Made by a program: the position numbers and the translations under genes
The notes under the pieces: generated by a model
Databases searched by the model: none
Seen by the model: only the letters and a program-made list of their open reading frames with translations
Told to the model about the DNA's origin: nothing
NCBI RefSeq assembly: GCF_026339875.1
Contig: NZ_JAPEPZ010000003.1
Span: forward strand, 1 to 64,000
Reading direction: 5' to 3'
Source: Streptomyces sp. NBC_01571
Lineage (GTDB): Bacteria; Actinomycetota; Actinomycetes; Streptomycetales; Streptomycetaceae
DNA length: 64,000 nucleotides
Shown: piece by piece, positions 1-64,000 of the stretch
How the letters are laid out: each line of letters opens with the position of its first letter
Numbering within the stretch: the stretch's first letter is position 1

Positions 1-390
1 CCGAAGCCGAATACTCGCTTCGCTCGTTTCGCGCGTCCCCGCGCGAAAAGCATTCCGCCTCCGGCGGCGGTTTATGAATTCACCCTCCGGGAGAAATTCA
101 TAAACCTGCGTGCCTCCGGCACGAATTGAGGGCGCATCAGGAATTCTCCGAATTCCTGGAGTGAAAAACAGAGTTGAGTGGCGGATTCCGCGATGGGAGA
201 ACTCCACGGAATCCGGAGAGGGTTGGTCCCTCCGGGCCCAACCCTGCCGGACTGCTACGGGTGTGAGGGGCCATCAGAGAGAGATGTGGTACCCGCCTGG
301 TGCCCCACAACCCGTACCCCCCGCCACACAGCCCACGCGCCTCCGGCGCACAGTCAGGCTGGGTGAGCACCCTCCCGGTGCTCACCCACT
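1..390. repeat. Telomere-like array of palindromes (linear replicon end)
   Basis: At least eight palindromes are packed into the first 390 bases: 27-48 (TTTCGCGCG arms), 55-67 (CCGCC), 71-104 (TTTATGAATT arms with an inner CCC-TCC-GGG), 109-123 (CGTGCC), 138-158 (CAGGAATTC), 220-244, 337-349 (GCGCC) and 361-387 (GGGTGAGCACC). Most have TCC as the central triplet. On the complementary strand, whose 3' end lies at base 1, the triplet is GGA closed by C-G, the GNA-triloop form known from Streptomyces telomere 3' overhangs. Bases 17-23 give the mini-hairpin GCGAAGC on that strand. The archetypal Streptomyces terminal sequence is not present, so this would be a non-archetypal telomere. That base 1 is the physical end is inferred. 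Confidence 0.8.
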
Positions 391-703
391 CCAACACCAA
401 CCAAGCGTCCACACGCGCCTAACCGGCCGTCAGGCTCCCAGCGCGGCGTCCCGGGAACTATCCAGTGCGGCGTCGATGAGCTTGCGGGCGGCCGGAACGG
501 AGATCCGATCTCAGCCACGGGTACCCAGGCCAGATTCCGCACGAGCCAGGGTGCACGAGTCGGATCATGCTCGGACAACCCAGCGCTGGTAAGCCGGGCA
601 GGGACGAACCAAGCCGACGTCATGACGCGTCCTCAGCCTCAGCCGCCGGCTCATGAGCCGTACGGGGAGCGGCTGATCGGCCGCCGGTCTCCTTCTCCGG
701 CTC
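391..703. other. Subtelomeric gap with a possible gene remnant
   Basis: No complete gene is visible. On the minus strand, about 430-495 reads as a plausible C-terminal tail (ARKLIDAALDSSRDAALGA then stop) with no open upstream part, so it may be the end of a decayed gene. The rest shows no recognisable feature. Confidence 0.3.
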
Positions 704-2554
704 CTATTCGGCGGCCAATGCGTCAAGGAGACCGGCGGCCCGGGCATCGCCTGATGCGGCCAGTCGCTGTGCGCAGTGGCGCCGGTCCCACGCCTGGACA
801 CGGCGGTTGGTGGCGAAGGCGGCCAGGAGGTCCGTAGCCCGCGCGTCCCCCACGTCCAGCAGTTTGACTGCAGCCTCCACCCTGAAAGTGCTGATGCGGG
901 CTGGCCCGTCGGGATATCCGCAGGCGAGCGCGAAGAGGACGTCGGTGGCTCGTACGTCGCCGAGGTCGGCCATTATGCAGGCCGCGTCCACGCGGTAGCC
1001 GGGGAACACGCTGCCCTCGTCGGCGAGGGGCGCAGCCAGGTCGGCGGCCCGGTACCCGTCGCCCAGGTCCACCAGGAACGCGATGTCGGCGAGATACTCC
1101 TCTGCGGCAAGATCGCGGTCGAGCGGACTTTCAATCGAGCGGGGATCGGTGATCGCGTCCGCGATACTGTCGGCGGCGATCTGTAAGACCGCACCGGAGA
1201 TCTGGGTCCCGAGCGCGGCCTGCTCAGCCATGAACCGGGCTCCGGGGATGGATTTGGCCATGGGGCGCAACACGCGGGCCGTGTCGAACCCTTTGCTTTC
1301 GGCGGCTTCAATGAGGAATCCCAGGAAGAAGTACTCGTCGCGGAACGCCCGGTGGCGCCCCAGCCACCAGAGCAGCGGCGAGCCGAAGGCCCTGCGGACG
1401 GCCCGGCGATAGGCTGCCCGGTCCCGGGTGTCGTGACGGACAGCCAGGTATTCCAGCAGGGTCTGGTGCAGGAAGACCAGGCGGCCGTCGCGCGGGGTCA
1501 ACAACCCGCTGCGGCGTAGGCTCTGGTCGAGGAACGCCTCCCACACCTTGTGCGGCACTTGCCTCCGACGGACGGCGTCCGGATGGTCCGCCAGCAAACC
1601 GAGTACGGGGCCGGGTGAGCCCCTCCGCAGGTCTGCCGCCGCTTTCATGATCATGTCCGGCAGGCGGTCCAGGGTGTGCTCGGCCCGGTTGACGGCCTCT
1701 TCGCCGTAGCGGCACAACGCCGCCTTGGCCTGGAACCTTGCACCCGAGTTGCCTGCGGCGTGCTGTCGCTCGTACAGGAGGTCGATGAAGCGCTCGTAAA
1801 GGCCGATACGGCCGGTGGGGAGCCGACGGCCGGGATCCGCGGCGTACACCTGGCACAGCATCGTGGCCATCAGCGGGCTGCGTGCCTGCTCCGCCAGCTG
1901 GGTGCGGTCGAGTGCCGCGATGAAGGAGTCAGCGGCCCGCTCAGGAAGTGGCAGTTCGAGGGCGCCGAACCAGCCCGCGGCAAACCTGCGCAGGTCCGCG
2001 GGTGCGAACGGCTCGAGCTGCAGGGCAAGTACGTCCTGGCGGAAGGAAGCTCCCGCGATCTCCCCGCGAGGCAGGGGGCGGGTGGCGACGACAAACTGGT
2101 AGAGGGGCTGAACGGCTGGTAGTTTCTTGCGCTTCCGCTCCTTGAGGTCCTCCTGCTGATGCCTGTGGACTTTGCCGATCATCGTCAGGATCCGACGGCG
2201 TGAGCCGGCGTCGGCGATCTCGTCCAGGCCGTCGACAAGCACCTGCCAGGACAGGCCCGGGGCAGGGTGGGTACGGAAGAACTCGGGGAGCAGCGCCTCC
2301 AGCATTCCATGATCGCTGAGTTCGGCGGTGGCACTGCGGGCGATGGCCTCAGGCAGTGTCACCTGGTCGACCAGATCGGCGGCTTTGACCAGCACCGCCA
2401 GTCCTCGCTCGCGGAAACCGGAGCTCCAGTGGCCGACCGAGGTGGTCAGTCCGGTCCGCAGCAGGCTCGACTTGCCGGCGCCGGGTCCGGCCAGGATCAG
2501 GCAGGAGCTGTCCCCGCCAAGGACGGTGTCGGCGTCCATAAGCCCCGCGCCCAC
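704..2554 (-). CDS. NACHT-domain ATPase (C-terminal part of an XRE-NACHT protein)
   Basis: STAND-type P-loop NTPase of the NACHT class. Walker A is GPGAGKSSLL near residues 24-33 and the NACHT-style Walker B is VLVDGLDEI near 107-115. After the ATPase and winged-helix region, the last ~200 residues form degenerate helical repeats with recurring LxDLGDxRATD-like units, probably HEAT-like sensor repeats. NACHT proteins in bacteria often act in antiphage defence or as regulators. The listed start is a GTG 58 nt inside the preceding HTH frame, and the coding signal runs continuously from that frame into this one. A single XRE-NACHT protein broken by a one-base shift near 2530-2555 is therefore as likely as two translationally coupled genes. 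Confidence 0.8.
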   Translation of the reverse strand: MGAGLMDADTVLGGDSSCLILAGPGAGKSSLLRTGLTTSVGHWSSGFRERGLAVLVKAADLVDQVTLPEAIARSATAELSDHGMLEALLPEFFRTHPAPGLSWQVLVDGLDEIADAGSRRRILTMIGKVHRHQQEDLKERKRKKLPAVQPLYQFVVATRPLPRGEIAGASFRQDVLALQLEPFAPADLRRFAAGWFGALELPLPERAADSFIAALDRTQLAEQARSPLMATMLCQVYAADPGRRLPTGRIGLYERFIDLLYERQHAAGNSGARFQAKAALCRYGEEAVNRAEHTLDRLPDMIMKAAADLRRGSPGPVLGLLADHPDAVRRRQVPHKVWEAFLDQSLRRSGLLTPRDGRLVFLHQTLLEYLAVRHDTRDRAAYRRAVRRAFGSPLLWWLGRHRAFRDEYFFLGFLIEAAESKGFDTARVLRPMAKSIPGARFMAEQAALGTQISGAVLQIAADSIADAITDPRSIESPLDRDLAAEEYLADIAFLVDLGDGYRAADLAAPLADEGSVFPGYRVDAACIMADLGDVRATDVLFALACGYPDGPARISTFRVEAAVKLLDVGDARATDLLAAFATNRRVQAWDRRHCAQRLAASGDARAAGLLDALAAE

Positions 2555-3096
2555 GCCGGTACGCCGTCGGCGAGCATCTGCGCACGGGCCCGCTGGCGCA
2601 GATACACCACGGACAACGGCGGCGGGTCCACGCCCGGCAGAACACCGGGATAGGGGTGGACGTCGGATGAGCGGATGACGGCGTCCAGATAGCGGCGCAG
2701 GTCCGGGGAGCAGAGCGGGTGCGCGGGGTGACCGGCGTGGTGGGAAGGGTCGGCTGCCGGGCGGCTGCCTGATGCCGCAAAGCCACCGTTGTCCTCGCCT
2801 TCGGGATAAGCCTCCACCGCCGGTTCACTCGGGGGTCCCGAGATCGTCGGCTCCGCCGCGCGGGCCCGGTAGTGGCGGAACGCCACCAAATCCGCGCCGG
2901 TGATGCCGAGCACGGTCGCGAGTGCGCTGACCGTCTCCGTGCTGGGCGTGCTGCGCCTGACGTTGAGTGCGTTGCTCACGGCCGCCTGGCTAATCTCTGC
3001 GGCCTTGGCGAGGGCAGTCTGGCTCAGGCCCTTGTCATCCATCGCCTTGCGCAGAGCCCGGCTGAGCAGGAGCCGCGGCGGCTCCGGCGGCACCAC
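2497..3096 (-). CDS. XRE-type HTH protein, N-terminal half of the NACHT locus
   Basis: The segment beginning RALRKAMDDKGLSQ is a Cro/C1-type helix-turn-helix, with recognition-helix region ISQAAVSNALN. A low-complexity linker follows, then HPYPGVLPGVDPPPLSVVY, a stretch I associate with Streptomyces NACHT proteins just before the P-loop. The frame stays open up to 3450, but residues upstream of tandem GTG codons at 3091-3096 look non-coding and overlap a divergent gene; I therefore place the start there. The last ~19 residues (after WARG) look out of frame, whereas the same DNA in the next frame reads LMDADTVLGGDSSCLILAG. This points to a frameshift joining it to the downstream NACHT frame. 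Role: DNA binding and sensing module of the same system. Confidence 0.65.
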   Translation of the reverse strand: MVPPEPPRLLLSRALRKAMDDKGLSQTALAKAAEISQAAVSNALNVRRSTPSTETVSALATVLGITGADLVAFRHYRARAAEPTISGPPSEPAVEAYPEGEDNGGFAASGSRPAADPSHHAGHPAHPLCSPDLRRYLDAVIRSSDVHPYPGVLPGVDPPPLSVVYLRQRARAQMLADGVPAWARGLWTPTPSLAGTAPA

Positions 3097-3264
3097 TGCC
3101 GCCGTCGGCCCGATCACGCCCGCTTCGGCTTCTTCCCCCGAGACCGCCCCCTCTGCCTCGTCCAACTGCCGCCCCCCTTCGGCGTTCTTCGGAGTCCTTC
3201 CGAGCCGTTCGGCGCCCGGTCCTCGGCCACTCGGCCCGGCTATTACTGAGGAGACCCGCAGATC

Positions 3265-3293
3265 ACCAGGCTCCCGCAACGCAGGAGCCTGGT
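3265..3293. terminator. Hairpin between divergent genes
   Basis: Perfect 10-bp arms ACCAGGCTCC / GGAGCCTGGT with a 9-nt loop lie in the divergent intergenic region, 27 nt upstream of a GTG start on the plus strand. It could be an attenuator or operator for either flank; no T-run follows. Confidence 0.45.
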
Positions 3294-3319
3294 CTGGAAC
3301 ACGACAAGAGGAGACACCC

Positions 3320-3895
3320 GTGAACGAAAACCTGCTCATCGGCGCGGCACCGATGCTTCTGGTCACGCTAATCCGCCTGCTGGCGACTCGTCGCCCACAT
3401 CGCCCAATCAGTGCCCTGAGGGAGGTACGGGACCTGATCACGCTCCGCATGGTTCTGCGCGACTCACAGCCCGGGGAACGCCGCCTACTCCTGGACGCCC
3501 ACCGAGAATGGCGCGTTGCCGCAGCGGTCCCCGCTCCAGGCCCCGGTCACCTCCCGGACTCCAAAAGGGCTGCCGATGCGACCGGGCCCGGCCGGCCAGG
3601 GCGGACCAGTAGTCACCGGGCAGCCGGGTGCCGGACTGCCCCCAACCCCGTCGCGGGGACGCCACCCCAGACTCGGTCCGTCGCCGCGCCACCCGATCGT
3701 CTTGGCGGCTCCCCACGGACGATCTCCTGCACGCGTAACTCACCCACCACCAACCGACCACCCACCCGCGTGCCGCCCCCTCAGACCATGGACCGCCCCA
3801 CCGGCGGCGCCCTCGCTTCCCGAGTCCACACCCCTCCCCCACCCCCGCAGACCACTCCACGCGAACGTCACACACACCCAGGTGACGGTTGGTAA
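3320..3895 (+). CDS. Hypothetical protein, Pro/Arg-rich tail
   Basis: The GTG start at 3320 has a good Shine-Dalgarno (GAGGAGA, 3308-3314). The first ~75 residues look coding: a hydrophobic patch (LLIGAAPMLLVTLIRLLA) followed by a basic helical stretch with MVLRDSQPGERRLLLDAHRE. The remaining ~115 residues are Pro/Arg/Thr-rich low complexity and may be non-coding read-through. It is divergent from the XRE-NACHT locus. I do not recognise a family. A short membrane-associated accessory protein of the neighbouring locus is possible but unsupported. Confidence 0.45.
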   Translation: MNENLLIGAAPMLLVTLIRLLATRRPHRPISALREVRDLITLRMVLRDSQPGERRLLLDAHREWRVAAAVPAPGPGHLPDSKRAADATGPGRPGRTSSHRAAGCRTAPNPVAGTPPQTRSVAAPPDRLGGSPRTISCTRNSPTTNRPPTRVPPPQTMDRPTGGALASRVHTPPPPPQTTPRERHTHPGDGW

Positions 3896-4148
3896 AGTCC
3901 GTCACCCCCACACGCCAGAACGACCCCTCGGGTCACGTTGACGGCAGGCATTCTCAGGGGGCAGGCGTGACTCAGAGACCGACGGGTAAGCGGCCAGATC
4001 TCTGGCGTTCGCGCCGACGAGCGGCTGTGCATTCGTCCCGAGCGCCGGGACGGGTCGAGGACGGCCGTTTTCTGCCAACTCCGCCTGAGCGGCGCTATTA
4101 TCGGTCGATCACGCAACGCCTGACACATTGGCCGCAGGAGGCGTCTTG

Positions 4149-4361
4149 TTGCACGAGCAGGTTCGCTCCTCGCATGTCCGGTCGGTGGGCTACAGCCAGC
4201 AGGAGCGTGTGCTTGAAGTCGTCTTTCACGACGGAGGGGTGTACCGCTACAACGACGTGCCTGCGGACGTGCACACGGCCTTGATGGCGGCTCCCAGCAA
4301 GGGCGGTTTCCTGGCCCGCTTCGTCAAGGGCCGCTACGTCTACCGCCGCGTCTCGGGTTGA
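4149..4361 (+). CDS. KTSC-domain small protein
   Basis: About 70 residues matching the KTSC domain: VGYSQQERVLEVVFHDGG, then VYRYNDVPADVHTALMAA and a C-terminal SKGGFLARFVKGRYVYRR. The start is a TTG (tandem TTG at 4146 and 4149) chosen because AGGAGG lies at 4136-4141. KTSC domains are short and of poorly defined function. They occur alone or linked to lysyl-tRNA synthetase-like and nuclease-related proteins. The gene ends 53 nt before the OLD-type nuclease on the same strand, so the two may be co-transcribed. Confidence 0.8.
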   Translation: MHEQVRSSHVRSVGYSQQERVLEVVFHDGGVYRYNDVPADVHTALMAAPSKGGFLARFVKGRYVYRRVSG

Positions 4362-4414
4362 CGCACCCGTCTTTCCATCCAGGTCCCGTCCATCGTTGTC
4401 GAGTTGAGGCACGC

Positions 4415-6268
4415 GTGCAGATCTGTTCCGTTTCCGTCGAGGGCTTTCGCTGCCTTGAGGACGTCGCCGGGGTTCCGGTCCTTTCCCAGACGGTTCTGAC
4501 CGGACAGAACGAGGGCGGGAAGACCGCCCTTCTGGACGCGCTGAACTTCCTGCTGCACGGAACAGCACTGAGCGAGCACGATCTCACCTACGTCGGCGAC
4601 GGCGACCGCCAGGAACCGGCGGGCGACGCAGCCGCCCCGCACGCGCGCGTGCCCCAGACGGTCGTAACGGGCAGTTTCAGCCTCAGCGCCGAGGAGCAGC
4701 TGCGTCTCGAGCTGCCCGAACAGGTACGAATCCGGCGGCGTTTCCGGCCGGAGGCCGGCATGTTCCTGGAGGTCCATCGCCGTGTCTGCCAAGACCCTCA
4801 ATTGCGTGACCTGGCGGCGGTGAAGCTGCCGGGGCTGAAGGAGCTCGCGGCCGCTCACGGGGTCGAGCCGGTCGGGCAGGCGAATGCCAGGACCAGCTGG
4901 GAGCAGCCGCTTACGGCGTTGGCTCAGCAGATGAAGCAGATCGACGCGTGGGTGCCGGCGGACTCCGAGGCGGCTGCGGCCCTGCCGACGATGGTGTACT
5001 TCAAGGGAGACTCCGTCCAGGCGCCCGAGGCCGTGATCCAGAGTCTGCTCAACTCCCGGCTGCGGGAATACACGCGGGCCGACGAAGTGGCCAAGCGAGT
5101 AACGGATCTTGAAGACTATCTCGCCGAGTCGCTGAAAGAGGACATCGACAGCATCCGCAGTCACATCGCGCAGCGATGCGCCCTGCCGTCGGTGGAGCTG
5201 GCTCCCCAGGTACAGGTGCGTCCGGCGCTGGTCGGCGTCGAGCTGAACGTGATGGACTCCCAGGGCCGCCGCTTCCCGCTGTCGTCTGCCGGCACCGGCC
5301 GCTCGCGTCGGATCTCACTGGCTCTGTGGGAGAGCAGCAACGAACTTTTGGGTCAGCACGACGCCACACAGACGCCCCAGTCGGATGTCCTGTTCGTCTA
5401 CGACGAGCCCGACACCCACCTCGACTACTCCCATCAGCGGCGCATCATGGCGCTCCTCCAGCTGCAGTCCTCGCGGCCCAACGCGCGCGTCATCGTGGCG
5501 ACGCACTCGCTCAACCTGATCGACGGCGTCGACATCTCCTCCGTGGTGCACTTGCGTACCCAGGAGGGCCGGGTTCGGGCGGAGGTACTGAGCGAGGACA
5601 GCGCAGACAAGGACGTGCGCCGGCACCTGTCGACGATCGCGACCACACTGGGCTTCCGCAACAGCGTCCTCCTGCACGAGCGGTTCTTCGTCGCCGTGGA
5701 GGGCGTATCCGAGACATCCGCGTTCCCCATCCTCTTCCGCAAGCACGCCGGCTTCCCGATCCAGTCCGCCGGGATCTGCCTGTGGGCCGGCGGCAGCAAC
5801 GAAGGCGCACTGCGATTCGCCCGGTTCCTCAAAGACCACGGCCGCGACGTCGCCTTCGTCGTCGACAAAGACAGCCGCACCAACCAAAAGCACGTCTTCC
5901 GAGACGACAAGCTCAAGGAGCACGGCTTCGACCTGAAGCAGGAGTGCCTCTACCTCGGCTCCCCCGACGAGCTCGAAGACCTGTTCACCAACGACGACTG
6001 GGCTGAGACAGCCAACGCACTGTGGAAGCCGAACGCCGAACGCGGCCCCTGGCAGCCCCAGGAGATCGAAGAGCTGCGGGCAGGCAAGTTCAGCTCGCAG
6101 TTGCTGGCCCTGCTCAAGGGGGGTTCCCCTGAGGGACCGAAAAACAAGGAAGACCTCATGGTCGGCATCGCCGCACACCTCGCCCAGGACCGTATCCCCG
6201 CCGCCCTGTCCGCAGTCTTCGACGCTCTCGTCAGTCGCGCGCAGGACGCGGGGCCGCATCTTTGGTAG
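4415..6268 (+). CDS. OLD-family ATP-dependent endonuclease (ABC ATPase + TOPRIM)
   Basis: The N-terminal ABC/SMC-like ATPase begins VQICSVSVEGFRCLEDV with Walker A GQNEGGKTALLDALNFLL. It also carries the signature-like SSAGTGRSRRISLAL, Walker B DVLFVYDEPDTHLDY and the switch region VIVATHSLNLIDG. A TOPRIM nuclease domain follows (VAVEGVSETSAFPILF, then VAFVVDKDSRTNQ), giving the acidic E...DxD metal site. This is the OLD architecture, related to GajA of the Gabija system. The predicted activity is ATP-regulated DNA nicking or cleavage, usually antiphage. No UvrD-like GajB partner follows, so it is a stand-alone OLD or paired with the upstream KTSC protein. GTG at 4415 is chosen for the preceding GAGTTGAGG. 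Length 617 aa is normal for the family. Confidence 0.88.
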   Translation: MQICSVSVEGFRCLEDVAGVPVLSQTVLTGQNEGGKTALLDALNFLLHGTALSEHDLTYVGDGDRQEPAGDAAAPHARVPQTVVTGSFSLSAEEQLRLELPEQVRIRRRFRPEAGMFLEVHRRVCQDPQLRDLAAVKLPGLKELAAAHGVEPVGQANARTSWEQPLTALAQQMKQIDAWVPADSEAAAALPTMVYFKGDSVQAPEAVIQSLLNSRLREYTRADEVAKRVTDLEDYLAESLKEDIDSIRSHIAQRCALPSVELAPQVQVRPALVGVELNVMDSQGRRFPLSSAGTGRSRRISLALWESSNELLGQHDATQTPQSDVLFVYDEPDTHLDYSHQRRIMALLQLQSSRPNARVIVATHSLNLIDGVDISSVVHLRTQEGRVRAEVLSEDSADKDVRRHLSTIATTLGFRNSVLLHERFFVAVEGVSETSAFPILFRKHAGFPIQSAGICLWAGGSNEGALRFARFLKDHGRDVAFVVDKDSRTNQKHVFRDDKLKEHGFDLKQECLYLGSPDELEDLFTNDDWAETANALWKPNAERGPWQPQEIEELRAGKFSSQLLALLKGGSPEGPKNKEDLMVGIAAHLAQDRIPAALSAVFDALVSRAQDAGPHLW

Positions 6269-6467
6269 CCGCCCCTGCCTGACGCGCCGCGCGCCGCGCC
6301 TTCATACGCATCAGCCGCTGCTGCGGCGTCGGTGCCTCCCACGTATGCAGACCAGCCGAGGCCACCCACTGAGAACCGTGGTGACCCGGATCGTCGCCAC
6401 ACCAGCGGCAGCCGTCAGGAGACGGCAGGTCCCTGCGATGCACGCGTATGACCCGACCACCGCCCAT
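6231..6467 (-). CDS. Small Cys-containing actinobacterial hypothetical protein
   Basis: About 78 residues with the core CRWCGDDPGHHGSQWV, then AGLHTWEAPTPQQRLMRMKA and a basic tail. I have seen this pattern (WCG...HG...W, then PTxxQxxxRMxAR) in short Streptomyces proteins of unknown function, often near mobile or plasmid genes. The CxxC-like pair and histidines could bind a metal. It is convergent with the OLD gene and overlaps its end by 38 nt. ATG at 6467 is chosen because the longer upstream part looks non-coding. Confidence 0.6.
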   Translation of the reverse strand: MGGGRVIRVHRRDLPSPDGCRWCGDDPGHHGSQWVASAGLHTWEAPTPQQRLMRMKARRAARQAGAATKDAAPRPARD

Positions 6468-6809
6468 GGAGCACCGCCCGTGTACGTCGGAATACCTTCG
6501 ATATAGACACTTTCCCCGGAAGGCCATGCTCAAAGACTGCCACCTGCCACTGACAACCGGACGGACGCGTTCAGCTCCCTGTGCCGACTGACGCTGTCAC
6601 ACGCATATCGGCTCTGGTCAAGCAGGCCTCGCGACCCTGGCGGCAGCCTTCACTAATATCCGCATCATCCGGACACGCCCAGTCCCGAGCGAGAGCGGCC
6701 ATACCGGACGGCAATCTGGTCGCGAAGCAGCACCGCTGTTTATGGTGTTCCATCCCGATAACATCCGTGCCTGACGCACACAGGCACCACCGGTCGCAAG
6801 GAGCGCAGG
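6468..6809. other. Intergenic gap, divergent promoter region
   Basis: About 340 bases between divergent genes. Short frames exist on both strands but none shows a recognisable domain. AAGGAG at 6798-6803 is the ribosome binding site of the downstream gene. Confidence 0.4.
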
Positions 6810-9800
6810 ATGGCCGCTGAACTGCCCCTAAAAGACATCCGTCTCGGGGCGCTTGTCAGCCGGCGGAGTCAACTATTCCTCACCCCACCCCTTTCTGCCC
6901 CCGAAGTGTTGCCCTTCGGCGAGCTGTCCCCGCCTGTGTTCGAGCGCGTGGTCGGCGAGGTCATGTGGCTTGTCGACGGGATGAACGACATCCGTGGCTA
7001 CGGCCGCTCCGGGCAGGACCAGGGCGGACTCGACCTTATCGGCAGGCGAAAAGGCCAGACGCACGTCTACCAGGTACGCAGGATCGTCTCCCTGTCGGCG
7101 TCAGCGCTCCGCACGGCCGTCACCGACTTCACCGGCCCACCCCGCACTACAACCCCCGACGAGGGGTGGTCCGAACGACGCTTCGACGCGGCGCGTTTTG
7201 TCCTGACAACGGGGTGCGTCGTCGACGACACTGCCGTGGAAGACGAGCTCGTCGCCCTGCAAGAGACCTACAGGGGCGACATAGGCATTGAGCTGTACGA
7301 CGCATACTCCCTCTCCCGGTTCCTGCGGGAACGCCCGTACCTTGTCGCTGGTGTCTTCGGTCCAGAATGGGCCAAGGCATTCTGCGGGGTAGAGACGCCA
7401 CCGGTTCCGACCCTGCCCCATGGCTACACACTGTTGAACGACCCGCTCGAGCACCTGGGCCTGGCGGACGCCCTCCACCGCGCGCAGCAACTCGCGGAGA
7501 CCGAACCAGGGCCGGCTGCCGAGCTCTTCGGCGATCTGGCGCTTGAACTCGAACAGGCTTCATTCACCGGGCATGCCGACCAGCTGCGCACACGGCAACG
7601 CGACCTGCTGGCGTCCGCAGGACAGGCCGACGCGGCCTTCACCGTCGCGGCCACGTTGATACTCGACCGGTATGACACCGGCGATCACATGTTCGTGGAT
7701 CAGCACCTGGAACGGCTGGCTTCCGACGCCGGCGGCACCGCATCCAAGATCTATGTGGCCTTGAAGGCCCTGGGGGACTGGTTCGAGTACGGATACAACC
7801 TCGCGCCGGTCACGACCGCGCTGGTGGCTGTGGTGCAGGCGGGCGATCCCCTGGCAGCCCGCCTGGTGCTGGCGGTTATCGAGCAGATCGTTGCCGATGA
7901 ACACCCCGACGATCATACGGCGGGCTGGCTGATCTGGCTTCCGAGGTTGTCACCTCTCAGGCAGGGATTTTGCGGATTCGGCTGGAGTGCTGTCTGGCGG
8001 ACCTGGCCATACGAGCCGGACAGAGCCCAGAAGAGGCCTATGCCGACCTTGACCGGCGCGCTCTGGGCGGCCGCATACCGGAACGCTCTGCGGTCCTGGT
8101 GCACATGCGCCGCGGCCGCGCCCTGGCCCTTGCAGACCACGGAAGCGAGGCCATCGAGGTCTACCGGCGCGCTGTGCTGGCCGCTACCCGAGAGGGCCTG
8201 GGAGGTGACGCCCGGCACGCCCTGCGGTCCATTTCCTTTCTGTCCGACCAATACAACGCCGGATTCAGGGAAGCGTCCCAGGCCATGCTCTCGGCCCGCA
8301 CGGTCGGCGCCAAGGGCGCACGGCTCGTCGGCCTTTCCTTCAACCCGGCCGTCAGCGCGCTGGAAGCCCTGGTCGACGACAGACTGCCGGACGCCTTGCG
8401 GGCCTCGCACCAGTGGCTGTGGCAGGACCGGATCTCCGGTGCGCTGACCGACGAGAACCTCGCCCACCAGCGCTACGGCGAAGTCTTCAACCGCGCCGGA
8501 GAAACAATGCACGCCGTGCGTCAACTCGTCCTTGCCGGCCGCAGAAAGGACGCACGCTCCGCCGCCGCATCGCTTCTCGAGTACCTCGATGTATGCGACC
8601 TCCTGGAGGTACGTGCACGGTGGGTATGCAGCGCGGCCGCAGCAGTGATCGGCCAGCAGGCGGATCTCATTCCTGATAGGGCCGTCGCGGGCATCGCCGC
8701 CCGCCTGACGGAGATCGTCACCACAGGCGCGCAGACGGAGTCGACAGGCATCCACCCGGTCCAGGAGGCCCTCGGAGCGCTTGCAGCGCTCGATGAGCGA
8801 CTGCCAGCGGCGTCAGCGCAACAGGTGCTGCCCCTGTTGGTCGAGTGGATTCCCAGAGAGCCGAACGTCTCCCGGCTCTTCGATGAGCAGATGCTGGCTT
8901 TTTTCGGTGCCTGCATCAAGGCCGAAGTGCCTGTAGCCGATCAGGCCGCCCAAGGCCTGCTGGATGCATGGAAGCTCGACATAAAAGGTGCTGAAGGTCT
9001 GCTTGCCGGCCTTCGCGCCCACCTGCCGTCGGCCGTGTCAGTGATACGCGAACGGGCGCAGCAAGGACACACCGGGGCACCGGCCCTTCTGGCCGATTGG
9101 CGGGTGGACGACCCGTCCGTCGGCGAGACCGCGCGGCAACTGGCCGACACTGTACTGGCCGAACCGGTGGGGACCGTCCGCCCCTTCTATGCCATGGGGA
9201 CTTCCACGCGACAGTGCGCGGCATACCTCACAACATGCTCCGATGACCAGAGCAGCGTGGGCACAGGCGAGCCGATCAGGCTCTTGCGTGAGCGTGTCAC
9301 AGCGCATCTGCTGCTGTGGGCCGAAGATCGCGCCGACATTGCCGACCGGCGCTCCGAGGCCGTTCGCGCGCTGTCCATCCTCGCTGAAACCCTGCCGGCG
9401 CCCGTACGAGACGACACGTTCGAACGGCTCATGGACCTGTACCAAGATCTCACAGAGCACCCGGCCAACGCCCTCGACCGACACACCCAACACCCCCTGA
9501 GCCGCTACAAGATCAACACTGGAGGAGACTGGCGTCTGCCCGCAGAGATCCTGCACGCCACCGCTGTCCTCGCCACCACCGCCGAACAAGCCATCCGCGT
9601 CGAACAGCTCCTGCTCCCCCACCTGACCCATCCCGAACAAAAACCAGGCCACGGCTGGCTGCAGGCACAGACCATGCTCGCACTCGACCGCCTGACCCCT
9701 GCGCCTACGTCCCTGACAGCCACCCACCCCTCACCGTCCATGCGGGAGACCGCCGTGATCTGCTGGGGCCGCGCCGATCACCGGGATCCGTCCCTGGCAC

Positions 9801-9961
9801 GCCTCTTCGCCGAGGACCCCAACACCACCGTCCGCCACAACCTGGCCCACACCCTCGCCCAACTCCCCCCGGACGAACGCATCGAGTACCAAGCCATCAC
9901 CGAGCGGCTCCGCACCGACAACAGCGCACGCGTCCGCCGAGCCACCGCACAGATCCCTTAA
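6810..9961 (+). pseudogene. REase-like / tetratricopeptide protein, broken by one frameshift
   Basis: One ~1050-residue gene in two frames. The first frame (ATG 6810, AAGGAG at 6798) begins with a restriction-endonuclease-like domain: FGELSPPVFERVVGEVMW, then GQDQGGLDLIGRRKG and VYQVRRI, a D...QxR variant of the PD-(D/E)xK core. It continues into TPR-like helices. Coding signal leaves this frame near 7905-7960 and resumes in the next frame (GILRIRLECCLADLAI), which is helical-repeat sequence to 9961 with a HEAT-like C-terminus. Frame-one residues after ~380 look non-coding. A one-base indel in nature or in sequencing explains this. The architecture (nuclease plus large repeat sensor) suggests a defence or conflict role, which is inferred. 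Confidence 0.7.
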
Positions 9962-10118
9962 ACACGACGCTTACCGCCACAAAGCTGCGCCCGAGGCCCC
10001 GACGACATGCACGTCATCGGCCCCGTGACTGTCACCTCAATCCATGCGTCGCGAACATGTCCGCGACGCATCGGACCAGCTCAAGAACATCCCGATCATC
10101 TTCAGGATCGGTACAACG

Positions 10119-10364
10119 GACGAGGCGCACCGGACGTCCGGCTCGATGGGCTAGGCGTGGGCGGACATCCACAACCAGACCGTCATCCCGGCGCACCGTC
10201 GGCTGTACCTGACGGCGACGCCGCGGATCTGGGAAGAGCGGCAGCTCAATCGGGAGGTCGCGGAGGGGGTACGGGATCCGTTGCCGAGGGAGATGGCGGC
10301 TTCCATGGACGACGAAAAGGTCTTCGGGCCTGTCCTGTACAAGCTCTCGCTCGCGTCGGCCGTG
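10119..10364 (+). pseudogene. DEAH-box helicase fragment
   Basis: A short stretch reads DEAHRTSGSMG-stop-AWADIHNQTVIPAHRRL, then YLTATPRIWEE and MDDEKVFGPVLYKLSLASAV. These are motif II (DEAH) and motif III (TAT) of the superfamily 2 helicases common in Streptomyces accessory regions. There is an in-frame TAG, no N-terminal P-loop and no second helicase lobe. It is a decayed internal fragment. Confidence 0.8.
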
Positions 10365-10377
10365 TGTTACCGCCACC

Positions 10378-10728
10378 GTGCTGATCGAGGTCGTACGGAT
10401 CTCCGCCCTTCCCACCAGGCGGGACGTCCCGTACCCCGCCACGGCGGTTGCTCACTGGGCCGGGAGCGAGGCCGACCCCGCCCTGGCCTTGATCGAGAGC
10501 CTGCCCGGCAGTGAACAGCACCGCTGCGGCTTCTCGCCGGGCTGGAGCGTCCGGGCCTACGACGACTCTCTCGATCTGGCGCTGTTCGAGGCGGCGTTCT
10601 GCTTCACCTGCCACGAGGTCCGCATGCAGGGAACGGCGGTGCCGCCCGCTCTGGCCACCCAGTTCTTCGACCCGGGCACCCTGCCGGCCCGGACCCTGCT
10701 GTCTCTCTTTCGCAAGGAGGCTCCGTAG
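10378..10728 (+). CDS. Hypothetical protein (116 aa)
   Basis: The frame starts GTG CTG ATC GAG immediately after the helicase fragment. It encodes a compact protein with YPATAVAHWAGSEADPALAL, HRCGFSPGWSVRAYDD and AFCFTCHEVRM, including three cysteines. The composition and motif spacing look like a real gene. I do not recognise a family. There is no clear ribosome binding site, so the true 5' end may have been lost with the adjacent rearrangement. Confidence 0.5.
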   Translation: MLIEVVRISALPTRRDVPYPATAVAHWAGSEADPALALIESLPGSEQHRCGFSPGWSVRAYDDSLDLALFEAAFCFTCHEVRMQGTAVPPALATQFFDPGTLPARTLLSLFRKEAP

Positions 10729-10798
10729 CCGACCGACTGGATGAGCATCACGACAGAGGCCCAGGGCGCCTCCGCGCAGCCCGCCGGCCGCGTCATAC

Positions 10799-11164
10799 GT
10801 CCCGCTTGTCGGCCGGATCACCGCCGAGGAATCGGTCGATGACGTGTTCCCCCTCCGCCGCCAGCTCGTCGGCGACGGTGAGCTGTTCGTGCTGAAGGTC
10901 GTCGGCGACTCGCTGATCGAGGCCGCGATCCGTGGGGGCGACTGGGTCAGAATCCGCCGTCAGCCGGTCGCGGAGAACGGCGACATCGCCGCCGCCACGC
11001 TCGACGGCGAGGCCACCGTCAAGCGCTTCAAGCGTGAGGACGGCCATGTCTGGCTCCTCCCGCACAACTCGGCGTACGAGCCGATTCCCGGCGACGACGC
11101 GACCTGGTGGCGGTACTGCGGCGCGTCTAACAGCCGCGGCGGGCCGGTGGTGCGGGCCGGCTGA
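10799..11164 (+). pseudogene. LexA-like C-terminal (S24 peptidase) fragment
   Basis: The frame reads [17 protein letters not shown], then [18 protein letters not shown] and [18 protein letters not shown]. This is the LexA C-terminal latent-peptidase domain with the catalytic Ser (GDS) and Lys (TVKRF) present. The N-terminal winged-helix DNA-binding domain is missing and the last ~20 residues (after DDATWW) diverge from LexA. The fragment cannot repress an SOS regulon and is best called a remnant. It may come from an ancestral lexA duplication or a plasmid-borne copy. Confidence 0.8.
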
Positions 11165-11176
11165 GCCGGGCCTGGG

Positions 11177-12058
11177 CTATAGCGGATCGACGGTGAGAAG
11201 GCGCTGGTCGAGGTCCAGGTGGATGATGCCGCCGTTCTGCTCGCGCAACTGGCGCCATGCGGTGTAGCCGGTGAGGATGGCGTGCTCCCAGTCGGCGGCG
11301 CGGCAGATGCTGACTTCGAGGTGGGCGGTCATGTGGCCGATGGTGGTGAGTAGTTCGTTGTCGATGTGCTTGATGTCGGCGAAGTAGCGGTGGCGGGCGG
11401 CGTAGGAGAAGACGAGCGCGGAGATGCCTTCTTCGATGGCAATGGCGCGGCCGCCGTCTTCGGCTTCGTCGGTGTGGGGGCTGCTCTTTCGTTTGCGGCC
11501 GAGGAGGAAGCGGGTGACGGGGGACCAACCGAGGACGGCGGCGTGGGCGAGATGGAAGGCGTCGTGGAAGCGGTAGTCGTCTTCGATGTGGGAGGCGCTG
11601 GTGAGGGGATCGCCAGCGGGGGCGCCGTCTTCGCGGGTGAGGACGATGACTGTACTGCCGTCGTCTCGGGTGGTGGGGGTGAAGGTGAGGGTGGTCTGGC
11701 GCGGGAGGCGTTCGTGGTCGGGGAAGTGGTCGTCGAAGCGGGTGTGTTCGGTGTCGGGCGTGGTGCGCCAGCGGTCTTTGGTCTTTTCCAGGCTGGCAGT
11801 GGCGATGTCGTCGAGGTCGAGGTCGAAGCGGTGGGCAAGGGCGGCTATGTACCACAGAACGTCGCCGAGTTCTTCGCGTAGCTGATGCTTGCCCTGCTCA
11901 TGGGCGGGCCCGTCGCGCAGGTGTTTCTTGTAGGCGGTGGCGAGGGAGCCGACTTCGCCGGCGAGGCCGAGCAGGGGGATGAGGACGGGGTCCGTGTCCC
12001 CGATGGGGGGGGGTTGGAGGGTTTTGATGGCGGCCTGCTGGTAGCGCTGGAAGTCCAC
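11177..12058 (-). CDS. MazG-like NTP pyrophosphohydrolase with extra C-terminal domain
   Basis: The N-terminal ~110 residues match the all-alpha MazG fold: LLGLAGEVGSLATAYKKH, then REELGDVLWYIAALAHRF, the acidic E..E/E..D metal-binding arrangement. Such enzymes hydrolyse (often non-canonical) nucleoside triphosphates to monophosphates and PPi. The ~170-residue C-terminal part contains HDAFHLAHAAVLGWSPV and AIEEGISALVFSYAA; it resembles the MazG C-terminal extension seen next to nucleotide or base modification genes (from memory, not searched). It is divergent from the acyl-carrier/HTH/peptidase/TS-like operon and probably shares the 12059-12156 promoter region with it. Substrate sanitation or supply for that system is inferred. 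Confidence 0.8.
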   Translation of the reverse strand: MDFQRYQQAAIKTLQPPPIGDTDPVLIPLLGLAGEVGSLATAYKKHLRDGPAHEQGKHQLREELGDVLWYIAALAHRFDLDLDDIATASLEKTKDRWRTTPDTEHTRFDDHFPDHERLPRQTTLTFTPTTRDDGSTVIVLTREDGAPAGDPLTSASHIEDDYRFHDAFHLAHAAVLGWSPVTRFLLGRKRKSSPHTDEAEDGGRAIAIEEGISALVFSYAARHRYFADIKHIDNELLTTIGHMTAHLEVSICRAADWEHAILTGYTAWRQLREQNGGIIHLDLDQRLLTVDPL

Positions 12059-12156
12059 GCCTCACTCCTTGTCTGATCTTGGGACATGCCTGTCGGATTC
12101 CTCGACGTTGTCGTATCGTAGGACACCGACGTTGGAAATGCAGACGATTGGGTGGA

Positions 12157-12435
12157 ATGCTGAGTACCGTCACACCGGGCATCGACGACATCGCCTCGGT
12201 CGTCATCGAGTTCCTGGCCGAACTGCAGGAGAAGCCCGCACCCGAGGTGAGAGCCGAACTCGAGGACAGCGGAGCGGAGTTGCCGGTCGACTCGCTCCTG
12301 ATCGTGGAGATCCTCACGCGCATTGAGGAGCGCTACTCCATCGCCATTCCTGCCGACCGCCAGTCGGCCGAGGCCACCCGGTCCGTGCAGGCGTTCGCCC
12401 GCGCGGTACGGGAAGCCATCATCGAAAGGCAGTAA
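12157..12435 (+). CDS. Acyl carrier protein
   Basis: 92 residues with the phosphopantetheine site in ELPVDSLLIVEILTRIEE: the DSL serine sits at the start of helix II, followed by the normal acidic helix and a C-terminal helix ending ARAVREAIIERQ. Carrier proteins hold acyl or aminoacyl groups as thioesters. There is no polyketide, NRPS or fatty-acid gene nearby. It ends 2 nt before the XRE gene, so it belongs to this operon, which also contains a thymidylate-synthase homologue. A role in delivering an acyl group to a modified nucleotide is speculative. Confidence 0.82.
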   Translation: MLSTVTPGIDDIASVVIEFLAELQEKPAPEVRAELEDSGAELPVDSLLIVEILTRIEERYSIAIPADRQSAEATRSVQAFARAVREAIIERQ

Positions 12436-12437
12436 TC

Positions 12438-12845
12438 GTGACCCCTCCATCCTCCGACGCCCGAGCCCGCGATCCCGAACTCACCCGGCTCGGCGAACGG
12501 CTGAAGAAGACCCGCGACTACCTCAACATGTCGCAACAGTTCGTCTCCGACAACACCGGCATCCCCCGTTCGGCGATCAGCGACATCGAGCGCGGCGAGC
12601 GGCGTGTGGACAGCCTGGAGCTGAAGAAGCTCGCCCGCCTGTACCGGCAGCCGGTCGCCTACTTCCTTGCCGAGGAAGAGGATGCGGACGCCGGCGAGTA
12701 CGCCCTGGCTGGACTGCCGCGCGCACTGGCCCAGTTGACCGACGGCGACCAGAAGACGGTGATGGAGTTCGCCGAGTACCTCTCGCTGCGGCGGGCGGCG
12801 GAGAAGGAGCAGGATGACTCCGCGGAACAGGACAGCCAGCGGTGA
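12438..12845 (+). CDS. XRE-family regulator
   Basis: 135 residues. HTH_3 domain LGERLKKTRDYLNMSQQFVS, then GIPRSAISDIERGERRVDSL. A C-terminal helix (LTDGDQKTVMEFAEYLSLRR) is typical of regulators paired with ImmA/IrrE peptidases. It overlaps the peptidase gene by four bases (GTGA). By analogy with ImmR/ImmA and DdrO/IrrE pairs it probably represses this cluster and is inactivated by cleavage. Confidence 0.9.
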   Translation: MTPPSSDARARDPELTRLGERLKKTRDYLNMSQQFVSDNTGIPRSAISDIERGERRVDSLELKKLARLYRQPVAYFLAEEEDADAGEYALAGLPRALAQLTDGDQKTVMEFAEYLSLRRAAEKEQDDSAEQDSQR

Positions 12846-13720
12846 ACTGGGCGGTGGCGCACCGCATCGCAGGGATCGCGGCTGCCCAGGCCCACCGTGA
12901 TCTGGGCATCGACCGCAGCCGTTACGTACCGGTCCACCAGGCATTGAAGAGAGCCGAAGTCGTCGGCATGGCGCAGCCGATGCCGCGCCTGTTCGGCGTC
13001 TACCTCTCCCCCGCCGACAACGGGCCGGCCGTGCTGATCAACGCCAATCTGAACATCGTCACCCAGCGGCACACTGCGGCCCACGAGCTCGGGCACCACC
13101 AGTTGCGGCACCGTACGGCGGCCGACGACGACCTCAGCCCGGCGCTGCGGTGGGGCAACGGCAGCTGGCCGGACGAGGAGAAGACCGCGGAGGCGTTCGC
13201 CGCATGGTTCCTCATGCCGCGCCCGGCCGTGTTGGCCGGTCTCGACCGAATCTGCCGGGGACAGCCGACCAGCCCAGAGCATGTGTACCGGCTGGCAAGG
13301 GAGCTGGGCACCTCCTACGCGGGCACCGTGCGGCATCTGCAGAACCTTCGTCTGCTGGATGCCGACCGTGCTCGCCAGTGGACGAAGATCTCCCTGGCCG
13401 CACTGCGCAATTCCCTGGCGGGCGGGGCGGCCCTGTCTGCGGAAGCCCAGGTCCATGTCGTCACCACGTCATCCCATCGGCAGCAGATACACGTCGACGT
13501 CGGTGACGTGCTGACCGTCCGCAGCACCCGAGCTGCGTTCGTCTCGCTGCCCAAGGGCCTGGCCCTCTGCACGGATGTAGAGCAGGCGGCCGTGGTGACC
13601 GACGAGCTGGGCGATCCGGTCGTGCTGGAGGTGTCGGCGGCCGACAGGGACGAGCCGGTCCGGCTGACGGTGGTGCGGGACGCGCCCCGCGCCGGTGTGC
13701 ACGACGTCTGGCCGGACTGA
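12842..13720 (+). CDS. ImmA/IrrE-family metallo-endopeptidase
   Basis: Zinc-protease core HTAAHELGHHQLRHR (HExxH) near residue 80, with the downstream conserved glutamate in EKTAEAFAAWFLMPRP. The C-terminal ~120 residues are a separate beta-rich domain ending DAPRAGVHDVWPD. The family cleaves a partner XRE repressor after a stress signal; the partner is the gene overlapping upstream. The GTG start overlaps the upstream TGA. In this cluster it is likely the induction switch. Confidence 0.9.
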   Translation: MNWAVAHRIAGIAAAQAHRDLGIDRSRYVPVHQALKRAEVVGMAQPMPRLFGVYLSPADNGPAVLINANLNIVTQRHTAAHELGHHQLRHRTAADDDLSPALRWGNGSWPDEEKTAEAFAAWFLMPRPAVLAGLDRICRGQPTSPEHVYRLARELGTSYAGTVRHLQNLRLLDADRARQWTKISLAALRNSLAGGAALSAEAQVHVVTTSSHRQQIHVDVGDVLTVRSTRAAFVSLPKGLALCTDVEQAAVVTDELGDPVVLEVSAADRDEPVRLTVVRDAPRAGVHDVWPD

Positions 13721-13770
13721 CCACTGCCGCACCGGACTCCTTTACCCCGTCGACCGTGCCAGGAGGATTC

Positions 13771-14559
13771 ATGATCAGCTTCGATGTCACCGGCCGTGAC
13801 GTCACCCGCGCCTGGATCGCCGCCTGCAATGCCCTGGACCGCAAGGACAACCCGTCGCGCACCGGCCTACACACCGTCGTACGCATCACCGACCCCACCA
13901 CTGACGACACGGGCTTCCGCACAGAACTGGACCGGCTGCGCACCGCCAAACGGCACGAGCCGATCGATACCGTCGCCGGCACCCTCTTTCCAGCCGGCCT
14001 CGCGGCCCGAGCCGCCGATCACGCCGACCTCGTGTCCCGCTACCGCGCCATGTACCCGCAGCTGAAGAAGTTCCCGGGCAATGTGCACGGCACCTACTTC
14101 GGCCGCCTGGTCGCCTACCCCGGCGCGAAGAAGACCGACATCGACCAGGTCGGCAACATCATCAGCCGGCTGCGCAAGCAGGCCTCGGGCAAGGGGCCGA
14201 TGACCGCGGCCTACGAAGCGGACCTCGCCCACCCCGACGACGGCGACGTGCCGGCCGAGCTGCTCGTGCACGCAGCGGACCGCGACAACCTCTACCGCGG
14301 CTTCCCCTGCCTGAGCCACGTCTCTTTCCAGCTGGACCGTGACGGCCGAGTGCACGCCGCGGCGCTGTACCGCAGCCACTACATGTTCGAACGGGCCTAC
14401 GGCAACTACCTGGGCCTGGGCAGACTGCTCGCCTACATCGCCGACCAGGCCGACCTGGCCGTCGGGACGCTGACCGTCGTGGCCGGGCACGCCCACCTGG
14501 ACGGGCCGATCACCGCCATACGCCCGCTGCTGAGCGACACCCCGCCCCTGGCCGCATAA
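13771..14559 (+). CDS. Thymidylate-synthase-superfamily enzyme (possible pyrimidine hydroxymethylase)
   Basis: 262 residues. The signature region FPCLSHVSFQLD matches the TS active site (PCHxxxQF) with the catalytic cysteine kept. It is followed by ALYRSHYMFERAYGNYLG and TVVAGHAHLDG, which correspond to the TS RxxD/N nucleotide-binding helix and the C-terminal H-x-Y/L region. The N-terminal half is divergent from housekeeping ThyA. TS-like enzymes outside primary metabolism often make 5-hydroxymethyl-dUMP/dCMP for DNA base modification. AGGAGG at 13761 supports the ATG. It ends convergently 8 nt from an HMUDK-type gene, supporting a joint role in hypermodified-base synthesis. Confidence 0.75.
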   Translation: MISFDVTGRDVTRAWIAACNALDRKDNPSRTGLHTVVRITDPTTDDTGFRTELDRLRTAKRHEPIDTVAGTLFPAGLAARAADHADLVSRYRAMYPQLKKFPGNVHGTYFGRLVAYPGAKKTDIDQVGNIISRLRKQASGKGPMTAAYEADLAHPDDGDVPAELLVHAADRDNLYRGFPCLSHVSFQLDRDGRVHAAALYRSHYMFERAYGNYLGLGRLLAYIADQADLAVGTLTVVAGHAHLDGPITAIRPLLSDTPPLAA

Positions 14560-14567
14560 CACCCGCC

Positions 14568-15593
14568 TCAGCAAGGCGCGTTGATCCCCCACTTGGGCGG
14601 GAACCAGGCCGGCACCGGTGCCGTCGAGGAGCGGTAGGTCTGCTTGATGCGGCTGCGGCCGCTGATCCCTGCGATCTCCGGGTGGGCGACGCGCGCGTAC
14701 TTGTCGACCTCGCAGAACAGGTTCTGACAGTCGATCAACTGCAGCGAGCGCCCACGCAACCCTGCAAACTCCAGACCCAGGCGGGCGAAGTGCTCGTCCT
14801 GGGTGTCGGCCATGTACCGGATAACATCGGCCTCGATGCCGTCGGCCGCCACACCGAAGCACTTGCGGATCCCGTCTCTCGCGCCGGGCCCGGCCACGAC
14901 GAAGTCCATCTCCGAAAACGGCATCGCGGCCGCGTAGTTGAGGTCGATCACGAACTGGTACGCCAGGAACGGACCGATGGCCGGATAGCCCAGCAGGACT
15001 TCGTAGGCATCCCGCAGCGTTGACGCCGCCAGGACCTTCTCCGAGGCGCCGGACGTCATCATCATCTCAAGCAGCCGCAGATGATTGCGGTGCTTGCGCT
15101 GCTCCCCCAGCTGTGGCGGCGGCACGATGTAGGCGGCCGAGTACAGCCGCTCCCCCGCCGCGAATGCCCGCGACAGCACTCGGTCAAAGACCCGGTGGTC
15201 ATATCCGTCCCACCGCACCTCGCCCAGCTCCCCGGTCAGCAGCCGCCACGTGGACTCCTTGTTGAAGACCTTGAACAGCAGGGTGCGGAAGAAGACCTCC
15301 TCCCACTCCGCCTCGCCGTCGTAGATGACGTCGCCGATCAGGACCTGGCTGACCCGGTCCGCGGCCCGGTAGCAGTTGGTGAACCGGTACCGCGACAGGA
15401 TCGGATCATTCGTCCAAGGCCCCTGCCCACCGGACAGCCGCGCCTCGTACACCGCCTGACGTGCCGCAGCAAAACGCCAGTACGTGTCGAAAACGGGAGT
15501 CGGGTGCAGTATCCGCCCCGCAATGCGGATCCCGGCCGCAGCAGCAGCCCCCGAGCCCTCCGACTTCCGGCGTCCTTGCAGCAGCGTCACCAT
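14568..15593 (-). CDS. HMUDK-type 'nucleotide kinase domain' protein (DNA base hypermodification family)
   Basis: 341 residues. The N-terminal region HPTPVFDTYWRFAAARQAVY, then GPWTNDPILSRYRFTNCYRA and DRVSQVLIGDVIY is the conserved core of the 5-hmdU DNA kinase helical-domain family, also called alpha-glutamyl/putrescinyl-thymine pyrophosphorylase clade. Known or predicted members act on 5-hydroxymethyl-pyrimidines during base hypermodification. ATG at 15593 is preferred because upstream sequence is non-coding. It is convergent with the TS-like gene. Family assignment is from memory of the motif and needs a profile search. Confidence 0.72.
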   Translation of the reverse strand: MVTLLQGRRKSEGSGAAAAAGIRIAGRILHPTPVFDTYWRFAAARQAVYEARLSGGQGPWTNDPILSRYRFTNCYRAADRVSQVLIGDVIYDGEAEWEEVFFRTLLFKVFNKESTWRLLTGELGEVRWDGYDHRVFDRVLSRAFAAGERLYSAAYIVPPPQLGEQRKHRNHLRLLEMMMTSGASEKVLAASTLRDAYEVLLGYPAIGPFLAYQFVIDLNYAAAMPFSEMDFVVAGPGARDGIRKCFGVAADGIEADVIRYMADTQDEHFARLGLEFAGLRGRSLQLIDCQNLFCEVDKYARVAHPEIAGISGRSRIKQTYRSSTAPVPAWFPPKWGINAPC

Positions 15594-15644
15594 GCACTCA
15601 ATATATATTCGATACAGGGTAGTTGGCACGGACAAGGGGGAACC

Positions 15645-15929
15645 GTGGACCTGCTGTGGCAGCAGACCCGCCGCAACACACTCGTCACCTGGCCCAACGA
15701 CGTCGACCAGCGCCTCGACATACTCGTGCGGGCCGCAGTCGCCGCCGGCGAACAGGCTTCCCGCTCCCAGATCCTGGCCGCACTCGTCGCCACCGCCGAA
15801 GCGAGTCCCGACGCCGTAGCCGTTCTCCTCCACGCCTACCGGCGGCTGCCCGGTGATGCCCTGGCCGCGGACAACGAACGCCCCGACCTGCCCACCATCC
15901 GTACCCCCGGCCCCACGCGCACACAGTGA
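15645..15929 (+). CDS. Small helical hypothetical protein
   Basis: 94 residues, GTG start with AAGGGGGAA at 15634-15642. The sequence DVDQRLDILVRAAVAAGEQA followed by SRSQILAALVATAEASPDAV resembles a ribbon-helix-helix or arrangement of short DNA-binding helices, as seen in small regulators. It is divergent from the HMUDK-type gene with only ~50 bases between starts, so it may regulate it or be part of the system. An AT-rich element (TATATATTCGATACAG) lies between. Confidence 0.6.
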   Translation: MDLLWQQTRRNTLVTWPNDVDQRLDILVRAAVAAGEQASRSQILAALVATAEASPDAVAVLLHAYRRLPGDALAADNERPDLPTIRTPGPTRTQ

Positions 15930-16109
15930 CTCAGCGGGGGCTTTCCGCAGCTGAAGTTGGGCAGTGACCTCTAGCCTTGTGCGGCCCGCCCTCGGAACCC
16001 GGCCGGCCCGCCGGACGCGAACCCACCCAGGCAGGGGCCGCGGGCTGGCTGTGAGACGCGTGTGGGGCTGGCACCGAGCCGGAGCAGGGAACGGCATCGG
16101 GGGTGTGGT

Positions 16110-17564
16110 GTGGCAGCGGGGGTGTTGCGGACCGTGCCGCTGGCCGGGGAGCTGACCGCATCGTTGATCAGCCGTGTGGCGGCCCGCTACGGTCTCCCGA
16201 CCGCCGGTGTGCTGCGGCTGTGGACGTGCCGCAACTCCCCCGCCCGGCACGACGGCGGCGGTGCGCGGGCGGACGCGGAGGTCGTCCTCAACGAGGCCGG
16301 GCGGCGGGTGCTCGCCGAGTTGTGCAGGGTGGAGCCCGAGGTACTGGCGCGCGCTTTGCCTGCCTTCACCATGGACGACCCCAAGATCAGCAACAGCCGG
16401 GACGCCGCCCTGGCGCAGGCACGGTGGCGGACGGCGGGCACGGTAGCGGGTCCGGCCGCGTTCGGCTGCCGGCTGTGTACCGCGCGGGGCACCGGACAGG
16501 CACTGCGAGCGGTGCGCTACCTGCCGCGCTGGCATCGGGTCTGCCTGCGGCACGGGCGCTGACTGCTGGACGCTGACGCCGACCAGTCGCTGGAACACCT
16601 CGATGTGCGCGGCGCGGCTGAGGTGGTGGCCGCGCAGCGGCGGTGGCCGGGCGTGGCGCGGCGTGCGTTGCGGGCCGGGGTGGAGCCGGAGCAGGCGTTC
16701 ACGCTGGCGCATGCGGTGGTGGCCCGCTGGTGGGAGCAGGCCCTGTCCTGGGAGCAGGAGGAGATCTGGCCGCGCCGTCTGCATCAGCTGGCGGGCGGCA
16801 ACGCGGGGTCACGGCTTGCGTGGTGGCGGATCGTGGGCCGGGACGCGGCGATCTTCCCGGAGGTGGTGGCCGTGGCGCAGGCGCTGCTGGAGCCGGCAAT
16901 GGCCGAGGTGGCCTGGCAGGCAAGCGGCGGGATGCGGCCTCGGGTGCGGGGCGCCGGCAATGCGTTCTGTTACCGGCTGGGTGAGCGGGTGAGCCGCACC
17001 TGGCTGGGACCCGAACTTGCGGCCGACCACGGCAGCCCGCTGAACGGCTGGAAGGGCGCGATCGTGCGCGCCCGCCGCCACGAGACGGGACCGCCGGGCT
17101 GGCCGGAGGATCCGTGGCACCTGAAGCGGGAACAGCAGCCCGCCACGATGGCCGGCCAGTTGCGCGTCATGGCGGCAGAAGCCCAATCGGGCGGCTCGGG
17201 AACCCGGTGGCGGGCCACCGTTCCTACCGAACAACGGTTCCCCATCACGCAGTTGGTCGACGAGGCGCGCGAACAGCTGGTGGAGTCGCGCGGTGTGCAC
17301 AGCGACACCACCGCCGAGGTGGCCCGCACCCTGCTCGAGCACCTCAGCCACAGTGCCGGTCTGATCGACCAGGCCCTCGTGCATTCCGCCGCCGCAGCCG
17401 TCGCCTCCGGGGTGGCGCTGGAGGAGGTGGCTCAGTGGTCCCGTCTGGCCGCCGAGGAGCTGGCCGCGGTGTTCGCCCATACGCAGACCCGCGTGTACGA
17501 AACCTTTCCGCACTTGATCGCGCACAGCTACGATGGCGTTCTTTGCGGTAAGGGGGCCGGGTGA
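16110..17564 (+). pseudogene. TniQ-like protein with in-frame stop
   Basis: The frame starts GTG GCA GCG at 16110 (LRTVPLAGELTASLISRVAA, the TniQ N-terminal pattern). It contains the zinc-binding CRLCTARG and RYLPRWHRVCLRHGR. At 16560-16562 a TGA replaces what is normally Trp in HGRW; the same frame then continues without interruption (LLDADADQSLEHLD) to 17564. TniQ/TnsD proteins are target-site DNA-binding factors of transposition and CRISPR-associated transposons; stand-alone homologues occur in actinobacteria. The stop overlaps the next gene's GTG by four bases, so it was built as the first gene of the ABC-3C operon. A nonsense mutation, a sequencing error or stop read-through are the alternatives. 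Confidence 0.72.
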
Positions 17565-18502
17565 AGTTCGAGCAGCGGATGTATGCCCGTCTCAAGTTCC
17601 TCGACCTGATGGCCGACCTCTACGAATCTGCGTTCGAGGATTTCTTCCACCGAGTCATGGTCACGCGCTACCCGAATTTCCTGGATGTCCGGACCCACGG
17701 CAATCTCGGTGATCAAGGTGCGGACGGGCTCACCCTGCACAGTCGCAAGCTCTACGCCTGCTACGCCCCGCAGACGGGGGGCGCCTCCGCCGTCAAGACG
17801 AAGTTCATCAAAGACCTGGCCAGCGCCGTGCGACAGCGCGATGGACAGTTCGACACCTTCGTCTTCGTCCATAACGACCGGCGAGGGATCCACCCCCAGG
17901 TCGCGACCATGCTCTCTACCGCAGACTCTGACCACCCGGCCCTGGATTTCGAGCAGATGGGCACCCGCCACATATGGCAGGAGTGCATGGGTCTCGACCT
18001 AGCCTTCGCCGAAGACGTCCTGGGCTGCGAGATCCCGGTCAAACCCACCGTGTATGGAATGGGCATGGACGACCTGGCACCGCTGCTACAGCACCTCAAG
18101 GAACTGCGGGCCGAGGCCGATCCGCTCATGGAACTGCCCCAGGTACGCGAGGAGAAGCTCGACTTCAACCAACTCCGGGGCGAGTCGCGTGACGCGCTGC
18201 TGCGCGGCATGCGGCACACCCCCCTGGTAGAGGCTTTCTACGCTGGAGGTATCCGGACTCTGGAACACGACGAGGTCGCACGCGGATTCCGTATTTTCTA
18301 CGAACAGGTGCGCCAGGAGTATCGGGACCCCGACGACGTGCTGTGGCAGCTGGAAATGTACGTCCTGGGTAATGAACGCCAGCGGCCCCAGGTACACCGG
18401 GCGGCATGGGTTGTCCTGGCGCACTTCTTCTTCCGCTGCGACATCTTCGAGGCACCTCCCAGCGACTGGAGCCCGGCAGGACTGGTGAGCGCGCAGCCGT
18501 GA
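17561..18502 (+). CDS. ABC-three-component system effector (REase-like N-terminus)
   Basis: 313 residues. The N-terminus LYESAFEDFFHRVMVTRYPN, then GNLGDQGADGLTLH and LYACYAPQ follows the pattern of the PD-(D/E)xK-like domain of ABC-3C effector proteins (G-D-x-x-x-D-G ... xYAP). The C-terminal helical region corresponds to the ABC-3C-specific C-terminal domain. In these conflict systems the effector is controlled by a middle component and an SMC-like ATPase. It overlaps the TniQ-like gene upstream and the middle component downstream by four bases each, a tightly coupled operon. Confidence 0.75.
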   Translation: MKFEQRMYARLKFLDLMADLYESAFEDFFHRVMVTRYPNFLDVRTHGNLGDQGADGLTLHSRKLYACYAPQTGGASAVKTKFIKDLASAVRQRDGQFDTFVFVHNDRRGIHPQVATMLSTADSDHPALDFEQMGTRHIWQECMGLDLAFAEDVLGCEIPVKPTVYGMGMDDLAPLLQHLKELRAEADPLMELPQVREEKLDFNQLRGESRDALLRGMRHTPLVEAFYAGGIRTLEHDEVARGFRIFYEQVRQEYRDPDDVLWQLEMYVLGNERQRPQVHRAAWVVLAHFFFRCDIFEAPPSDWSPAGLVSAQP

Positions 18503-18765
18503 TCACACCCACCAAAGGGATCGCACCGGACCGCTGCCTGCTCGCTGTAGGCGCCCAGGCCCTCCTTCAGCTGGACGAGCCGCGGACTGTGAGCCAGACC
18601 TGGGCGCGGCTGAAGGCCTGGCGTCGGGAGCACCACCACTACTCCCCGGTATCGTTCGGCTGGTTCGTCCTGTCCCTGGACGTCCTGTACGGGATCGGTG
18701 CGGTCGAACTGCACGACGACCTCCTTGTCGTTAGGAATGCAGATGCTGCGTCGCTTGAGTGCTGA
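18499..18765 (+). CDS. ABC-three-component system middle component
   Basis: 88 residues from a GTG overlapping the upstream TGA: KGIAPDRCLLAVGAQALLQL, then WFVLSLDVLYGIGAVELHDD. This is the winged-helix-like small middle component typical of ABC-3C loci (motif FxxALDLLYALGxIxxxxxxL). It overlaps the ATPase start by 23 nt. It is believed to bridge effector and ATPase. Confidence 0.75.
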   Translation: MITPTKGIAPDRCLLAVGAQALLQLDEPRTVSQTWARLKAWRREHHHYSPVSFGWFVLSLDVLYGIGAVELHDDLLVVRNADAASLEC

Positions 18766-20491
18766 CGATTCCCGGTTCAAGGAGATTGCCTTCCAAGGCG
18801 GCCTGAACCTGCTGCTCGCCGACAAGACCGAAGCCTCCACGTCCACCGACAGCCGCAACAGCGCCGGCAAGTCCAGCCTGGTCGAGCTCGTCCACTTCCT
18901 GCTCGGCGCGAGTGGCAGCACCCGCAACCCGTTCACCAAGCGGGCACTGCGATCAATTACCTTCGGCTTGGACCTGGACTGGCCTGACGTGACCGAAACG
19001 CTGAAGGTACGCCGCAGCGGCGCACGGCCAGCGTTCGTCACCCTCCAACCCGACGTGACCGCACCCGACCCGGACTCCCTGTTCGCCCTCGAGACGCAAG
19101 GCCAGGTCGAGGTCGCCATCGAGCAGTGGAACCATCTGATCGAGCAGAAACTGTTCGGACTGCGCGACGACCACCCCGGCGTCAGCGGCCGGACCCTGCT
19201 CTCCTATCTCGCGCGCCGGGTCTCGGCCCACGGCTTCAACGAAGCCGGACGCACCTTCTCCCGCCAGCCCGCCGCCGACGCCACCACCAACCTGGCCTAC
19301 CTACTCGGCCTGGACTGGCAGCTGGCCGACGGATACCGGCAGCTCGCCGCCCGCGACGCTACCCGCAAACAGCTCCGCAAAGCCGTGAACGACCCTGTTT
19401 GGGGACAGATCGTCGGCTCCACCGCCGACCTACGTGGCCAGATCGCGCTGGCCGAGGCCCAGGTCGAACGCCTGCAAGGCCAGGTCGCCGCCTTCCAGGT
19501 CGTACCCGAGTACGAGCACCTCAAGGACCAGGCCGACGAGCTCAGTCGCCGCATCAAACAGCTTTCCCAGGACGATGTCATCGAGCAGTACAACCTCGAC
19601 GAACTGCAACAGGCAGTCATTGAGACAGTCGACGTCGACACCCAGTATCTGCAGCCCGCCTACCGTGAACTCGGCATCGTTCTCAGCGACCAGGTCCGCC
19701 GCAGGTTCCAGGAGGTCGAGGCCTTCCACCATTCCATCGTGCGCAACCGGCGCCGCTTCCTGAACGAAGAGATCAGCGAGCTCACCGCACGGCTCGCCGA
19801 GCGCCGCACCGAGCGCGCCCGCTTGGGTGAGGAGCAGGCGCAACTGCTGCGCCAGCTCGACGAAGGCGGCGCTCTGGAAGCACTCACCTCCCTCCAGCAG
19901 GCCCTCGCCCGCGAGCAAGCGGCACTGGGAGCCTTGCGCCACCGCTACGACGCGGCCCAGACCTTGGAGTCCAGCTCCCGCCAGATCACCGCCAAACGCA
20001 TCCAGCTCCAGCAGGCCGTCGAGACCGACCTCGACGAACGCGAACAGCAGACAAGCGAAGCCACCCTGCTGTTCTCTCGTTTCGCCCAGGCCCTCTACGG
20101 GCCCCGCGAGGCCTTCTTGGCCATCCAGGCCGGACGCGAGAGCCTGACGATCACCCCACGCATCGACAGCGACAACAGCCGTGGCATCGGCAACATGGTC
20201 ATCTTCTGCTTCGACCTCACCCTTGCTGTCCTCGCCCACCGACACGGACGCGGCCCGGACTTCCTCATCCACGACAGCCACTTGTACGACGGTGTCGACG
20301 ACCGACAACTCAAGGCCGCACTGCAACTCGCCGCAGACGTCACCCGTGAAGAGAACATGCAGTACATCGCAACCCTCAACACCGACGACCTCGCCAAAGC
20401 CACCCGCCTGGGCTTCGACGCCGAGCCCTACGCCCTCCAAACCATCCTGACCGACGCCCCAACCGGCGGACTCTTCGGCTTTCGCTACTGA
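18743..20491 (+). CDS. ABC-three-component system SMC-like ATPase (DUF2326)
   Basis: 582 residues. Walker A is DSRNSAGKSSLVELVHFLLG, after a two-strand N-terminus. Long coiled coil from about residue 230 to 440 (many Q/E/R heptads), then the DUF2326 C-terminal ATPase lobe: NSRGIGNMVIFCFDLTLAVL and FLIHDSHLYDGVDDRQ (Walker B-like), ending GGLFGFRY. The second ATG (18743) is preferred over 18737 because AGGA at 18733 gives proper spacing. Together with the two upstream genes it forms a complete ABC-3C conflict module. Confidence 0.85.
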   Translation: MLRRLSADDSRFKEIAFQGGLNLLLADKTEASTSTDSRNSAGKSSLVELVHFLLGASGSTRNPFTKRALRSITFGLDLDWPDVTETLKVRRSGARPAFVTLQPDVTAPDPDSLFALETQGQVEVAIEQWNHLIEQKLFGLRDDHPGVSGRTLLSYLARRVSAHGFNEAGRTFSRQPAADATTNLAYLLGLDWQLADGYRQLAARDATRKQLRKAVNDPVWGQIVGSTADLRGQIALAEAQVERLQGQVAAFQVVPEYEHLKDQADELSRRIKQLSQDDVIEQYNLDELQQAVIETVDVDTQYLQPAYRELGIVLSDQVRRRFQEVEAFHHSIVRNRRRFLNEEISELTARLAERRTERARLGEEQAQLLRQLDEGGALEALTSLQQALAREQAALGALRHRYDAAQTLESSSRQITAKRIQLQQAVETDLDEREQQTSEATLLFSRFAQALYGPREAFLAIQAGRESLTITPRIDSDNSRGIGNMVIFCFDLTLAVLAHRHGRGPDFLIHDSHLYDGVDDRQLKAALQLAADVTREENMQYIATLNTDDLAKATRLGFDAEPYALQTILTDAPTGGLFGFRY

Positions 20492-20556
20492 TCTCTCCCA
20501 CACAGCGCCGCAGCAGGCGCGCACAGCACAACGTCGCGCCCCCCTCGCCATCGGCG

Positions 20557-20621
20557 TCAGACCCATACCTGGTGTTCGTCGGTGAAGTACGGCCACACCT
20601 CCCAACTGGGGAGGGCCTGCG
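20557..20621 (-). pseudogene. 3' part of a small gene split by IS21
   Basis: With the IS and one copy of the target duplication removed, the minus strand reads continuously from an ATG at 24394 to a TGA at 20557-20559. It gives about 49 residues: SRILLELTGLPSWAREMDRM, then LPSWEVWPYFTDEHQVWV. This segment holds the last ~21 codons. The family is unknown. Confidence 0.55.
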
Positions 20622-20670
20622 TGGCTATGAACGGATTCTCTGGCCCCAGTGGAACGGGTTCTCTGGCCCC
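20622..20670. repeat. IS21 left terminal inverted repeat
   Basis: TGGCTATGAAC at the tip, then two TCTCTGGCCCCA blocks around AGTGGAACGGG. It pairs with 24258-24306 with a few mismatches. Confidence 0.85.
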
Positions 20671-20767
20671 AAGGGCTTGATCGCAGATTGAGTGTTCATC
20701 AGAAATGGCCCCGGGGACGGCCTTGTGGTGGCAGCATTGATGTGCTTCCGATAGTCAGGGGGCCCGG

Positions 20768-22408
20768 ATGGACGGCCCGAGATCCAAGGTTGAGCTGTTC
20801 GCGGCGATCCGCCGCGACTCGCGCACGGAGAAGCTGTCGATTCACGAGCTCTCGCGCCGTCACGGAGTTCACCGGCGGCTGGTCCGTGAGGCCCTGACCT
20901 CGCCGTGGCCGGCACCCCGCAAGCCGGGGCCGCCGCGCGCATCGGTGCTGGACCCCTACAAGCACCTGATCGACGCAATCTTGCGCGCGGACCTGGATGC
21001 CCCGCGCAAGCAGCGCCACACCGCCAAGCGGGTCTTCGACCGCCTGGTCGAGGAGCACGGCATGGCCGACGTCTCCTACGGCCGGGTCCGGGACTACATC
21101 AAGCGCCGCAAGCCTGAGGTCTGGGTCGAGGAGGGCCGCGGTCCGCCCGCGGTGTTCATCCCGCAGACCCACCGGCCCGGCGAGGAGGCGGAGGTCGACT
21201 TCGGCGACGTCGTCGTCACCCTCAACGGAGTCCGAACCCTGTGCTACCTGTTCGTTTTCCGGCTCTCCTTCTCGGGCAAGGCCGTGCACCGCATCTCGGC
21301 CTCCCAAGGCCAGGAGGCATTCTTCGAGGGGCACATCCATGCCTTTGAGGTGCTGGGCGGGGTGCCGACGGGGAAGGTCCGCTACGACAACCTGACCTCT
21401 GCGGTCGCCCGGGTGCTGGGCTTCAGCCGGGCCAGAGTGGAGACCGACCGCTGGACCGCGTTCCGTTCCTGGGCGGGCTTGGACGCCTTCTACTGCATGC
21501 CCGGCATTGACGGCGCCCACGAGAAGGGTGGCGTCGAGGGTGAGGTCGGCAGGTTTCGCCGCAACCACCTGGTCCCCGTCCCCGACGTCGCCTCCCTGGC
21601 CGAGCTCAACGCCCGGATCGAGGAGTGGGACCGCCAGAACGACCAGCGCCGCATCGGCGAGCGACCGCGCACCGTCGGCGAGTTCTTCGCTATCGAGAAG
21701 CCGCTGCTGCAGCCACTGCCCGAGGACCACTTCGAGACCGGGCGCCTGCTGACCCCGCGAGTGGACCGGTACGCGCAGATCACCGTCCGCCAGAACCACT
21801 ACTCGGTACCGGTGCGGCTGATCGGCCGCCAGGTCCGTGTCCTGCTGCACGCTTCCGAGGTCGTGGTCTACGACGGCCGCACCGAGGTCGCCCGCCACGA
21901 ACGCCTGGTCGCGCGCGGCGCCAGCAGCCTGAACCTGGACCACTACCTGGAAGGACTCCTGCGCAAGCCCGGCGCACTGCCCGGGGCCACCGCCCTGGAC
22001 CAGGCCCGCGCGGCGGGCAAGTTCACTCCCGTCCACGACGCCTGGTGGGAGGCCGCCCGCAAAGCCCACGGGGACGCTGCCGGGACCCGCGCGCTGATCG
22101 AGGTCCTGCTGCTGCACCGGCACATGCACCACGATCACGTCGTCGCCGGCATCGCCGCCGCCCTACGGGCCGGGGCCCTGACCTCGGACGCGGTCGCCCT
22201 GGAAGCACGCCGGGCCGCGGAACACGAGACCCCCTCCCCGGCCGGACCGGACACCGCGCTGGGCCAGATCGCCTCCCCGGTGATCTCCCTGACCGCGCGC
22301 CGCCTGGCCGCACTGCCTCCCGACCCGCGCCCGCTGCCCTCGGTCGCCGCCTACGACCAGCTCCTTCGCCACACCCGGCCCGCAACCGGGCGCCCCACCA
22401 GTAGTTAA
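20768..22408 (+). CDS. istA: IS21 transposase IstA
   Basis: 546 residues. N-terminal HTH (LSIHELSRRHGVHRRLVREA), then an rve integrase catalytic core with acidic residues in EAEVDFGDVVV, VRYDNLTSAV and EKGGVEGEVGRFRRNHL (the D-D-E triad), followed by the Mu-like beta domain with YSVPVRLIGRQVRVL. ATG at 20768, just after the left inverted repeat. It acts with IstB in cut-and-paste transposition. Confidence 0.93.
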   Translation: MDGPRSKVELFAAIRRDSRTEKLSIHELSRRHGVHRRLVREALTSPWPAPRKPGPPRASVLDPYKHLIDAILRADLDAPRKQRHTAKRVFDRLVEEHGMADVSYGRVRDYIKRRKPEVWVEEGRGPPAVFIPQTHRPGEEAEVDFGDVVVTLNGVRTLCYLFVFRLSFSGKAVHRISASQGQEAFFEGHIHAFEVLGGVPTGKVRYDNLTSAVARVLGFSRARVETDRWTAFRSWAGLDAFYCMPGIDGAHEKGGVEGEVGRFRRNHLVPVPDVASLAELNARIEEWDRQNDQRRIGERPRTVGEFFAIEKPLLQPLPEDHFETGRLLTPRVDRYAQITVRQNHYSVPVRLIGRQVRVLLHASEVVVYDGRTEVARHERLVARGASSLNLDHYLEGLLRKPGALPGATALDQARAAGKFTPVHDAWWEAARKAHGDAAGTRALIEVLLLHRHMHHDHVVAGIAAALRAGALTSDAVALEARRAAEHETPSPAGPDTALGQIASPVISLTARRLAALPPDPRPLPSVAAYDQLLRHTRPATGRPTSS

Positions 22409-22420
22409 GGGAGTCCTGCC

Positions 22421-23215
22421 ATGAATGCCGTCCGCCCCCGTGGCCTGACCGAACCGGCCGCCGACGCGGCCATCGACGCCGCCTGCCGCAACCTGCGTCT
22501 GCCCACGATGCGGGGCCAGTTCTCCGAGCTCGCCGACGCCGCGGCCCGCGACCAGATGACCTACCGCGGACTCCTGGCCGAGCTGCTGATGGCCGAGTGC
22601 GACGACCGCAACCGCCGCCGCTCCGAGCGCCGGATCAAGGCCGCCGGCTTCCCTCGCGACAAGTCACTGCGGCAGTTCAACTTCGATGCGAACCCCGCCA
22701 TCGACCCGGCCGCGATCCACACACTGGCCTCCTGCGACTGGGTCCGCAAAGGACTTCCCCTCTGCCTGATCGGCGACTCGGGAACCGGCAAGTCCCACCT
22801 CCTGATCGCCCTGGGCACCGAGGCCGCGATCGCCGGATTCCGGGTCAAGTACGTCCTGGCGACCAAACTCGTCAACGAACTCGTCGAGGCAGCCGACGAG
22901 AAACTGCTGACCAAGACCATCGCCCGCTACGGCCGCGTCGACCTGCTCTGCATTGACGAACTGGGCTACATGGAGCTGGACCGGCGCGGCGCCGAACTAC
23001 TGTTCCAGGTCCTGACGGAGCGCGAAGAGAAGAACAGCATGGCCATCGCCTCCAACGAATCGTTCTCCTCGTGGACCAAGACCTTCACCGACCCCCGGCT
23101 CTGCGCGGCCATAGTGGACCGGCTCACCTTCGGCGGCAACATCATCGAGACCGGCAGCGACTCCTACCGACTGGCCCACACCAGGGCCCGCCAGCAGACC
23201 GCCGCAGGCTCCTGA
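22421..23215 (+). CDS. istB: IS21 helper ATPase IstB
   Basis: 264 residues, DnaC-like AAA+ ATPase. Walker A LIGDSGTGKSHLLIALG, Walker B VDLLCIDELGYMELD, sensor I ASNESFSSW, and C-terminal ETGSDSYRLAHTRARQ. It starts 12 nt after istA. It regulates IstA assembly and target DNA bending. Confidence 0.93.
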   Translation: MNAVRPRGLTEPAADAAIDAACRNLRLPTMRGQFSELADAAARDQMTYRGLLAELLMAECDDRNRRRSERRIKAAGFPRDKSLRQFNFDANPAIDPAAIHTLASCDWVRKGLPLCLIGDSGTGKSHLLIALGTEAAIAGFRVKYVLATKLVNELVEAADEKLLTKTIARYGRVDLLCIDELGYMELDRRGAELLFQVLTEREEKNSMAIASNESFSSWTKTFTDPRLCAAIVDRLTFGGNIIETGSDSYRLAHTRARQQTAAGS

Positions 23216-23378
23216 CCACACTCGGCCCTTCCTCCGCAGTTGCCGATCCCGCTGGTCGGAGGAGCGGGTCAAGGTGGAGCGCCCGCAGGCGAAGCCGAGG
23301 ACGAACGACCTTAACCCACGACGACGGACAGCCACACTCACGGCAGCGAGGAAGGGGCGAACCGATCATGGCCGGGCG

Positions 23379-24089
23379 TCAATGCACCGGGCCGAAGAGG
23401 GGAACACGGATCCACGCCTGCAGGCGTCCGCTGTCCGGCGGCAGAACCTCACCTGCTGGCGGACCCTCCAGCACGCATCCCGGCCACATGTCGGTGAGCC
23501 ATTCCTGTTCAGCGGCACCCAGCCGATCCCAGTGATCCCGAAGCTCACCCACGAGCCGGACACTGCGCTCGCCACCGGCGCCGTCGAGATGCCCAGCGAG
23601 ATAGCAGACCGCTGCTGCCACCGGTGACTGCACAGACAGATACCGAGGATTGAGGCCGGGCGGCGGCCCCGGGCGGCGCAATATCTGCTTCAAACGGACA
23701 AACGCCTGTTCCCAGCCCTGGTCGTCTCCCGCGCCCGCGAGGCCCACCATCGCGTAGTTCTTCACGGTCGCGTCAGTGCTGGACAGGGCCTGCACGAGAT
23801 CAGCCGACGCCTGCGGCCCACATCGCTTGGCCAGGGCCAGAACCGCGGCGCAGCGCGTGTCCCGCGACATCCCGTCGGCCGCCAGAATCCTCCGCAACAC
23901 CTGCGGACCTTCAACACCCTGGGCATCGCCCAGCACGGCGACGACCGACACATGGCGACTGCGAGGGACATCCGCCAAAGCTGAGACGAGTTCGGCCTCG
24001 CCGACGGGGCCCTCCATCACCGCCTCGCGGAGCCCGTCCTCGAAGACCTCGGCCTTCCGATGCCGCAATCGTTCCCCCAGCGAGGCCAC
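23379..24089 (-). CDS. HEAT-repeat-like passenger gene of the IS21 element
   Basis: 236 residues from a GTG at 24089 with AAAGGAG five bases upstream. Repeated helical units (EAELVSALADVPRSRHVSVV, QVLRRILAADGMSRDTRCAA, LVQALSSTDATVKNYAMVGL) look like HEAT/armadillo repeats. The C-terminus is distinct (DHWDRLGAAEQEWLTDMWPG). It lies inside the element's terminal repeats in the opposite orientation to istAB, so it is mobile cargo. Function is unknown; protein-binding or immunity-like roles are only guesses. Confidence 0.7.
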   Translation of the reverse strand: MASLGERLRHRKAEVFEDGLREAVMEGPVGEAELVSALADVPRSRHVSVVAVLGDAQGVEGPQVLRRILAADGMSRDTRCAAVLALAKRCGPQASADLVQALSSTDATVKNYAMVGLAGAGDDQGWEQAFVRLKQILRRPGPPPGLNPRYLSVQSPVAAAVCYLAGHLDGAGGERSVRLVGELRDHWDRLGAAEQEWLTDMWPGCVLEGPPAGEVLPPDSGRLQAWIRVPLFGPVH

Positions 24090-24257
24090 CTCGACTCCTT
24101 TCGCAACTTCATTCGGCCGCCACCATGCCATGCCCTACCGACACCCGGCGTCGCCGACCTACACCCGTCACCGGTCGGACTGCCTGACCAAGCGCACCGC
24201 GGGCCAACGGCTGGGGCCAATCCATTCGTTCATGCTGTCCGCTGAAGATCGCCACCT

Positions 24258-24306
24258 GGGGCCAGAATGCCCGTTCCGCTGGGGCCAAACGACATGTTCG
24301 TAGCCA
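24258..24306. repeat. IS21 right terminal inverted repeat
   Basis: Two CTGGGGCCA-type blocks around the reverse complement of the left inner block, ending GTTCGTAGCCA. Followed by the target duplication CCTGCG. Confidence 0.85.
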
Positions 24307-24312
24307 CCTGCG

Positions 24313-24394
24313 CGCGCATGCGATCCATCTCCCGGGCCCAGGAGGGCAGGCCGGTCAGTTCCAAGAGGATGCGGCTGATCTCGGATCGGCACAT
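24313..24394 (-). pseudogene. 5' part of a small gene split by IS21
   Basis: It starts at an ATG (24392-24394) lying next to a degenerate CRISPR repeat end. It encodes MCRSEISRILLELTGLPSWA and then runs into the IS21 insertion. The remainder is at 20557-20621. The gene is convergent with the ABC-3C operon and sits at the leader-distal end of the first CRISPR array. Confidence 0.5.
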
Positions 24395-24446
24395 CGCAGC
24401 TGATGACGACGGTCGGCTCCGGCCTGACGGAGGTGGACTTCACGAT

Positions 24447-24921
24447 GTTGCGAACCCTCTTGGGCTGATGACTCCACGGTGCAGGTCGGCGCTACGGCGT
24501 ACGAGCAGACGTTGCGAACCCTCCTGGGCTGATGGCGACCCCGCTACTCAGCGGTCCACCGATGATTTCGACCATGTTGCGATCCTTCTTGGGCTGATGA
24601 CTACCTGGCACGAGGCCACCACCACGGTGATCGACATCCCGTTGCGAACCCTCCTGGGCTGATGACAACCCGCCTGGCACCGCGCCCCCGTCATCGTCGG
24701 AATGTTGCGAATCCTCCTGGGCTGGTGAAGTGGCGGCCCTGCTAAGGCCTAGCTCACATCACGTGGTTGCGAACCCTCTCGGGCTGATGACGACCCGCAC
24801 GAGCCGCACCGGGCGGTACTGCATCCAGATGTTCTGAACCCTCCTGGGCTGACCACGACTGGGTGCCCGGATGTCGTCGCGCGCTACAACCACGAGTTGC
24901 GAACCCTCCTGGGCTGATGAC
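24447..24921 (-). CRISPR. CRISPR array 1, 8 repeats, transcribed leftward
   Basis: Eight ~26-bp repeats at 24447, 24511, 24576, 24641, 24704, 24766, 24831 and 24896. The plus-strand form is GTTGCGAACC + CTCCTGGGCTGATGAC. Spacers are 36-39 nt. Read on the minus strand the repeat ends GGGTTCGCAAC, the usual type I 3' end that becomes the 8-nt crRNA handle. The rightmost repeat matches the consensus and the left ones are more mutated, so the leader is on the right (24922-25145) and transcription goes left, away from the cas operon. Confidence 0.93.
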
Positions 24922-25145
24922 CACAGCAGCTGACTACGCGCGAAGAAGCACCATCGGCCTCACGCCCGGCAACTGGTGACAATACCTGACCCGTTGTCCG
25001 CAATGGTGGTATCTCCCAGCTCAGCGGACGTTGTCAGTGCCCCTGTGTACCTTGCTCCTCGGAACGCCAACTCCACCTCATGGAGGTCTATTTGGCGTGC
25101 CCTGACGTGAACTCATACGCCCCGGATGGGGAGAGAGGGGGGCTC
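24922..25145. promoter_or_regulatory. Array 1 leader and cas promoter region
   Basis: About 220 bases between the last repeat of array 1 and the chosen cas6 start. It must hold the leftward array leader and the rightward cas promoter. No gene is visible. GAGAGGGGGG just before 25146 is the cas6 ribosome binding site. Confidence 0.6.
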
Positions 25146-25892
25146 GTGCGGCTGCACTTGAAGATCAGTACACGGGCTCGGGAGATCCCATGGGAGAACG
25201 TTCTCGCTCCTGGACGAGGCATCGTGTACGACGCGCTTCGTCGGACTGCACCCGATCTCGCGGAGAAGATCCATGAGAACGGATGGGGTCCTTACGGTAT
25301 GGCCCCGTTCGGGTACAGCGCGCCCATGTTTCCGAGCGCGCGGCGGGTGCCCGGAAAGTATGCGGCGGGCGGGAGCGGTTATCTGGAGTTCGGCAGTCCG
25401 TTGCCGGAGTTCGTACAGGCTCTGGCTCTGGCCTTCATGGACCCGGCCCGCTCGCTGCTGGACTGGGGCGGAGTCGCGTTGCAGGTCAGCACTGTCACCG
25501 TCCAGCAGCCGCCCAGCTTTTCCGTCGGCCGGGCCCGGCTGCGCACGGCCAGCCCTGTGCATCTGTCCGACTACCGGCAGCCCGAGCCCGGCACCCAGCA
25601 CACCGTTGTACGGGCGTTGCTGCCGGAGGATCCGGGGTATCCGGTGGCGCTGGAGCGCAATCTGAACCGTCGGGCCGAGACATTCGGGCATGCCGCGGAC
25701 CTCTCTGTCGAGGGGATCACGTGGGTGGGCGTGCGCCGCGCCTTCCGTGTCTGTGGCCAGGGCCGTTCCGGTCATCGGACGGGGGCGCCGGTGGAGGTCG
25801 AGGTTCGCGGAGGCGCCGGAGCGCTGTCTGCTCTGTGGTCTGCGGGGATTGGCCAGCAGACCGGGGCCGGGTTCGGGTGGGTGACCGCATGA
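25146..25892 (+). CDS. cas6: CRISPR endoribonuclease Cas6
   Basis: 248 residues. The GTG at 25146 (VRLHLKISTRAREIPWENVL) is preferred over an upstream ATG at 25080, which lacks a ribosome binding site. The C-terminal glycine-rich loop ALWSAGIGQQTGAGFGWV is the hallmark of Cas6 (GhGxxxxxGfG). It processes pre-crRNA within the repeat. First gene of the operon; it overlaps cas8b by four bases (ATGA). Confidence 0.93.
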   Translation: MRLHLKISTRAREIPWENVLAPGRGIVYDALRRTAPDLAEKIHENGWGPYGMAPFGYSAPMFPSARRVPGKYAAGGSGYLEFGSPLPEFVQALALAFMDPARSLLDWGGVALQVSTVTVQQPPSFSVGRARLRTASPVHLSDYRQPEPGTQHTVVRALLPEDPGYPVALERNLNRRAETFGHAADLSVEGITWVGVRRAFRVCGQGRSGHRTGAPVEVEVRGGAGALSALWSAGIGQQTGAGFGWVTA

Positions 25893-27313
25893 CCGGCATT
25901 GCTGCCGAGCAGGTGTCGCTGCGGCTGACGCCTCATCCGTTGCAGAGGGTCGGGGCGTTCGCCCTGGCGGCGTTCGCCGGCGCCCGACATCCCGACATGG
26001 TGGCGGGCCCGCTGTTCGAGGCGGCCGCCGAGAAGGTGACCTCGGCTGCTGTGGGGGCCGCTCTCGTGAGAGATACCAAGGCGGAGGCCGGGTTTCTCCT
26101 GAAGTGTTCGTACAGCCTGTGGCCGAACAGCAAGATGAATCACCCGCGGAACAAGAAGCTCTCCGATACGGAGGTCACCGAGGCTGTCCGGGCTTGGCGC
26201 ACCATCCCTGCATCGCAGAGCTGGCCAGGGACGGGGTGCGCGCTGTGCGGGGCTGCAGCGGTCGGGTTCTACGGTAAGAGCGACGTCGTGCTGGCCGAGT
26301 CGGTCGCCTATCGCAACAGCACGCCGCGCGGGCATGCCGGTCTCGCGCTGTGCTGGCCGTGCGTGTGTTCCTTCCACGCGGTGCCGTTTGGCAGCCAGCT
26401 GTCAGGGGGCCCAAGTACGGTCGTACACACCTGGGACGAGCGTTTCGCGGCGCACACCGTCGGCCGGCAGGTACAGCGCAACGGGCTGCTGATCACGCTC
26501 GGTGCGAAGCCGGTCAGTCCGTCGGCCGACGTTGCCGTGTTGGCGGCGCTGCGTGGCTACGAGCACCGCGTCACAGCGGGCGTGGAGTTGTTGGTGTTCA
26601 CGAACAACAACCAGGACCAGGTCCTCGCCTCGCATGCCGTTGACCAGCCGCTTGCCGAGTGGCTGCGCACCACGACGCGGCTGCCCGATCGGCGGACCGG
26701 GTTCGCGTGCTTGCTGCGTTCCTTGCGCACCGACAAGAACAGCGGTGCGCAGAACTTGGCCTGGCGGGTGTTCCACCGTCCCGAGACCATCCCCGGCGTT
26801 CTCTGCGCCTACCTGACCGCCCGGACCGAGGCCTGTGGCCGGCCTGCGCCCGAGTCGCCGGCCGTTGCCGAACTGGCCGGCTCCTACCTGCATGAGGTGT
26901 TGCACATGGAAGAGAAGGATCTGGCTGAGATCCGTGCGACCGCACAGCGGGTCGCCGCCCTGTTCAAGCCCGATGACACCGGGGGCAAGCTCACCGGCTT
27001 TCACGCCCTGTTCCGCACCGGCCGCGGCGCTGACCTGCGCGGCTGGCTGCAGCGCCACGGCGTCGAATGGGTCCTGTCCCGCCCGGAGGGCGGCGCTCCG
27101 CTGATCACCGAGCGCGGGTTCGAGCTGTTGTTCTCCCCCAGCCAGGACGGCAACGCCTGGTTCTTCCGGCAGTACCTGCTCACGTCCGTTCTGGCGGAAC
27201 TGCACCGCCGCGGCTGGCAGCCCAAAGACGCCAAGACGATCGTCGAGGACTTCGACCCCGACGCCATCGACCCCGCCGATACCGAAGCCCTTGAGGAAGG
27301 AATCGCCCCGTGA
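25889..27313 (+). CDS. cas8b: Type I-B large subunit Cas8b (Cst1-like)
   Basis: 474 residues beginning MTGIAAEQVSLRLTPHPLQR. A probable zinc finger (GCALCGAAAVGFYG ... LCWPCVCSF) lies near residues 110-165, as in Cas8b/Cst1 proteins. It would be the Cascade large subunit for PAM recognition and Cas3 recruitment. Position between cas6 and a Cst2/DevR-type cas7 supports the call. Sequence similarity within Cas8 is low, so the subtype rests mainly on context. Confidence 0.8.
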   Translation: MTGIAAEQVSLRLTPHPLQRVGAFALAAFAGARHPDMVAGPLFEAAAEKVTSAAVGAALVRDTKAEAGFLLKCSYSLWPNSKMNHPRNKKLSDTEVTEAVRAWRTIPASQSWPGTGCALCGAAAVGFYGKSDVVLAESVAYRNSTPRGHAGLALCWPCVCSFHAVPFGSQLSGGPSTVVHTWDERFAAHTVGRQVQRNGLLITLGAKPVSPSADVAVLAALRGYEHRVTAGVELLVFTNNNQDQVLASHAVDQPLAEWLRTTTRLPDRRTGFACLLRSLRTDKNSGAQNLAWRVFHRPETIPGVLCAYLTARTEACGRPAPESPAVAELAGSYLHEVLHMEEKDLAEIRATAQRVAALFKPDDTGGKLTGFHALFRTGRGADLRGWLQRHGVEWVLSRPEGGAPLITERGFELLFSPSQDGNAWFFRQYLLTSVLAELHRRGWQPKDAKTIVEDFDPDAIDPADTEALEEGIAP

Positions 27314-28341
27314 CGCACCTTGCAGGAAAACTCGCGCTCGACATCCAGGCCGGCGCCCCCAACAACGGCCGCGGCCAGGACAACGTCGGCGTGGTCAAGA
27401 AGATGCAGGTCGGCCGGGACACGTACCCCTACATCTCACCCCAGGCCGTGCGCCGCTGGCTGCGCGACAGCTTCCCCGCCGGTGAGACCGTCTCCCCCGT
27501 CCTGCGCGAGGGCAAGGGCAAGAAGCAGCAGGCCTACACCAAGGGCCGTCCCGACCTGTACGCGGACGACGATCTGTTCGGCTACATGGTCGCCATCAAG
27601 GGCTCCGACAGCTCCTGCCAGCGGGACACCGTCCTGGCGACCGGTACGTTCGTCAGCGTCACCCCCCAGCGGCCCACCTCCGACTTCGGCACCATGACCC
27701 GCGGGTTCGCCGCCAACGACAGTCCCCTCATCCACGAGCACGAGTTCTACACCGCTGTCTGCGCCGGCGACCTCAACCTCGATCTGCCCCGCATCGGCAC
27801 CTTCGAGACCAACGGCCAGGGCATCCGCGTGGCCCTGCACCCCCAGGCTGCCGAGGAAGCCGCCGCCGCGGGGGCCACCGAGGCGATCTTCCGCGGGGTG
27901 GCGTCCCTGGTCCTGGACATCGCCGAGCGGCGCCGCCGCGCCGCTCTGGTGCTGCGCGCGCTCGCCGCCCTGAGGGGCGGGGCCAAGCCCGCCTCCCACT
28001 ACGGTGATCGCGCCCCGGCCTTCATCCTCCTCGCACCGGTGAAGGGCGGCGTCAATCCCTTCACCCGGGTTCTGGCCAACAAGGACGGCAAGCCCGCCTT
28101 CGCCGCCGACACGTTCGCCGAGGAGCTCGCCGCTTGGCGCGACGAACTCGACGGAGCGGTATGGATCGGGTGGGCGCCCGGCTTCCTCGGTGACCAGCGC
28201 GACCGCGCCCGCCGCGACCTGGAGGACCTGATCACCGCAGGCACCGTGGTGATCGACCATCCGCGCACCATCCTGAACAGCCTGGCCCAGGAGATCGAGG
28301 ACGGTTCCCACGACGACTGGTTCGAGGACGCCAAGGCATGA
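27310..28341 (+). CDS. cas7: Type I-B Cas7 (Cst2/DevR family)
   Basis: 343 residues starting THLAGKLALDIQAGAPNNGR, with DTYPYISPQAVRRWLRD, the RAMP backbone subunit pattern of the Cst2/DevR family. It forms the crRNA-binding filament of Cascade. The GTG start overlaps the cas8b stop (GTGA). Length is normal. Confidence 0.93.
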   Translation: MTHLAGKLALDIQAGAPNNGRGQDNVGVVKKMQVGRDTYPYISPQAVRRWLRDSFPAGETVSPVLREGKGKKQQAYTKGRPDLYADDDLFGYMVAIKGSDSSCQRDTVLATGTFVSVTPQRPTSDFGTMTRGFAANDSPLIHEHEFYTAVCAGDLNLDLPRIGTFETNGQGIRVALHPQAAEEAAAAGATEAIFRGVASLVLDIAERRRRAALVLRALAALRGGAKPASHYGDRAPAFILLAPVKGGVNPFTRVLANKDGKPAFAADTFAEELAAWRDELDGAVWIGWAPGFLGDQRDRARRDLEDLITAGTVVIDHPRTILNSLAQEIEDGSHDDWFEDAKA

Positions 28342-29000
28342 CCGTCGCAGCATCCGTCACCGCGCTCGAGGCCACCTTTACGGCCCCGGTCGCCAGCTTC
28401 CGCAATCCCCTGTACTCCGGCGTGCAGGTCCAGCTGCCCTGCCCGCCGCCGTCCACGGTCGGCGGCATGCTTGCCGCCGCGGCCGGCGGCTGGCAGCACG
28501 TACCCGACGCCTTCCAGTTCGCCATGGCCTTCCACGCCCAGGGGCGCGGCGTCGACCTGGAGACCTACCACCCCTTGGACGCCAAAGGCCGGCCCACCAC
28601 CCCAGTGCCGAAAGACCGCGAGTTCCTGGCCTTCACCACCCTGACAGTCTGGATCACCGACCAGCCCGACCGGTGGCGCCGCATCCTGCGCCGGCCGGCC
28701 TGGCCGCTCCGCCTCGGCCGCAGCCAGGACCTCGTCGGCCTGCACCTGGACACTATCGAACTGGTCCAGGAGGCCGGCGAGCAGCGTGGCGCCCTCGTCG
28801 AGGACGCCCCCGGCGCGGGCGGCACCGCGCTGCGGCTACCCACCGCGCTCCGGCTGGACCGGACCCGCACCGTGTGGGGCACCTACCGACACGATGCCGC
28901 CGGCACCGCCTCCAGCGCCGTTCCTGGCAGTTACCGCACCCCGACTGGGCAAGCGGTCAGCCTGCTCCCGACCACCCACCCCGCAACCGCGGAGGCGTAA
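28338..29000 (+). CDS. cas5: Type I-B Cas5
   Basis: 220 residues with the Cas5 N-terminal signature EATFTAPVASFRNPLYSG, then VQLPCPPPSTVGGMLAAAAG. RAMP protein that caps the crRNA 5' handle. It overlaps cas7 by four bases and ends 6 nt before cas3. Confidence 0.93.
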   Translation: MTVAASVTALEATFTAPVASFRNPLYSGVQVQLPCPPPSTVGGMLAAAAGGWQHVPDAFQFAMAFHAQGRGVDLETYHPLDAKGRPTTPVPKDREFLAFTTLTVWITDQPDRWRRILRRPAWPLRLGRSQDLVGLHLDTIELVQEAGEQRGALVEDAPGAGGTALRLPTALRLDRTRTVWGTYRHDAAGTASSAVPGSYRTPTGQAVSLLPTTHPATAEA

Positions 29001-29006
29001 CAGCCC

Positions 29007-31415
29007 ATGTCCTCATCGCCACCAGAGCAGCCGAACATGGGAGAGGGGAGCGTGCTGCACGAGGTTCTGGCCAAGAGTGCCCGGCGGGGACGGGCGCCCG
29101 AGAAGCTGACGGTGCACCTGCGGGCGGCGCTTGATGCGGCCGAGGTGGTGGCCCGGCGCGCCGGGCGCATAGCCGTGGTGGCCGACATCATGCCCGGGTT
29201 CTGGGACGCGGTGCGCCTCGCCGATCTTCTGCACGACGCAGGCAAGATCCCCATCGGGTTCCAGCAGATGCTCGTCGGGGGCGCAGTGTGGGGTGAGCGG
29301 CACGAGGTGCTGTCCCTGGGCTTCGTGCCGCTGGTGGCGGACGAGGGGCTGCGCGCGTGGGTGGCGGCCGGCGTCGCCACCCACCACCGGGCGTTGACCA
29401 ACTCCCCCCGCTCCCTGGCGGGGCTGTACGGTACGGCGCCGCTTTCCGAGTGGCGGGTCCGCTTCGCGCCGCTGGACCAGGCCGTAGCCGAGGCCCTCGC
29501 GGCCTGGCTGTATGAGACCGCCGACGCGGCGGGGCTGGCGGTCAAACCGCTTCCGGCCGGAGCCGACTGGATCGCGCAGGCGCATGCGGAGCTGGGCGGG
29601 CTGCTGGACCGCTTCGAGTACGGCACGAGCGCCGAGGAGGGCCTGGCGGCGGTGCTGCTGCAGGGCGCCGTCACCATGGCCGACCACCTCTCCTCCGCCA
29701 ACACCCGCCCCCATCTCGTGCAGCCCATGGGCCCGGCCTTCGCCACCCGCCTGGAAAACGCCATCACGGCCAAGGGATACACGCTGCGGCCGCACCAGCA
29801 GCGCGCCGCCGCCGTCGACGGGCACCTGCTGCTCCGTTCCCGTACCGGCAGCGGCAAAACCGAAGCTTCCTGGCTGTGGGCCTGCAGGCAGACCGCCGCC
29901 CTGCTGGCCGCAGGCCAAGGCGTGCCCCGCGTTTTCTACACCCTGCCCTACCTCGCCTCCATCAACGCCAACGCCGACCGCACCGCCAAAGAACTCGGAG
30001 CGCCGGAGCGGGTCGGTGTGGCGCACGGGCGGGCCGCCGCCTACCACCTGGCGACTGCCGCCTGCCCCGAAGACGGCGACCAGAAACGGGTCACGGCCGC
30101 CCGCAAGGCGGTGGCCCGGCAGGCCGCGACCCGGCTGTTCACCGAAACGGTCAGGATCACGACCCCCTACCAGCTGCTGCGCGCCGCGCTGGTCGGCCCC
30201 GCCCACGCCTCCTTGCTGGTTGACGCGGCGAACTCGGTGTTCATCATGGACGAGCTCCACGCCTACGACACCAAACGCCTCGGTTACATCCTGGCCATGA
30301 TGGGCCTGCTCGAACGGCTCGGCGGCCGCTTCGCCATCCTGTCCGCGACCCTGCCCGACGCCCTCGCCGACCTCATCACCGACACCTTTACCGGGCCCGT
30401 GACGTGGACGGATGACGCCGACAGCCACCCCCCGGCCCGGCACGGCATCCACACCCGTCCCCACCACCTCACCGACCCGGCCGCCGTTGCCGAGATCGCC
30501 GAACGCATGGAGCATGGCGAGTCGGTCCTGGTGATCGCCAACAACATTCGTCAGGCCCAGCAGCTCTACGACGAGCTCGGCCCCCGAGCGCGCGCCCTCC
30601 ACGGGCCCGGGGCGGCGACCATGCTGCACTCCCGCTACCGCCGCCGTGACCGCGCCCGCCTCGAACAGCACATCCTCGCCCAGCACAGCGTGGAACGCAC
30701 CCGCGCCAGCGACCGGCTGCCTGGCCTGGTGGTCTCCACCCAGGTCCTCGAGGTCTCCATGGACGTCGACTTCGACGTCCTGTTCACCGCCGCCGCCGAC
30801 CTCGAAGCCCTCGCCCAGCGCTTCGGCCGCGCCAACCGCATCGCCGCCCGCCCTCCAGCCGATGTCATCGTCCACGCCGCCCGCTACAGCCCGCGCAAGG
30901 ACGCACCCGGCCAGTGGTTCGCCGACGGCATCTACCCCCAAGCCCCCACCCAGGCCGCCTGGCGCATCCTCACCGCCCACGACGGACACCCCGTCGACGA
31001 AAACGAGATCACCGACTGGCTCAACAGCATCTACGCCACCCCCTGGGGCACCACATGGCGGAACGAAGTCCTCCACCATCGCAACCAGTTCGCGGCCACG
31101 TTCCTCAACTTCAGCTACCCCTACGACGACCGCGGCCCGCTCGCCGAACGCTTCGACGAACTCTTCGACGGCACCGAAGCCATCCTCACCGAAGACCGCG
31201 ACCACTACGCCGCCGCACTCAACCAGGCCGACGGTCCCGCCGGTCGGCTCCTCGCCGACGACTACCTCATCCCCCTCCCCGCCAGCGCCGCCCCGAAAGC
31301 CCGCTACGACACCGAACTGAAAGTCCACGTCATCGACGGCGACTACACCAAAGAACACGGACTGAAAGCCGTGAAAGACCCCAGCACCACATACAAACCA
31401 GAGGAAACAGCCTGA
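29007..31415 (+). CDS. cas3: CRISPR nuclease-helicase Cas3 (HD + SF2)
   Basis: 802 residues. HD nuclease at the N-terminus (RLADLLHDAGKIPIGFQQ, HD pair; later GVATHHRAL). SF2 helicase motifs follow: LRSRTGSGKTEASWLWA (I), NSVFIMDELHAYD (II), AILSATLPDAL (III), TQVLEVSMDVDFDVLF and LEALAQRFGRANR (VI). It degrades target DNA after Cascade binding. Last gene of the effector operon; array 2 begins within ~50 bases of its stop. Confidence 0.95.
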   Translation: MSSSPPEQPNMGEGSVLHEVLAKSARRGRAPEKLTVHLRAALDAAEVVARRAGRIAVVADIMPGFWDAVRLADLLHDAGKIPIGFQQMLVGGAVWGERHEVLSLGFVPLVADEGLRAWVAAGVATHHRALTNSPRSLAGLYGTAPLSEWRVRFAPLDQAVAEALAAWLYETADAAGLAVKPLPAGADWIAQAHAELGGLLDRFEYGTSAEEGLAAVLLQGAVTMADHLSSANTRPHLVQPMGPAFATRLENAITAKGYTLRPHQQRAAAVDGHLLLRSRTGSGKTEASWLWACRQTAALLAAGQGVPRVFYTLPYLASINANADRTAKELGAPERVGVAHGRAAAYHLATAACPEDGDQKRVTAARKAVARQAATRLFTETVRITTPYQLLRAALVGPAHASLLVDAANSVFIMDELHAYDTKRLGYILAMMGLLERLGGRFAILSATLPDALADLITDTFTGPVTWTDDADSHPPARHGIHTRPHHLTDPAAVAEIAERMEHGESVLVIANNIRQAQQLYDELGPRARALHGPGAATMLHSRYRRRDRARLEQHILAQHSVERTRASDRLPGLVVSTQVLEVSMDVDFDVLFTAAADLEALAQRFGRANRIAARPPADVIVHAARYSPRKDAPGQWFADGIYPQAPTQAAWRILTAHDGHPVDENEITDWLNSIYATPWGTTWRNEVLHHRNQFAATFLNFSYPYDDRGPLAERFDELFDGTEAILTEDRDHYAAALNQADGPAGRLLADDYLIPLPASAAPKARYDTELKVHVIDGDYTKEHGLKAVKDPSTTYKPEETA

Positions 31416-31465
31416 CCCGCATAGACCAAATGGATTGCAACCGCTCACCAATCTCTTGGATCGCA

Positions 31466-32732
31466 GTCATCAGCCCAAGAAAGATTACAACTCGAAGTAC
31501 TCGGCAAAACCGCGAGTCAGATTAGAGCCGTCATCAGCCCTAGAGGGCTTGCAACAAGTGCTCCTGCGCTTCGGCTATGACCATCGCGCGCGTCGTCATC
31601 GACCTCAGGGGGATCGCAACATCATGTCTGCGATCTGGAGCGCTACAGCAGCGAACACCCATCATTCCAAGAGGACTCACAACTATTCAGCCAGTAGCGC
31701 CTTCGTAATCGCGCGACGGTTGTCATCAACTCGAAAGAGATTGCAACATGAACCGCCCCTTTGTATCCCGCGGGTGCAGTGCGATCGCCGCCAGCCCAAG
31801 AGGGATTGCAAGACGTGGCGGATAGTCTGCTCAAATAGCGGGGCCAACCCGCGCCGTCATCAGCCTTCGAAGGGATCGCAACTCCCACACGTCATACTCA
31901 ACAGGAGCACCCGGCGTGGCCTTCATCAGCCCAGGAGGGCTCGCAACGCGTCGCCGTTGATGTCGATCACGAGCCGGTCCGTGATCATCATCAGCCTAGA
32001 GGGCTTGCAACAAGTGCTCCTGCGCTTCGGCTATGACCAGCGCGCGCGTGGTCATCGACCCCAGAGGGATCACAACATGTAGAACTTCACCAGCTCTTCG
32101 AGCTTGGCGCCCGTCGTCATCAGCCCAGAAAGGTAGGTAACTTCGCGCACTCGTCCCAGCCGTGGTCGGCCGCCTGGCACCATCAGTCCAGAAGGCCTCG
32201 CAACCTGACGACGTCCAGCTGCCGGTCGACCTGCGCCGATGTGAGGTCGTCATCAGCCCAGCAGGGGTCGCAACTCCATACGGACGAAGTCGTGCGGCAC
32301 GTACACGCTCGCCGTCATCAGCCCAAAAGGGCTCACAATCACGTACCAACGAGTTCGACCTGGACAACGTTGCAGATCGCCATCAGCCCGGGAGGGTTCG
32401 CAACGACCAACGGTCGCAGACGACCACGTCCGCGGTGAGGGCCATCATCAGCCCAGGAGGGTTCGCAACACGCATTTGCCGACGTCTTCGGTGTCGTAGA
32501 CGAGGGTCGTCATCAGCCCATGAGGGATAGCAACATCACGATGAAGTCGGCCGGGGTAGCGAGGGCGACGCCGAGTCGTCATCAACCCCATGCGGGATCG
32601 CAACGCGGACCAGTCGAGTCCGAGGCCGACGCAGAGGGGCCGTCATCAGCCCCATGCGGGATCGCAACGCGCGATTGAAGTCGTCGGTAAGGTCGCCACG
32701 GCGTCGTCATCAGCCCTATGTGGGATCTCAAC
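31466..32732 (+). CRISPR. CRISPR array 2, ~20 degenerate repeats
   Basis: About 20 repeats of 25-27 bp, at 31466, 31530, 31595, 31658, 31722, 31787, 31856, 31922, 31987, 32051, 32116, 32179, 32249, 32314, 32379, 32444, 32509, 32578, 32642 and 32706. The core is GTCATCAGCCC plus AGGAGGGATCGCAAC, the reverse complement of array 1, so it is transcribed rightward if the GCAAC end is 3'. Almost every repeat differs from the next (for example AAGATTACAAC, CTCGAAAGAGATTGCAAC, CCATGCGGGATCGCAAC). Spacers are 36-45 nt. There is no obvious leader after cas3; a partial repeat end (GGATTGCAAC) occurs near 31432-31441. One repeat-spacer-repeat block is duplicated (31530-31620 and 31987-32076). Confidence 0.92.
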
Positions 32733-33010
32733 CAGCTCCGGCGGCTCGGTGATGCGGCGGGAGAGGATCTCCTCCCCATCTACCAGGCCTGGGCTCTTAT
32801 CCATCGAACCACCGTGATTGATAGCCAATTCACCGGCGTCAACGCCGTCCCGTACGACGTTGAGGTCGAGGTCGGCTTCACCAAGGACTTCCCCCTCGGA
32901 CGATGGGTGCACCAGCAGCGCAAGGCACTGCGGACGGGAGAACTGGAGGAGCGGCGCAGGACGCTGCTCGACTTGCCGGAGGCCGGGATGGTCTGAGAGC
33001 CGGGCGATGA
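32733..33010 (+). pseudogene. Helicase-associated (HA) domain fragment
   Basis: The frame ending near 32996 reads VPYDVEVEVGFTKDFPLGRW, then VHQQRKALRTGELEERRR and LPEAGMV before a TGA that replaces a tryptophan codon (GMVW in relatives). This is the C-terminal HA repeat of Streptomyces DEAD/DEAH helicases. No helicase core is present here. It begins directly after the last CRISPR repeat. Confidence 0.75.
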
Positions 33011-33084
33011 ACCGGACGATGTGGGTGCTGCTCTGGGCCTGTTCGAGGATCTGCGTGAGAGTTGGACCGGCTGGAGACGCAGGT

Positions 33085-33497
33085 GGTCATGGAGGCGCGG
33101 CGCCGCGATCGACGCCGCCCTGGGTGTCAAGGGCGCCGCCGACGGCGAGATCTACAGGTGCACCTATGTCCGCCGCGAGACCGTCGCCGACGGCCCTGTG
33201 ATCCTGCCTCCGGGACTGGGTGCCACCACCTCCGTCAGCTTCCAGCCGCTCGGCGGTGGAAGGGCCGCCCTCAGCGGTGACCTGGTCATGATCGCCAAGG
33301 AGGTCCAGCCCGTCCTCGTGGCCCTGCGGCGCGGTGGCGTCGAACTCGTCGAGGTGCACCATCACAACCTCACCGACGAACCACGCCTGTTCTTCGTCCA
33401 CTACTGGGCCGTCGGTGTTGCCGTCAGCCTCGCCAAGGCCATTCGCCGGGCCGTGGACACCACCAACGTCGTGCCCATGCCCGGGGGAGCCGCCTGA
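33085..33497 (+). pseudogene. DUF1259 protein fragment
   Basis: The frame reads AAIDAALGVKGAADGEIYRC, then ALSGDLVMIAKEVQPVLVAL and VELVEVHHHNLTDEPRLFFV, the pattern of one DUF1259 repeat (LppY/LpqO-type). Intact family members carry a signal peptide and two such repeats. Here the first repeat and the signal peptide are missing and the upstream sequence is helicase remnant, so it is truncated at the 5' side. Confidence 0.75.
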
Positions 33498-33946
33498 TGC
33501 GGACACGAGACAAACATCGGGCCACACCGGCCAAGAGCTCGGCACGCAGCGCTCCGTGCCAGCGGATCCACAGCGCGGGCGTCCGCGGAGTGCTTCGTCT
33601 CGGAGCTTGTCCACGGCGGTACTCTCGTCCGCGCGGTCGATCTCCACGGCGATCGGCGGGCCGTCCTTGCGCATCACGCGCAAGTCCAGGTAGGCAGACC
33701 AGGACGGCGACCAGTAGGCGATGCAGCCCGCGCTCTGCAAGACGGGCGGGTCGATGTAGCGCATATGCGCTTCTGATCTGTACCTCCACCCCGATGTTCC
33801 CACCCACTGCACCACCACCCGGGTGATGGACCGGGTCGCCTCCTTGCCGGTCAGGCCGCTGAAGGAAAAGCCGGTCTCGAACAGGTACGTGCGTAAGGAA
33901 GCGGCGAGGATCTCGGACTCGCCGGCCTCCGCCAGTTCATGATCCA
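33490..33946 (-). pseudogene. Hypothetical protein with frameshift
   Basis: ATG at 33946 opens MDHELAEAGESEILAASLRT, then YLFETGFSFSGLTGKEATRS and VRYIDPP-like beta strands: a clear coding stretch of ~115 residues that mentions AVEIDRADESTAVDKLRDEA (E-x-D). Near 33590 the frame changes: RGRPRCGS in frame one is replaced by PALWIRWHGALRAELLA in the next, a typical continuation. A one-base loss is likely. The conserved acidic/lysine pattern (EID...) may be nuclease-like, but the family is not recognised. Confidence 0.55.
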
Positions 33947-33977
33947 TCCGGTGATTCTCCGCCCGGCCACTGACAAC

Positions 33978-34015
33978 GGTCGGAGCCTGACGGAGATCAC
34001 CGTCAGGCTCCGACC
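33978..34015. terminator. Strong hairpin
   Basis: Perfect arms GGTCGGAGCCTGACGG / CCGTCAGGCTCCGACC with a short AGATCA-type loop, just upstream of the ATG at 33946 of the leftward gene. It probably terminates transcription coming from either side or acts as a 5' structure. Confidence 0.6.
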
Positions 34016-34128
34016 TCGGGATTCTGCACACGCTGCTTGGCATGTTCTGCGGGAACCCGGTGTCCAGTGGGCGTGATGCTCCTGGCCGACGGATCGTTGA
34101 ACCGGCCGGAGATCCCCACAGAGCGCAG

Positions 34129-34159
34129 AGAGACCCCGGGCCGAAGAGGTCTGGGGTCT
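34129..34159. terminator. Hairpin downstream of leftward gene remnant
   Basis: Arms GAGACCCC and GGGGTCTC separated by 15 nt, 40 bases beyond the stop of the minus-strand remnant at 34197. Likely its terminator. Confidence 0.5.
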
Positions 34160-34196
34160 CGTTCTCTGAACTTGGCGGTGCGGAGGCTCCGCGAAC

Positions 34197-34703
34197 TCAG
34201 TCGTCTCCGGGGTCAAGGAAGAGCTGCGCCAGCCTGGGAAGGCGGGCATGCATCTCCGAGGCGTTGTCGAAATCGAAGCTCTCGCCCATGTCGGCTGGCT
34301 CGTGGTTGGCTCGGGGGCCGCAGAACTGGTCGTAGTCGTCGTAGAAGGTGCACGTTTTCGTTGATGCGCTCGTAGGCGTATGAGGCGGCGTAGTTGACCG
34401 TTTCGTTGAACAGCGCCTCGTCGCTGCGTTCGGCCGCCGCAGCGATGACGTCCGGATGCTGGGCGAGAACATCGGGTGCAGTAGCGGCCCGGTCGTACCA
34501 CTCTCGGCCCTGGGCGATGAGGGGGGCTCAGAGGAGGTGCTGTGGAGGTGCTCCAGAACCTTCTCCATACCGAGCAGGCCGGAGTCCAGGCTGATCTGCT
34601 GGAGCCAGCTGTCGATGAGCCCACGGCGCTCTGCCGGGTCGCGCTGGTCGACGCCCAGGTCAGCGAGGAGGTTGGCCCCTCGGGAGGTGCCGGCGTCCGC
34701 CAT
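34197..34703 (-). pseudogene. Hypothetical protein with two frameshifts
   Basis: Coding signal moves through frames: MADAGTSRGANLLADLGVDQ and GLIDSWLQQISLDSGLLGME in one, then EWYDRAATAPDVLAQHPDVI and AAAERSDEALFNETVNYAA in another, then YDDYDQFCGPRANHEPADMG and ASEMHARLPRLAQLFLDPGD back in the first. One gene of ~165 residues with at least two indels. The family is not recognised. Confidence 0.5.
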
Positions 34704-34792
34704 CAAGGTCCTCGCGGCCTCGCCGGTGGGCAAGGGGTGTCTGGTGGACGCGGCGTCCGTGCTCCCCCGTACTCGCGGCCGTCTCACCTGCG

Positions 34793-34960
34793 GTGCTGTC
34801 CGGCACGGACACGGCGAACGTGGTCGAACTGGCCGATCCCCTGGAGCCGCAGGCCGTCCTGACCCGGCTGCGCGCGGCGGCGACGGCCCCCGGCCCGCTC
34901 ACGTTGTTCGTGACCGGCCAGCTCCAACTCGACCGCCGCCAAGGAAGTCGGCGCTCGTTC
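34793..34960 (+). pseudogene. N-terminal fragment of an unknown Streptomyces protein
   Basis: The segment DTANVVELADPLEPQAVLTR, then AAATAPGPLTLFVTGQLQLD reads as coding and then loses frame. It looks like the early part of a longer protein, cut at both ends. The following ~240 bases to 35200 show no gene. Confidence 0.35.
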
Positions 34961-35206
34961 TCCCCTGATCGTCCATGGGCAGGTCGGCCTGCGGCAACCG
35001 CAGTCCGGCAGTCAACCCATGGTCAGTGCCTTGCACCTGCGGCAAGAGCAGCGCCGGAGGTCGCGCCGACTTCCGAGAGCCGACCCGTCGACAGCGGCTG
35101 AATCTAACTCTTCTCCAAACGATCGTGTCCACGACATAATGCCGCCTGATCTTCGAGGTGCCGGCGGGAACGGGTGCGCCGGAGACGAATCGAGAGGGGA
35201 ACGCAC

Positions 35207-35611
35207 ATGTCAGCACGTCGGATCCTCGCAACCCTGGCGGCCGCGACTCTGGCGGCTGGTGGGCTCACTGCCATGACCACCACGCCAGCCAGCGCAGCAA
35301 CATGCCTGGGTACTGCCAAGAGCTTCAATCCCGTCGACAACGGGAACGAATACGTGTGGCCCGCATCCGGTTATGCCTACGCCACGTCCAACTGCAACGA
35401 CATCAACGTCAAGCCGTCCATCGCAGCCGGCGGCGGGTTCGACTTCGTGCCCGTGCGCACCTGCTTCTACCCCACGAGCGGCAGCTCCTACTGCAATGCC
35501 TACCGCGACATCACGGTCGGAACCTGGAGTCTGGCAGCCACCGACGTCAAGGACGGCACCAGATTCATAGTGCAATTCCAGTTCAGCACCAAGGGATCGA
35601 TCGCCTACTGA
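35207..35611 (+). CDS. Small secreted protein with signal peptide
   Basis: 134 residues. Signal peptide MSARRILATLAAATLAAGGL followed by TAMTTTPASA-ATC, a good AXA cleavage site before a cysteine. The mature ~100-residue domain is beta-rich with four cysteines (ATC, SNC, RTC, SYC), fitting two disulfides, and ends VQFQFSTKGSIAY. ATG chosen for GAGGGGAAC nine bases upstream. Unknown function; a secreted inhibitor or toxin-like small protein is possible. Confidence 0.8.
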   Translation: MSARRILATLAAATLAAGGLTAMTTTPASAATCLGTAKSFNPVDNGNEYVWPASGYAYATSNCNDINVKPSIAAGGGFDFVPVRTCFYPTSGSSYCNAYRDITVGTWSLAATDVKDGTRFIVQFQFSTKGSIAY

Positions 35612-35637
35612 CCTGACTCGCGCTGCTGTCCACGAGA

Positions 35638-35666
35638 GGCTCCGGCGCATCACACGCGCTGGAGCC
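35638..35666. terminator. Terminator after secreted protein gene
   Basis: Arms GGCTCCGGCGC and GCGCTGGAGCC with a 7-nt loop, 27 bases after the stop codon. Confidence 0.7.
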
Positions 35667-35696
35667 CTTCGCCCAAGCTGCCGGTCTGAACGGCGT

Positions 35697-35930
35697 TGAC
35701 ACCGGCCTTCGCCCCGGCCCGGCGGACCCAGGACGACCGGTGGGCAGCCAACCTCGCCGCCGCCCGCCAGTTCCACGCCCGCGAAGGCCACCTACAAGTC
35801 CCCAGGAAGACGGTGAAAGACGTCGCGGGCGTTCGGAGCGTCCCTCGACAACACCCGCCGCAGGGCCAGCAAACTCACCGCGGAACGTGTGTGCGGAACT
35901 CGACGAGCTTGGGATGATGACCCGATCCGT
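35697..35930 (+). pseudogene. Helicase-associated (HA) domain fragment, frameshifted
   Basis: Reads RWAANLAAARQFHAREGHLQ, then VPRKTVKD in one frame, and SLDNTRRRASKLTAERV then AELDELGM in another. This is an HA repeat of the same helicase type as 32733-33010, broken by at least two indels and lacking the rest of the gene. Confidence 0.7.
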
Positions 35931-36440
35931 GACGCTGGCGGGGTCTGCGTCGGGCGGGCGCGGGCTTGCGCTCGAGCGGGAAGGCCGCGCCCGGCGTCGG
36001 GTGTCCCGGTCCGGTGCGTACCGGGACACCCATCAGCATCGTGACACCGGCCATGTGAGCGCGCCGCGCTGAACAGAGCGGCCGGATGACGGACGGCTTC
36101 GCCCCGAGCCGTGCGCAGCCCTTCAGACCGCACAACGACGGGTGGCCCAAGCCCAGGGCGACCTGCCCCAGGCAGGGAAGAGTGTGTGTAAGGCCCCAGG
36201 TCGACTGCGCCATAACCGTTGGCGTCGATGTCCGCCCGAGGGATGGGAGTCGGGCAGGTTCTCAGTCACAGTGGACGTAATCGGTCGAGGGGAAGCCGTG
36301 GCGGGGGAAGGAGGACCGATGCCGGAACCCGGTCTGTTCGAGCTGGAAGCCGTTGTGGTGGGGCAGCCGAAGCGTTCACGGTGGCGTAGATATGCGGGCC
36401 CAGCCTTGGCCGTGTCCACCGTGAAGGGGACTCCGCTCGC
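35931..36440. other. Gap before IS3, no supported gene
   Basis: Frames exist on both strands. One plus-strand stretch ending at the IS3 border (PGLFELEAVVVGQPKRSRWR) might be the end of a gene cut by the element, but nothing is recognisable. Confidence 0.3.
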
Positions 36441-36473
36441 CTGAGGTGACCCCCGGAGTGTGGACACAGGGGT

Positions 36474-37433
36474 TCATGCTGCGAGTTGGAGTCTAGCTGT
36501 CTGGTGGTGCTGCTGTTCGAACTCCATCGGGGAGAGGTAACCCAGCGCGCTGTGTCGGCGTCGGGCGTTGTAGTAGGTGAGCCACTGGAAGATCTCCAGC
36601 CTCGCCTGCGGCATCGTCAAGAACAGCTTCCCGTGCATCGTCTCTCGCTTCAGTCCCTGCCAGAAACTCTCGGCGAGGGCGTTGTCATAGCTCGAGCCGA
36701 CCCTGCCCATGCTCCTGCGGATGCCGTACCGGTCGCAGACCTGGGCGAACGCGGCGGACGTGTACTGCGAGCCCCTGTCCGCGTGGAAGATCACCCCGGT
36801 GACGTCACCGCCGCGGGCCGCGACCGCGGCCTGGAGCGCGTCGATGACGAGCTCGGCCCGCATGTGCGGGGCCATCGAGTAACCGAGTACCCGGCGCGAA
36901 CGGATGTCGATGACGCAGGCCAGGTAGAGCCACGCAGCTCCGACCTGCATATATGTGATGTCGCCGCACCACTTCTCGTCCAGCGTACTGGCGGTGAAGT
37001 CCCGCTGGACCAGGTCTGCCACCGGCGGCGCGAGGCGGTCCGGGATCGTGGTGCGCTTCTTCTTGCGCAGGTGACGGCCGACGATGCCGTGCTTGCGCAT
37101 CAACCTGGCCACGCGCTTGCGGTTGACCGTGTGGCCGAAGCCGCGCAGTTCGGCATGGACTCGAAGCGCGCCGTAGTTCCCGCGGTGTTCGGCATGAATT
37201 TCGCGGATCTCCTCGACCAGCACGTCCTCGGCGGCCTGCCGCCCCGCCCGCGCCTCGGCGCCGGCGATCCACCGGTAGTAGCCCGAGCGGGAGACCTCCA
37301 GCACCCGGCATATCCGCTTGATGCCGAACCCCTCGGCATGGGCGGAGACGAAGTCCCAAGCGGCGGTCTTCACTTCATCTCCTGGGCGAAATACGCCGCT
37401 GCCCGACGCAGGATCTCCCGCTCCAGCTGCCAT
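36474..37433 (-). CDS. IS3 transposase OrfB (DDE)
   Basis: The rve catalytic domain carries D in EKWCGDITYMQ, D in IFHADRGSQYTS and E in DNALAESFWQGLKRE. The upstream HTH_21 segment includes GFGIKRICRVLEVSRSGYYR. It is normally made as an OrfAB fusion by -1 frameshift in the 64-nt overlap with orfA. Confidence 0.92.
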   Translation of the reverse strand: MAAGAGDPASGSGVFRPGDEVKTAAWDFVSAHAEGFGIKRICRVLEVSRSGYYRWIAGAEARAGRQAAEDVLVEEIREIHAEHRGNYGALRVHAELRGFGHTVNRKRVARLMRKHGIVGRHLRKKKRTTIPDRLAPPVADLVQRDFTASTLDEKWCGDITYMQVGAAWLYLACVIDIRSRRVLGYSMAPHMRAELVIDALQAAVAARGGDVTGVIFHADRGSQYTSAAFAQVCDRYGIRRSMGRVGSSYDNALAESFWQGLKRETMHGKLFLTMPQARLEIFQWLTYYNARRRHSALGYLSPMEFEQQHHQTARLQLAA

Positions 37434-37678
37434 TCCTTCTCCGCCTTGGCCAGCCGCGCGTTCTCCGCCCGCAGCCGGGCCAACTCAGCCTCGATGTCCT
37501 GCGACGCGCCAGCAGGGGCCGGACAGCCGTCGGCGTCACGTACCCAGGTCCGTAGCGTCTCGGGGTTGACGTTCAGATCGGCTGCGACGTCCTTGAACGT
37601 CCGCCTGCCGGCCGAAGCCCGCCACAACGCGATCGCGTCGGACCGGAACTCCGCACTGTACTTCGAGGGCCGTGCCAC
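37370..37678 (-). CDS. IS3 transposase OrfA
   Basis: 102 residues. HTH_Tnp_1: RPSKYSAEFRSDAIALWRAS, then FKDVAADLNVNPETLRTWVR; followed by a leucine-zipper-like helix (LARLRAENARLAKAEKEWQL). Confidence 0.92.
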   Translation of the reverse strand: MARPSKYSAEFRSDAIALWRASAGRRTFKDVAADLNVNPETLRTWVRDADGCPAPAGASQDIEAELARLRAENARLAKAEKEWQLEREILRRAAAYFAQEMK

Positions 37679-37744
37679 AGAGATCTACACCTTCCAGGAT
37701 CAACAAAATCCATTGTCAGGTGTGTCCACACCACGGGGATCACC

Positions 37745-38116
37745 TCAGTGATGCTCATCGACCCATCCGCCGGCCAAGCGCACCGGGACACGGACGGATG
37801 TCCCCGATGCGGCCGGGTCCCTCACGACGAACACAGCAACCCCGTCGTGACCGGACGGCTCGAACCGGATCTCGGGGCTGCGCCCGTCATCCATCCAGAC
37901 GGCACCCCGCCCGGCTGCGAGCTCTCCCAGGACCTGCGCCCAGCTGTCCAAGTCGTCCGGAGCCAGACACACATCAAGACGTCCCTGGGCGAACCCGCTC
38001 GTGACGACGATCTCCGCATCAAGGTAGTCGTGCAAGGTCAACACCCCCGGCATCGTCCGGCCCAGAACGCGAACCTCAAGACTGCTCTCCCCATCGGCCA
38101 GACGGATGAGATCCAC
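37745..38116 (-). CDS. DUF5959 family protein, 3' end replaced by IS3
   Basis: 123 codons from a GTG with AGAGGG upstream: VDLIRLADGESSLEVRVLGR, then MPGVLTLHDYLDAEIVVTSG and WMDDGRSPEIRFEPSG. These match the DUF5959 family, common in Streptomyces and of unknown function. The stop codon TGA comes from the inverted repeat of the adjacent IS3, and family members usually continue ~15 residues further (W-I/V-D-x-H-x-x...). The gene is slightly truncated by the insertion. It may still be functional. Confidence 0.78.
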   Translation of the reverse strand: MDLIRLADGESSLEVRVLGRTMPGVLTLHDYLDAEIVVTSGFAQGRLDVCLAPDDLDSWAQVLGELAAGRGAVWMDDGRSPEIRFEPSGHDGVAVFVVRDPAASGTSVRVPVRLAGGWVDEHH

Positions 38117-38458
38117 AGTGCTGCCCTCTGCCACGACCGCTCCCCCACTCCCGCATCGACTTTCGGCATCATGCACGCGCATCAGCACTCGGCCGAACGC
38201 GGGCATTGAGTTAGGAGTTCTGATACCAACGAGCCGCTGCCCTCGCGATGCGTCCCGGTCGGCCTCGTCGCACCCGTCCGTGCCGGACGGAACCGGACGC
38301 GCAGGGCCGGCCAGAGGTCTGTTGTCTTGTGATACGCAATGCGCACGGAGCGGCTGGGCTAGCTGGCATTGTGCACGAGAGCGGGTCCTGGATCGCTTTC
38401 CGTGACGCGTGTACGGTGGGTGATCTTTGCTGGGAGACCAGTGGGACCGAGGGGGGCC
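38117..38458. other. Intergenic gap
   Basis: No gene is supported. A plus-strand frame contains GLAGIVHESGSWIAFRDA, which could be a decayed fragment, but there is no start, domain or continuation. Confidence 0.3.
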
Positions 38459-39040
38459 TCAGGTGCAGACGACGGGGCAACCGCGCCGGATTGAGTGCTG
38501 TGCAGCGCGCAGGAACAGTGCGACGTAGAAGGCTGTGTCCAGGTCCTTGGTCCACGGTCCTGTTCGAGTAGTGGCCAGTTCCTTTGCTTGGTGCCTGAAC
38601 CATGTGCTCAGGTCGAGGTTGTCGCATGTTGCCGGGGTTTCGGCTGGAAGATCGATGGCTGCCGCCAGCTTCTCAGCGAGTGGTAGTACCTGAGGAGCGC
38701 CGGCCACCATGGACTCGTGGTCGTCGGATTCGATGGGCAACCAGATCTCCTCATCGAGCGAGAAGGGCACGAGCACGGTCCAGCCGCAGAGGATCTCCGA
38801 TTCCTCCCGTGACAGGTGCGTCTGACACAAGGTGAGAAACCCGGTCATATCGGGGGTCAGCTTTTCCTCGAAGGCTTGTCCTGAGCCAGGTGCGAAGGCT
38901 GTCTCGGCGGGGACGTCCTCGTAGGGCGGCAGACCCCGCCGCTTGAGTTCAGCATCGAGTGCCGAAGCAACTTCACCCCATCCGTCCTCCTCGTCACCGA
39001 ACCATTCCTCCGCGCCGACGCTCACCAGATACACACCCAT
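38459..39040 (-). CDS. Streptomyces hypothetical protein (193 aa)
   Basis: An acidic, soluble protein beginning MGVYLVSVGAEEWFGDEEDG, with PDMTGFLTLCQTHLSREESE and ILCGWTVLVPFSLDEEIWLP. The composition is normal coding. I know similar unnamed proteins from Streptomyces, but no function. It ends at a stop close to a non-coding stretch; its start lies just outside the ISL3 element. Confidence 0.7.
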   Translation of the reverse strand: MGVYLVSVGAEEWFGDEEDGWGEVASALDAELKRRGLPPYEDVPAETAFAPGSGQAFEEKLTPDMTGFLTLCQTHLSREESEILCGWTVLVPFSLDEEIWLPIESDDHESMVAGAPQVLPLAEKLAAAIDLPAETPATCDNLDLSTWFRHQAKELATTRTGPWTKDLDTAFYVALFLRAAQHSIRRGCPVVCT

Positions 39041-39072
39041 GTCGGGAAGCTATCGCGCGCATCTGACATCGA

Positions 39073-40674
39073 TCAGTGAGCCAGCAGGACTCGCTTGCGG
39101 AGCAGTGCGAAGCCGGCACGTCCGAACATCTGGCGCTTGAGCATCTTGATCCGGTTGACGTGTCCTTCGACGACGCCGGAGCTCCAGGGCAGGGTGAGTC
39201 CGGCGATCACGGCATCGCGGTCCCGGTCGATGCCGGCCGCGAGAGTGTGGAGGCTGGGCAGGTCGTCCTGGCGGACGGCGTCGAGCCACTGCGGGAGCCG
39301 TTCGCCCTGGCGCTCGGTGAGCATCTGGGCGAAGGACCGGACGTGACCGGTCAGGGCATCGAGTTCGGGGCAGCTGGCCAGGACGGCCTGTAGCCGGAGC
39401 TGTTCGGTCTCGGTCAGCGTCTCGGGTCGGCTGAGAATCCATCTCGTCACCATGCGGGGTGCCGGCGGCTGCGTGGTGACCGGCCGTGGCGAGGTCCGCT
39501 TCGCCCGCAGGTAGGCGCTGACCCGGCCGTAGCTGCCTCGATAGCCCAAGGGAACGATCTCCTCCCAGAGCTTCCAAGCGTTGGTGCAGCCCTCGTCCCA
39601 GCGTTCGTCTAGGTAGGGCTTGTACTCATCGAGGACGGAGGTCCTGTTGTGCTGCCACTGACCACGAAAGAGGTCTTCCGGCTTCGCAGCGTCGGCGAGG
39701 CTCTTGACGGTGCGGTGGGTCATGTTCAGTCGGCGCCCGATGGAACGGCGGCTGTGACCGGCTTCCAGCAGCGCGTGGACCGTGGCGTGCCTGGCTCGGA
39801 CACGGTTGGCGAACCGCTCGCTCCGCCATGGAGATTCCGCCTTCTCCTCGGGCGGCGCCGGTTCGTCGGCCTTCCCCTCGCGGTCGGGGACCAGGACGCG
39901 AAGGCACTGGCGGTGGCGGGCGACAGCCCGCTCAGCAGCCTCCCCGAGGTTGTGCCACAAATGCCAGCGGTCGGCGACCTGCGTCGCCTGGGGCGCCCCG
40001 GCTGTGGCGCCTTCCGCGAAGAACGGCGCGCGGTCCCGGCAGACGATCTCGATCCCAGGTCGCTTCGCCAGCCATGCGGCCAGGCTGGACGCCTCCCGGT
40101 CAGGCAGCAGATCCACCGGCCGACGCGTCTCGACGTCGACGAGCACCGTGCCGTAGACCCGTCCTTTGCGTGTGGCGTACTCATCAACACCAACCACCCG
40201 CGGGGCCGGGACCTCGGGCTCGGGCAAGGCACCGAGCAGCCGCAACACCGCGCTGCGGCTGATGGACACCCCGAAGGCCCTCGCCAAGCGGGCACCGGCC
40301 CGGCCGGCGAGGGCGAGACCCACCGCGGCGAGAGTCGACCGCAACCGCTCCGTCCACCTGCTGTGCCGCCGAGTCAGCCCCGGCAACTGCTCAACGAACG
40401 TCCGCCGAGCACACGAAGACTCCGGACAGAAGAACCGCCGAACTCGCAGTTGCAAGACCACCAGACGTCCCCCACTCGGCACATCCGCAGGAAACCGCAG
40501 GTAAGAGCTGTGCACCCGGGTCGACTCACTCCCACAGCCCGGGCATGCCGCCCCGGCCGCCGTACTGCAGACGTCGATGCGTATCGCCTCGTGGCTCACC
40601 TCCAGCGACAGCACCGACACGTCCGCGATGGACGGTAACAGCAGGCCCTCCAGGCGGGGCGAGGTCTCTTCCAC
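39073..40674 (-). CDS. ISL3-family transposase
   Basis: N-terminal zinc-ribbon/HTH (AACPGCGSESTRVHSSYLRF; RRFFCPESSCARRTFVEQL), then DDE_Tnp_ISL3 with VVGVDEYATRKGRVYGTVLV, IVCRDRAPFFAEGATAGAPQ and QVADRWHLWHNLGEAAERAV; C-terminal GVVEGHVNRIKMLKRQMFGR with the catalytic E. GTG at 40674 (VEETSPRLEGLLL) is preferred over the longer frame. The element ends are unclear: CGGGAAG occurs near 39044 and, reversed, near 40728-40735, but the match decays inward. It appears intact. Confidence 0.9.
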   Translation of the reverse strand: MEETSPRLEGLLLPSIADVSVLSLEVSHEAIRIDVCSTAAGAACPGCGSESTRVHSSYLRFPADVPSGGRLVVLQLRVRRFFCPESSCARRTFVEQLPGLTRRHSRWTERLRSTLAAVGLALAGRAGARLARAFGVSISRSAVLRLLGALPEPEVPAPRVVGVDEYATRKGRVYGTVLVDVETRRPVDLLPDREASSLAAWLAKRPGIEIVCRDRAPFFAEGATAGAPQATQVADRWHLWHNLGEAAERAVARHRQCLRVLVPDREGKADEPAPPEEKAESPWRSERFANRVRARHATVHALLEAGHSRRSIGRRLNMTHRTVKSLADAAKPEDLFRGQWQHNRTSVLDEYKPYLDERWDEGCTNAWKLWEEIVPLGYRGSYGRVSAYLRAKRTSPRPVTTQPPAPRMVTRWILSRPETLTETEQLRLQAVLASCPELDALTGHVRSFAQMLTERQGERLPQWLDAVRQDDLPSLHTLAAGIDRDRDAVIAGLTLPWSSGVVEGHVNRIKMLKRQMFGRAGFALLRKRVLLAH

Positions 40675-40815
40675 GACGCCGCACTGTCGACCACACCAAG
40701 ATCGGCCCCGGTTATTTTCAGGCAACTTCCCGAAGCCTGATCCGAGCGGCAGCCGTCACTCAGCGTGCGCGCGTCACGGAAAGAGAGCCAGAACCCGTTC
40801 TCGTAGGCAAAGCCA

Positions 40816-41102
40816 CATGCCCGATCCGCTCATCCCCGCCGCCGGCCAGGCCCTCAAGGCTGCCCCTCCGCCACCCCCTATGTCATAGTTCGCCACGGAC
40901 GCACCAAAGACCGGGCGGCCGCCTACGACCGGTTCATCCGGGCCGACTCCGTCGCTTTCCACGACGGCAGCCTGGAGCACGAGGACATCACCGAACGCCT
41001 GTCGCGGCCGCAGACCCACCCTGGGACACAGACTCGCTGCGCTACGTCCACCAGGAGCACGCCCTGCTGGTACTCGACGACAAGGAGCGGCCGCGTGTCT
41101 GA
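40816..41102 (+). pseudogene. Small hypothetical gene with frameshifts
   Basis: Coding stretches VIVRHGRTKDRAAAYDRFIR, then ADSVAFHDGSLEHEDITERL lie in one frame. AAADPPWDTDSLRYVHQEHA and LLVLDDKERPRV-stop lie in another. The two fit one ~95-residue protein interrupted by an indel near 41010. Function unknown. It may have been disturbed by the neighbouring ISL3 insertion. Confidence 0.5.
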
Positions 41103-41197
41103 CGACACGCGCCATGGGACGGCCGGCCCGCAGGACAGCGCACACGGGGGTCGCGCAGACAGCCGTGACAACGGCCCCGCCGGCGCGGATTACGGCC

Positions 41198-42988
41198 TCA
41201 TGCGCTCCACTGCGGGGACGGTGTAGGTCCTGACGGTGCGGTGATCGGTTTGCCTCCGGCCCAGCCGCTGTAGGTCACGGTGAACGGGTCGTAGAGCTCC
41301 TTGCTGACCGTGGGGGTGGCAGGCACCTGCAGGACGAGTTTCTTGGGTAGGCCACGGGCGTCTACGGTCAGAGTGAAACGGACGAGGCCGCTGGACTTTT
41401 TGGCTGCGTAGGGGCGGTAGAAGCGGCCGACAGCGGTGTCGGAGGCCAGGGCGCGCAGAGGTGTGCTGCCGGTGAGCGTGCGGGCGGTGCCGGATTGTTT
41501 GGTGCCGAAGGCGGTCGCGTCGTTGAGGAGCGCGTGGAGATCTGCGGGTTCGGCCAGCCATCGGGCCTCCAGTGCGTTTTTCACAGCGAGGTTCTCGGAT
41601 CCTGCGGTGGCGGCGGATGCTGCGGTGATGGCGTCAGAGACGGTTCTCTGCGCGCCCTCCTGTGTGGGCATCGCCTTGTCGGGTGTGACCACGGCGCGGT
41701 TCCCGATGAGCACGATCTCCGGCGGCCACCAGGGGTGACCTTCTCCGTAGTCGTACAGGACGTGGGTGGCGGCGTTGACCGCGGTCCGGCTGCGCATGTC
41801 GAGACGGGCACTGCCGACGAAGAAATCCGTGTCACCGCCCCGGCGGGCCTCGAGGCCGGCGCTGAGACGTCCCTGTGCGAGCATCGCGTCGCGGATGTCG
41901 GCCGCCACCCGGACGTTCTCTGGCTCGGCTGTCTGCGGCTCGTCCGACCAGACGGCTCGTACGGTGGCCACACCCGCGATCAGTGCGCTGGCGGTGAGCG
42001 CCGACACCGCCAGACGCCTCCTCCGTGATCCTCGGCCGGCCCGCGCCGGGACGTGCTGCGTGGCGGGCGCGGACTGCGGCAGTGCCGTAGAGGATGGGCC
42101 ACCGGGCGCGGAGCCGCTGTAGCAGACCTCCCTGATGCGGTGAGCGATCTCGCGGCGCAGGGCGAGAGCGAGCAGCAGCGGGAAGACGACCGGGGCTGCT
42201 TGGCTGAGCAGGACCCGCTTCTCGGCTCGGCAGACGGCGCAGTCGCCGCAGCTCGGGCAGGTGTCGAGGTGCCGTTGTACGGCCTTGGCCAGTTCGGCGG
42301 TGAATTTCAGGCCGTGTTCTTCTTCGTGTGTCTCCAGGATGGCGCGCAGGCCTGGGCAGTTCGCGCGGTCGCCGCGCGCCAGGAGGAGCAGGCCGCAGTA
42401 GCGTCCGACCTTCCCAGTGAGTTCGCTGCAGCGGTTGCCGGTGGTGGAGGGGTTCGTGCCGAGCCGTTCGGCGATCTCGGCGGGCCGCAGTCCCTCGGTG
42501 AACCGTAGGCGGAAGAGCTGCTGGTCGTCCTCGCTCAGTGCCGCCTCGACCTCAGCGATCAGGCGTCGCGCCTCCGCTGTTCTTTCCGGGCTGTCGCCAA
42601 TCGCCGCGTCCCGGGCCCGTTCTTGGTCGCTCAGCTCCCCCACCGCGTTCTCGTCCGCCGCTGGGCGTTCACGGTGCTTGCGCCAGTAGGCCTTTATCCG
42701 GTTCCGTGCCACGCCGCGCAGCCACGGGCCCAGCAGCCGGGGCGGCGGCAAGGTCGTACGGCGCTCCAGGTAGACGACGGCGTCGGTGAAGGTCTCCTGG
42801 ACCACGTCCTGGGTTGCGGCCAGGTCGTCGCCCATGTCCCGGGCGACCAGGCGGACGATCGCGTCCTGGTGGCGGCGGACGATCTGGTCGTAGATACCGA
42901 TACGGGTTTCGGCAGCGGGCCGGGGAAGTTCCTCCAGCACATCCAGCAGAGCCGCGTCATCCGCGTCTTCTCTCTCCGCCGGGTTCAT
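41198..42988 (-). CDS. ECF sigma factor with C-terminal membrane-anchored domain
   Basis: 596 residues. Sigma region 2: IYDQIVRRHQDAIVRLVARD, then DVVQETFTDAVVYLERR; region 4: LSEDDQQLFRLRFTEGLRPA, then EIAERLGTNPSTTGNRCSEL. A cysteine cluster HLDTCPSCGDCAVCRAEKR follows, resembling an anti-sigma zinc finger. Next come a hydrophobic segment (AVSALTASALIAGVATVRAV) after a polybasic stretch, and a ~240-residue extracytoplasmic part with VLYDYGEGHPWWPPEIVLIG. A sigma factor fused to its own anti-sigma-like and sensor domains would be membrane-tethered and may be released by proteolysis (inferred). ATG 42988 chosen because upstream residues look non-coding. Confidence 0.85.
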   Translation of the reverse strand: MNPAEREDADDAALLDVLEELPRPAAETRIGIYDQIVRRHQDAIVRLVARDMGDDLAATQDVVQETFTDAVVYLERRTTLPPPRLLGPWLRGVARNRIKAYWRKHRERPAADENAVGELSDQERARDAAIGDSPERTAEARRLIAEVEAALSEDDQQLFRLRFTEGLRPAEIAERLGTNPSTTGNRCSELTGKVGRYCGLLLLARGDRANCPGLRAILETHEEEHGLKFTAELAKAVQRHLDTCPSCGDCAVCRAEKRVLLSQAAPVVFPLLLALALRREIAHRIREVCYSGSAPGGPSSTALPQSAPATQHVPARAGRGSRRRRLAVSALTASALIAGVATVRAVWSDEPQTAEPENVRVAADIRDAMLAQGRLSAGLEARRGGDTDFFVGSARLDMRSRTAVNAATHVLYDYGEGHPWWPPEIVLIGNRAVVTPDKAMPTQEGAQRTVSDAITAASAATAGSENLAVKNALEARWLAEPADLHALLNDATAFGTKQSGTARTLTGSTPLRALASDTAVGRFYRPYAAKKSSGLVRFTLTVDARGLPKKLVLQVPATPTVSKELYDPFTVTYSGWAGGKPITAPSGPTPSPQWSA

Positions 42989-43258
42989 CGTCTCGGGCAC
43001 AGGCCGGTCCCCTTCTCGCGGTGCGGCCAGCCGGTCGCACCCGGTGTGCGCAGCCGAAGAGCGGGCCACGGCCCGCCTATGGCATGCGGCCCGGAAAGAA
43101 TCTTGGAAAAAGTCCGGCCGGCTCCCGGGAAAAACGTGAACTCCCCGACCTGCCCCTCCGTACGGCCCCGAGCCTGAGGAGAAGACGATGATCCACACAG
43201 CAGGTCAGGACCCGCAGTTGCGCCGCTGTGGCGCGCGGCGCAGCGGGGAGTGGACGGT

Positions 43259-43657
43259 ATGAGGACCTCGGTGACGACGTTGCTGGCGAGCGGTGCGGCC
43301 GGGGGTCCGACAGCCGCTGTCGCTGCCGGGCACGGCTGGGGCGGAGTGGTCGTGACGGCGGTGGTCACTCTCATCGCGGCGCTGATCACCCGGCACGGCA
43401 AGGAAGTGGTGAACGGCGTGTTCCGCTGGCTCAGCCCACCGCACATGCGCCAGCTCCGCTGGCTGGTCCGTAAGGGCAAGCTCGCAGCGCCGCTGACGGC
43501 CCAACAGCTCATCGAACTCACCGTTGCCCTTCACCCCCAGGATCCCGCCACCGCGGACACAGCGGCGGGAAGGCCGGTGCAGGAACCGCCCTCGACGCGC
43601 CGCGGCAGTTCCCCTCCGCGACGCCGTCGCCGTCCCGGAAACAGAGCTACACCGTAG
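43259..43657 (+). CDS. Small predicted membrane protein
   Basis: About 132 residues from ATG 43259 (or a GTG nine bases earlier). One transmembrane helix WGGVVVTAVVTLIAALITRH, then a basic amphipathic region (MRQLRWLVRKGKLAAPLTAQ) and a Pro/Arg-rich tail. Divergent from the ECF sigma gene. Function unknown. Confidence 0.55.
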   Translation: MRTSVTTLLASGAAGGPTAAVAAGHGWGGVVVTAVVTLIAALITRHGKEVVNGVFRWLSPPHMRQLRWLVRKGKLAAPLTAQQLIELTVALHPQDPATADTAAGRPVQEPPSTRRGSSPPRRRRRPGNRATP

Positions 43658-44130
43658 GACAAATCCCCCTCGGGGCTTCGGAGTTCGCCGAAACCCGGAG
43701 CCGCGGGGGCACGGATATGCGGGTGGGGTCCACGGATCAGGGTGCGTTGCATCCCGCCCAGCGCTGCAGCCGCTTCCCGCGACCCGGCCGCCAGGCCGCC
43801 GCATCGTCAGCGGGGAGGGCGCCGGTGGCGCGGCCTGGCGTGCGGCGATGGCGGTGGACGACGCCGGAAGCACGGCAGTCGGGGCGGCAGTGTCCTCACC
43901 CGAGTTCCCGGGAGCGATCGGCCGGGGCGGGTGGCATTCGTCGGCGGCCCGGGTAGGGACGGCGGTGCGCGCAGGTCGTCCGGCTCACAGGCCGCTGCGC
44001 ACGGCTCTCCCTCCCCTGGCACTCCCCCAGGATTCTCGGCCCGCCGCCGGGGTGCGCACGTCCGACGGCGGGGACAGCCGCAGGTCGGGTTCCGGTGCGA
44101 GTGCACTCATTTCTCTTGTCGGCACGGGCC
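43658..44130. other. Intergenic gap
   Basis: About 470 GC-rich bases. Long frames in several phases are all of low-complexity Arg/Gly/Ala type with no domain. Nothing supported. Confidence 0.4.
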
Positions 44131-44409
44131 TCATGGGTGGTCGGGATACCACGGGGCGAGGCGCAGGAGGAGGTGGAGGGTGCGGCGTGCGGCGGTGCGG
44201 TGGGCGGAGGCCGGGGCGTAGGCAGCGCCGAGAGCGAGGACGGCGGCGAGGGCGAGGAGCAGCAGAAGGCCCGCGCCTGCGTACGCGAGGGCGGTGCGGC
44301 CGGCCGGGGCGCTGAGAAGCACGGTAGCTGCGGCGATGGCTGTGCGGACAGGCCGGCTCCGGGCACGACGGGGTCGGGTGGGGCGGAGATGTCGGCGGTG
44401 CTCGGGCAT
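44131..44409 (-). CDS. Small basic membrane protein
   Basis: 92 residues: basic N-terminus (RRHLRPTRPRRARSRPVRT), then two hydrophobic segments (AIAAATVLLSAP and ALAYAGAGLLLLLALAAVLA) and a short tail. It could be a real membrane peptide of plasmid transfer type, but codon evidence alone supports it. A GGAG-type sequence precedes the ATG (GAAGGAGCAGCTCACCC before the start on this strand). Confidence 0.5.
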   Translation of the reverse strand: MPEHRRHLRPTRPRRARSRPVRTAIAAATVLLSAPAGRTALAYAGAGLLLLLALAAVLALGAAYAPASAHRTAARRTLHLLLRLAPWYPDHP

Positions 44410-44537
44410 GGGTGAGCTGCTCCTTCTGGGGGTGTACGGCGGTGTTCCGGGCCCCTGCCGGGGACTGGTGGTTTTCCCAGTTCAGCGGGTACGCGGCCGG
44501 CCATTCCCTGGTACCTCGCGGGGTTCTAAAATGGGGG

Positions 44538-45863
44538 TGTGGCAAGAGGAGAGCCGAGTAGGGCGGACCAGGAGCTGCTCAGGGCCTGGCGGCGATCGGC
44601 CTGCACGTTTCGGCGGCGCAGCTGGAGCGGTGGCGCGGATCGGGACTGCTGCCCGGGCACACGCGGGCGTGGCTGGGGCGCGGGCGCGGTTCAGTGTCCG
44701 TGCTCGCCGAGGAGACCGTCGCGATCGCCGCGGCGCTCGGCCGGCACGCACGCGCGGGACGGAATCTGCGCTGGACGGTGATCGCCTGGTACGCCGAGGC
44801 CGGACGCCCTGTCCTGCCCGGGCAGTTGGCAGTGCCGGAGCCTCCCTGGCCCGCCGCGCGAGAGGCCCTGGTGTGGGCGATGCGTCGCTCGACGGCGCAT
44901 CGTCTGGTCGTCGCCGCCCGGACGGCGGCCGCTGCTGGCGAGGCCGAGCAGGACGCCTTTTACACCGAGGCCGGGAGGATGATGGGCCGCGGACACACCG
45001 GCCCCGTGCACCCCGACGCGTTGCGGCGGGTCCTGGAGGACCCGGCCGCCGAGCTGGACGACCAGGGCGAGGACCGCCGTCGGCGGCGCGGGGCGGTGAG
45101 CCTGGCCGCGGCCGCCGTCATGGGCGCCGGCGAGGTCGGCGGCGAGGCCCTCGTCGACGCGCTCGCCACCCTCACGCCCGGTGTTGACTGGAACGACGTC
45201 GCCGCCAACGCCCGGACGGCCGAGGAGGCCGGTGAGCTCGACGGGTGAATCCGGGCCGGGTCCGTCGACCCGCTCGGTCTGCTGGAGGCAGCCAGCGCCC
45301 GGGAGATGGCCGCCGCGCGCCACGCCGCCCGCGTGCTCGCCGGGATCGGCGGCCTGTACCTGATGCACGGTCTCGGCATGCCCGGAAACCCCGCCCTCGT
45401 CCGCCTGCGGTCCCTCCTGGAGGAGTCCGGGTTCGCCCTGATCGCTGCCCAGATGGTGCCCCTGATGATCAACCCGTCAGGCGTCGTGCACGCCCTGACC
45501 ATGTGTCTCGCCCCCGAAATCGCCGCGCTTGCCGCGTGGCTGGAGTCGGTCCTCGCCGAACAGGCCGGCACCGGGGAGGGATTGCTGCGGCTGCCCGGAG
45601 CCGAGCAGGACGGGCCGGAAGCCTTCATGCAGGCCTGGATCGACCACCTCCATCAGCTCACCGACCGGGCACCTGCGCGCCGCACCGGCGCCGTCGAGGA
45701 CTGCGGCGCCGAGGACGTCGACGGTGCTCGGCCGTCCACAGGAGCGCGGGCGGACACGGGGACGCCCGGGAGCAGCACCGGTGAGGGCTGCCCGGCCAGG
45801 GCACACGGCGCCGACCCGAGGACGGCCGGGGTACCGGCCGAGCGGAAGGAGCAGCACCAGTGA
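44538..45863 (+). pseudogene. Unknown Streptomyces gene with one indel and one in-frame stop
   Basis: GTG at 44538 opens VARGEPSRADQELLRA. A single-base loss near 44588 shifts the frame: the continuation is AAIGLHVSAAQLERWRGSGL, then LPGHTRAWLGRGRGSVSVLA, an HTH/MerR-like N-terminus, running to AEEAGELDG. TGA at 45246-45248 then interrupts, but the same frame continues (REMAAARHAARVLAGIGGLY ... VVHALTMCLAPEIAALAAWL) to 45863. Intact, it would be a ~440-residue helical protein. The first ORF alone (from 44694) or the second (from 45306) could also be expressed. Family not recognised. Confidence 0.55.
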
Positions 45864-45964
45864 CCAGGCATGACGAGACAGACAGTGAACTCGGCGTCGC
45901 GGTGCGGCTCGAAGCGGACCGCTGTGGACCGTGTGGAGTGACGGTGGCAGGCCGCGCTCGTTGA
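45860..45964 (+). CDS. Possible 34-aa small protein
   Basis: GTG overlapping the previous stop (GTGA). Reads VTRHDETDSELGVAVRLEAD then RCGPCGVTVAGRAR-stop. The overlap suggests translational coupling; there is no family. Two nearby cysteines (CGPC). Confidence 0.35.
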   Translation: MTRHDETDSELGVAVRLEADRCGPCGVTVAGRAR

Positions 45965-46305
45965 ACGGGCCTGCGGAGCAAGGGTGAGGCCTCCGGGGCC
46001 GGGCCCTGGAAGCTTCGGGGCGGGCCGGGCCTGCGTTCCCGCGCGAACGGTCATGCTGGTCAAGGGGGTGGCAGGCAAGAGGTTTCGTGCGGTCGGACGG
46101 CGGATGCTGTGGAACGGGAGGATGAGTTCCGCCCGACGGCGTGTCCGGGCACGCCGACTCCCTGTGCGATCGCCCGGACCCTTCCCCGGCTGAGAACGGC
46201 ATCTCCCTGCCGCCGTGTGTCGACGGTCACGTATTTCCCCATCGGGGGCGTCAGCTTCCCTGCCCAGACGTTCGACCCGTCGTCACCCCATCGTAGAGCC
46301 GAGAC

Positions 46306-46640
46306 TCAATCTGAACCGCTGGGACGACACATCGGACCCGGCCCCGGAGCGGCGGGGCGCCGCCAGAGGACGTGCCTTGCTTCAGTCAGTCCAGGCCGCA
46401 TCCGCGAGCCCGAGTCGGATTCGTCGAGCTTCTCGCGCAGCTGCTCTATCGCGCCAGGACCACGGTCTCGTCCACTGTGCACACGCTGAGCTGACACGCG
46501 GATCACTGTGGGAACGGCGGTCGCAGCTTGTAGTTGCCGAACAATGCGCGCGTGCTCACCGTGCTGCGGGTCAGCTTCCGGCACCTCGTCGATCAGCTCC
46601 AGCAGGTGACGCCAGCCCGGAGCCGAGGTGTCCTGGGCGG
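46306..46640 (-). other. Possible coding remnant
   Basis: A minus-strand frame carries WRHLLELIDEVPEADPQHGE, then HARIVRQLQAATAVPTVIRV, which looks protein-like, but it has no start and merges into low-complexity sequence. Probably a decayed gene end. The surrounding 45,965-46,305 shows nothing. Confidence 0.3.
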
Positions 46641-46659
46641 CCTCCGTATCTTGGCGCCA

Positions 46660-46905
46660 TGACGGACGAGGCAGAGCGAAGTCGAGGCGCTCGGAAGCCT
46701 CCTCGGGTGCCGCGAGCGTGCCTCCACCATCCGCCTGTGCGTCAGCGCCTCGATCGGCACCGTCCTCAGCGTGATATTCCTGGCCTGGTTGTGGGGCACC
46801 ATCGCTCCACAACCCTCTGGCGCCCTCGAAAACGTCGCCCGCGAACCCGCCACAGCAGCCCAGCACGCAATCGAAGAACAAGCACAAAGATTCTCCGGCA
46901 CGTGA
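46660..46905 (+). pseudogene. Small membrane protein, probable frameshift
   Basis: ATG at 46660 begins MTDEAERS; after a two-base offset the neighbouring frame reads EALGSLLGCRERASTIRLCV, then SASIGTVLSVIFLAWLWG (one transmembrane helix) and AREPATAAQHAIEEQAQRFS-GT-stop. It would make a ~80-residue single-pass protein. The start and frame are uncertain. Confidence 0.4.
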
Positions 46906-47053
46906 GGCACCATCACCCCATGCACGAGCACTCCGGGTCCTGGCCCCGGGCCGAACCTGGCACGGGCGGCTCTCTCGCCCCACTGGTCGGCGAATGAGGA
47001 CAGGTACAGCAGGTCAGATGCTGAGCTGGGTCACGAGCTGCGGGAGGGTACGG

Positions 47054-47839
47054 ATGGTTGAGACTGGGAATATGGACGGTCTGCGGGAGCGCGGGTTCGT
47101 CCGCTACGGCGCCGAACGCCTCGGAATCCCGGCCGGCTCCGCCGAGGATGACCTGGCCCGGATCCGGAAGGTCTTCGCGGCTCTGCCGCCCGACCCGTAC
47201 GCCCCGGGAACGCATCGGTTTCGCCGCTACTCCCATGCCGTGTACCTGCCGTGGAAGGACGAACTGTCCTGGATTCCCGGAACCCCCGACCCCGTTCACG
47301 GCACGGTCACCGACTTCTTCCAGGGCGAGGAGGACCCTGCGCACCCGCGGACCCGGCGGGTGCTCCCCGGCATCCCCGAGGTGCTGCGTGGCAACGCCCT
47401 GCTGCTGCGGCTCCTGCGCTGGGACATCGAGCAGGTCCTGTCGCTGAGGAATCTGGGAAGCCGCCCGCTGTGGGCCGGTGTCCACCTGATCAGGCTCGGC
47501 GTCGACGGTCCCGGCCAGAACGCCGTGTCCACCCCCGACTGCTTGCACCAGGACGGGGGTTCGGCCGGCACGTTCACCTTCGCCCACCTGATCAGCCGTA
47601 CCAACGTCACCGGTGGGCAGAACGTCATCGCCACCCCCGGCAGCGCAGGCCTGCAGCCCGACGATCCGTGGGTGGACATCCACGCCGAGTTCACCCTCAC
47701 CGACCCGCTGGACGGCTACGCCGTCCACGACCACAGGGTCAGCCATTACGTCGGCCCGGTCCGGGCGGGCTCCGGGCCCGGACCGGGCGAACGGTCCATC
47801 CTCATCGTCGGCCTCGCCCCGTACGTCCCCCAACTCTGA
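47054..47839 (+). CDS. 2OG-Fe(II) dioxygenase family protein
   Basis: 261 residues, ATG 47054 with GGGAGGG upstream. Iron ligands are seen as H-x-D in CLHQDGGSAGTFTFAHLIS and the distal histidine in DHRVSHYVGPV, followed by the 2OG-binding Arg region. The pattern (HQDG ... GGxN ... HxVSP) is that of the 2OG-Fe dioxygenase family (PF10014-like), which includes L-isoleucine 4-hydroxylase and BsmA-type proteins. Likely hydroxylates a free amino acid or small metabolite. It stands alone between unrelated genes. Confidence 0.82.
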   Translation: MVETGNMDGLRERGFVRYGAERLGIPAGSAEDDLARIRKVFAALPPDPYAPGTHRFRRYSHAVYLPWKDELSWIPGTPDPVHGTVTDFFQGEEDPAHPRTRRVLPGIPEVLRGNALLLRLLRWDIEQVLSLRNLGSRPLWAGVHLIRLGVDGPGQNAVSTPDCLHQDGGSAGTFTFAHLISRTNVTGGQNVIATPGSAGLQPDDPWVDIHAEFTLTDPLDGYAVHDHRVSHYVGPVRAGSGPGPGERSILIVGLAPYVPQL

Positions 47840-47870
47840 CGCCGGCACCGCCCGAGCCCGGTGGGGGTGG

Positions 47871-48263
47871 TCAGCGGGCGCTGCCGAGGTTGCGGTCGGC
47901 GTCGGTTCCCTTGAGCATCAAGGTGGTCTCCTCGATGCGCTGGAAGCGGCCGTCGGGGGCTATGGCGGCGAACACGTAGACCTCCATGCTCACGGTCGTG
48001 CCGTCTTTCTTGGTGAGGTGGCAGGTGTGCCGGTCGGCGTACTTGTCTCCGTCGTAGAGCTCTTCATGGACCTCGATCTCTCCTGCGGCGAGGTGCGTGC
48101 GCAGGTGGGCGATGTGGTCGAGGAACTGGGAGCGGTCGGCCCATTCGCCGTCGGTGCGCTGGCGGTAGTCGGGGGTGAAGTGCCGTTCGGCAGCCTCGGT
48201 CAGGGTGATGTCCTCGTTGAGGAGCAGGTCGGTGAGGGCGGCCTTGATGCCGGTGCGGGTCAT
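47871..48263 (-). CDS. SnoaL/NTF2-like protein
   Basis: 130 residues: AALTDLLLNEDITLTEAAER, then YRQRTDGEWADRSQFLDHIA and SMEVYVFAAIAPDGRFQRIE. The cone-shaped NTF2-like fold is typical of SnoaL-type cyclases, isomerases and small-molecule binding proteins. ATG 48263, GAAGGA upstream. It lies ~70 nt downstream of the hydrolase gene on the same strand; the TetR-controlled promoter probably drives both. Confidence 0.8.
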   Translation of the reverse strand: MTRTGIKAALTDLLLNEDITLTEAAERHFTPDYRQRTDGEWADRSQFLDHIAHLRTHLAAGEIEVHEELYDGDKYADRHTCHLTKKDGTTVSMEVYVFAAIAPDGRFQRIEETTLMLKGTDADRNLGSAR

Positions 48264-48334
48264 GTGGGGTCCTTCGGGCTGGTTCGGACAGCGGGATCGT
48301 TGGCGGTGCCTGGCAGTGCTTGGCGGTGTGGGCG

Positions 48335-49561
48335 TCAGGGGCGGGTGGCGGCGAGGGTGTCGTCGAGCCAGTTGTAGATGCGGGCGATGGACAGGCGCAT
48401 CGCGCCGGGGTGGCAGTGGGCGCCGGCGCCTTCCTCCGTGGTGAACTCCATGAGGGTCTTGGGGCAGGTCAGGTGGTCGTAGAGCTGCTCGGGCTGGCCC
48501 TTGAAGAAGATGTCCTCTTCGGCGTCGCAGACGAGGGTGGGGCACTGGATCTTTTCGGCGATGCCGCCGGTGAGGATGTAGTCGAGGTAGGAGGCGTTGA
48601 AGGCGCGGGGAGTGTCGACTCCCATGACGTACATGCCGTGGTTGACAGCCCAGCGCGCGATCGGGTCGTGGGCCATGGCCTGTTCGAAGGCGGCGTCGAG
48701 TTCCGGGGCGGACGCGGCGCGCAGGAGCCGTTCGGCCTCCTCGCGGGTGCCGGGGATGTTGCGTACGGAGAGCTCGCCGAGGTCGTAGAGGCCGTCGACG
48801 GCTATCAGCGCGGCCAGCCGGTGCTCGAACGCGGCCGCCCGGGGGGCGAGTACGCCGCCCATGCTGAGACCGAGCAGTGCGATGCGGCTGTTGTCGACCT
48901 CCGGGATCGTCTCGGCGAAGTCGATCACTGGGGTGATGACGTTCTCCCAGTCGGGGCGGAAGACCAGGCCCTGGTGGTGGCGCGGCCCGGGCATGCCGGG
49001 GCCGTCGAAGACGAGCACGGTGTAGCCCCGCTCGATGGCGGCCGACGCGCCGAAGAAGTGCATCTCCTCCGCGGTGCCGTCGAAGCCGTTGTGCATGATC
49101 ACCGTCGGACGGGGTGTGCCCGAGTCGTCGGCCCGGTAGAGGTAGCCGGGCAGCGTGGTGCCCTCGTAGGGGATCTGGACCGGCTCGATGCGCGGGGTGG
49201 TGTAGAGGGCGGCGGCGGCCCTGAAGCACTCGACGGAGCGGTCGTAGGCGTGGTCGTGCCGCGGGTCGCACTCCTTGCTGTGCAGGAAGAACTCCGCCGA
49301 CCGGTAGTAGTTCGAGGCACGCAGGAACCCGTCGCGGGCGCTGATCGGGTGGCCGGCCGCCAGAGCCTTCTCGGCTTCCGAGGACACCCGGCCGGCGGTG
49401 GCGAACCATTCGGTGTACCAGCTGTCGTAGTCGCCCTCGGTGATCCGCGCGGCGGTGGAGACGACCTCGCCGAAGTCGGCGCCGCCGTAGGCGATGTGGC
49501 TCATCGAGCGCAGGGTCTCGTACCAGAACTGGGCGTTGTTCGGGAACAGCAGCTGCTTCAT
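48335..49561 (-). CDS. Alpha/beta hydrolase (DUF1100 / pseudooxynicotine-hydrolase-like)
   Basis: 408 residues. A helical N-terminal cap (~140 residues, SARDGFLRASNYYRSAEFFL) precedes a hydrolase core with oxyanion region VIMHNGFDGTAEEM, nucleophile elbow LLGLSMGGVLAPRA (Ser), acid in CDAEEDIFFKG (Asp) and His in EGAGAHCHPGAM. This fits 2,6-dihydropseudooxynicotine hydrolase and esterase FrsA-type enzymes. Substrate unknown. It is divergent from the TetR gene with two palindromic operators between. Confidence 0.88.
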   Translation of the reverse strand: MKQLLFPNNAQFWYETLRSMSHIAYGGADFGEVVSTAARITEGDYDSWYTEWFATAGRVSSEAEKALAAGHPISARDGFLRASNYYRSAEFFLHSKECDPRHDHAYDRSVECFRAAAALYTTPRIEPVQIPYEGTTLPGYLYRADDSGTPRPTVIMHNGFDGTAEEMHFFGASAAIERGYTVLVFDGPGMPGPRHHQGLVFRPDWENVITPVIDFAETIPEVDNSRIALLGLSMGGVLAPRAAAFEHRLAALIAVDGLYDLGELSVRNIPGTREEAERLLRAASAPELDAAFEQAMAHDPIARWAVNHGMYVMGVDTPRAFNASYLDYILTGGIAEKIQCPTLVCDAEEDIFFKGQPEQLYDHLTCPKTLMEFTTEEGAGAHCHPGAMRLSIARIYNWLDDTLAATRP

Positions 49562-49586
49562 GACGGTCTCCTCCGACCCGGATCAC

Positions 49587-49654
49587 AAGCACAGATTTGT
49601 GCTTGCTGGGTCGACTGTAGGCCCTGGCCCGACCAGAAGCAAATATCTGTGCTT
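49587..49654. promoter_or_regulatory. Two TetR-type operator palindromes
   Basis: AAGCACAGATTTGTGCTT at 49587-49604 and AAGCAAATATCTGTGCTT at 49637-49654. Both are dyads with AAGCA(C/A)A / TGTGCTT arms, 50 bp apart between the hydrolase and TetR starts. Likely sites of autoregulation and hydrolase repression. Confidence 0.85.
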
Positions 49655-49665
49655 ATGATGGAGGC

Positions 49666-50259
49666 GTGACTCAGAAACAACCGGCCGCGCGCATCAGAAG
49701 AAGCCCCGAACAGGTCCGCGCAGCCGTCCACCAAGCGGTCATCGACCTCCTCTCGGAACCGGAGGGCGAGGACCTCACCATCCCCGCGATCGCACAGCGC
49801 TCCGGCGTCAACCACACCAGCCTCTACCGGCGCTGGGGCAGCCTCGACGCACTGCTGGCCGACACGGTCACCACCCGCCTCGAGCGCGACTCGCCACTGA
49901 ACGACACCGGCAGCCTGCGCGGTGACCTCACCGCCTGGGCCGAAGCCAGCGCCCGGAGCATGCACACACCCGAAGGACGCGCCCTCGTACGCGCCGTCAT
50001 CCTGTCCATGCCGAGCAGCACCCAGGACCAGACCGAGCGCTCCCAGCACTTCCTGCGCCGCATGCACTCCATCGAGCAGATCCGCGAACGGGCCACAGCC
50101 CGGGGCGAGGACCCGCCACCGCTGGAGCAGATCCTCGACCAGCTGATCGCGCCCTTCTACATCCGGGCGATCTTCGGCATCGGCCTACCGGCCACCGGCT
50201 ACCCGCAACTCCTGGTCGACAGACTCCTTGGCACCGCCGACCGACGGGCCCGGGCCTGA
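49666..50259 (+). CDS. TetR/AcrR-family repressor
   Basis: 197 residues, GTG with GGAGG at 49660. N-terminal HTH: VHQAVIDLLSEPEGEDLTIP, then AIAQRSGVNHTSLYRRWGSL; helical ligand-binding C-terminal domain of TetR_C type (LTAWAEASARSMHTPEGRAL). It probably represses the divergent hydrolase/NTF2 operon and itself through the palindromes at 49587-49654. Confidence 0.92.
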   Translation: MTQKQPAARIRRSPEQVRAAVHQAVIDLLSEPEGEDLTIPAIAQRSGVNHTSLYRRWGSLDALLADTVTTRLERDSPLNDTGSLRGDLTAWAEASARSMHTPEGRALVRAVILSMPSSTQDQTERSQHFLRRMHSIEQIRERATARGEDPPPLEQILDQLIAPFYIRAIFGIGLPATGYPQLLVDRLLGTADRRARA

Positions 50260-50351
50260 CGCACAGGGCGCCGCAATTCCCGCCCCCCGTCCGCCACAGC
50301 GCCGGGCCCGGGCCCGGTGTGCTTCGGCGCGGGCAGCGGCGCGCCCATGCC

Positions 50352-51266
50352 TCATTGCGAGGCTTGCCCGTCTCGTGCGAGATCGACAACGGTGAGCACC
50401 GATGTCGTGACGGCCTCAGGCTGGCTGTCGTGTATGTAATGGGCTGCGTCGGACACCACGACGTGCTCGCCTCGAACGGTCGTGGCGGCGATCTGGGCTT
50501 GCAACGAGGTCCACCGAGTCCGCAGGCCCTTCGGTAAACCCCGGGTCGCACTCAGGACGACCACCGGCACGTCGGGCAGCTGCGAGCAGGCACGTAGCCG
50601 CCGGACAGCCGGGACATGGGTGCGGAGCAGCCGGCTCTCCGCAGTGCTGGTGCGCGTTTGATACTCGTGCGCGTTGCAGGCCATCTCTGCCTCGACGAGC
50701 AGGCCCTGGACGCGCGGATCGCCGCTCCGTTTGCCCGCTTCCTGCGCGGCCTGCTCGCGAAGAGAACGATCAGCTGACCCCAAGGCCCTCCTTAGGACGG
50801 ACGGCCAGGTAAGCACTGCTTCAGCTGCGCGGATGGTCCAGGGCTGGAAGTCCTCGTGCGCAGGGTCCACGAGGACCAGCCCCGCAATCAGCTTCGGGTG
50901 GGCCCAGGCGACGAGTTGGGCCAGCATGCCGCCCCAGCTGTGGCCGACCAGGACGCATGCCCCGTTTCCCGTATGGGATAAGAGCGCGCTCAGGTCGTCG
51001 ACCGCAGAGTCGATCGTGACCGGCATCGCGGGACCACTCGCGCCGAGCCCGGCTCGGTCATAAGCGACGACACGGGTGTGCTCGGCAAGCGCGGATAGAA
51101 CCGGCGTCCAGGTCAGCGCGGGTGTGCCACTAGCCGCGTCCAGGACCACTGTCGGGCCACCGGTACCCGCCTCGACCCAGCGCAACACGCGCCCTCTGCG
51201 AACCAGTTCACCGCGCTTCACCCCACCGGGGATCATGGCGGACATTGCCTGCGCGATGACGTCCAT
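50352..51266 (-). CDS. Alpha/beta hydrolase
   Basis: 304 residues. Core: TVVLDAASGTPALTWTPVLS, YDRAGLGASGP, nucleophile GHSWGGMLAQLVAWAHP (Ser), acid near VLVDPAHEDF or in the late loop, His in VSDAAHYIHDSQPE. Similar to chloroperoxidase/haloalkane-type hydrolases. No signal peptide. Its downstream flank is the TetR gene, convergent. Substrate unknown. Confidence 0.88.
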   Translation of the reverse strand: MDVIAQAMSAMIPGGVKRGELVRRGRVLRWVEAGTGGPTVVLDAASGTPALTWTPVLSALAEHTRVVAYDRAGLGASGPAMPVTIDSAVDDLSALLSHTGNGACVLVGHSWGGMLAQLVAWAHPKLIAGLVLVDPAHEDFQPWTIRAAEAVLTWPSVLRRALGSADRSLREQAAQEAGKRSGDPRVQGLLVEAEMACNAHEYQTRTSTAESRLLRTHVPAVRRLRACSQLPDVPVVVLSATRGLPKGLRTRWTSLQAQIAATTVRGEHVVVSDAAHYIHDSQPEAVTTSVLTVVDLARDGQASQ

Positions 51267-51385
51267 CCGCCGAGCCTTTCACGGCTCGGCCGATCGCGTC
51301 AGGACCCCTCTCACCATGAGGCCCCGCACCCGGCCTCCGCCCATCGCCCACCGAGTGGAGCCAGATCAACTTCTTACTGATGGTT

Positions 51386-51793
51386 TCAGAATGAGGTTCG
51401 TAGTCGTCTCAAGCAGATGATGCTGCAGGCGAGTTGGAGCAGTGCGAGGTGGAGGTCGGCGCGTATCTCGTAGCGGGTCCGGAGTCGTTTGAACTGGTGG
51501 AGCCAGGCGAAAGTCCGCTCGACGACCCACCGTGTCTTGCCCAGTCCGGATCCATGTGGGGCGCCGCGGCGGGCGATCTTCGGTGTGATGCCGCGGGCTC
51601 GAAGCAACCGGCGGTACTTGTCGTAGTCGTAGCCACGGTCGGCGAACAGGCGGCCGGGCCGGTGACTTGGCCGTCCACGGACCCCTCGGATGTGAGGTAT
51701 AGCGTCCAGCAGAGGCATGAGCTGGGTGACATCGTGCCGATTTCCGCTGGCCAGTGACACGACCAACGGAGTGCCGTGCCGATCGACGATCAC
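51386..51793 (-). CDS. IS5 transposase, C-terminal frame
   Basis: 135 residues: MIVDRHGTPLVVSLASGNRH, LFADRGYDYDKYRRLLRARG (second catalytic Asp), WVVERTFAWLHQFKRLRTRY (catalytic Glu). Probably joined to the upstream frame by programmed frameshifting. Confidence 0.9.
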   Translation of the reverse strand: MIVDRHGTPLVVSLASGNRHDVTQLMPLLDAIPHIRGVRGRPSHRPGRLFADRGYDYDKYRRLLRARGITPKIARRGAPHGSGLGKTRWVVERTFAWLHQFKRLRTRYEIRADLHLALLQLACSIICLRRLRTSF

Positions 51794-52137
51794 ATGGTGT
51801 TTGCTGCCGGACCGGGCCCGGTCGACCGGCGAAGGTCCGGCGTGATCCCCCCTTTCAAGGCCCGGACGTGCGAGCCGTCGATCGCAGCGTCGTCCATGTC
51901 GAGCAAGCCCGCGGCCCGCAGCTCAGCCAGCAGCACCTCGTGCAACTGCGGCCAGACGCCGGCCTCGGTCCAGTCCCGCAGACGCCGCCAGGCCGTCACA
52001 CCGCTACATCCGACCCGTTCGGCAGGCACGTCCCGCCAGCTCACGCTCTTGCACAGCACATAGACGATGCCCCGCAGCGCAGCACGGGGGTCAGCAGACA
52101 CCCAACAGATCCTGCCGACACGACACCCAACTGCCAA
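51790..52137 (-). CDS. IS5 transposase, N-terminal frame
   Basis: 115 residues with DPRAALRGIVYVLCKSVSWR, VGCSGVTAWRRLRDWTEAGV and the first catalytic Asp in DMDDAAIDGSHVRA. The usual ~20-residue N-terminus (LWxxIxPLLP) is missing; the frame begins close to the right inverted repeat, so the element may carry a small internal deletion. Confidence 0.85.
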   Translation of the reverse strand: MAVGCRVGRICWVSADPRAALRGIVYVLCKSVSWRDVPAERVGCSGVTAWRRLRDWTEAGVWPQLHEVLLAELRAAGLLDMDDAAIDGSHVRALKGGITPDLRRSTGPGPAANTM

Positions 52138-52166
52138 GCCTCACAACGAACTTCATTCTGAAACCA

Positions 52167-52445
52167 TCAGTTAATGAGGAAGAGGGAGGAATCGTCGGGC
52201 CGCAGTGGTTCGACGAGGGACGCGTGCTGTCCGGTGAGCGCCTTGTCGAGCAGTTCTCCGTGGTGGGAGCGCCATCCTCCGAAGTTGTCGTTGACGTAGA
52301 TGACGGGCGCATCGGATCGGCGCGCTCGTTGCAGGAGAGCAGCCGCGTGCGGCACCGCCTCGTGGACCGAGGGCAGCAGGAGGTCGACATCGGGATGGTC
52401 GTAGGTGTTGATCATGTCGATGACGATCAGGGCGGTCTTACCCAT
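52167..52445 (-). pseudogene. Isochorismatase-family protein, C-terminus lost at IS5
   Basis: MGKTALIVIDMINTYDHPDV, then APVIYVNDNFGGWRSHHGEL and PDDSSLFLIN-stop. The first catalytic Asp (VIDM) is present, but the Lys and Cys that complete the triad lie in the missing half. Family members run ~180 residues; here 92 remain before the IS5 end, which supplies the stop. The sequence beyond the IS does not continue the family, so the 3' part was lost, not just displaced. Confidence 0.85.
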
Positions 52446-52461
52446 AGCTGTCCCCAGAGGC

Positions 52462-52632
52462 TCACTCGGCCGCGGAAAGGGCCCGCCTGGTGGCCCGGTG
52501 CTCGCTCTGGATGGCTTCCTCCAGGGCGATGCGGATTCCGAGGTTGAGTTCCCCGCACGATGCCCAGGCGGTGAGAAGGCTGGCGATCTGGGCCAGCTGA
52601 CCGCCGGGCAGAACATGAACCGGTGGTCTCAC
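52462..52632 (-). CDS. Small hypothetical protein (56 aa)
   Basis: GTG at 52632, then RPPVHVLPGGQLAQIASLLT and AWASCGELNLGIRIALEEAI. Compact helical peptide with normal coding composition, ending 17 nt before the isochorismatase start. It may be co-transcribed with it or be the surviving end of a longer gene. Unknown function. Confidence 0.45.
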   Translation of the reverse strand: MRPPVHVLPGGQLAQIASLLTAWASCGELNLGIRIALEEAIQSEHRATRRALSAAE

Positions 52633-52671
52633 AACGGGCAGCCGACCGACGATCGAGGCGCGGGCGCGGTG

Positions 52672-52780
52672 ATGGACCAGGCCACAAGCATTGTGATGGC
52701 CCTCGGACGCCTGCCCGCCGACAAGGCAGCGGCCGTCCTGGCAGAAGTTTCCCAGCGCAACCACATCGAACCGGGTCGCG
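52672..52780 (+). pseudogene. ANTAR-domain fragment
   Basis: MDQATSIVMALGRLPADKAA, then AVLAEVSQRNHI resembles the ANTAR RNA-binding helices (DQAxGIVMA ... AxxxLxxxSQ). The upstream sensor domain is missing, the downstream part degenerates. Likely a remnant of an ANTAR antiterminator. Confidence 0.5.
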
Positions 52781-52824
52781 CGCAGCGGCGCTCCGCCCGG
52801 GGTGGGACGAGCCATACTAGGGAC

Positions 52825-53193
52825 ATGACTGTGTCGTCCTCCCGTTTCCCGGTGCCCAACGCTGGCGAGGTCTTGCGTGCCCGGTACATGCGGCGGCTGC
52901 CCGACCGGCTAGAGGATCTGCGCGGTCCCGCGCATGGCACAGTCGATCTTCCGCTGCACGTGGCGTGGTCGGGACAACGGTCCTACGACGTGAATTCCCC
53001 ACGCCCACGGATGGGCCTTTACCGAACGGTCCTGGCCGAGGGACAGCAGCAAGACGTGGTGGACTTCCTCAACCGCGACCTGCTCATCGCCCAGTGGCCG
53101 GTCCTTCGCACCCTGATCAGTCGCCTCATCCGCGACGTCTGGGAAGGCGCGTTCCCCGAGCTGACCGCTGCCCCCGCAACGACCGCCGCATGA
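52825..53193 (+). CDS. Putative antitoxin partner of AbiEii-like toxin
   Basis: 122 residues from ATG 52825: VPNAGEVLRARYMRRLPDRL, LPLHVAWSGQRSYDVNSPRP, MGLYRTVLAEGQQQDVVDFL. It overlaps the nucleotidyltransferase gene by ATGA, the arrangement usual for type IV or AbiE-like toxin-antitoxin pairs in actinobacteria. It lacks an obvious winged-helix AbiEi domain. The antitoxin role is inferred from position. Confidence 0.6.
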   Translation: MTVSSSRFPVPNAGEVLRARYMRRLPDRLEDLRGPAHGTVDLPLHVAWSGQRSYDVNSPRPRMGLYRTVLAEGQQQDVVDFLNRDLLIAQWPVLRTLISRLIRDVWEGAFPELTAAPATTAA

Positions 53194-53861
53194 ACCTGAG
53201 TGACCTGCACCGCCGGCTCCTGGCCGACGTACTCACCATTGGCACGCCGTACCCGCTTGTGATCACGGGCGGCTACGCCGTCCAGGCCCACGGTCTGGTC
53301 CAGCGCCTGAGTCAGGATCTCGATGTCGCCACCGAGAATCCCGCTCCCATGGACGAGATCATTCGAACAGTAAGCGCAGGCCTCACCGACCGCGGCTGGG
53401 CCGTGCGGCAGATCGAGACGGACCCGCTGTCAGGGCGCCTCATCGTCAGCGACCCCACCACCGGCGAGGAGTGCGAGGTCGACATCCTCAAAGAGGCGTT
53501 CTGGGCGCCGCCCGCCGACACCAAGTTCGGCTTGGCTCTCTCCCTCGACGACGTCATCGGAACCAAGGTCCGAGCCCTCGCCGACCGCAGCGCGGTCCGC
53601 GACCTCATCGACGTACACGCCGCTGCTCAGCACCGGACCACCGCCGACCTGGAATCACTCGGCCGCCGCCACGCCCGCACCGACTTCAGCCTCCACGAGC
53701 TGCGCGACCATCTCGTCGGCGCCGAATGGTGGGACGACCAGGATTTCTACGCCTACGGCATCACTTCCGAACACCTGGCCGACCTACGCGCGTGGGCCCT
53801 CGCCTGGGCGGCAGACCTTGACACCCGGCTGCACGTGGCGGACGACCCCGACGAGTACTGA
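53190..53861 (+). CDS. AbiEii/AbiGii-type nucleotidyltransferase toxin
   Basis: 223 residues. Nucleotidyltransferase core: YPLVITGGYAVQAHGLVQRL, then SQDLDVATE (the GGxAxxxHG...R...DxD pattern with catalytic Asp pair), later EECEVDILKEAF (third Asp) and LSLDDVIGTKVRALADR. This matches AbiEii/AbiGii family toxins, which transfer nucleotides to tRNA or other RNA and give abortive infection or growth arrest. Cognate upstream gene overlaps by four bases. Confidence 0.85.
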   Translation: MNLSDLHRRLLADVLTIGTPYPLVITGGYAVQAHGLVQRLSQDLDVATENPAPMDEIIRTVSAGLTDRGWAVRQIETDPLSGRLIVSDPTTGEECEVDILKEAFWAPPADTKFGLALSLDDVIGTKVRALADRSAVRDLIDVHAAAQHRTTADLESLGRRHARTDFSLHELRDHLVGAEWWDDQDFYAYGITSEHLADLRAWALAWAADLDTRLHVADDPDEY

Positions 53862-53889
53862 CCAGAATGTTCTCCGCATAGCCGGAGTA

Positions 53890-54690
53890 TTCCGGACGGC
53901 CATCGGATCGCCAAGCCTTCGGGTCGACGTGCCAGGGTGTCGAACAGGTTGCCGATCGCCGCGGTCAGGGTGCTGTAGCCGCCTTGGGATATCACACGGG
54001 CCGTGTGCCTCGCGTAGGCCTCGTACTCGGGGGCCGCCTCTGCGGTCGGGCGCGGCCGTGCCCCAGCAGTCTGGGCCGGCCGGTGGTGGTGAACCAGGAG
54101 GCGACCAGGTCGCTGAGCTGCTGGTGGGCGAGGCGGCCGGGCTCGATCAGGTCGGGGTCCAGGCCGCCGTCCATGCTCCGCATGATCGTGTCGGACACCT
54201 GCGCCCACTCCTCGACGGGCGGCGGCGTGACACCGAGAAGATCGGCGATCGCGGCCAGCGCGATGGGCTGCGCGAGCTCGTGCATCACCTCACGACGGCT
54301 CCCCGGTGAGAGCCCAGGCGGGAGGCGGCGAGCTGGCGGGCGTGGTGCTGGAGGGCGGGCAGGTCTTGCTGGCGCAAGGCGGCCACGAACAGCGAGCGCG
54401 CCGGCGCCTGTTGGGGCGGGTCGAGGACCTGCACACTCAACGACGCGTCAGGAACGGCCCGGCCGAGACGCCGCGGGTCCCGGGCGAACAGCGTGTGGTC
54501 ACGGAGCACGCGGACGCAGTCGGCGTAGCGGGCGATGAGCCAGCACTCCATCCCGTCGTGCCAGACCAGGGACTGCGCGCGCAGTTCCGCGAGCACCGGA
54601 TACGAGCCGGCGAGCGTGCCAGCGTCCAGCGGGTCGTAGCGCACCGGACCGGCAGGCAGCGTGTCCACGAAGTTCTCCTTCGCGTGGAGA
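53890..54690 (-). pseudogene. Cytochrome P450, multiply frameshifted and truncated
   Basis: N-terminal part: FVDTLPAGPVRYDPLDAGTL, LVWHDGMECWLIARYADCVR. Then a frame change near 54290: MHELAQPIALAAIADLLGVT, PGRLAHQQLSDLVASWFTTT. Another near 54080: QGGYSTLTAAIGNLFDTLAR, the I-helix region. The ExxR motif and the heme-cysteine loop are missing. It is fused in frame at its 5' side to a DNA glycosylase fragment. Confidence 0.8.
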
Positions 54691-55500
54691 GAGGCGGAGG
54701 ACCGGTCCCGGCCGGCGAGGGCGTAGCCGATCTGCACGGGCAGATGGAGGTCCCCGATGTTGAGGGCGTCCGGCGCGCCGAGGACGCGCTGCAGAGCCTC
54801 CGCCACGGTCCACGGGCCGACCCGGGAATCAGCGGGAGACGGGCTGGGGCGTCGGGCACCGTCATGGCCGCGGCTTCCTCCAGACGCGGGGCGTGGTGGC
54901 AGGCGCGCAGGATCGCCTCAGCTCGGGCGCCGTCGACGCCAGCGCGGTGCCATTCCCAGGACGGGACCATCCGCCACACCTGCGGCGGGGGCATGACCCG
55001 CATCCCGTGTAGTGCGGGCCCGGGCGGCTGTTCCCCGTAGCGGGCGAGGAGACGGCGCCAGGCGTAGTGGGCGCTGCCGGTGGTGATCCGCTGCTCCAGC
55101 ACGTTCGGCCCGAGCGAGTCCATGACCAGACCGGTACGCGGCAGGCGAAGGCCAGCGTGCTTGCGGAGCGCCCGGGCGACGACCTGGTGCCGGGGGACGA
55201 ACGCGACGGGGTCGTCGTCGGCACCCAGCAGGGCGGGGAGGGCATCCAGCGTCCGATCGGCTCCCGGTCCCCAGGCGTCCCCGGCGATCACGGCTCCGTC
55301 AGCCGGGCTGACGTGCTCGGTGATCTTCAGGTGGCGGGGCCATGCGGTGTGCGGCACGTGCGCCACCACGTGCCGTCCGTCTCCCGCCTGCAGGTCGGGT
55401 CACCGGCGCCGCGCCGCAGCACCCGCAGCGTGCGGGCCAGGTCGTACGGCTCGGGCGGCACCCATAGACGTCGACGGACGACGACCGGCGTACCCCAACC
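54690..55500 (-). pseudogene. DNA-3-methyladenine glycosylase 2-like, frameshifted
   Basis: Pieces of one AlkA-like gene: VPPEPYDLARTLRVLRRGAG and DGTWWRTCRTPHGPATLKI (frame change near 55340); LVMDSLGPNVLEQRITTGSA, then VWRMVPSWEWHRAGVDGARA; frame change near 54810; EALQRVLGAPDALNIGDLHL (HhH-GPD catalytic Asp region, GDLHLP). The C-terminus runs straight into P450 sequence at about 54690, so a deletion joined the two genes. Not functional as it stands. Confidence 0.82.
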
Positions 55501-55661
55501 CTGGGCGCAATGCCGTTGCGTTACGGGTCTGGGTCGGGTGGGTCCGCTGGTTGTTGGGTCTTCGCAGGGCTGGCGGAGCAGGAATCGCGTGGTCACGCGC
55601 TCATGGGGTACCGGATCTGTCAGGAGATCCCGGAAGGGCCGTTGACTGGAAGGACCGTCAC

Positions 55662-57266
55662 GTGGAACGCGCCGACTGGCTGCTCACCTCCGCTCAGCGG
55701 GGGAATCCGGCGTCGCGGGTGGACCGCCGTCATGCCGACGGTGCGGCGTGGTCCACGGGCAACGACGTCCGCCCCCTGGTACACGGGGCGGTGTACTTCG
55801 CCGAGCTGCTCGCGGCCGTGCGGGCGCAGCGGGCCGGCGACGTGTTGATGTTCACGGACTGGCGGGGTGACCCTGACGAGCTATTGGACGGTCCGGAGAG
55901 CGCTATCGGAGATGTGTTGTGCGACGCCGCACGCCGCGGTGTCGTCGTCAAGGGGCTGGTGTGGCGCTCGCACCTGGATCGGTTCCAGTTCAGCGAACAG
56001 GAGAACTACCACCTGGGGGAGGAGATCGAGGAGGCGGGAGGCGAGTGCCTGCTCGACATGCGGGTACGGCCGGGCGGCTCGCACCATCAAAAGTTCGTGG
56101 TGCTGCGCCACCCCGGTCGGCCCGAGCGGGACGTCGCCTTCGTCGGCGGCATCGATCTGTGCCACAGCCGTCGGGACGACGCCGCTCATCAGGGTGACCC
56201 GCTGGCGCAACCCATGGCCGACGCCTACGGTTCCCGTCCGCCCTGGCACGACATCCAGCTGGCGGTGCGCGGGCCCGCCGTCGGCGATGTCGAGGCCACG
56301 TTCCGTGAGCGGTGGACGGACCCGGCTCCGCTCAGTCGCAGCCCGCGCAGCCGGTTGTGGGCGGCACTCCGGGACGAGGACACGCGGGCGGATCCGCTCC
56401 CGGTGCAGCAACCCGACCCGGGTCCGCGCGGTTCCCAGACCGTCCAGATCCTGCGCACCTACCCGAACCGACTCAAGGGCTATCCGTTCGCTCCCGACGG
56501 TGAACGCAGCATCGCCCGCGCCTACACGAAGTCCCTGCGGCGGGCACGCCGGCTGATCTACCTCGAGGACCAGTACTTGTGGTCGGAGAGTGCCGTCCAG
56601 CCGTTCGCCAAGGCTCTCGCGGATCATCCGGGACTGCGCATGATCGCCGTCCTGCCGCCACTGCCGGACCAGGAGGGGCGGATCAGCACACCGATGAACC
56701 TGCTGGGCCGGATCCGCGCCCTGGAAGTCCTGCGACGGGCCGGCGGCGACCGGGTGGCCGTCTACAGCCTGGAGAATCACGCCGGGACACCCGTTTACGT
56801 CCATGCCAAGGTCTGCATCATCGACGACGTCTGGGCCTCGGTCGGGTCCGACAACGTCAACCGGCGCTCCTGGACGCACGATTCGGAACTCAGCTGCGCA
56901 GTCCTCGACGAAACCCGTGACTCCCGTGAACCGATGGACCCCGGCGGCCTGGGTGACGGCGCCCGCGTCTTCGCGCGCGAGCTGCGGTTGTCGTTGAATC
57001 TCGAACACCTTGACCGCAACGGGTACGGGGAAGCGGCTGCACTCTGCGACCCGGGCCGCGCCTTTGCGGCCTACGCCGACTCGGCCGCCGCTCTGGACGC
57101 GTGGCACGACGACGGCCGCCACGGTCCGCGACCGTCGGGACGGCTGCGCACCTACCACCCGCCGCGCTTGTCCCGCATCACGCGGACCCTGGCCAACCCG
57201 CTCTACCGGGTCATCGCCGATCCCGACGGCCGCCCCCGCTCCCTGCGTCGGCACGGTGCCTACTGA
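55662..57266 (+). CDS. Phospholipase D-family protein
   Basis: 534 residues, GTG 55662 with GGAAGGA upstream. Two HKD motifs: [15 protein letters not shown] (H-x-K) with [14 protein letters not shown], and [20 protein letters not shown] (H-x-K-x4-D). It lacks a signal peptide, so it is probably intracellular or peripheral. It hydrolyses or transfers phosphatidyl (or other phosphodiester) groups. Length and the GG(I)D/GSxN context fit the larger bacterial PLD/cardiolipin-synthase-like group. Alone in its operon. Confidence 0.9.
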
Positions 57267-57288
57267 CGGTGTCCCGGACGGGTGAGGT

Positions 57289-57562
57289 GACCCCGTTCCC
57301 CGACCGGCCGGAGATGCGCGTGGTCCACGAGACTGTCTATCAGGCCATTTACGTTCAGGGTCGCGGTCAACTGCGGCGCGAACTCGCCAGTGCTCTGCGC
57401 TCAGGCCGAGCCAGCCGAAGACCCCAGCGGCAGGCCAGCTACCGACGCTCGCGGTTCATCGAGCCGATGGTCATGATCAGCGAATGTCCGGCCGAGGCGG
57501 AGGACCGGGCTGTCCCCGGCCACTGGGAGGGCGATCTGATCATCGGCAAGGAGCGGCTATGA
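57289..57562 (+). pseudogene. IS30-family transposase fragment
   Basis: [56 protein letters not shown]. This is the middle of an IS30 transposase ending at the first catalytic Asp (EGDLIIG). Both the N-terminal HTH and the C-terminal DDE part are missing. Confidence 0.85.
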
Positions 57563-57564
57563 GC

Positions 57565-58159
57565 TGCCCCAAGCAGCTGCCTTCCCCGACCCGTTCGGAC
57601 TGAACACCAACCGCCGCTCGGCCACCGGGCCGCGTCAGCGCGCGGATTTCCAGCAGAAGGCAGCAAGGGTTCTTGACGAGCTCTTGCCGGACAGCGTCGG
57701 CCTGGTCCGGCCGTCCTACGCCAATGCGGGCAGCTATCGGGGCGAGACGGCAGACGGCAGACGGCAGACGGCAGACGGCAGACGGCAGACGGCAAAGTCT
57801 TCCCGCTCGTCTTCAGCGCGTACTACTCACGAAGCGGTCCCGGCCCGGGTCCCTGCCTGAAGTACATCAACAACACGCGAGGCGGCTGCGAGCACGTCAC
57901 GCTGTCCAATGGCATTAAGGCAATGGTGGTCCGCCTGACCGACCATCCGGTCCCGCTCGTGCACACCCAGATCGAGTTCTCCTGCCGACACCATCACGTC
58001 ACATTCCGTGTCGAGTCGGACCCGAAAGCCGAGGTCGATTCCCCGGTATCCGGCAGGGAACTCCAGACCATTGTCAGCGACCCACGCTTCCTCGACCTGG
58101 TGCGGGACGCCATCAAGCTCCCGCTGGAAACAAAGAAACCCACCAACAAGGGCAGCTGA
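57565..58159 (+). pseudogene. Hypothetical protein disrupted by a 7-nt tandem repeat
   Basis: Coding before the repeat: AAAFPDPFGLNTNRRSATGP, DFQQKAARVLDELLPDSVGL. After it, in a different frame: KVFPLVFSAYYSRSGPGPGP, CLKYINNTRGGCEHVTLSNG, HTQIEFSCRHHHVTFRVESD, to a TGA at 58159. With two repeat units the frames join (ETADGKVFPL); the seven present shift the frame. The 5' end is fused to the IS30 fragment. Function unknown. Confidence 0.6.
57747..57794. repeat. Heptanucleotide tandem repeat (ACGGCAG)n
   Basis: Six full copies of ACGGCAG and a partial seventh in direct tandem. Seven-base units inside a coding frame change phase with each copy gained or lost. Confidence 0.95.
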
Positions 58160-58367
58160 GAAGCCGTCCGACCGCGAGGAGCCGTCCGACGGGTCGTGCC
58201 GTGGTGAACACGGCGACCGGATGACGGCTTGGGCGGGCCGTGACTCGAAGTCCGATCGCCGGGTTGTACACGCCAGCGCCGGACCACCTCCCGCCGGACG
58301 GCGCGCGAGCCGGGCCCCGGATCCGACCGCCCCGGGGCTCGGCTTACCAAGCTTTGTCGCTCCGGGG

Positions 58368-59168
58368 CTACTTGTCGGGGCGGCCGAAGAGGGCTTTGAA
58401 CAGTCCGGTGGGCTGCCCCGCAGCACGGATGGCGCGGCAGGCCTCGCAGGCGCGTCCGTCCGGCGGCGCGGACGGATCGTTCCGCCCCATTCCGCTGAGC
58501 GGTTCGCCGCAGGTGTCGCAGGCGGGAGGCGGCGGGGGTACGGGTTCCTGCGCGGGCGCGGACCAGTCGGCGGCGGCCGTCCGTTCCGCTCTCTCCTTCG
58601 CTATCTGGGCTTCCAGAGCTATGCGGCGTTCCTCGCCACGGCGGCGCCAGGCTCCGTGGTCCCTGGGGTTGTCCAGGGCGTCGATGAGGGTTTCCCAGCG
58701 GCGGTGGCCGCAGCGCCACCACACCTCAGCGAGCGGGCCCGACCGCTGGATGCGCTCGAGAGTGGTGAACAGGATCGGGATGGCGTCGTCGTACTCGTAG
58801 TAGCCGTCCGGCTGTTCGCTGCCGTAGGTGGCAAACCCTTTGTACGTGCCTGTCCAGTGGTCCCGGGTGAGGTCCAGGACGCGGTTCATGCGGTTCTTCA
58901 GCGCCTGCTCCCCCAGCCGGGTGCCGGGGTCGAACACCACGAGAATCGGCGGATATCCCGGCCGGCCGGTCGGCGAATAGTGGGTATGCCACAGCGGACG
59001 CCATGCACCTGGTGGTGGCCCGCGATCGGCGTCCAGGACGTCCCCGACGGCCCCTTCGTCCTGCAGTGCAAGCACGCAGGTCCTGGAATGCGCGCCAGCC
59101 CAAGGCGTGCAGGGCGAAGTCGGGGGAGCCAGGTGCTGCGACGGTGCCTTTGCGGGGGTGGTCGGTCA
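58368..59168 (-). pseudogene. Replication-relaxation family protein, 5' truncated / frameshifted
   Basis: C-terminal ~200 residues are intact: GYPPILVVFDPGTRLGEQAL, MNRVLDLTRDHWTGTYKGFA, IPILFTTLERIQRSGPLAEV, WWRCGHRRWETLIDALDNP, and a zinc-ribbon tail CDTCGEPLSGMG ... CEACRAI. These match the replication-relaxation proteins of Streptomyces plasmids and integrative elements. The N-terminal region (PDFALHALGWRAFQDLRACT) is in another frame near 59080-59150 and the HTH is missing. Confidence 0.65.
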
Positions 59169-59169
59169 C

Positions 59170-59600
59170 TGTGGCTGGTCCTCGGCGGGGCCGTTGTGAG
59201 GTCCGGTGGTTGTTGCCAGGTGCCGTAGAAGGCGCCGTCGCACCAGGAAAGCCGACACCACTCTCACGCCCTCGGAACTCAGCGACGAGTTCGTTTGCGT
59301 GTCAAGTTCAGGAAGAACGGCGTCGTAGTCCTCGCCCCAGCCGACGGCTCCCGTCCGCAGGCCTCCACGAGTGCCAGCAGCAGATCGCGACTCGGTCGGG
59401 ATTGACCACGCAGCACGCGCGACACGGTGGCGTACGGCAACCTGTTCCCACCGGCGCGGTTCCCGCCGCCAGGTGCTGCAGCTCCTCCACAGGAGCGCTG
59501 TCGGCGTCGCCGTCGAAGACGTAGATCCTGTCGCCGGTCGGATAGAAGCAGATCCCGGCCTCCACGATCGAACCCGCGCAGCCGCCAACGATGTTCGTCT
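59170..59600 (-). pseudogene. Remnant of a second small secreted-protein gene
   Basis: Within a mosaic frame, the segment about 59430-59585 reads EAGICFYPTGDRIYVFDGDA, which closely parallels RVCFNPTGDKIYVYDGDADS of the intact secreted protein next door (59671-60120). It is therefore a decayed paralogue lacking signal peptide and C-terminus. The 59170-59340 part (LDTQTNSSLSSEGVRVVSAF) belongs to an unrelated unknown sequence. Confidence 0.6.
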
Positions 59601-59663
59601 CCGGCAGACGCGTCCGGCCGCGCCCAGTGATCGGGGCGCGGCCGGACGCGTCTGCCGGAGACG
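59596..59663. terminator. Long near-perfect inverted repeat, probable bidirectional terminator
   Basis: About 30-bp arms (starting CGTCTCCGGCAGACGCGTCC, 59596-59625, and its complement to 59663) around a 7-8-nt loop. Located just after the stop of the secreted protein gene. Unusually long for a terminator. Confidence 0.8.
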
Positions 59664-59670
59664 GATCAGA

Positions 59671-60120
59671 TCAGCTGGTGCTGAAGGACTCGTAGCCGTA
59701 GGAGCCGGTCCACTGGCCGGCGCTGCGGTCGTAGGTGCGGGCCCTCATGAGGAGCAGGCCGTCCTCGTAGAAGTCCTTGTTGCACACCACCCAGGTGCCG
59801 GCGCCCTCCGAGTTCACACACTGGCCGGTCCGGTAGACGCTGGTGTCGTTCCAGTGCTTGTAGTTCTCCCAGTCGGCGACCGCGGAGGCGCTGTCGGCGT
59901 CACCGTCGTAGACGTAGATCTTGTCGCCGGTCGGATTGAAGCAGACCCTGGCCTTGTCGGGCGAACCCACGCAGAGGGCAGCGCTGCCCGGGTTGCTTGT
60001 CCTGGTCCCCTGCTGCCAGGAGTCGTCGGCGGCGGCGGCCGGACTGGCGGCGGACAGCGCAAGCGCGAGCGCGCCGACGAAGGCGGCACCAGCGGTCATG
60101 GTGGTGCGGATGCGGATCAC
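59671..60120 (-). CDS. Small secreted protein with signal peptide
   Basis: 149 residues. Signal peptide TTMTAGAAFVGALALALSAA then SPAAAADDSW (AXA site). The mature ~115-residue domain has four cysteines (ALC, RVC, GQC, VVC) and the core FNPTGDKIYVYDGDADSASA, ending GQWTGSYGYESFSTS. Secreted, disulfide-containing, unknown function. It resembles in style, but not clearly in sequence, the secreted protein at 35207. A remnant paralogue lies immediately downstream. Confidence 0.82.
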   Translation of the reverse strand: MIRIRTTMTAGAAFVGALALALSAASPAAAADDSWQQGTRTSNPGSAALCVGSPDKARVCFNPTGDKIYVYDGDADSASAVADWENYKHWNDTSVYRTGQCVNSEGAGTWVVCNKDFYEDGLLLMRARTYDRSAGQWTGSYGYESFSTS

Positions 60121-60269
60121 GTATTTCCTCCCCGAGCACAGTGCATGCGACAGCCGCCCGCGCGCCGCGGGGCGGGCACGAGGGGCGATCGTTCCCCCCG
60201 GAGCGGGGCCGTTCGTTCAGCCCGGCGTTTGAGGGATTGCTTGATCACGGTACGGAAATCCCACTCGCA

Positions 60270-60490
60270 ACACAAGGTACAACAATCCCATGAGGCAACT
60301 CAGTTGACCCCCAGGCGCTGTTTCTCGGACACGTGCGGAGCCAGATGATGAGTGCTGCGAGAGTGACGGTGCCGAGATAGATATAGGCCCGCTTTTCGTA
60401 GCGTGTGGCAACGGCGCGGAAGCCTTTCAGAGGGTTGATGGCCCGTTCGACGGTGTTGCGTTTGGTTATGGTCCCCGCTTCCCATCATGA
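60270..60490 (-). pseudogene. IS5-family transposase C-terminal fragment
   Basis: TKRNTVERAINPLKGFRAVA, then TRYEKRAYIYLGTVTLAALI-IWL: the catalytic-Glu helix and C-terminus of an IS5-group transposase. The rest of the element is missing. Confidence 0.75.
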
Positions 60491-60659
60491 CCCTGACGTC
60501 CGCACCAGGCGTCACCCGCATCTGGCATACGCTCCGCTGACCCCAGTGCGTGCGGGTGCGTCGCACCCGAGTGGCCCGCGCTCTGCGGTATGCCGCCCAT
60601 CTCCTCCCGCCGCCGTCCGGCGGACCGGCTGCTTCACCGTGCTCGCCGATGACGCGGCA

Positions 60660-61964
60660 TCATTTGTCGATCGGCTCAAGGAGCTCGGTCTCGGCGAGGT
60701 CACCGTGGTGCACGGCTGACCCGGTCCCGACCAGGGCCGGCGATCGGCGTGGCCGACGGCGCGAGCAGCGTCCGCCCGCCGCTGCCGCGAGTACGCCGGA
60801 CCCGGCCGCCGCAGTTGCGGCGGTGAAAGCAGCCCCGGAGCCGTGGCTGTCCAGCAGGGCGCCGGCGAGTGCTGAGCCCAGGGAGGAGCCCAGGTTGTAG
60901 GCGGTGTTCACCCAGGCCCCGGCTTCCATCCGGGTGCCGGCCGGGAAGAGCTGGTCCACCAGCAGGTACGCGGTGATCAGCAGCATGTCCAGGCAGGCTC
61001 CGAGTGCGAACAGGGCCGCTGCGGCGACCGGGAGCAGCGGCGCGGCGGCGAGGAGTGCGAGGGCGGTGGTCCCGGTCGCGCCCAGGACCAGCAGCCGCTG
61101 TCCCGGGGCGGCCCGCCAGACCCGGCGCCCGTACAGTAGTCCGCCGGCGACCCCGCCGGCCGAGCACAGCGTCAGCAGCGCTCCGGTCGTTGCGGCACCC
61201 CAGCGCGGCACCGCGGCGATCTCCTCGACGGCCAGGGCGCAGGCCGAGCCCAGAACCAGCAGCAGCAGACCGAGGAAACCGGTCCTGCGCAACGGGCGTT
61301 GTCCCGTTGCCCCGTTGTTCCGGTCGGGGTCGGTGGCTGACCGCGGTCGAGAGTGCGGTCGGGAGGACGTGCGGCGCAGCGCTCGCGCCAGCGCGCAGAA
61401 GCCGACGAGCACCAGGCCCGCGCATACGGCGAGTGCCGTCGGGGCGGACCAGACGCCGATCAGCACCGCGCCCAGGGTGGGTCCGACCGCGAAGACTGTG
61501 GACTCAGAGACGGTGTCCAGGCTGAGCGCGCACTGCTGCTGCTGCGGGTCGGCGGCAAGGTCGCTCCAGAGGGATCGCATCAGCGGTCCGACCGGAGGCG
61601 GGAACAGACCGGCCACCGCGGCAAGCGCGAAGACGAGCCAGGGTGCGGCGCCGAGTTCGCCGGTCAGGGCGATGACCGCGAGCATCCCGGCGTAGCCGGC
61701 TGCCAGCAGCATCAGCGCCCGGGGCCGGCGCTCGACCAGCCGGGCCCGGGCCGGTCCGAGCAGGGCGGAGATCAGGCCGAACAGTCCGGCCGCCGACCCG
61801 GCCACGGCGTAGGAGCCGGTGGCGTCGCGCAGGGTCAGCAGCAGTGGGAGGCTCAGCAGGCCGTAGCAGAGCCGGGCGAGGATGGCGGCGGTGAACAGGC
61901 CGCGGGCATGGGGGAGGGAGAGGGCGGCGCGATAGGACGCGCCGCCCCCGGCAGGGCGTGGCAT
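60660..61964 (-). CDS. MFS transporter
   Basis: 434 residues with about 12 hydrophobic segments (for example LFTAAILARLCYGLLSLPLL, LMLLAAGYAGMLAVIALTGE, GFLGLLLLVLGSACALAVEE, LLPVAAAALFALGACLDMLL). The loop region between TM2 and TM3 (GPARARLVERRPRALMLLAA) fits the MFS G-x-x-x-D/R-R-x-G-R pattern loosely. Likely a drug or metabolite exporter. Annotated start MPRPAGGGASYRAALSLPHA is reasonable. The C-terminal ~45 residues are Arg/Ala-rich and may be read-through. Confidence 0.82.
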   Translation of the reverse strand: MPRPAGGGASYRAALSLPHARGLFTAAILARLCYGLLSLPLLLTLRDATGSYAVAGSAAGLFGLISALLGPARARLVERRPRALMLLAAGYAGMLAVIALTGELGAAPWLVFALAAVAGLFPPPVGPLMRSLWSDLAADPQQQQCALSLDTVSESTVFAVGPTLGAVLIGVWSAPTALAVCAGLVLVGFCALARALRRTSSRPHSRPRSATDPDRNNGATGQRPLRRTGFLGLLLLVLGSACALAVEEIAAVPRWGAATTGALLTLCSAGGVAGGLLYGRRVWRAAPGQRLLVLGATGTTALALLAAAPLLPVAAAALFALGACLDMLLITAYLLVDQLFPAGTRMEAGAWVNTAYNLGSSLGSALAGALLDSHGSGAAFTAATAAAGSGVLAAAAGGRCSRRRPRRSPALVGTGSAVHHGDLAETELLEPIDK

Positions 61965-62281
61965 GGGGATTCTCCGAGTTCAACGCACGAGGTCAGAAGG
62001 AATCGCGGTACCGCCCGGCCGAGTGGCGCGGTGCGGTCGGCATACCTTCTAGTGCGATACAGGGAGAGACATGTCGGTCATTAAACAGCTCGATCGGCCG
62101 CGCAGCAATCCAGCATCAGTCGCGACTCGCCTCGGATGAGGTCCACCACCCGTCCCGCGTGTCGGCAAACGAACGTGGACAACACGCGTGGGGCGCCGCG
62201 CGGTCCGGCCCCGGCCGTGCCTTGGACAGGGCGTTGCTCTCTTCAACGGGGGCTGTCGGTGGCGGTTCGTAGGCTGCGCGC
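61965..62281. other. Intergenic gap with one possible 22-aa peptide ORF
   Basis: Divergent promoter region between the MFS and TPR genes. An ATG at 62071 with a good GGGAGAG at 62062 opens MSVIKQLDRPRSNPASVATR-LG-stop (62071-62139). It may be a leader peptide or chance. Nothing else is visible. Confidence 0.35.
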
Positions 62282-63685
62282 GTGAACATCGACGATCTCT
62301 ACTGGCAGGCGCGCCATCACGGCGGCGTATCCCCGCGGATGGTGCGAACCCTCCTCGACCTGGGGCAGTTGGAGCTGTTGATCCAGGCGGCGCAGGAGCG
62401 CGGGGACTGGAACTGCGCGCAGGCGGCGGCGCGTGAGTTGTGCGCGGCCGCGGAGTTCGAGCGGGCGCTGGCGCTGTTGGTCCCTTTCACCGATGTCGGC
62501 TGGCGGGCCGCCGAGTGGACCACCGCCGAGATCATGATCCGGCGGGGCGAGGGCGATGAGGCGCTCGCGATGGTCCGCCCGGACGCGGCCGAGAGGGCCA
62601 ACGGCCACGCGTGCGCGCGATACGCCGAGCTTGCGGTGATGGCCGGGCGGTGCGACGAGGCCATCGGGGTGCTCACGCCCCATCTCGGGGAGGCGTGGCT
62701 GCTGTCGCACCTCATCAAGGTGACCGAGGGCCAGGGACGGGACGACGAGGTCCTGGACCTCCTCACCAGGGCGGCGGAGCGCGCAGAGGGCGAGTCGACG
62801 GGCCGGCTGGACGGGTGGCAGGTGCTGCTTGGGATCGCCCAGGTCCTGGAACGCGCCGGGCGTGCGGACGAGGCCGTCGACGTTCTGCGCACCGAAATGG
62901 CCTCCGGCCGGCGTCATCCGCTCAACTTCCCGGAGTATTACGCGAAACTCCTGGCCCGGCAGGGGTTGATCGAGGAGCTGGGAGCCCTCGCCGCCGACGA
63001 GCACTACGCCACCTTCGACGTGTATGCGAAAGCGCTGGAAGACGCCGGGCGGGCGCCCGAGGCCGAGGCCCTGCTGCGCGAACGTATCGGAGCCCACGAT
63101 CACCCGAAGGACCGTGTGGCGCTGATACACCTCCTTGTCCGCCAGGACAGGATCGACGAGGCCGTCGAGACCGGCCGGCCCACGTATGGCTACTACGACT
63201 GCTGGAACCTGCTCCATTGGGCGCTGGAACTGCTCGTCGACGACGGCCGCCCCGGCCGAGCCCTCGAACTCCTGGAAGAGTTCGCCGGCGCATACGCCGA
63301 GGGACACCCGGATGGCGTCCTGCACCTGAGGCTCTGGCTGCTCGGCGAAGCGGGCCGCTGCCCGGAGGGCATCGCTCAGGCCATCGCCCTCAACGAGGAG
63401 GAGCCCGGCGAGTGGGACACCGCGTTGGCGCGACTGCTGGAGCGCGACGGCCAACTGGAAGCTGCCCTGGCGCTTCTGCGCTCATCCACCCACCATCTGG
63501 CCGACCTCGACTTGGCCGACATGCTGATCCAGCACGGCCGTCCGGCCGAGGCCCTCGCCGCCATCCCCACGATCGCAGAAGGTCGGGCGGCCGCCGAACG
63601 GCGGGAACGGGAAAGGGCGCAGCGGCAGGAGCAGGACGACCCCTGGGGCGGCGTGGGCGAGTTTGCCCAGGAGCCCCCGCTGTAG
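62282..63685 (+). CDS. Tetratricopeptide-repeat protein
   Basis: 467 residues from GTG 62282. Helical TPR-like repeats run throughout: CAAAEFERALALLVPFTDVG, YAELAVMAGRCDEAIGVLTP, LERAGRADEAVDVLRTEMAS, LEDAGRAPEAEALLRERIGA, LVDDGRPGRALELLEEFAGA. The charged tail is RAAAERRERERAQRQEQDDP. No enzymatic domain. Such proteins are common in Streptomyces and probably act in protein-protein interaction. Confidence 0.8.
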   Translation: MNIDDLYWQARHHGGVSPRMVRTLLDLGQLELLIQAAQERGDWNCAQAAARELCAAAEFERALALLVPFTDVGWRAAEWTTAEIMIRRGEGDEALAMVRPDAAERANGHACARYAELAVMAGRCDEAIGVLTPHLGEAWLLSHLIKVTEGQGRDDEVLDLLTRAAERAEGESTGRLDGWQVLLGIAQVLERAGRADEAVDVLRTEMASGRRHPLNFPEYYAKLLARQGLIEELGALAADEHYATFDVYAKALEDAGRAPEAEALLRERIGAHDHPKDRVALIHLLVRQDRIDEAVETGRPTYGYYDCWNLLHWALELLVDDGRPGRALELLEEFAGAYAEGHPDGVLHLRLWLLGEAGRCPEGIAQAIALNEEEPGEWDTALARLLERDGQLEAALALLRSSTHHLADLDLADMLIQHGRPAEALAAIPTIAEGRAAAERRERERAQRQEQDDPWGGVGEFAQEPPL

Positions 63686-63786
63686 GTGTCGTGCGCCGCG
63701 GACGTTCGTCTCGCTCCGGCCCTCCCTGTGGGCCGATCGGGTGAACTGTCGCGGGCGGGAGAACCCTCTGCCTGCGGCCGTGCGTC

Positions 63787-64000
63787 GTGCCGGGTGTGGA
63801 AGCGATCAACGAAGTACACGTATCGGAGTCCGGTCTGGTCGTGGTCGACGTGGCAGCCGCCGACGACCAGACCGCCTTCGCCTTCCAGGCGGCCCTGACC
63901 GGAATGTGGGCAGCCACCTCGGTGGAACGCACGACCCGGGACCCCGGACAGCCCGGCGTACGACTGCGCTGCTACCTCGACATGCGCCAACGCCTCAGCC
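63787..64000 (+). CDS. DUF6207 family protein, partial at window edge
   Basis: GTG at 63787 (or 63796): EAINEVHVSESGLVVVDVAA, then ADDQTAFAFQAALTGMWAAT and PGQPGVRLRCYLD. These match the DUF6207 pattern (INExHVSEPGLVVxDxxAADxxTAxA...). A small Streptomyces-specific family of unknown function; the 3' end lies beyond the window. Confidence 0.75.
   Translation, partial: MPGVEAINEVHVSESGLVVVDVAAADDQTAFAFQAALTGMWAATSVERTTRDPGQPGVRLRCYLDMRQRLS

Follow-up and report, generated by a model that had tools for sequence, protein, structure and literature searches.

Gene content of the cassette

The window, a 64,000-nucleotide stretch of Streptomyces sp. NBC_01571 (contig NZ_JAPEPZ010000003.1), carries a discrete seven-gene cassette at positions 11177–15929. 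The gene for a MazG-type NTP pyrophosphohydrolase with a MazG_C domain lies on the reverse strand (11177–12058, GTG start; Pfam MazG_C 254 bits, cut-off 29.7; MazG 30.7 bits, cut-off 22). Four forward-strand genes follow, encoding an acyl carrier protein (ACP) with a DSL motif (12157–12435, the start being taken by eye as the ATG at 12157; PP-binding 26.8 bits, cut-off 20.8), an XRE-type repressor (12438–12845; HTH_3 42.7 bits, cut-off 23), an ImmA/IrrE-type metallopeptidase whose gene overlaps that of XRE (12842–13720; Peptidase_M78 32.1 bits, cut-off 22), and a divergent thymidylate-synthase-superfamily enzyme, hereafter TS (13771–14559; Thymidylat_synt 25.9 bits, cut-off 24.3). An HMUDK_hel protein, named for the helical domain of the 5-hmdU DNA kinase family, is encoded on the reverse strand (14568–15593; PF18723, 375.5 bits, cut-off 25), and divergent to it a small protein is encoded on the forward strand (15645–15929). 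The profile search therefore backed every named gene call except the small protein, each above its own cut-off. For the small protein, no family exceeded its cut-off in the Pfam search, and an EAD2 assignment (15.6 bits) fell below that model's cut-off and was dropped. These results bear out the sequence-only reading, which had proposed a cluster of MazG with an extra C-terminal domain, ACP, XRE–ImmA, TS and an HMUDK-type protein and had set beforehand a profile check of the TS and HMUDK calls. Conflict genes were also seen as neighbours, with ABC-3C at 17561 and caspase/CHAT and SIR2/AAA among the locus neighbours.

XRE, ImmA and palindromic operator-like sites lie together in the cassette. 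XRE matched the PADLOC models capH (31.6 bits) and RmrA (41.7 bits), ImmA matched capP (41.8 bits), and the ImmA HExxH motif (H81, E82, H85) and E113 were invariant in all 15 aligned rows. Two operator-like palindromes were identified, TGTCTGATCTTGGGACA at 12070–12086, whose TGTC-N9-GACA pattern occurs at the same place in 8 of 15 MazG–ACP gaps, and TGTCGTATCGTAGGACA at 12109–12125 in the divergent MazG/ACP promoter region, a candidate XRE operator. The latter agreed with 13 of 14 palindrome positions, was equalled by none of 500 shuffles and was the sole site scoring at least 12 in the window. Scored with a motif derived from these very sequences, the 15 gaps gave 13 or 14 of 14 in 10 cases, 11 in four, and 8 in L050, where 247 of 500 shuffles were as good. 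The arrangement resembles CapH/CapP and DdrO/PprI, in which an HTH repressor likewise stands beside an HExxH metallopeptidase, but the switch of the cassette would govern nucleotide enzymes, no CBASS operon having been seen under its control.

Conservation and distribution

The cassette gene set was shown to be conserved and to move as a unit. All seven genes, the small protein included, were present in each of eight Streptomyces loci retrieved with TS as the query, and MazG_C lay less than 10 kb from TS in 20 of 24 TS-bearing plasmid records; the co-occurrence in other genomes that the sequence-only reading had left to be checked is thus far beyond chance. Among 296 Actinomycetota genomes, strong TS-family members (>260 bits) were found in 4, with partial matches below 50 bits in 17 more, HMUDK_hel in 5 and MazG_C in 4; all four TS and all four MazG_C members lay on the same contig as an HMUDK_hel gene and less than 6 kb from it. 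Moreover, two linear Streptomyces plasmids match 11189/11192–15892 and nothing else of positions 1–25000 of the window. Distant forms were found on plasmids of cyanobacteria, alpha- and betaproteobacteria and one haloarchaeon. A chance or purely regulatory neighbourhood, with an addiction module beside passenger genes, is barely credible: XRE–ImmA pairs are frequent in mobile elements, but gene order, gene overlaps and cross-phylum co-occurrence speak against it, and the counts already contradict it.

The plasmid loci comprised 19 of the 24 TS-bearing records (all except H89, H92, H93, H95 and H96), one of which, L048, holds a TS fragment only. Four of these 19 (L040, L044, L048 and L097) gave no MazG_C. 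In L040 the HMUDK_hel gene lies upstream and does not adjoin TS. A TS hit in G261 (E 9.3e-4, 31% over 71 residues, one internal stop) was excluded as a member. A TS hit was lacking in 14 of the 34 plasmid records with MazG_C and in 12 of the 21 with HMUDK_hel, so neither of these two is specific to the cassette. A search of 50,697 phage records gave no TS match at E 0.001, so a phage origin of the cassette was rejected; HMUDK_hel alone matched in 490 phage records, and only two TS-bearing contigs, L050 and L052, were seen in IMG/VR.

TS, HMUDK_hel and their partners

The active-site Cys that the sequence-only reading had assigned to TS was confirmed by alignment. C180 and N212, corresponding to the catalytic Cys (Cys198 of L. 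casei) and the base-reading Asn229, were invariant in 26 of 26 rows. Among the residues presumably expected of a folate-dependent thymidylate synthase (Asp221, Arg178/179, His259, Tyr261), the folate-site Asp (column 204) was missing in 25 of 26 rows and present in one, the Arg positions fell in an unconserved stretch, and the His and Tyr columns were variable or acidic. In addition, the TS tail is without a counterpart in the matched region, and the match to TIGR03283 (55.7 bits) was under that model's own cut-off of 174.55. Because of the lost Asp and the tail without counterpart, an ordinary folate-type TS or hydroxymethylase, as earlier envisaged, is not supported. Nor was TS taken for the cell's own thymidylate synthase, as contig C1 encodes ThyX (160 bits) and a further PF00303 protein (106 bits). 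The predicted TS model was modest (pLDDT 69.6, pTM 0.76; TM about 0.5 to known TS), and Foldseek with this model returned 391 PDB chains at E ≤0.001, the best 50 of which were all TS-superfamily members; at the level of a predicted model, the TS-superfamily fold was confirmed. MilA (5b6d) was among the structural matches, and with the Streptomyces host and the ACP this would suit a nucleoside-type secondary-metabolite cluster built on an ACP and a TS-fold enzyme such as MilA. Such a cluster is very improbable, since plasmids of cyanobacteria, proteobacteria and a haloarchaeon carry the same core, the loci have no transporter or tailoring enzyme in common, and the partners are DNA-base enzymes.

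Phages such as SP10, PhiW-14 and M6-type phages hypermodify thymidine with a dUMP hydroxymethylase, a 5-hmdU DNA kinase and an amino acid:DNA transferase. The cassette shares with these pathways a TS-superfamily enzyme and an HMUDK_hel protein. The sequence-only reading had further described the latter as a kinase-domain protein acting on hydroxymethyl-pyrimidines, of which the HMUDK_hel family assignment held and the kinase did not: the Walker A motif or P-loop (G-x4-GK[ST]) was absent from every row of two overlapping alignments (15 and 28 rows), some rows of the larger being cut at the match start. Lacking a P-loop in any aligned row, the protein was rejected as the kinase. It has 341 aa compared with the 637 aa of the SP10 kinase, of which its predicted structure matches only the helical part. 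Among viral models, this structure (pLDDT 91.8) was closest to the SP10 5-hmdU DNA kinase (E 1.8e-13); comparisons with viral transferases gave E values of 4e-3 to 2e-2, and those with the glycinyltransferase PUGT (PDB 8z2m/8z2n) were not significant (E 0.16/0.26).

HMUDK_hel has a counterpart in a UDG-superfamily protein. Among the 19 plasmid loci, HMUDK_hel was found in 9, UDG in 9, neither in one fragment and both in none. The same alternation was seen in TS-free loci with Nmad2 and TIR, in which MazG_C stands beside HMUDK_hel (L028, L099) or UDG (L104, L105). Therefore, judged by gene content, HMUDK_hel and UDG are interchangeable partners of MazG_C. This swap, together with the MazG domain, is compatible with base removal or policing as well as with decoration, and hypermodification of the cell's DNA is neither favoured nor contradicted.

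Four acidic metal ligands are presumably required in MazG pyrophosphohydrolases. E35, E63 and D66 were invariant in an alignment of 13 relatives, and Ser38 aligned to E66 of human dCTP pyrophosphatase 1, a position held by Glu in one relative; one expected ligand, the second, is missing in the other 12. The phosphopantetheine-attachment Ser of the ACP was kept in 19 of 19 aligned relatives, many distant ACPs being below the Pfam cut-off or without a PP-binding match. A phosphopantetheinyl transferase adjoins the cassette in L027 and in 5 of the 19 plasmid loci, three of these five (L037, L096, L097) being taken from the record's own annotation. Furthermore, dCTP deaminase was found in 3 of the 19 plasmid loci and dTMP kinase in one.

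A papain-like (C1) protease gene was present in 11 of the 19 plasmid loci. The papain Gln/Cys/His/Asn residues were kept in all eight aligned C1 proteins, and a chagasin-type inhibitor domain on ImmA exceeded its cut-off in L037, L040 and L049. No C1 gene was found by HMM in the window or the other Streptomyces loci scanned, and no relative of the MazG_C of the protease-bearing type was confirmed in IMG/VR. For the ImmA of the window itself, a chagasin domain was rejected, the HHalign probability being only 35% and the profile search finding none.

A putative switched module for modified deoxyuridine

We speculate that the cassette is a mobile module under an XRE/ImmA switch and that it both makes and polices a C5-modified deoxyuridine, putatively for defence. 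This is the most likely reading, held tentatively. XRE would repress both divergent transcripts (MazG and ACP–XRE–ImmA–TS) from the TGTC...GACA sites, and infection or DNA damage would expose ssDNA and lead ImmA to cleave XRE, as with IrrE/PprI and CapP, whose cleavage is stated in PMC10904395 to be triggered by ssDNA. The TS-fold enzyme may then activate C5 of dUMP, or of a close pyrimidine nucleotide, via its Cys and add a group whose source would not be methylene-tetrahydrofolate in its normal role; its likeliest donor would be the ACP. The pool may be supplied or drained by MazG, through conversion of dUTP to dUMP, and in certain loci by dCTP deaminase and dTMP kinase as well, so that the set would resemble a private dCTP–dUTP–dUMP–dTMP route. 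HMUDK_hel, or UDG in the same place, would finish the product in DNA or excise it. In the protease-bearing forms, the papain-like protease may be an added, inhibitor-restrained effector. The outcome would most likely be defence against phage or competing DNA.

A more specific proposal is possible but unlikely, namely phosphopantetheine-dependent base modification. Here the ACP, served in some loci by its own phosphopantetheinyl transferase, would give an acyl- or aminoacyl-type group to the TS-fold enzyme for transfer to C5 of deoxyuridylate; under a DNA-damage switch, the cell or plasmid would employ the resulting thymine analogue against foreign DNA, as weapon or mark, and HMUDK_hel or UDG, together with MazG, would be its readers or erasers.

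A pool-poisoning or abortive system, in which a toxic nucleotide is made or dTTP/dUTP is drained on infection, is unlikely. MazG and UDG or HMUDK_hel would then protect the host by clearing the toxic nucleotide from pool and DNA, and the C1 protease, where present, would kill or arrest the cell. The pairing of MazG_C with UDG or HMUDK_hel is consistent with such sanitising, and the dCTP deaminases, the intact papain residues and the chagasin domains also fit a system of this kind; the absence of a C1 hit from the Streptomyces loci scanned argues against it, and sequence alone cannot separate sanitising from finishing. About equally unlikely is classical self-protection, in which thymines of the host or plasmid would be altered and restriction systems blocked, as in SP10 or PhiW-14. 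The resemblance of HMUDK_hel to proteins of these hypermodified-thymine phages and the frequent plasmid location point that way, but the protein is without a kinase domain, a UDG-type protein takes its place in half of the plasmid loci, and TS is without a match in the phage records and was seen in only two IMG/VR contigs. Moreover, because the repressor has a protease switch, induced rather than constant use is suggested.

The cassette differs from phage hypermodification in lacking the kinase P-loop and the folate-site Asp of TS, in adding ACP, XRE/ImmA and MazG_C, in the replacement of HMUDK_hel by UDG, and in being bacterial, archaeal and plasmid-borne. Nucleotide-centric conflict systems with Nmad2, SLOG and TIR have reportedly been described by Burroughs, Iyer and Aravind. 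The TS-free loci resemble these in having MazG_C and UDG or HMUDK_hel beside Nmad2 and a ThsB-type TIR, whereas in the cassette an ACP–TS front end replaces Nmad2/TIR. The sequence-only reading knew the set under no pathway name, and none was found in the literature searched; that search, which did not cover Iyer 2013 or Burroughs 2015, gave only PMC13092281 as treating several of the domains, and parts of the neighbourhood were likely predicted in the former two. In PMC13092281, E. coli defence systems that contain thymidylate synthase and 5-hmdU-kinase domains are described, and aGPT-Pplase, MazG, MazG-C and UDG are listed as predicted defence domains, untried in that study. The DefensePredictor TS/dNMPk/5hmdUk/NMAD and predicted systems of that paper have the same domain families in a defence context, a likeness at the level of domains, and differ in that its main text makes no mention of ImmA or acyl (carrier).

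The cassette offers direct tests for the unassigned domains MazG_C, HMUDK_hel and Nmad2, which PMC13092281 gives as predicted defence domains. If the proposed module is correct, a DNA- or nucleotide-modification route would exist in bacteria, plasmids and an archaeon, not in phages only. Within it, a carrier protein would take the role expected of folate, and one and the same position in the system would be filled by either a base-decorating or a base-excising fold.

Conservation and spread of the seven-gene cassette

The window is the start of contig C3 of an 11.5-Mb genome from a Streptomyces-type host, whose closest named relatives belong to Streptomyces. Its cassette (11177–15929) opens with a minus-strand MazG–MazG_C gene, followed by plus-strand acyl carrier protein (ACP), XRE, ImmA and thymidylate synthase (TS)-superfamily genes, a minus-strand HMUDK_hel gene and a small plus-strand gene. 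Six of the seven genes passed the Pfam cut-off in a profile search, the small gene being the exception, and the TS, HMUDK_hel and MazG_C calls of the sequence-only reading were thereby upheld. A scan of genome contigs with the TS protein recovered eight loci, all from Streptomyces, each carrying the seven genes in identical order. The expectation that the genes would co-occur in other genomes was borne out here and in plasmid loci elsewhere. TS matches occurred in 7/295 genomes of the genus; one of the seven, in genome G261, was short and weak and was excluded as a member. Larger regions of four of the remaining six (G095, G247, G091, and G081) all contained the seven genes, with ~1.7 kb separating the TS and HMUDK_hel genes in G095. 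Moreover, G091 carried two TS copies with equal scores (L031 and L016, at C1:116853 and 10149018), ~117 kb from each end of its 10.27-Mb single contig, as expected if a linear chromosome carried them within its terminal inverted repeats.

Among 296 sampled Actinomycetota genomes, strong TS (4), HMUDK_hel (5), and MazG_C (4) members clustered in a handful of genomes and at shared positions: all three together in three genomes, TS with HMUDK_hel in one and MazG_C with HMUDK_hel in one. Furthermore, the cassette block was the only part of window positions 1–25000 common to two linear plasmids of other Streptomyces (~79–80% DNA identity). Nearby, an S24 peptidase (LexA/UmuD-type) frame (10844–11164; 83.2 bits) with no obvious DNA-binding part lies between the cassette and its left neighbour. 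Just past the cassette are ABC-three-component (ABC-3C) genes (17561–20491; CTD10, 67.8 bits; PADLOC PDC-M68A, 44.9 bits), whose plasmid matches carry the name ABC-three component. An IS21-type istA/istB region, matched at the DNA level in plasmid records, occupies 20768–23215.

A tblastn search of 72,556 plasmid records with TS returned 24 matches, 19 of which were studied. An ACP-like gene, XRE, and ImmA lay upstream of TS in 18/19, the sole exception (L048) being a TS fragment; hosts were Streptomyces, cyanobacteria (Allocoleopsis, Nostoc), alpha- and betaproteobacteria, and Haloarcula marina. In two rhizobial plasmids, TS was split into two reading frames with neighbour genes present (L049:6685–7444 and L097:5637–6471). 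Among 50,697 phage records, TS had no match at E 0.001 (best E 0.07, partial); HMUDK_hel matched 490 phage records. In IMG/VR, TS was seen on two contigs, L050 (cassette complete) and L052, both putatively viral; L050 (IMGVR_UViG_3300049780_000032) has a viral classification and may be a virus or a plasmid. The cassette is a real, mobile, cross-domain module, and an ordinary chance neighbourhood is excluded.

The TS enzyme, the ACP and accompanying enzymes

In the TS protein (13771–14559, plus strand), C180 and N212 were invariant in all 26 aligned proteins and R201 was kept in 22. In a profile alignment to solved TS, the L. casei counterparts of C180, N212, and R201 were Cys198, Asn229, and Arg218; L. 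casei Asp221 aligned with Y204, where Asp occurred in 1/26, and His259 and Tyr261 aligned with unconserved or acidic positions. In L. casei TS, Cys198 is the catalytic residue, Asn229 reads the base and Asp221 lines the folate site. Structures of the TS superfamily matched the predicted model (pLDDT 69.6) with E from 1.5e-7; among them were the newly deposited 9iqc and 9iqu (flavin-linked phage dCMP hydroxylase) and MilA (5b6d). Together, residues and model matches make Cys chemistry on a pyrimidine nucleotide plausible and normal folate use doubtful; by the residues tested, the protein is not a folate-type TS.

Because the ACP attachment Ser was invariant (19/19 aligned) and a transferase of its own is sometimes present, the ACP may be the donor for TS. 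Phosphopantetheinyl transferase genes occurred in 5/19 plasmid loci (L037, L040, L045, L096, and L097) and in the actinobacterial locus L027, those of L040, L045, and L027 being confirmed by Pfam. Alternatively, flavin, which 9iqc and 9iqu show to be usable by TS folds, would provide a donor-free chemistry. The loci also included dCTP deaminases (L043, L045, L097), a dTMP kinase (L040, by record annotation), and additional TS-family genes of about 350 aa (L045, L047, L029 and, from annotation, L049); judged by gene names, these enzymes would together trace a dCTP–dUTP–dUMP–dTMP route. In L037, one protein beside the cassette (10792–12975) combines a calcineurin-like phosphoesterase domain (39.7 bits) with a segment weakly resembling TS (18.5 bits, short of the cut-off), and metallophosphoesterases adjoin MazG_C–UDG in L047, L049, and L106.

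Exchange of HMUDK_hel and UDG

HMUDK_hel was found in 9/19 plasmid loci (L034, L035, L038, L040, L042, L045, L046, L096, L097) and a UDG-superfamily gene in another nine (L036, L037, L039, L041, L043, L044, L047, L049, L095), with both together in 0/19. A papain-like (C1) protease gene lay between ImmA and TS in 11/19, namely all nine UDG loci plus L040 and L097, and L027 combined a C1 gene (31.7 bits) with HMUDK_hel. All 8/8 aligned C1 proteins retained the Gln, Cys, His, and Asn of papain. Across six scanned ImmA proteins, the chagasin inhibitor domain I42 was above cut-off in L037, L040, and L049, under it in L027, and not found in L038 or the window. In a tree of 26 TS proteins, UDG loci grouped together on the C1-bearing side, the placement of the long branches L040 and L039 being uncertain. 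MazG of the protease-bearing type (L036, L037, L041, L047) was longer (about 385–405 aa), with a second MazG-like stretch matched.

MazG_C also occurred without TS or ACP, adjoining Nmad2 and TIR genes, with HMUDK_hel in L028 and L099 and with UDG in L104 and L105. The back end is therefore common to two kinds of nucleotide-linked loci, and in both the DNA-side proteins HMUDK_hel and UDG are exchangeable. L028:3239–8593 contained MazG_C, SLOG cluster2, TIR, ThsB-type TIR, Nmad2, and HMUDK_hel. In L098 and L100 (hosts Erythrobacter and Sphingosinicella), HMUDK_hel sits beside two plasmid-borne genes, one for DNA polymerase III alpha (dnaE) and one for an epsilon/exonuclease, with no TS or MazG_C.

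The HMUDK_hel protein (14568–15593, minus strand) gave a good model (pLDDT 91.8). Its top viral match was the SP10 5-hmdU DNA kinase (637 aa; E 1.8e-13, TM 0.76 by query length), followed by PhiW-14 and aGPT-Pplase proteins and, further down, amino acid:DNA transferases (E 4e-3 to 2e-2). No PDB entry reached E 0.001, the first hits being the glycinyltransferase PUGT (8z2m, 8z2n) and DNA glycosylases. No aligned HMUDK_hel relative has a Walker A motif; the earlier description as a kinase-domain protein is withdrawn, and the protein does not count as a kinase of the 5-hmdU DNA kinase family. A base-handling, glycosylase-like role would fit the model matches, in agreement with the exchange for UDG.

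Candidate control region and possible purpose

Two palindromes of the form TGTC-N9-GACA, starting at 12070 and 12109, lie in the MazG–ACP gap of the window. The latter fits 13/14 positions of TGTCGTA-N3-TACGACA, better than 500/500 shuffles, and is the sole site of that quality in the window. Across 15 such gaps the fit was 13 or 14 positions in ten and 11 in four, at a conserved position; no site in the L050 gap exceeded chance. Of the 11 sites that fitted at least 12/14 positions across 13 Streptomyces loci (234,206 bases), nine lay in the MazG–ACP gap; the other two were both in L035. Because the motif was drawn from the sequences on which it was scored, the score is partly circular. One repressor acting at these palindromes would govern both MazG and the ACP operon. 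XRE scores as capH and ImmA as capP. According to PMC10904395, PprI and CapP cleave their repressors once activated by ssDNA; ImmA may act likewise on XRE.

The literature search found no paper on the seven-gene set, key earlier papers lying outside its coverage. In PMC13092281, E. coli systems containing thymidylate synthase and 5-hmdU kinase domains were validated, and a defence function is predicted for the domains aGPT-Pplase, MazG, MazG-C, and UDG. The terms 'ImmA' and 'acyl' are missing from its main text. The cassette resembles a working switched nucleotide/base-modification system. Defence, self-marking and a pool poison are all candidate purposes, of which we put defence first.
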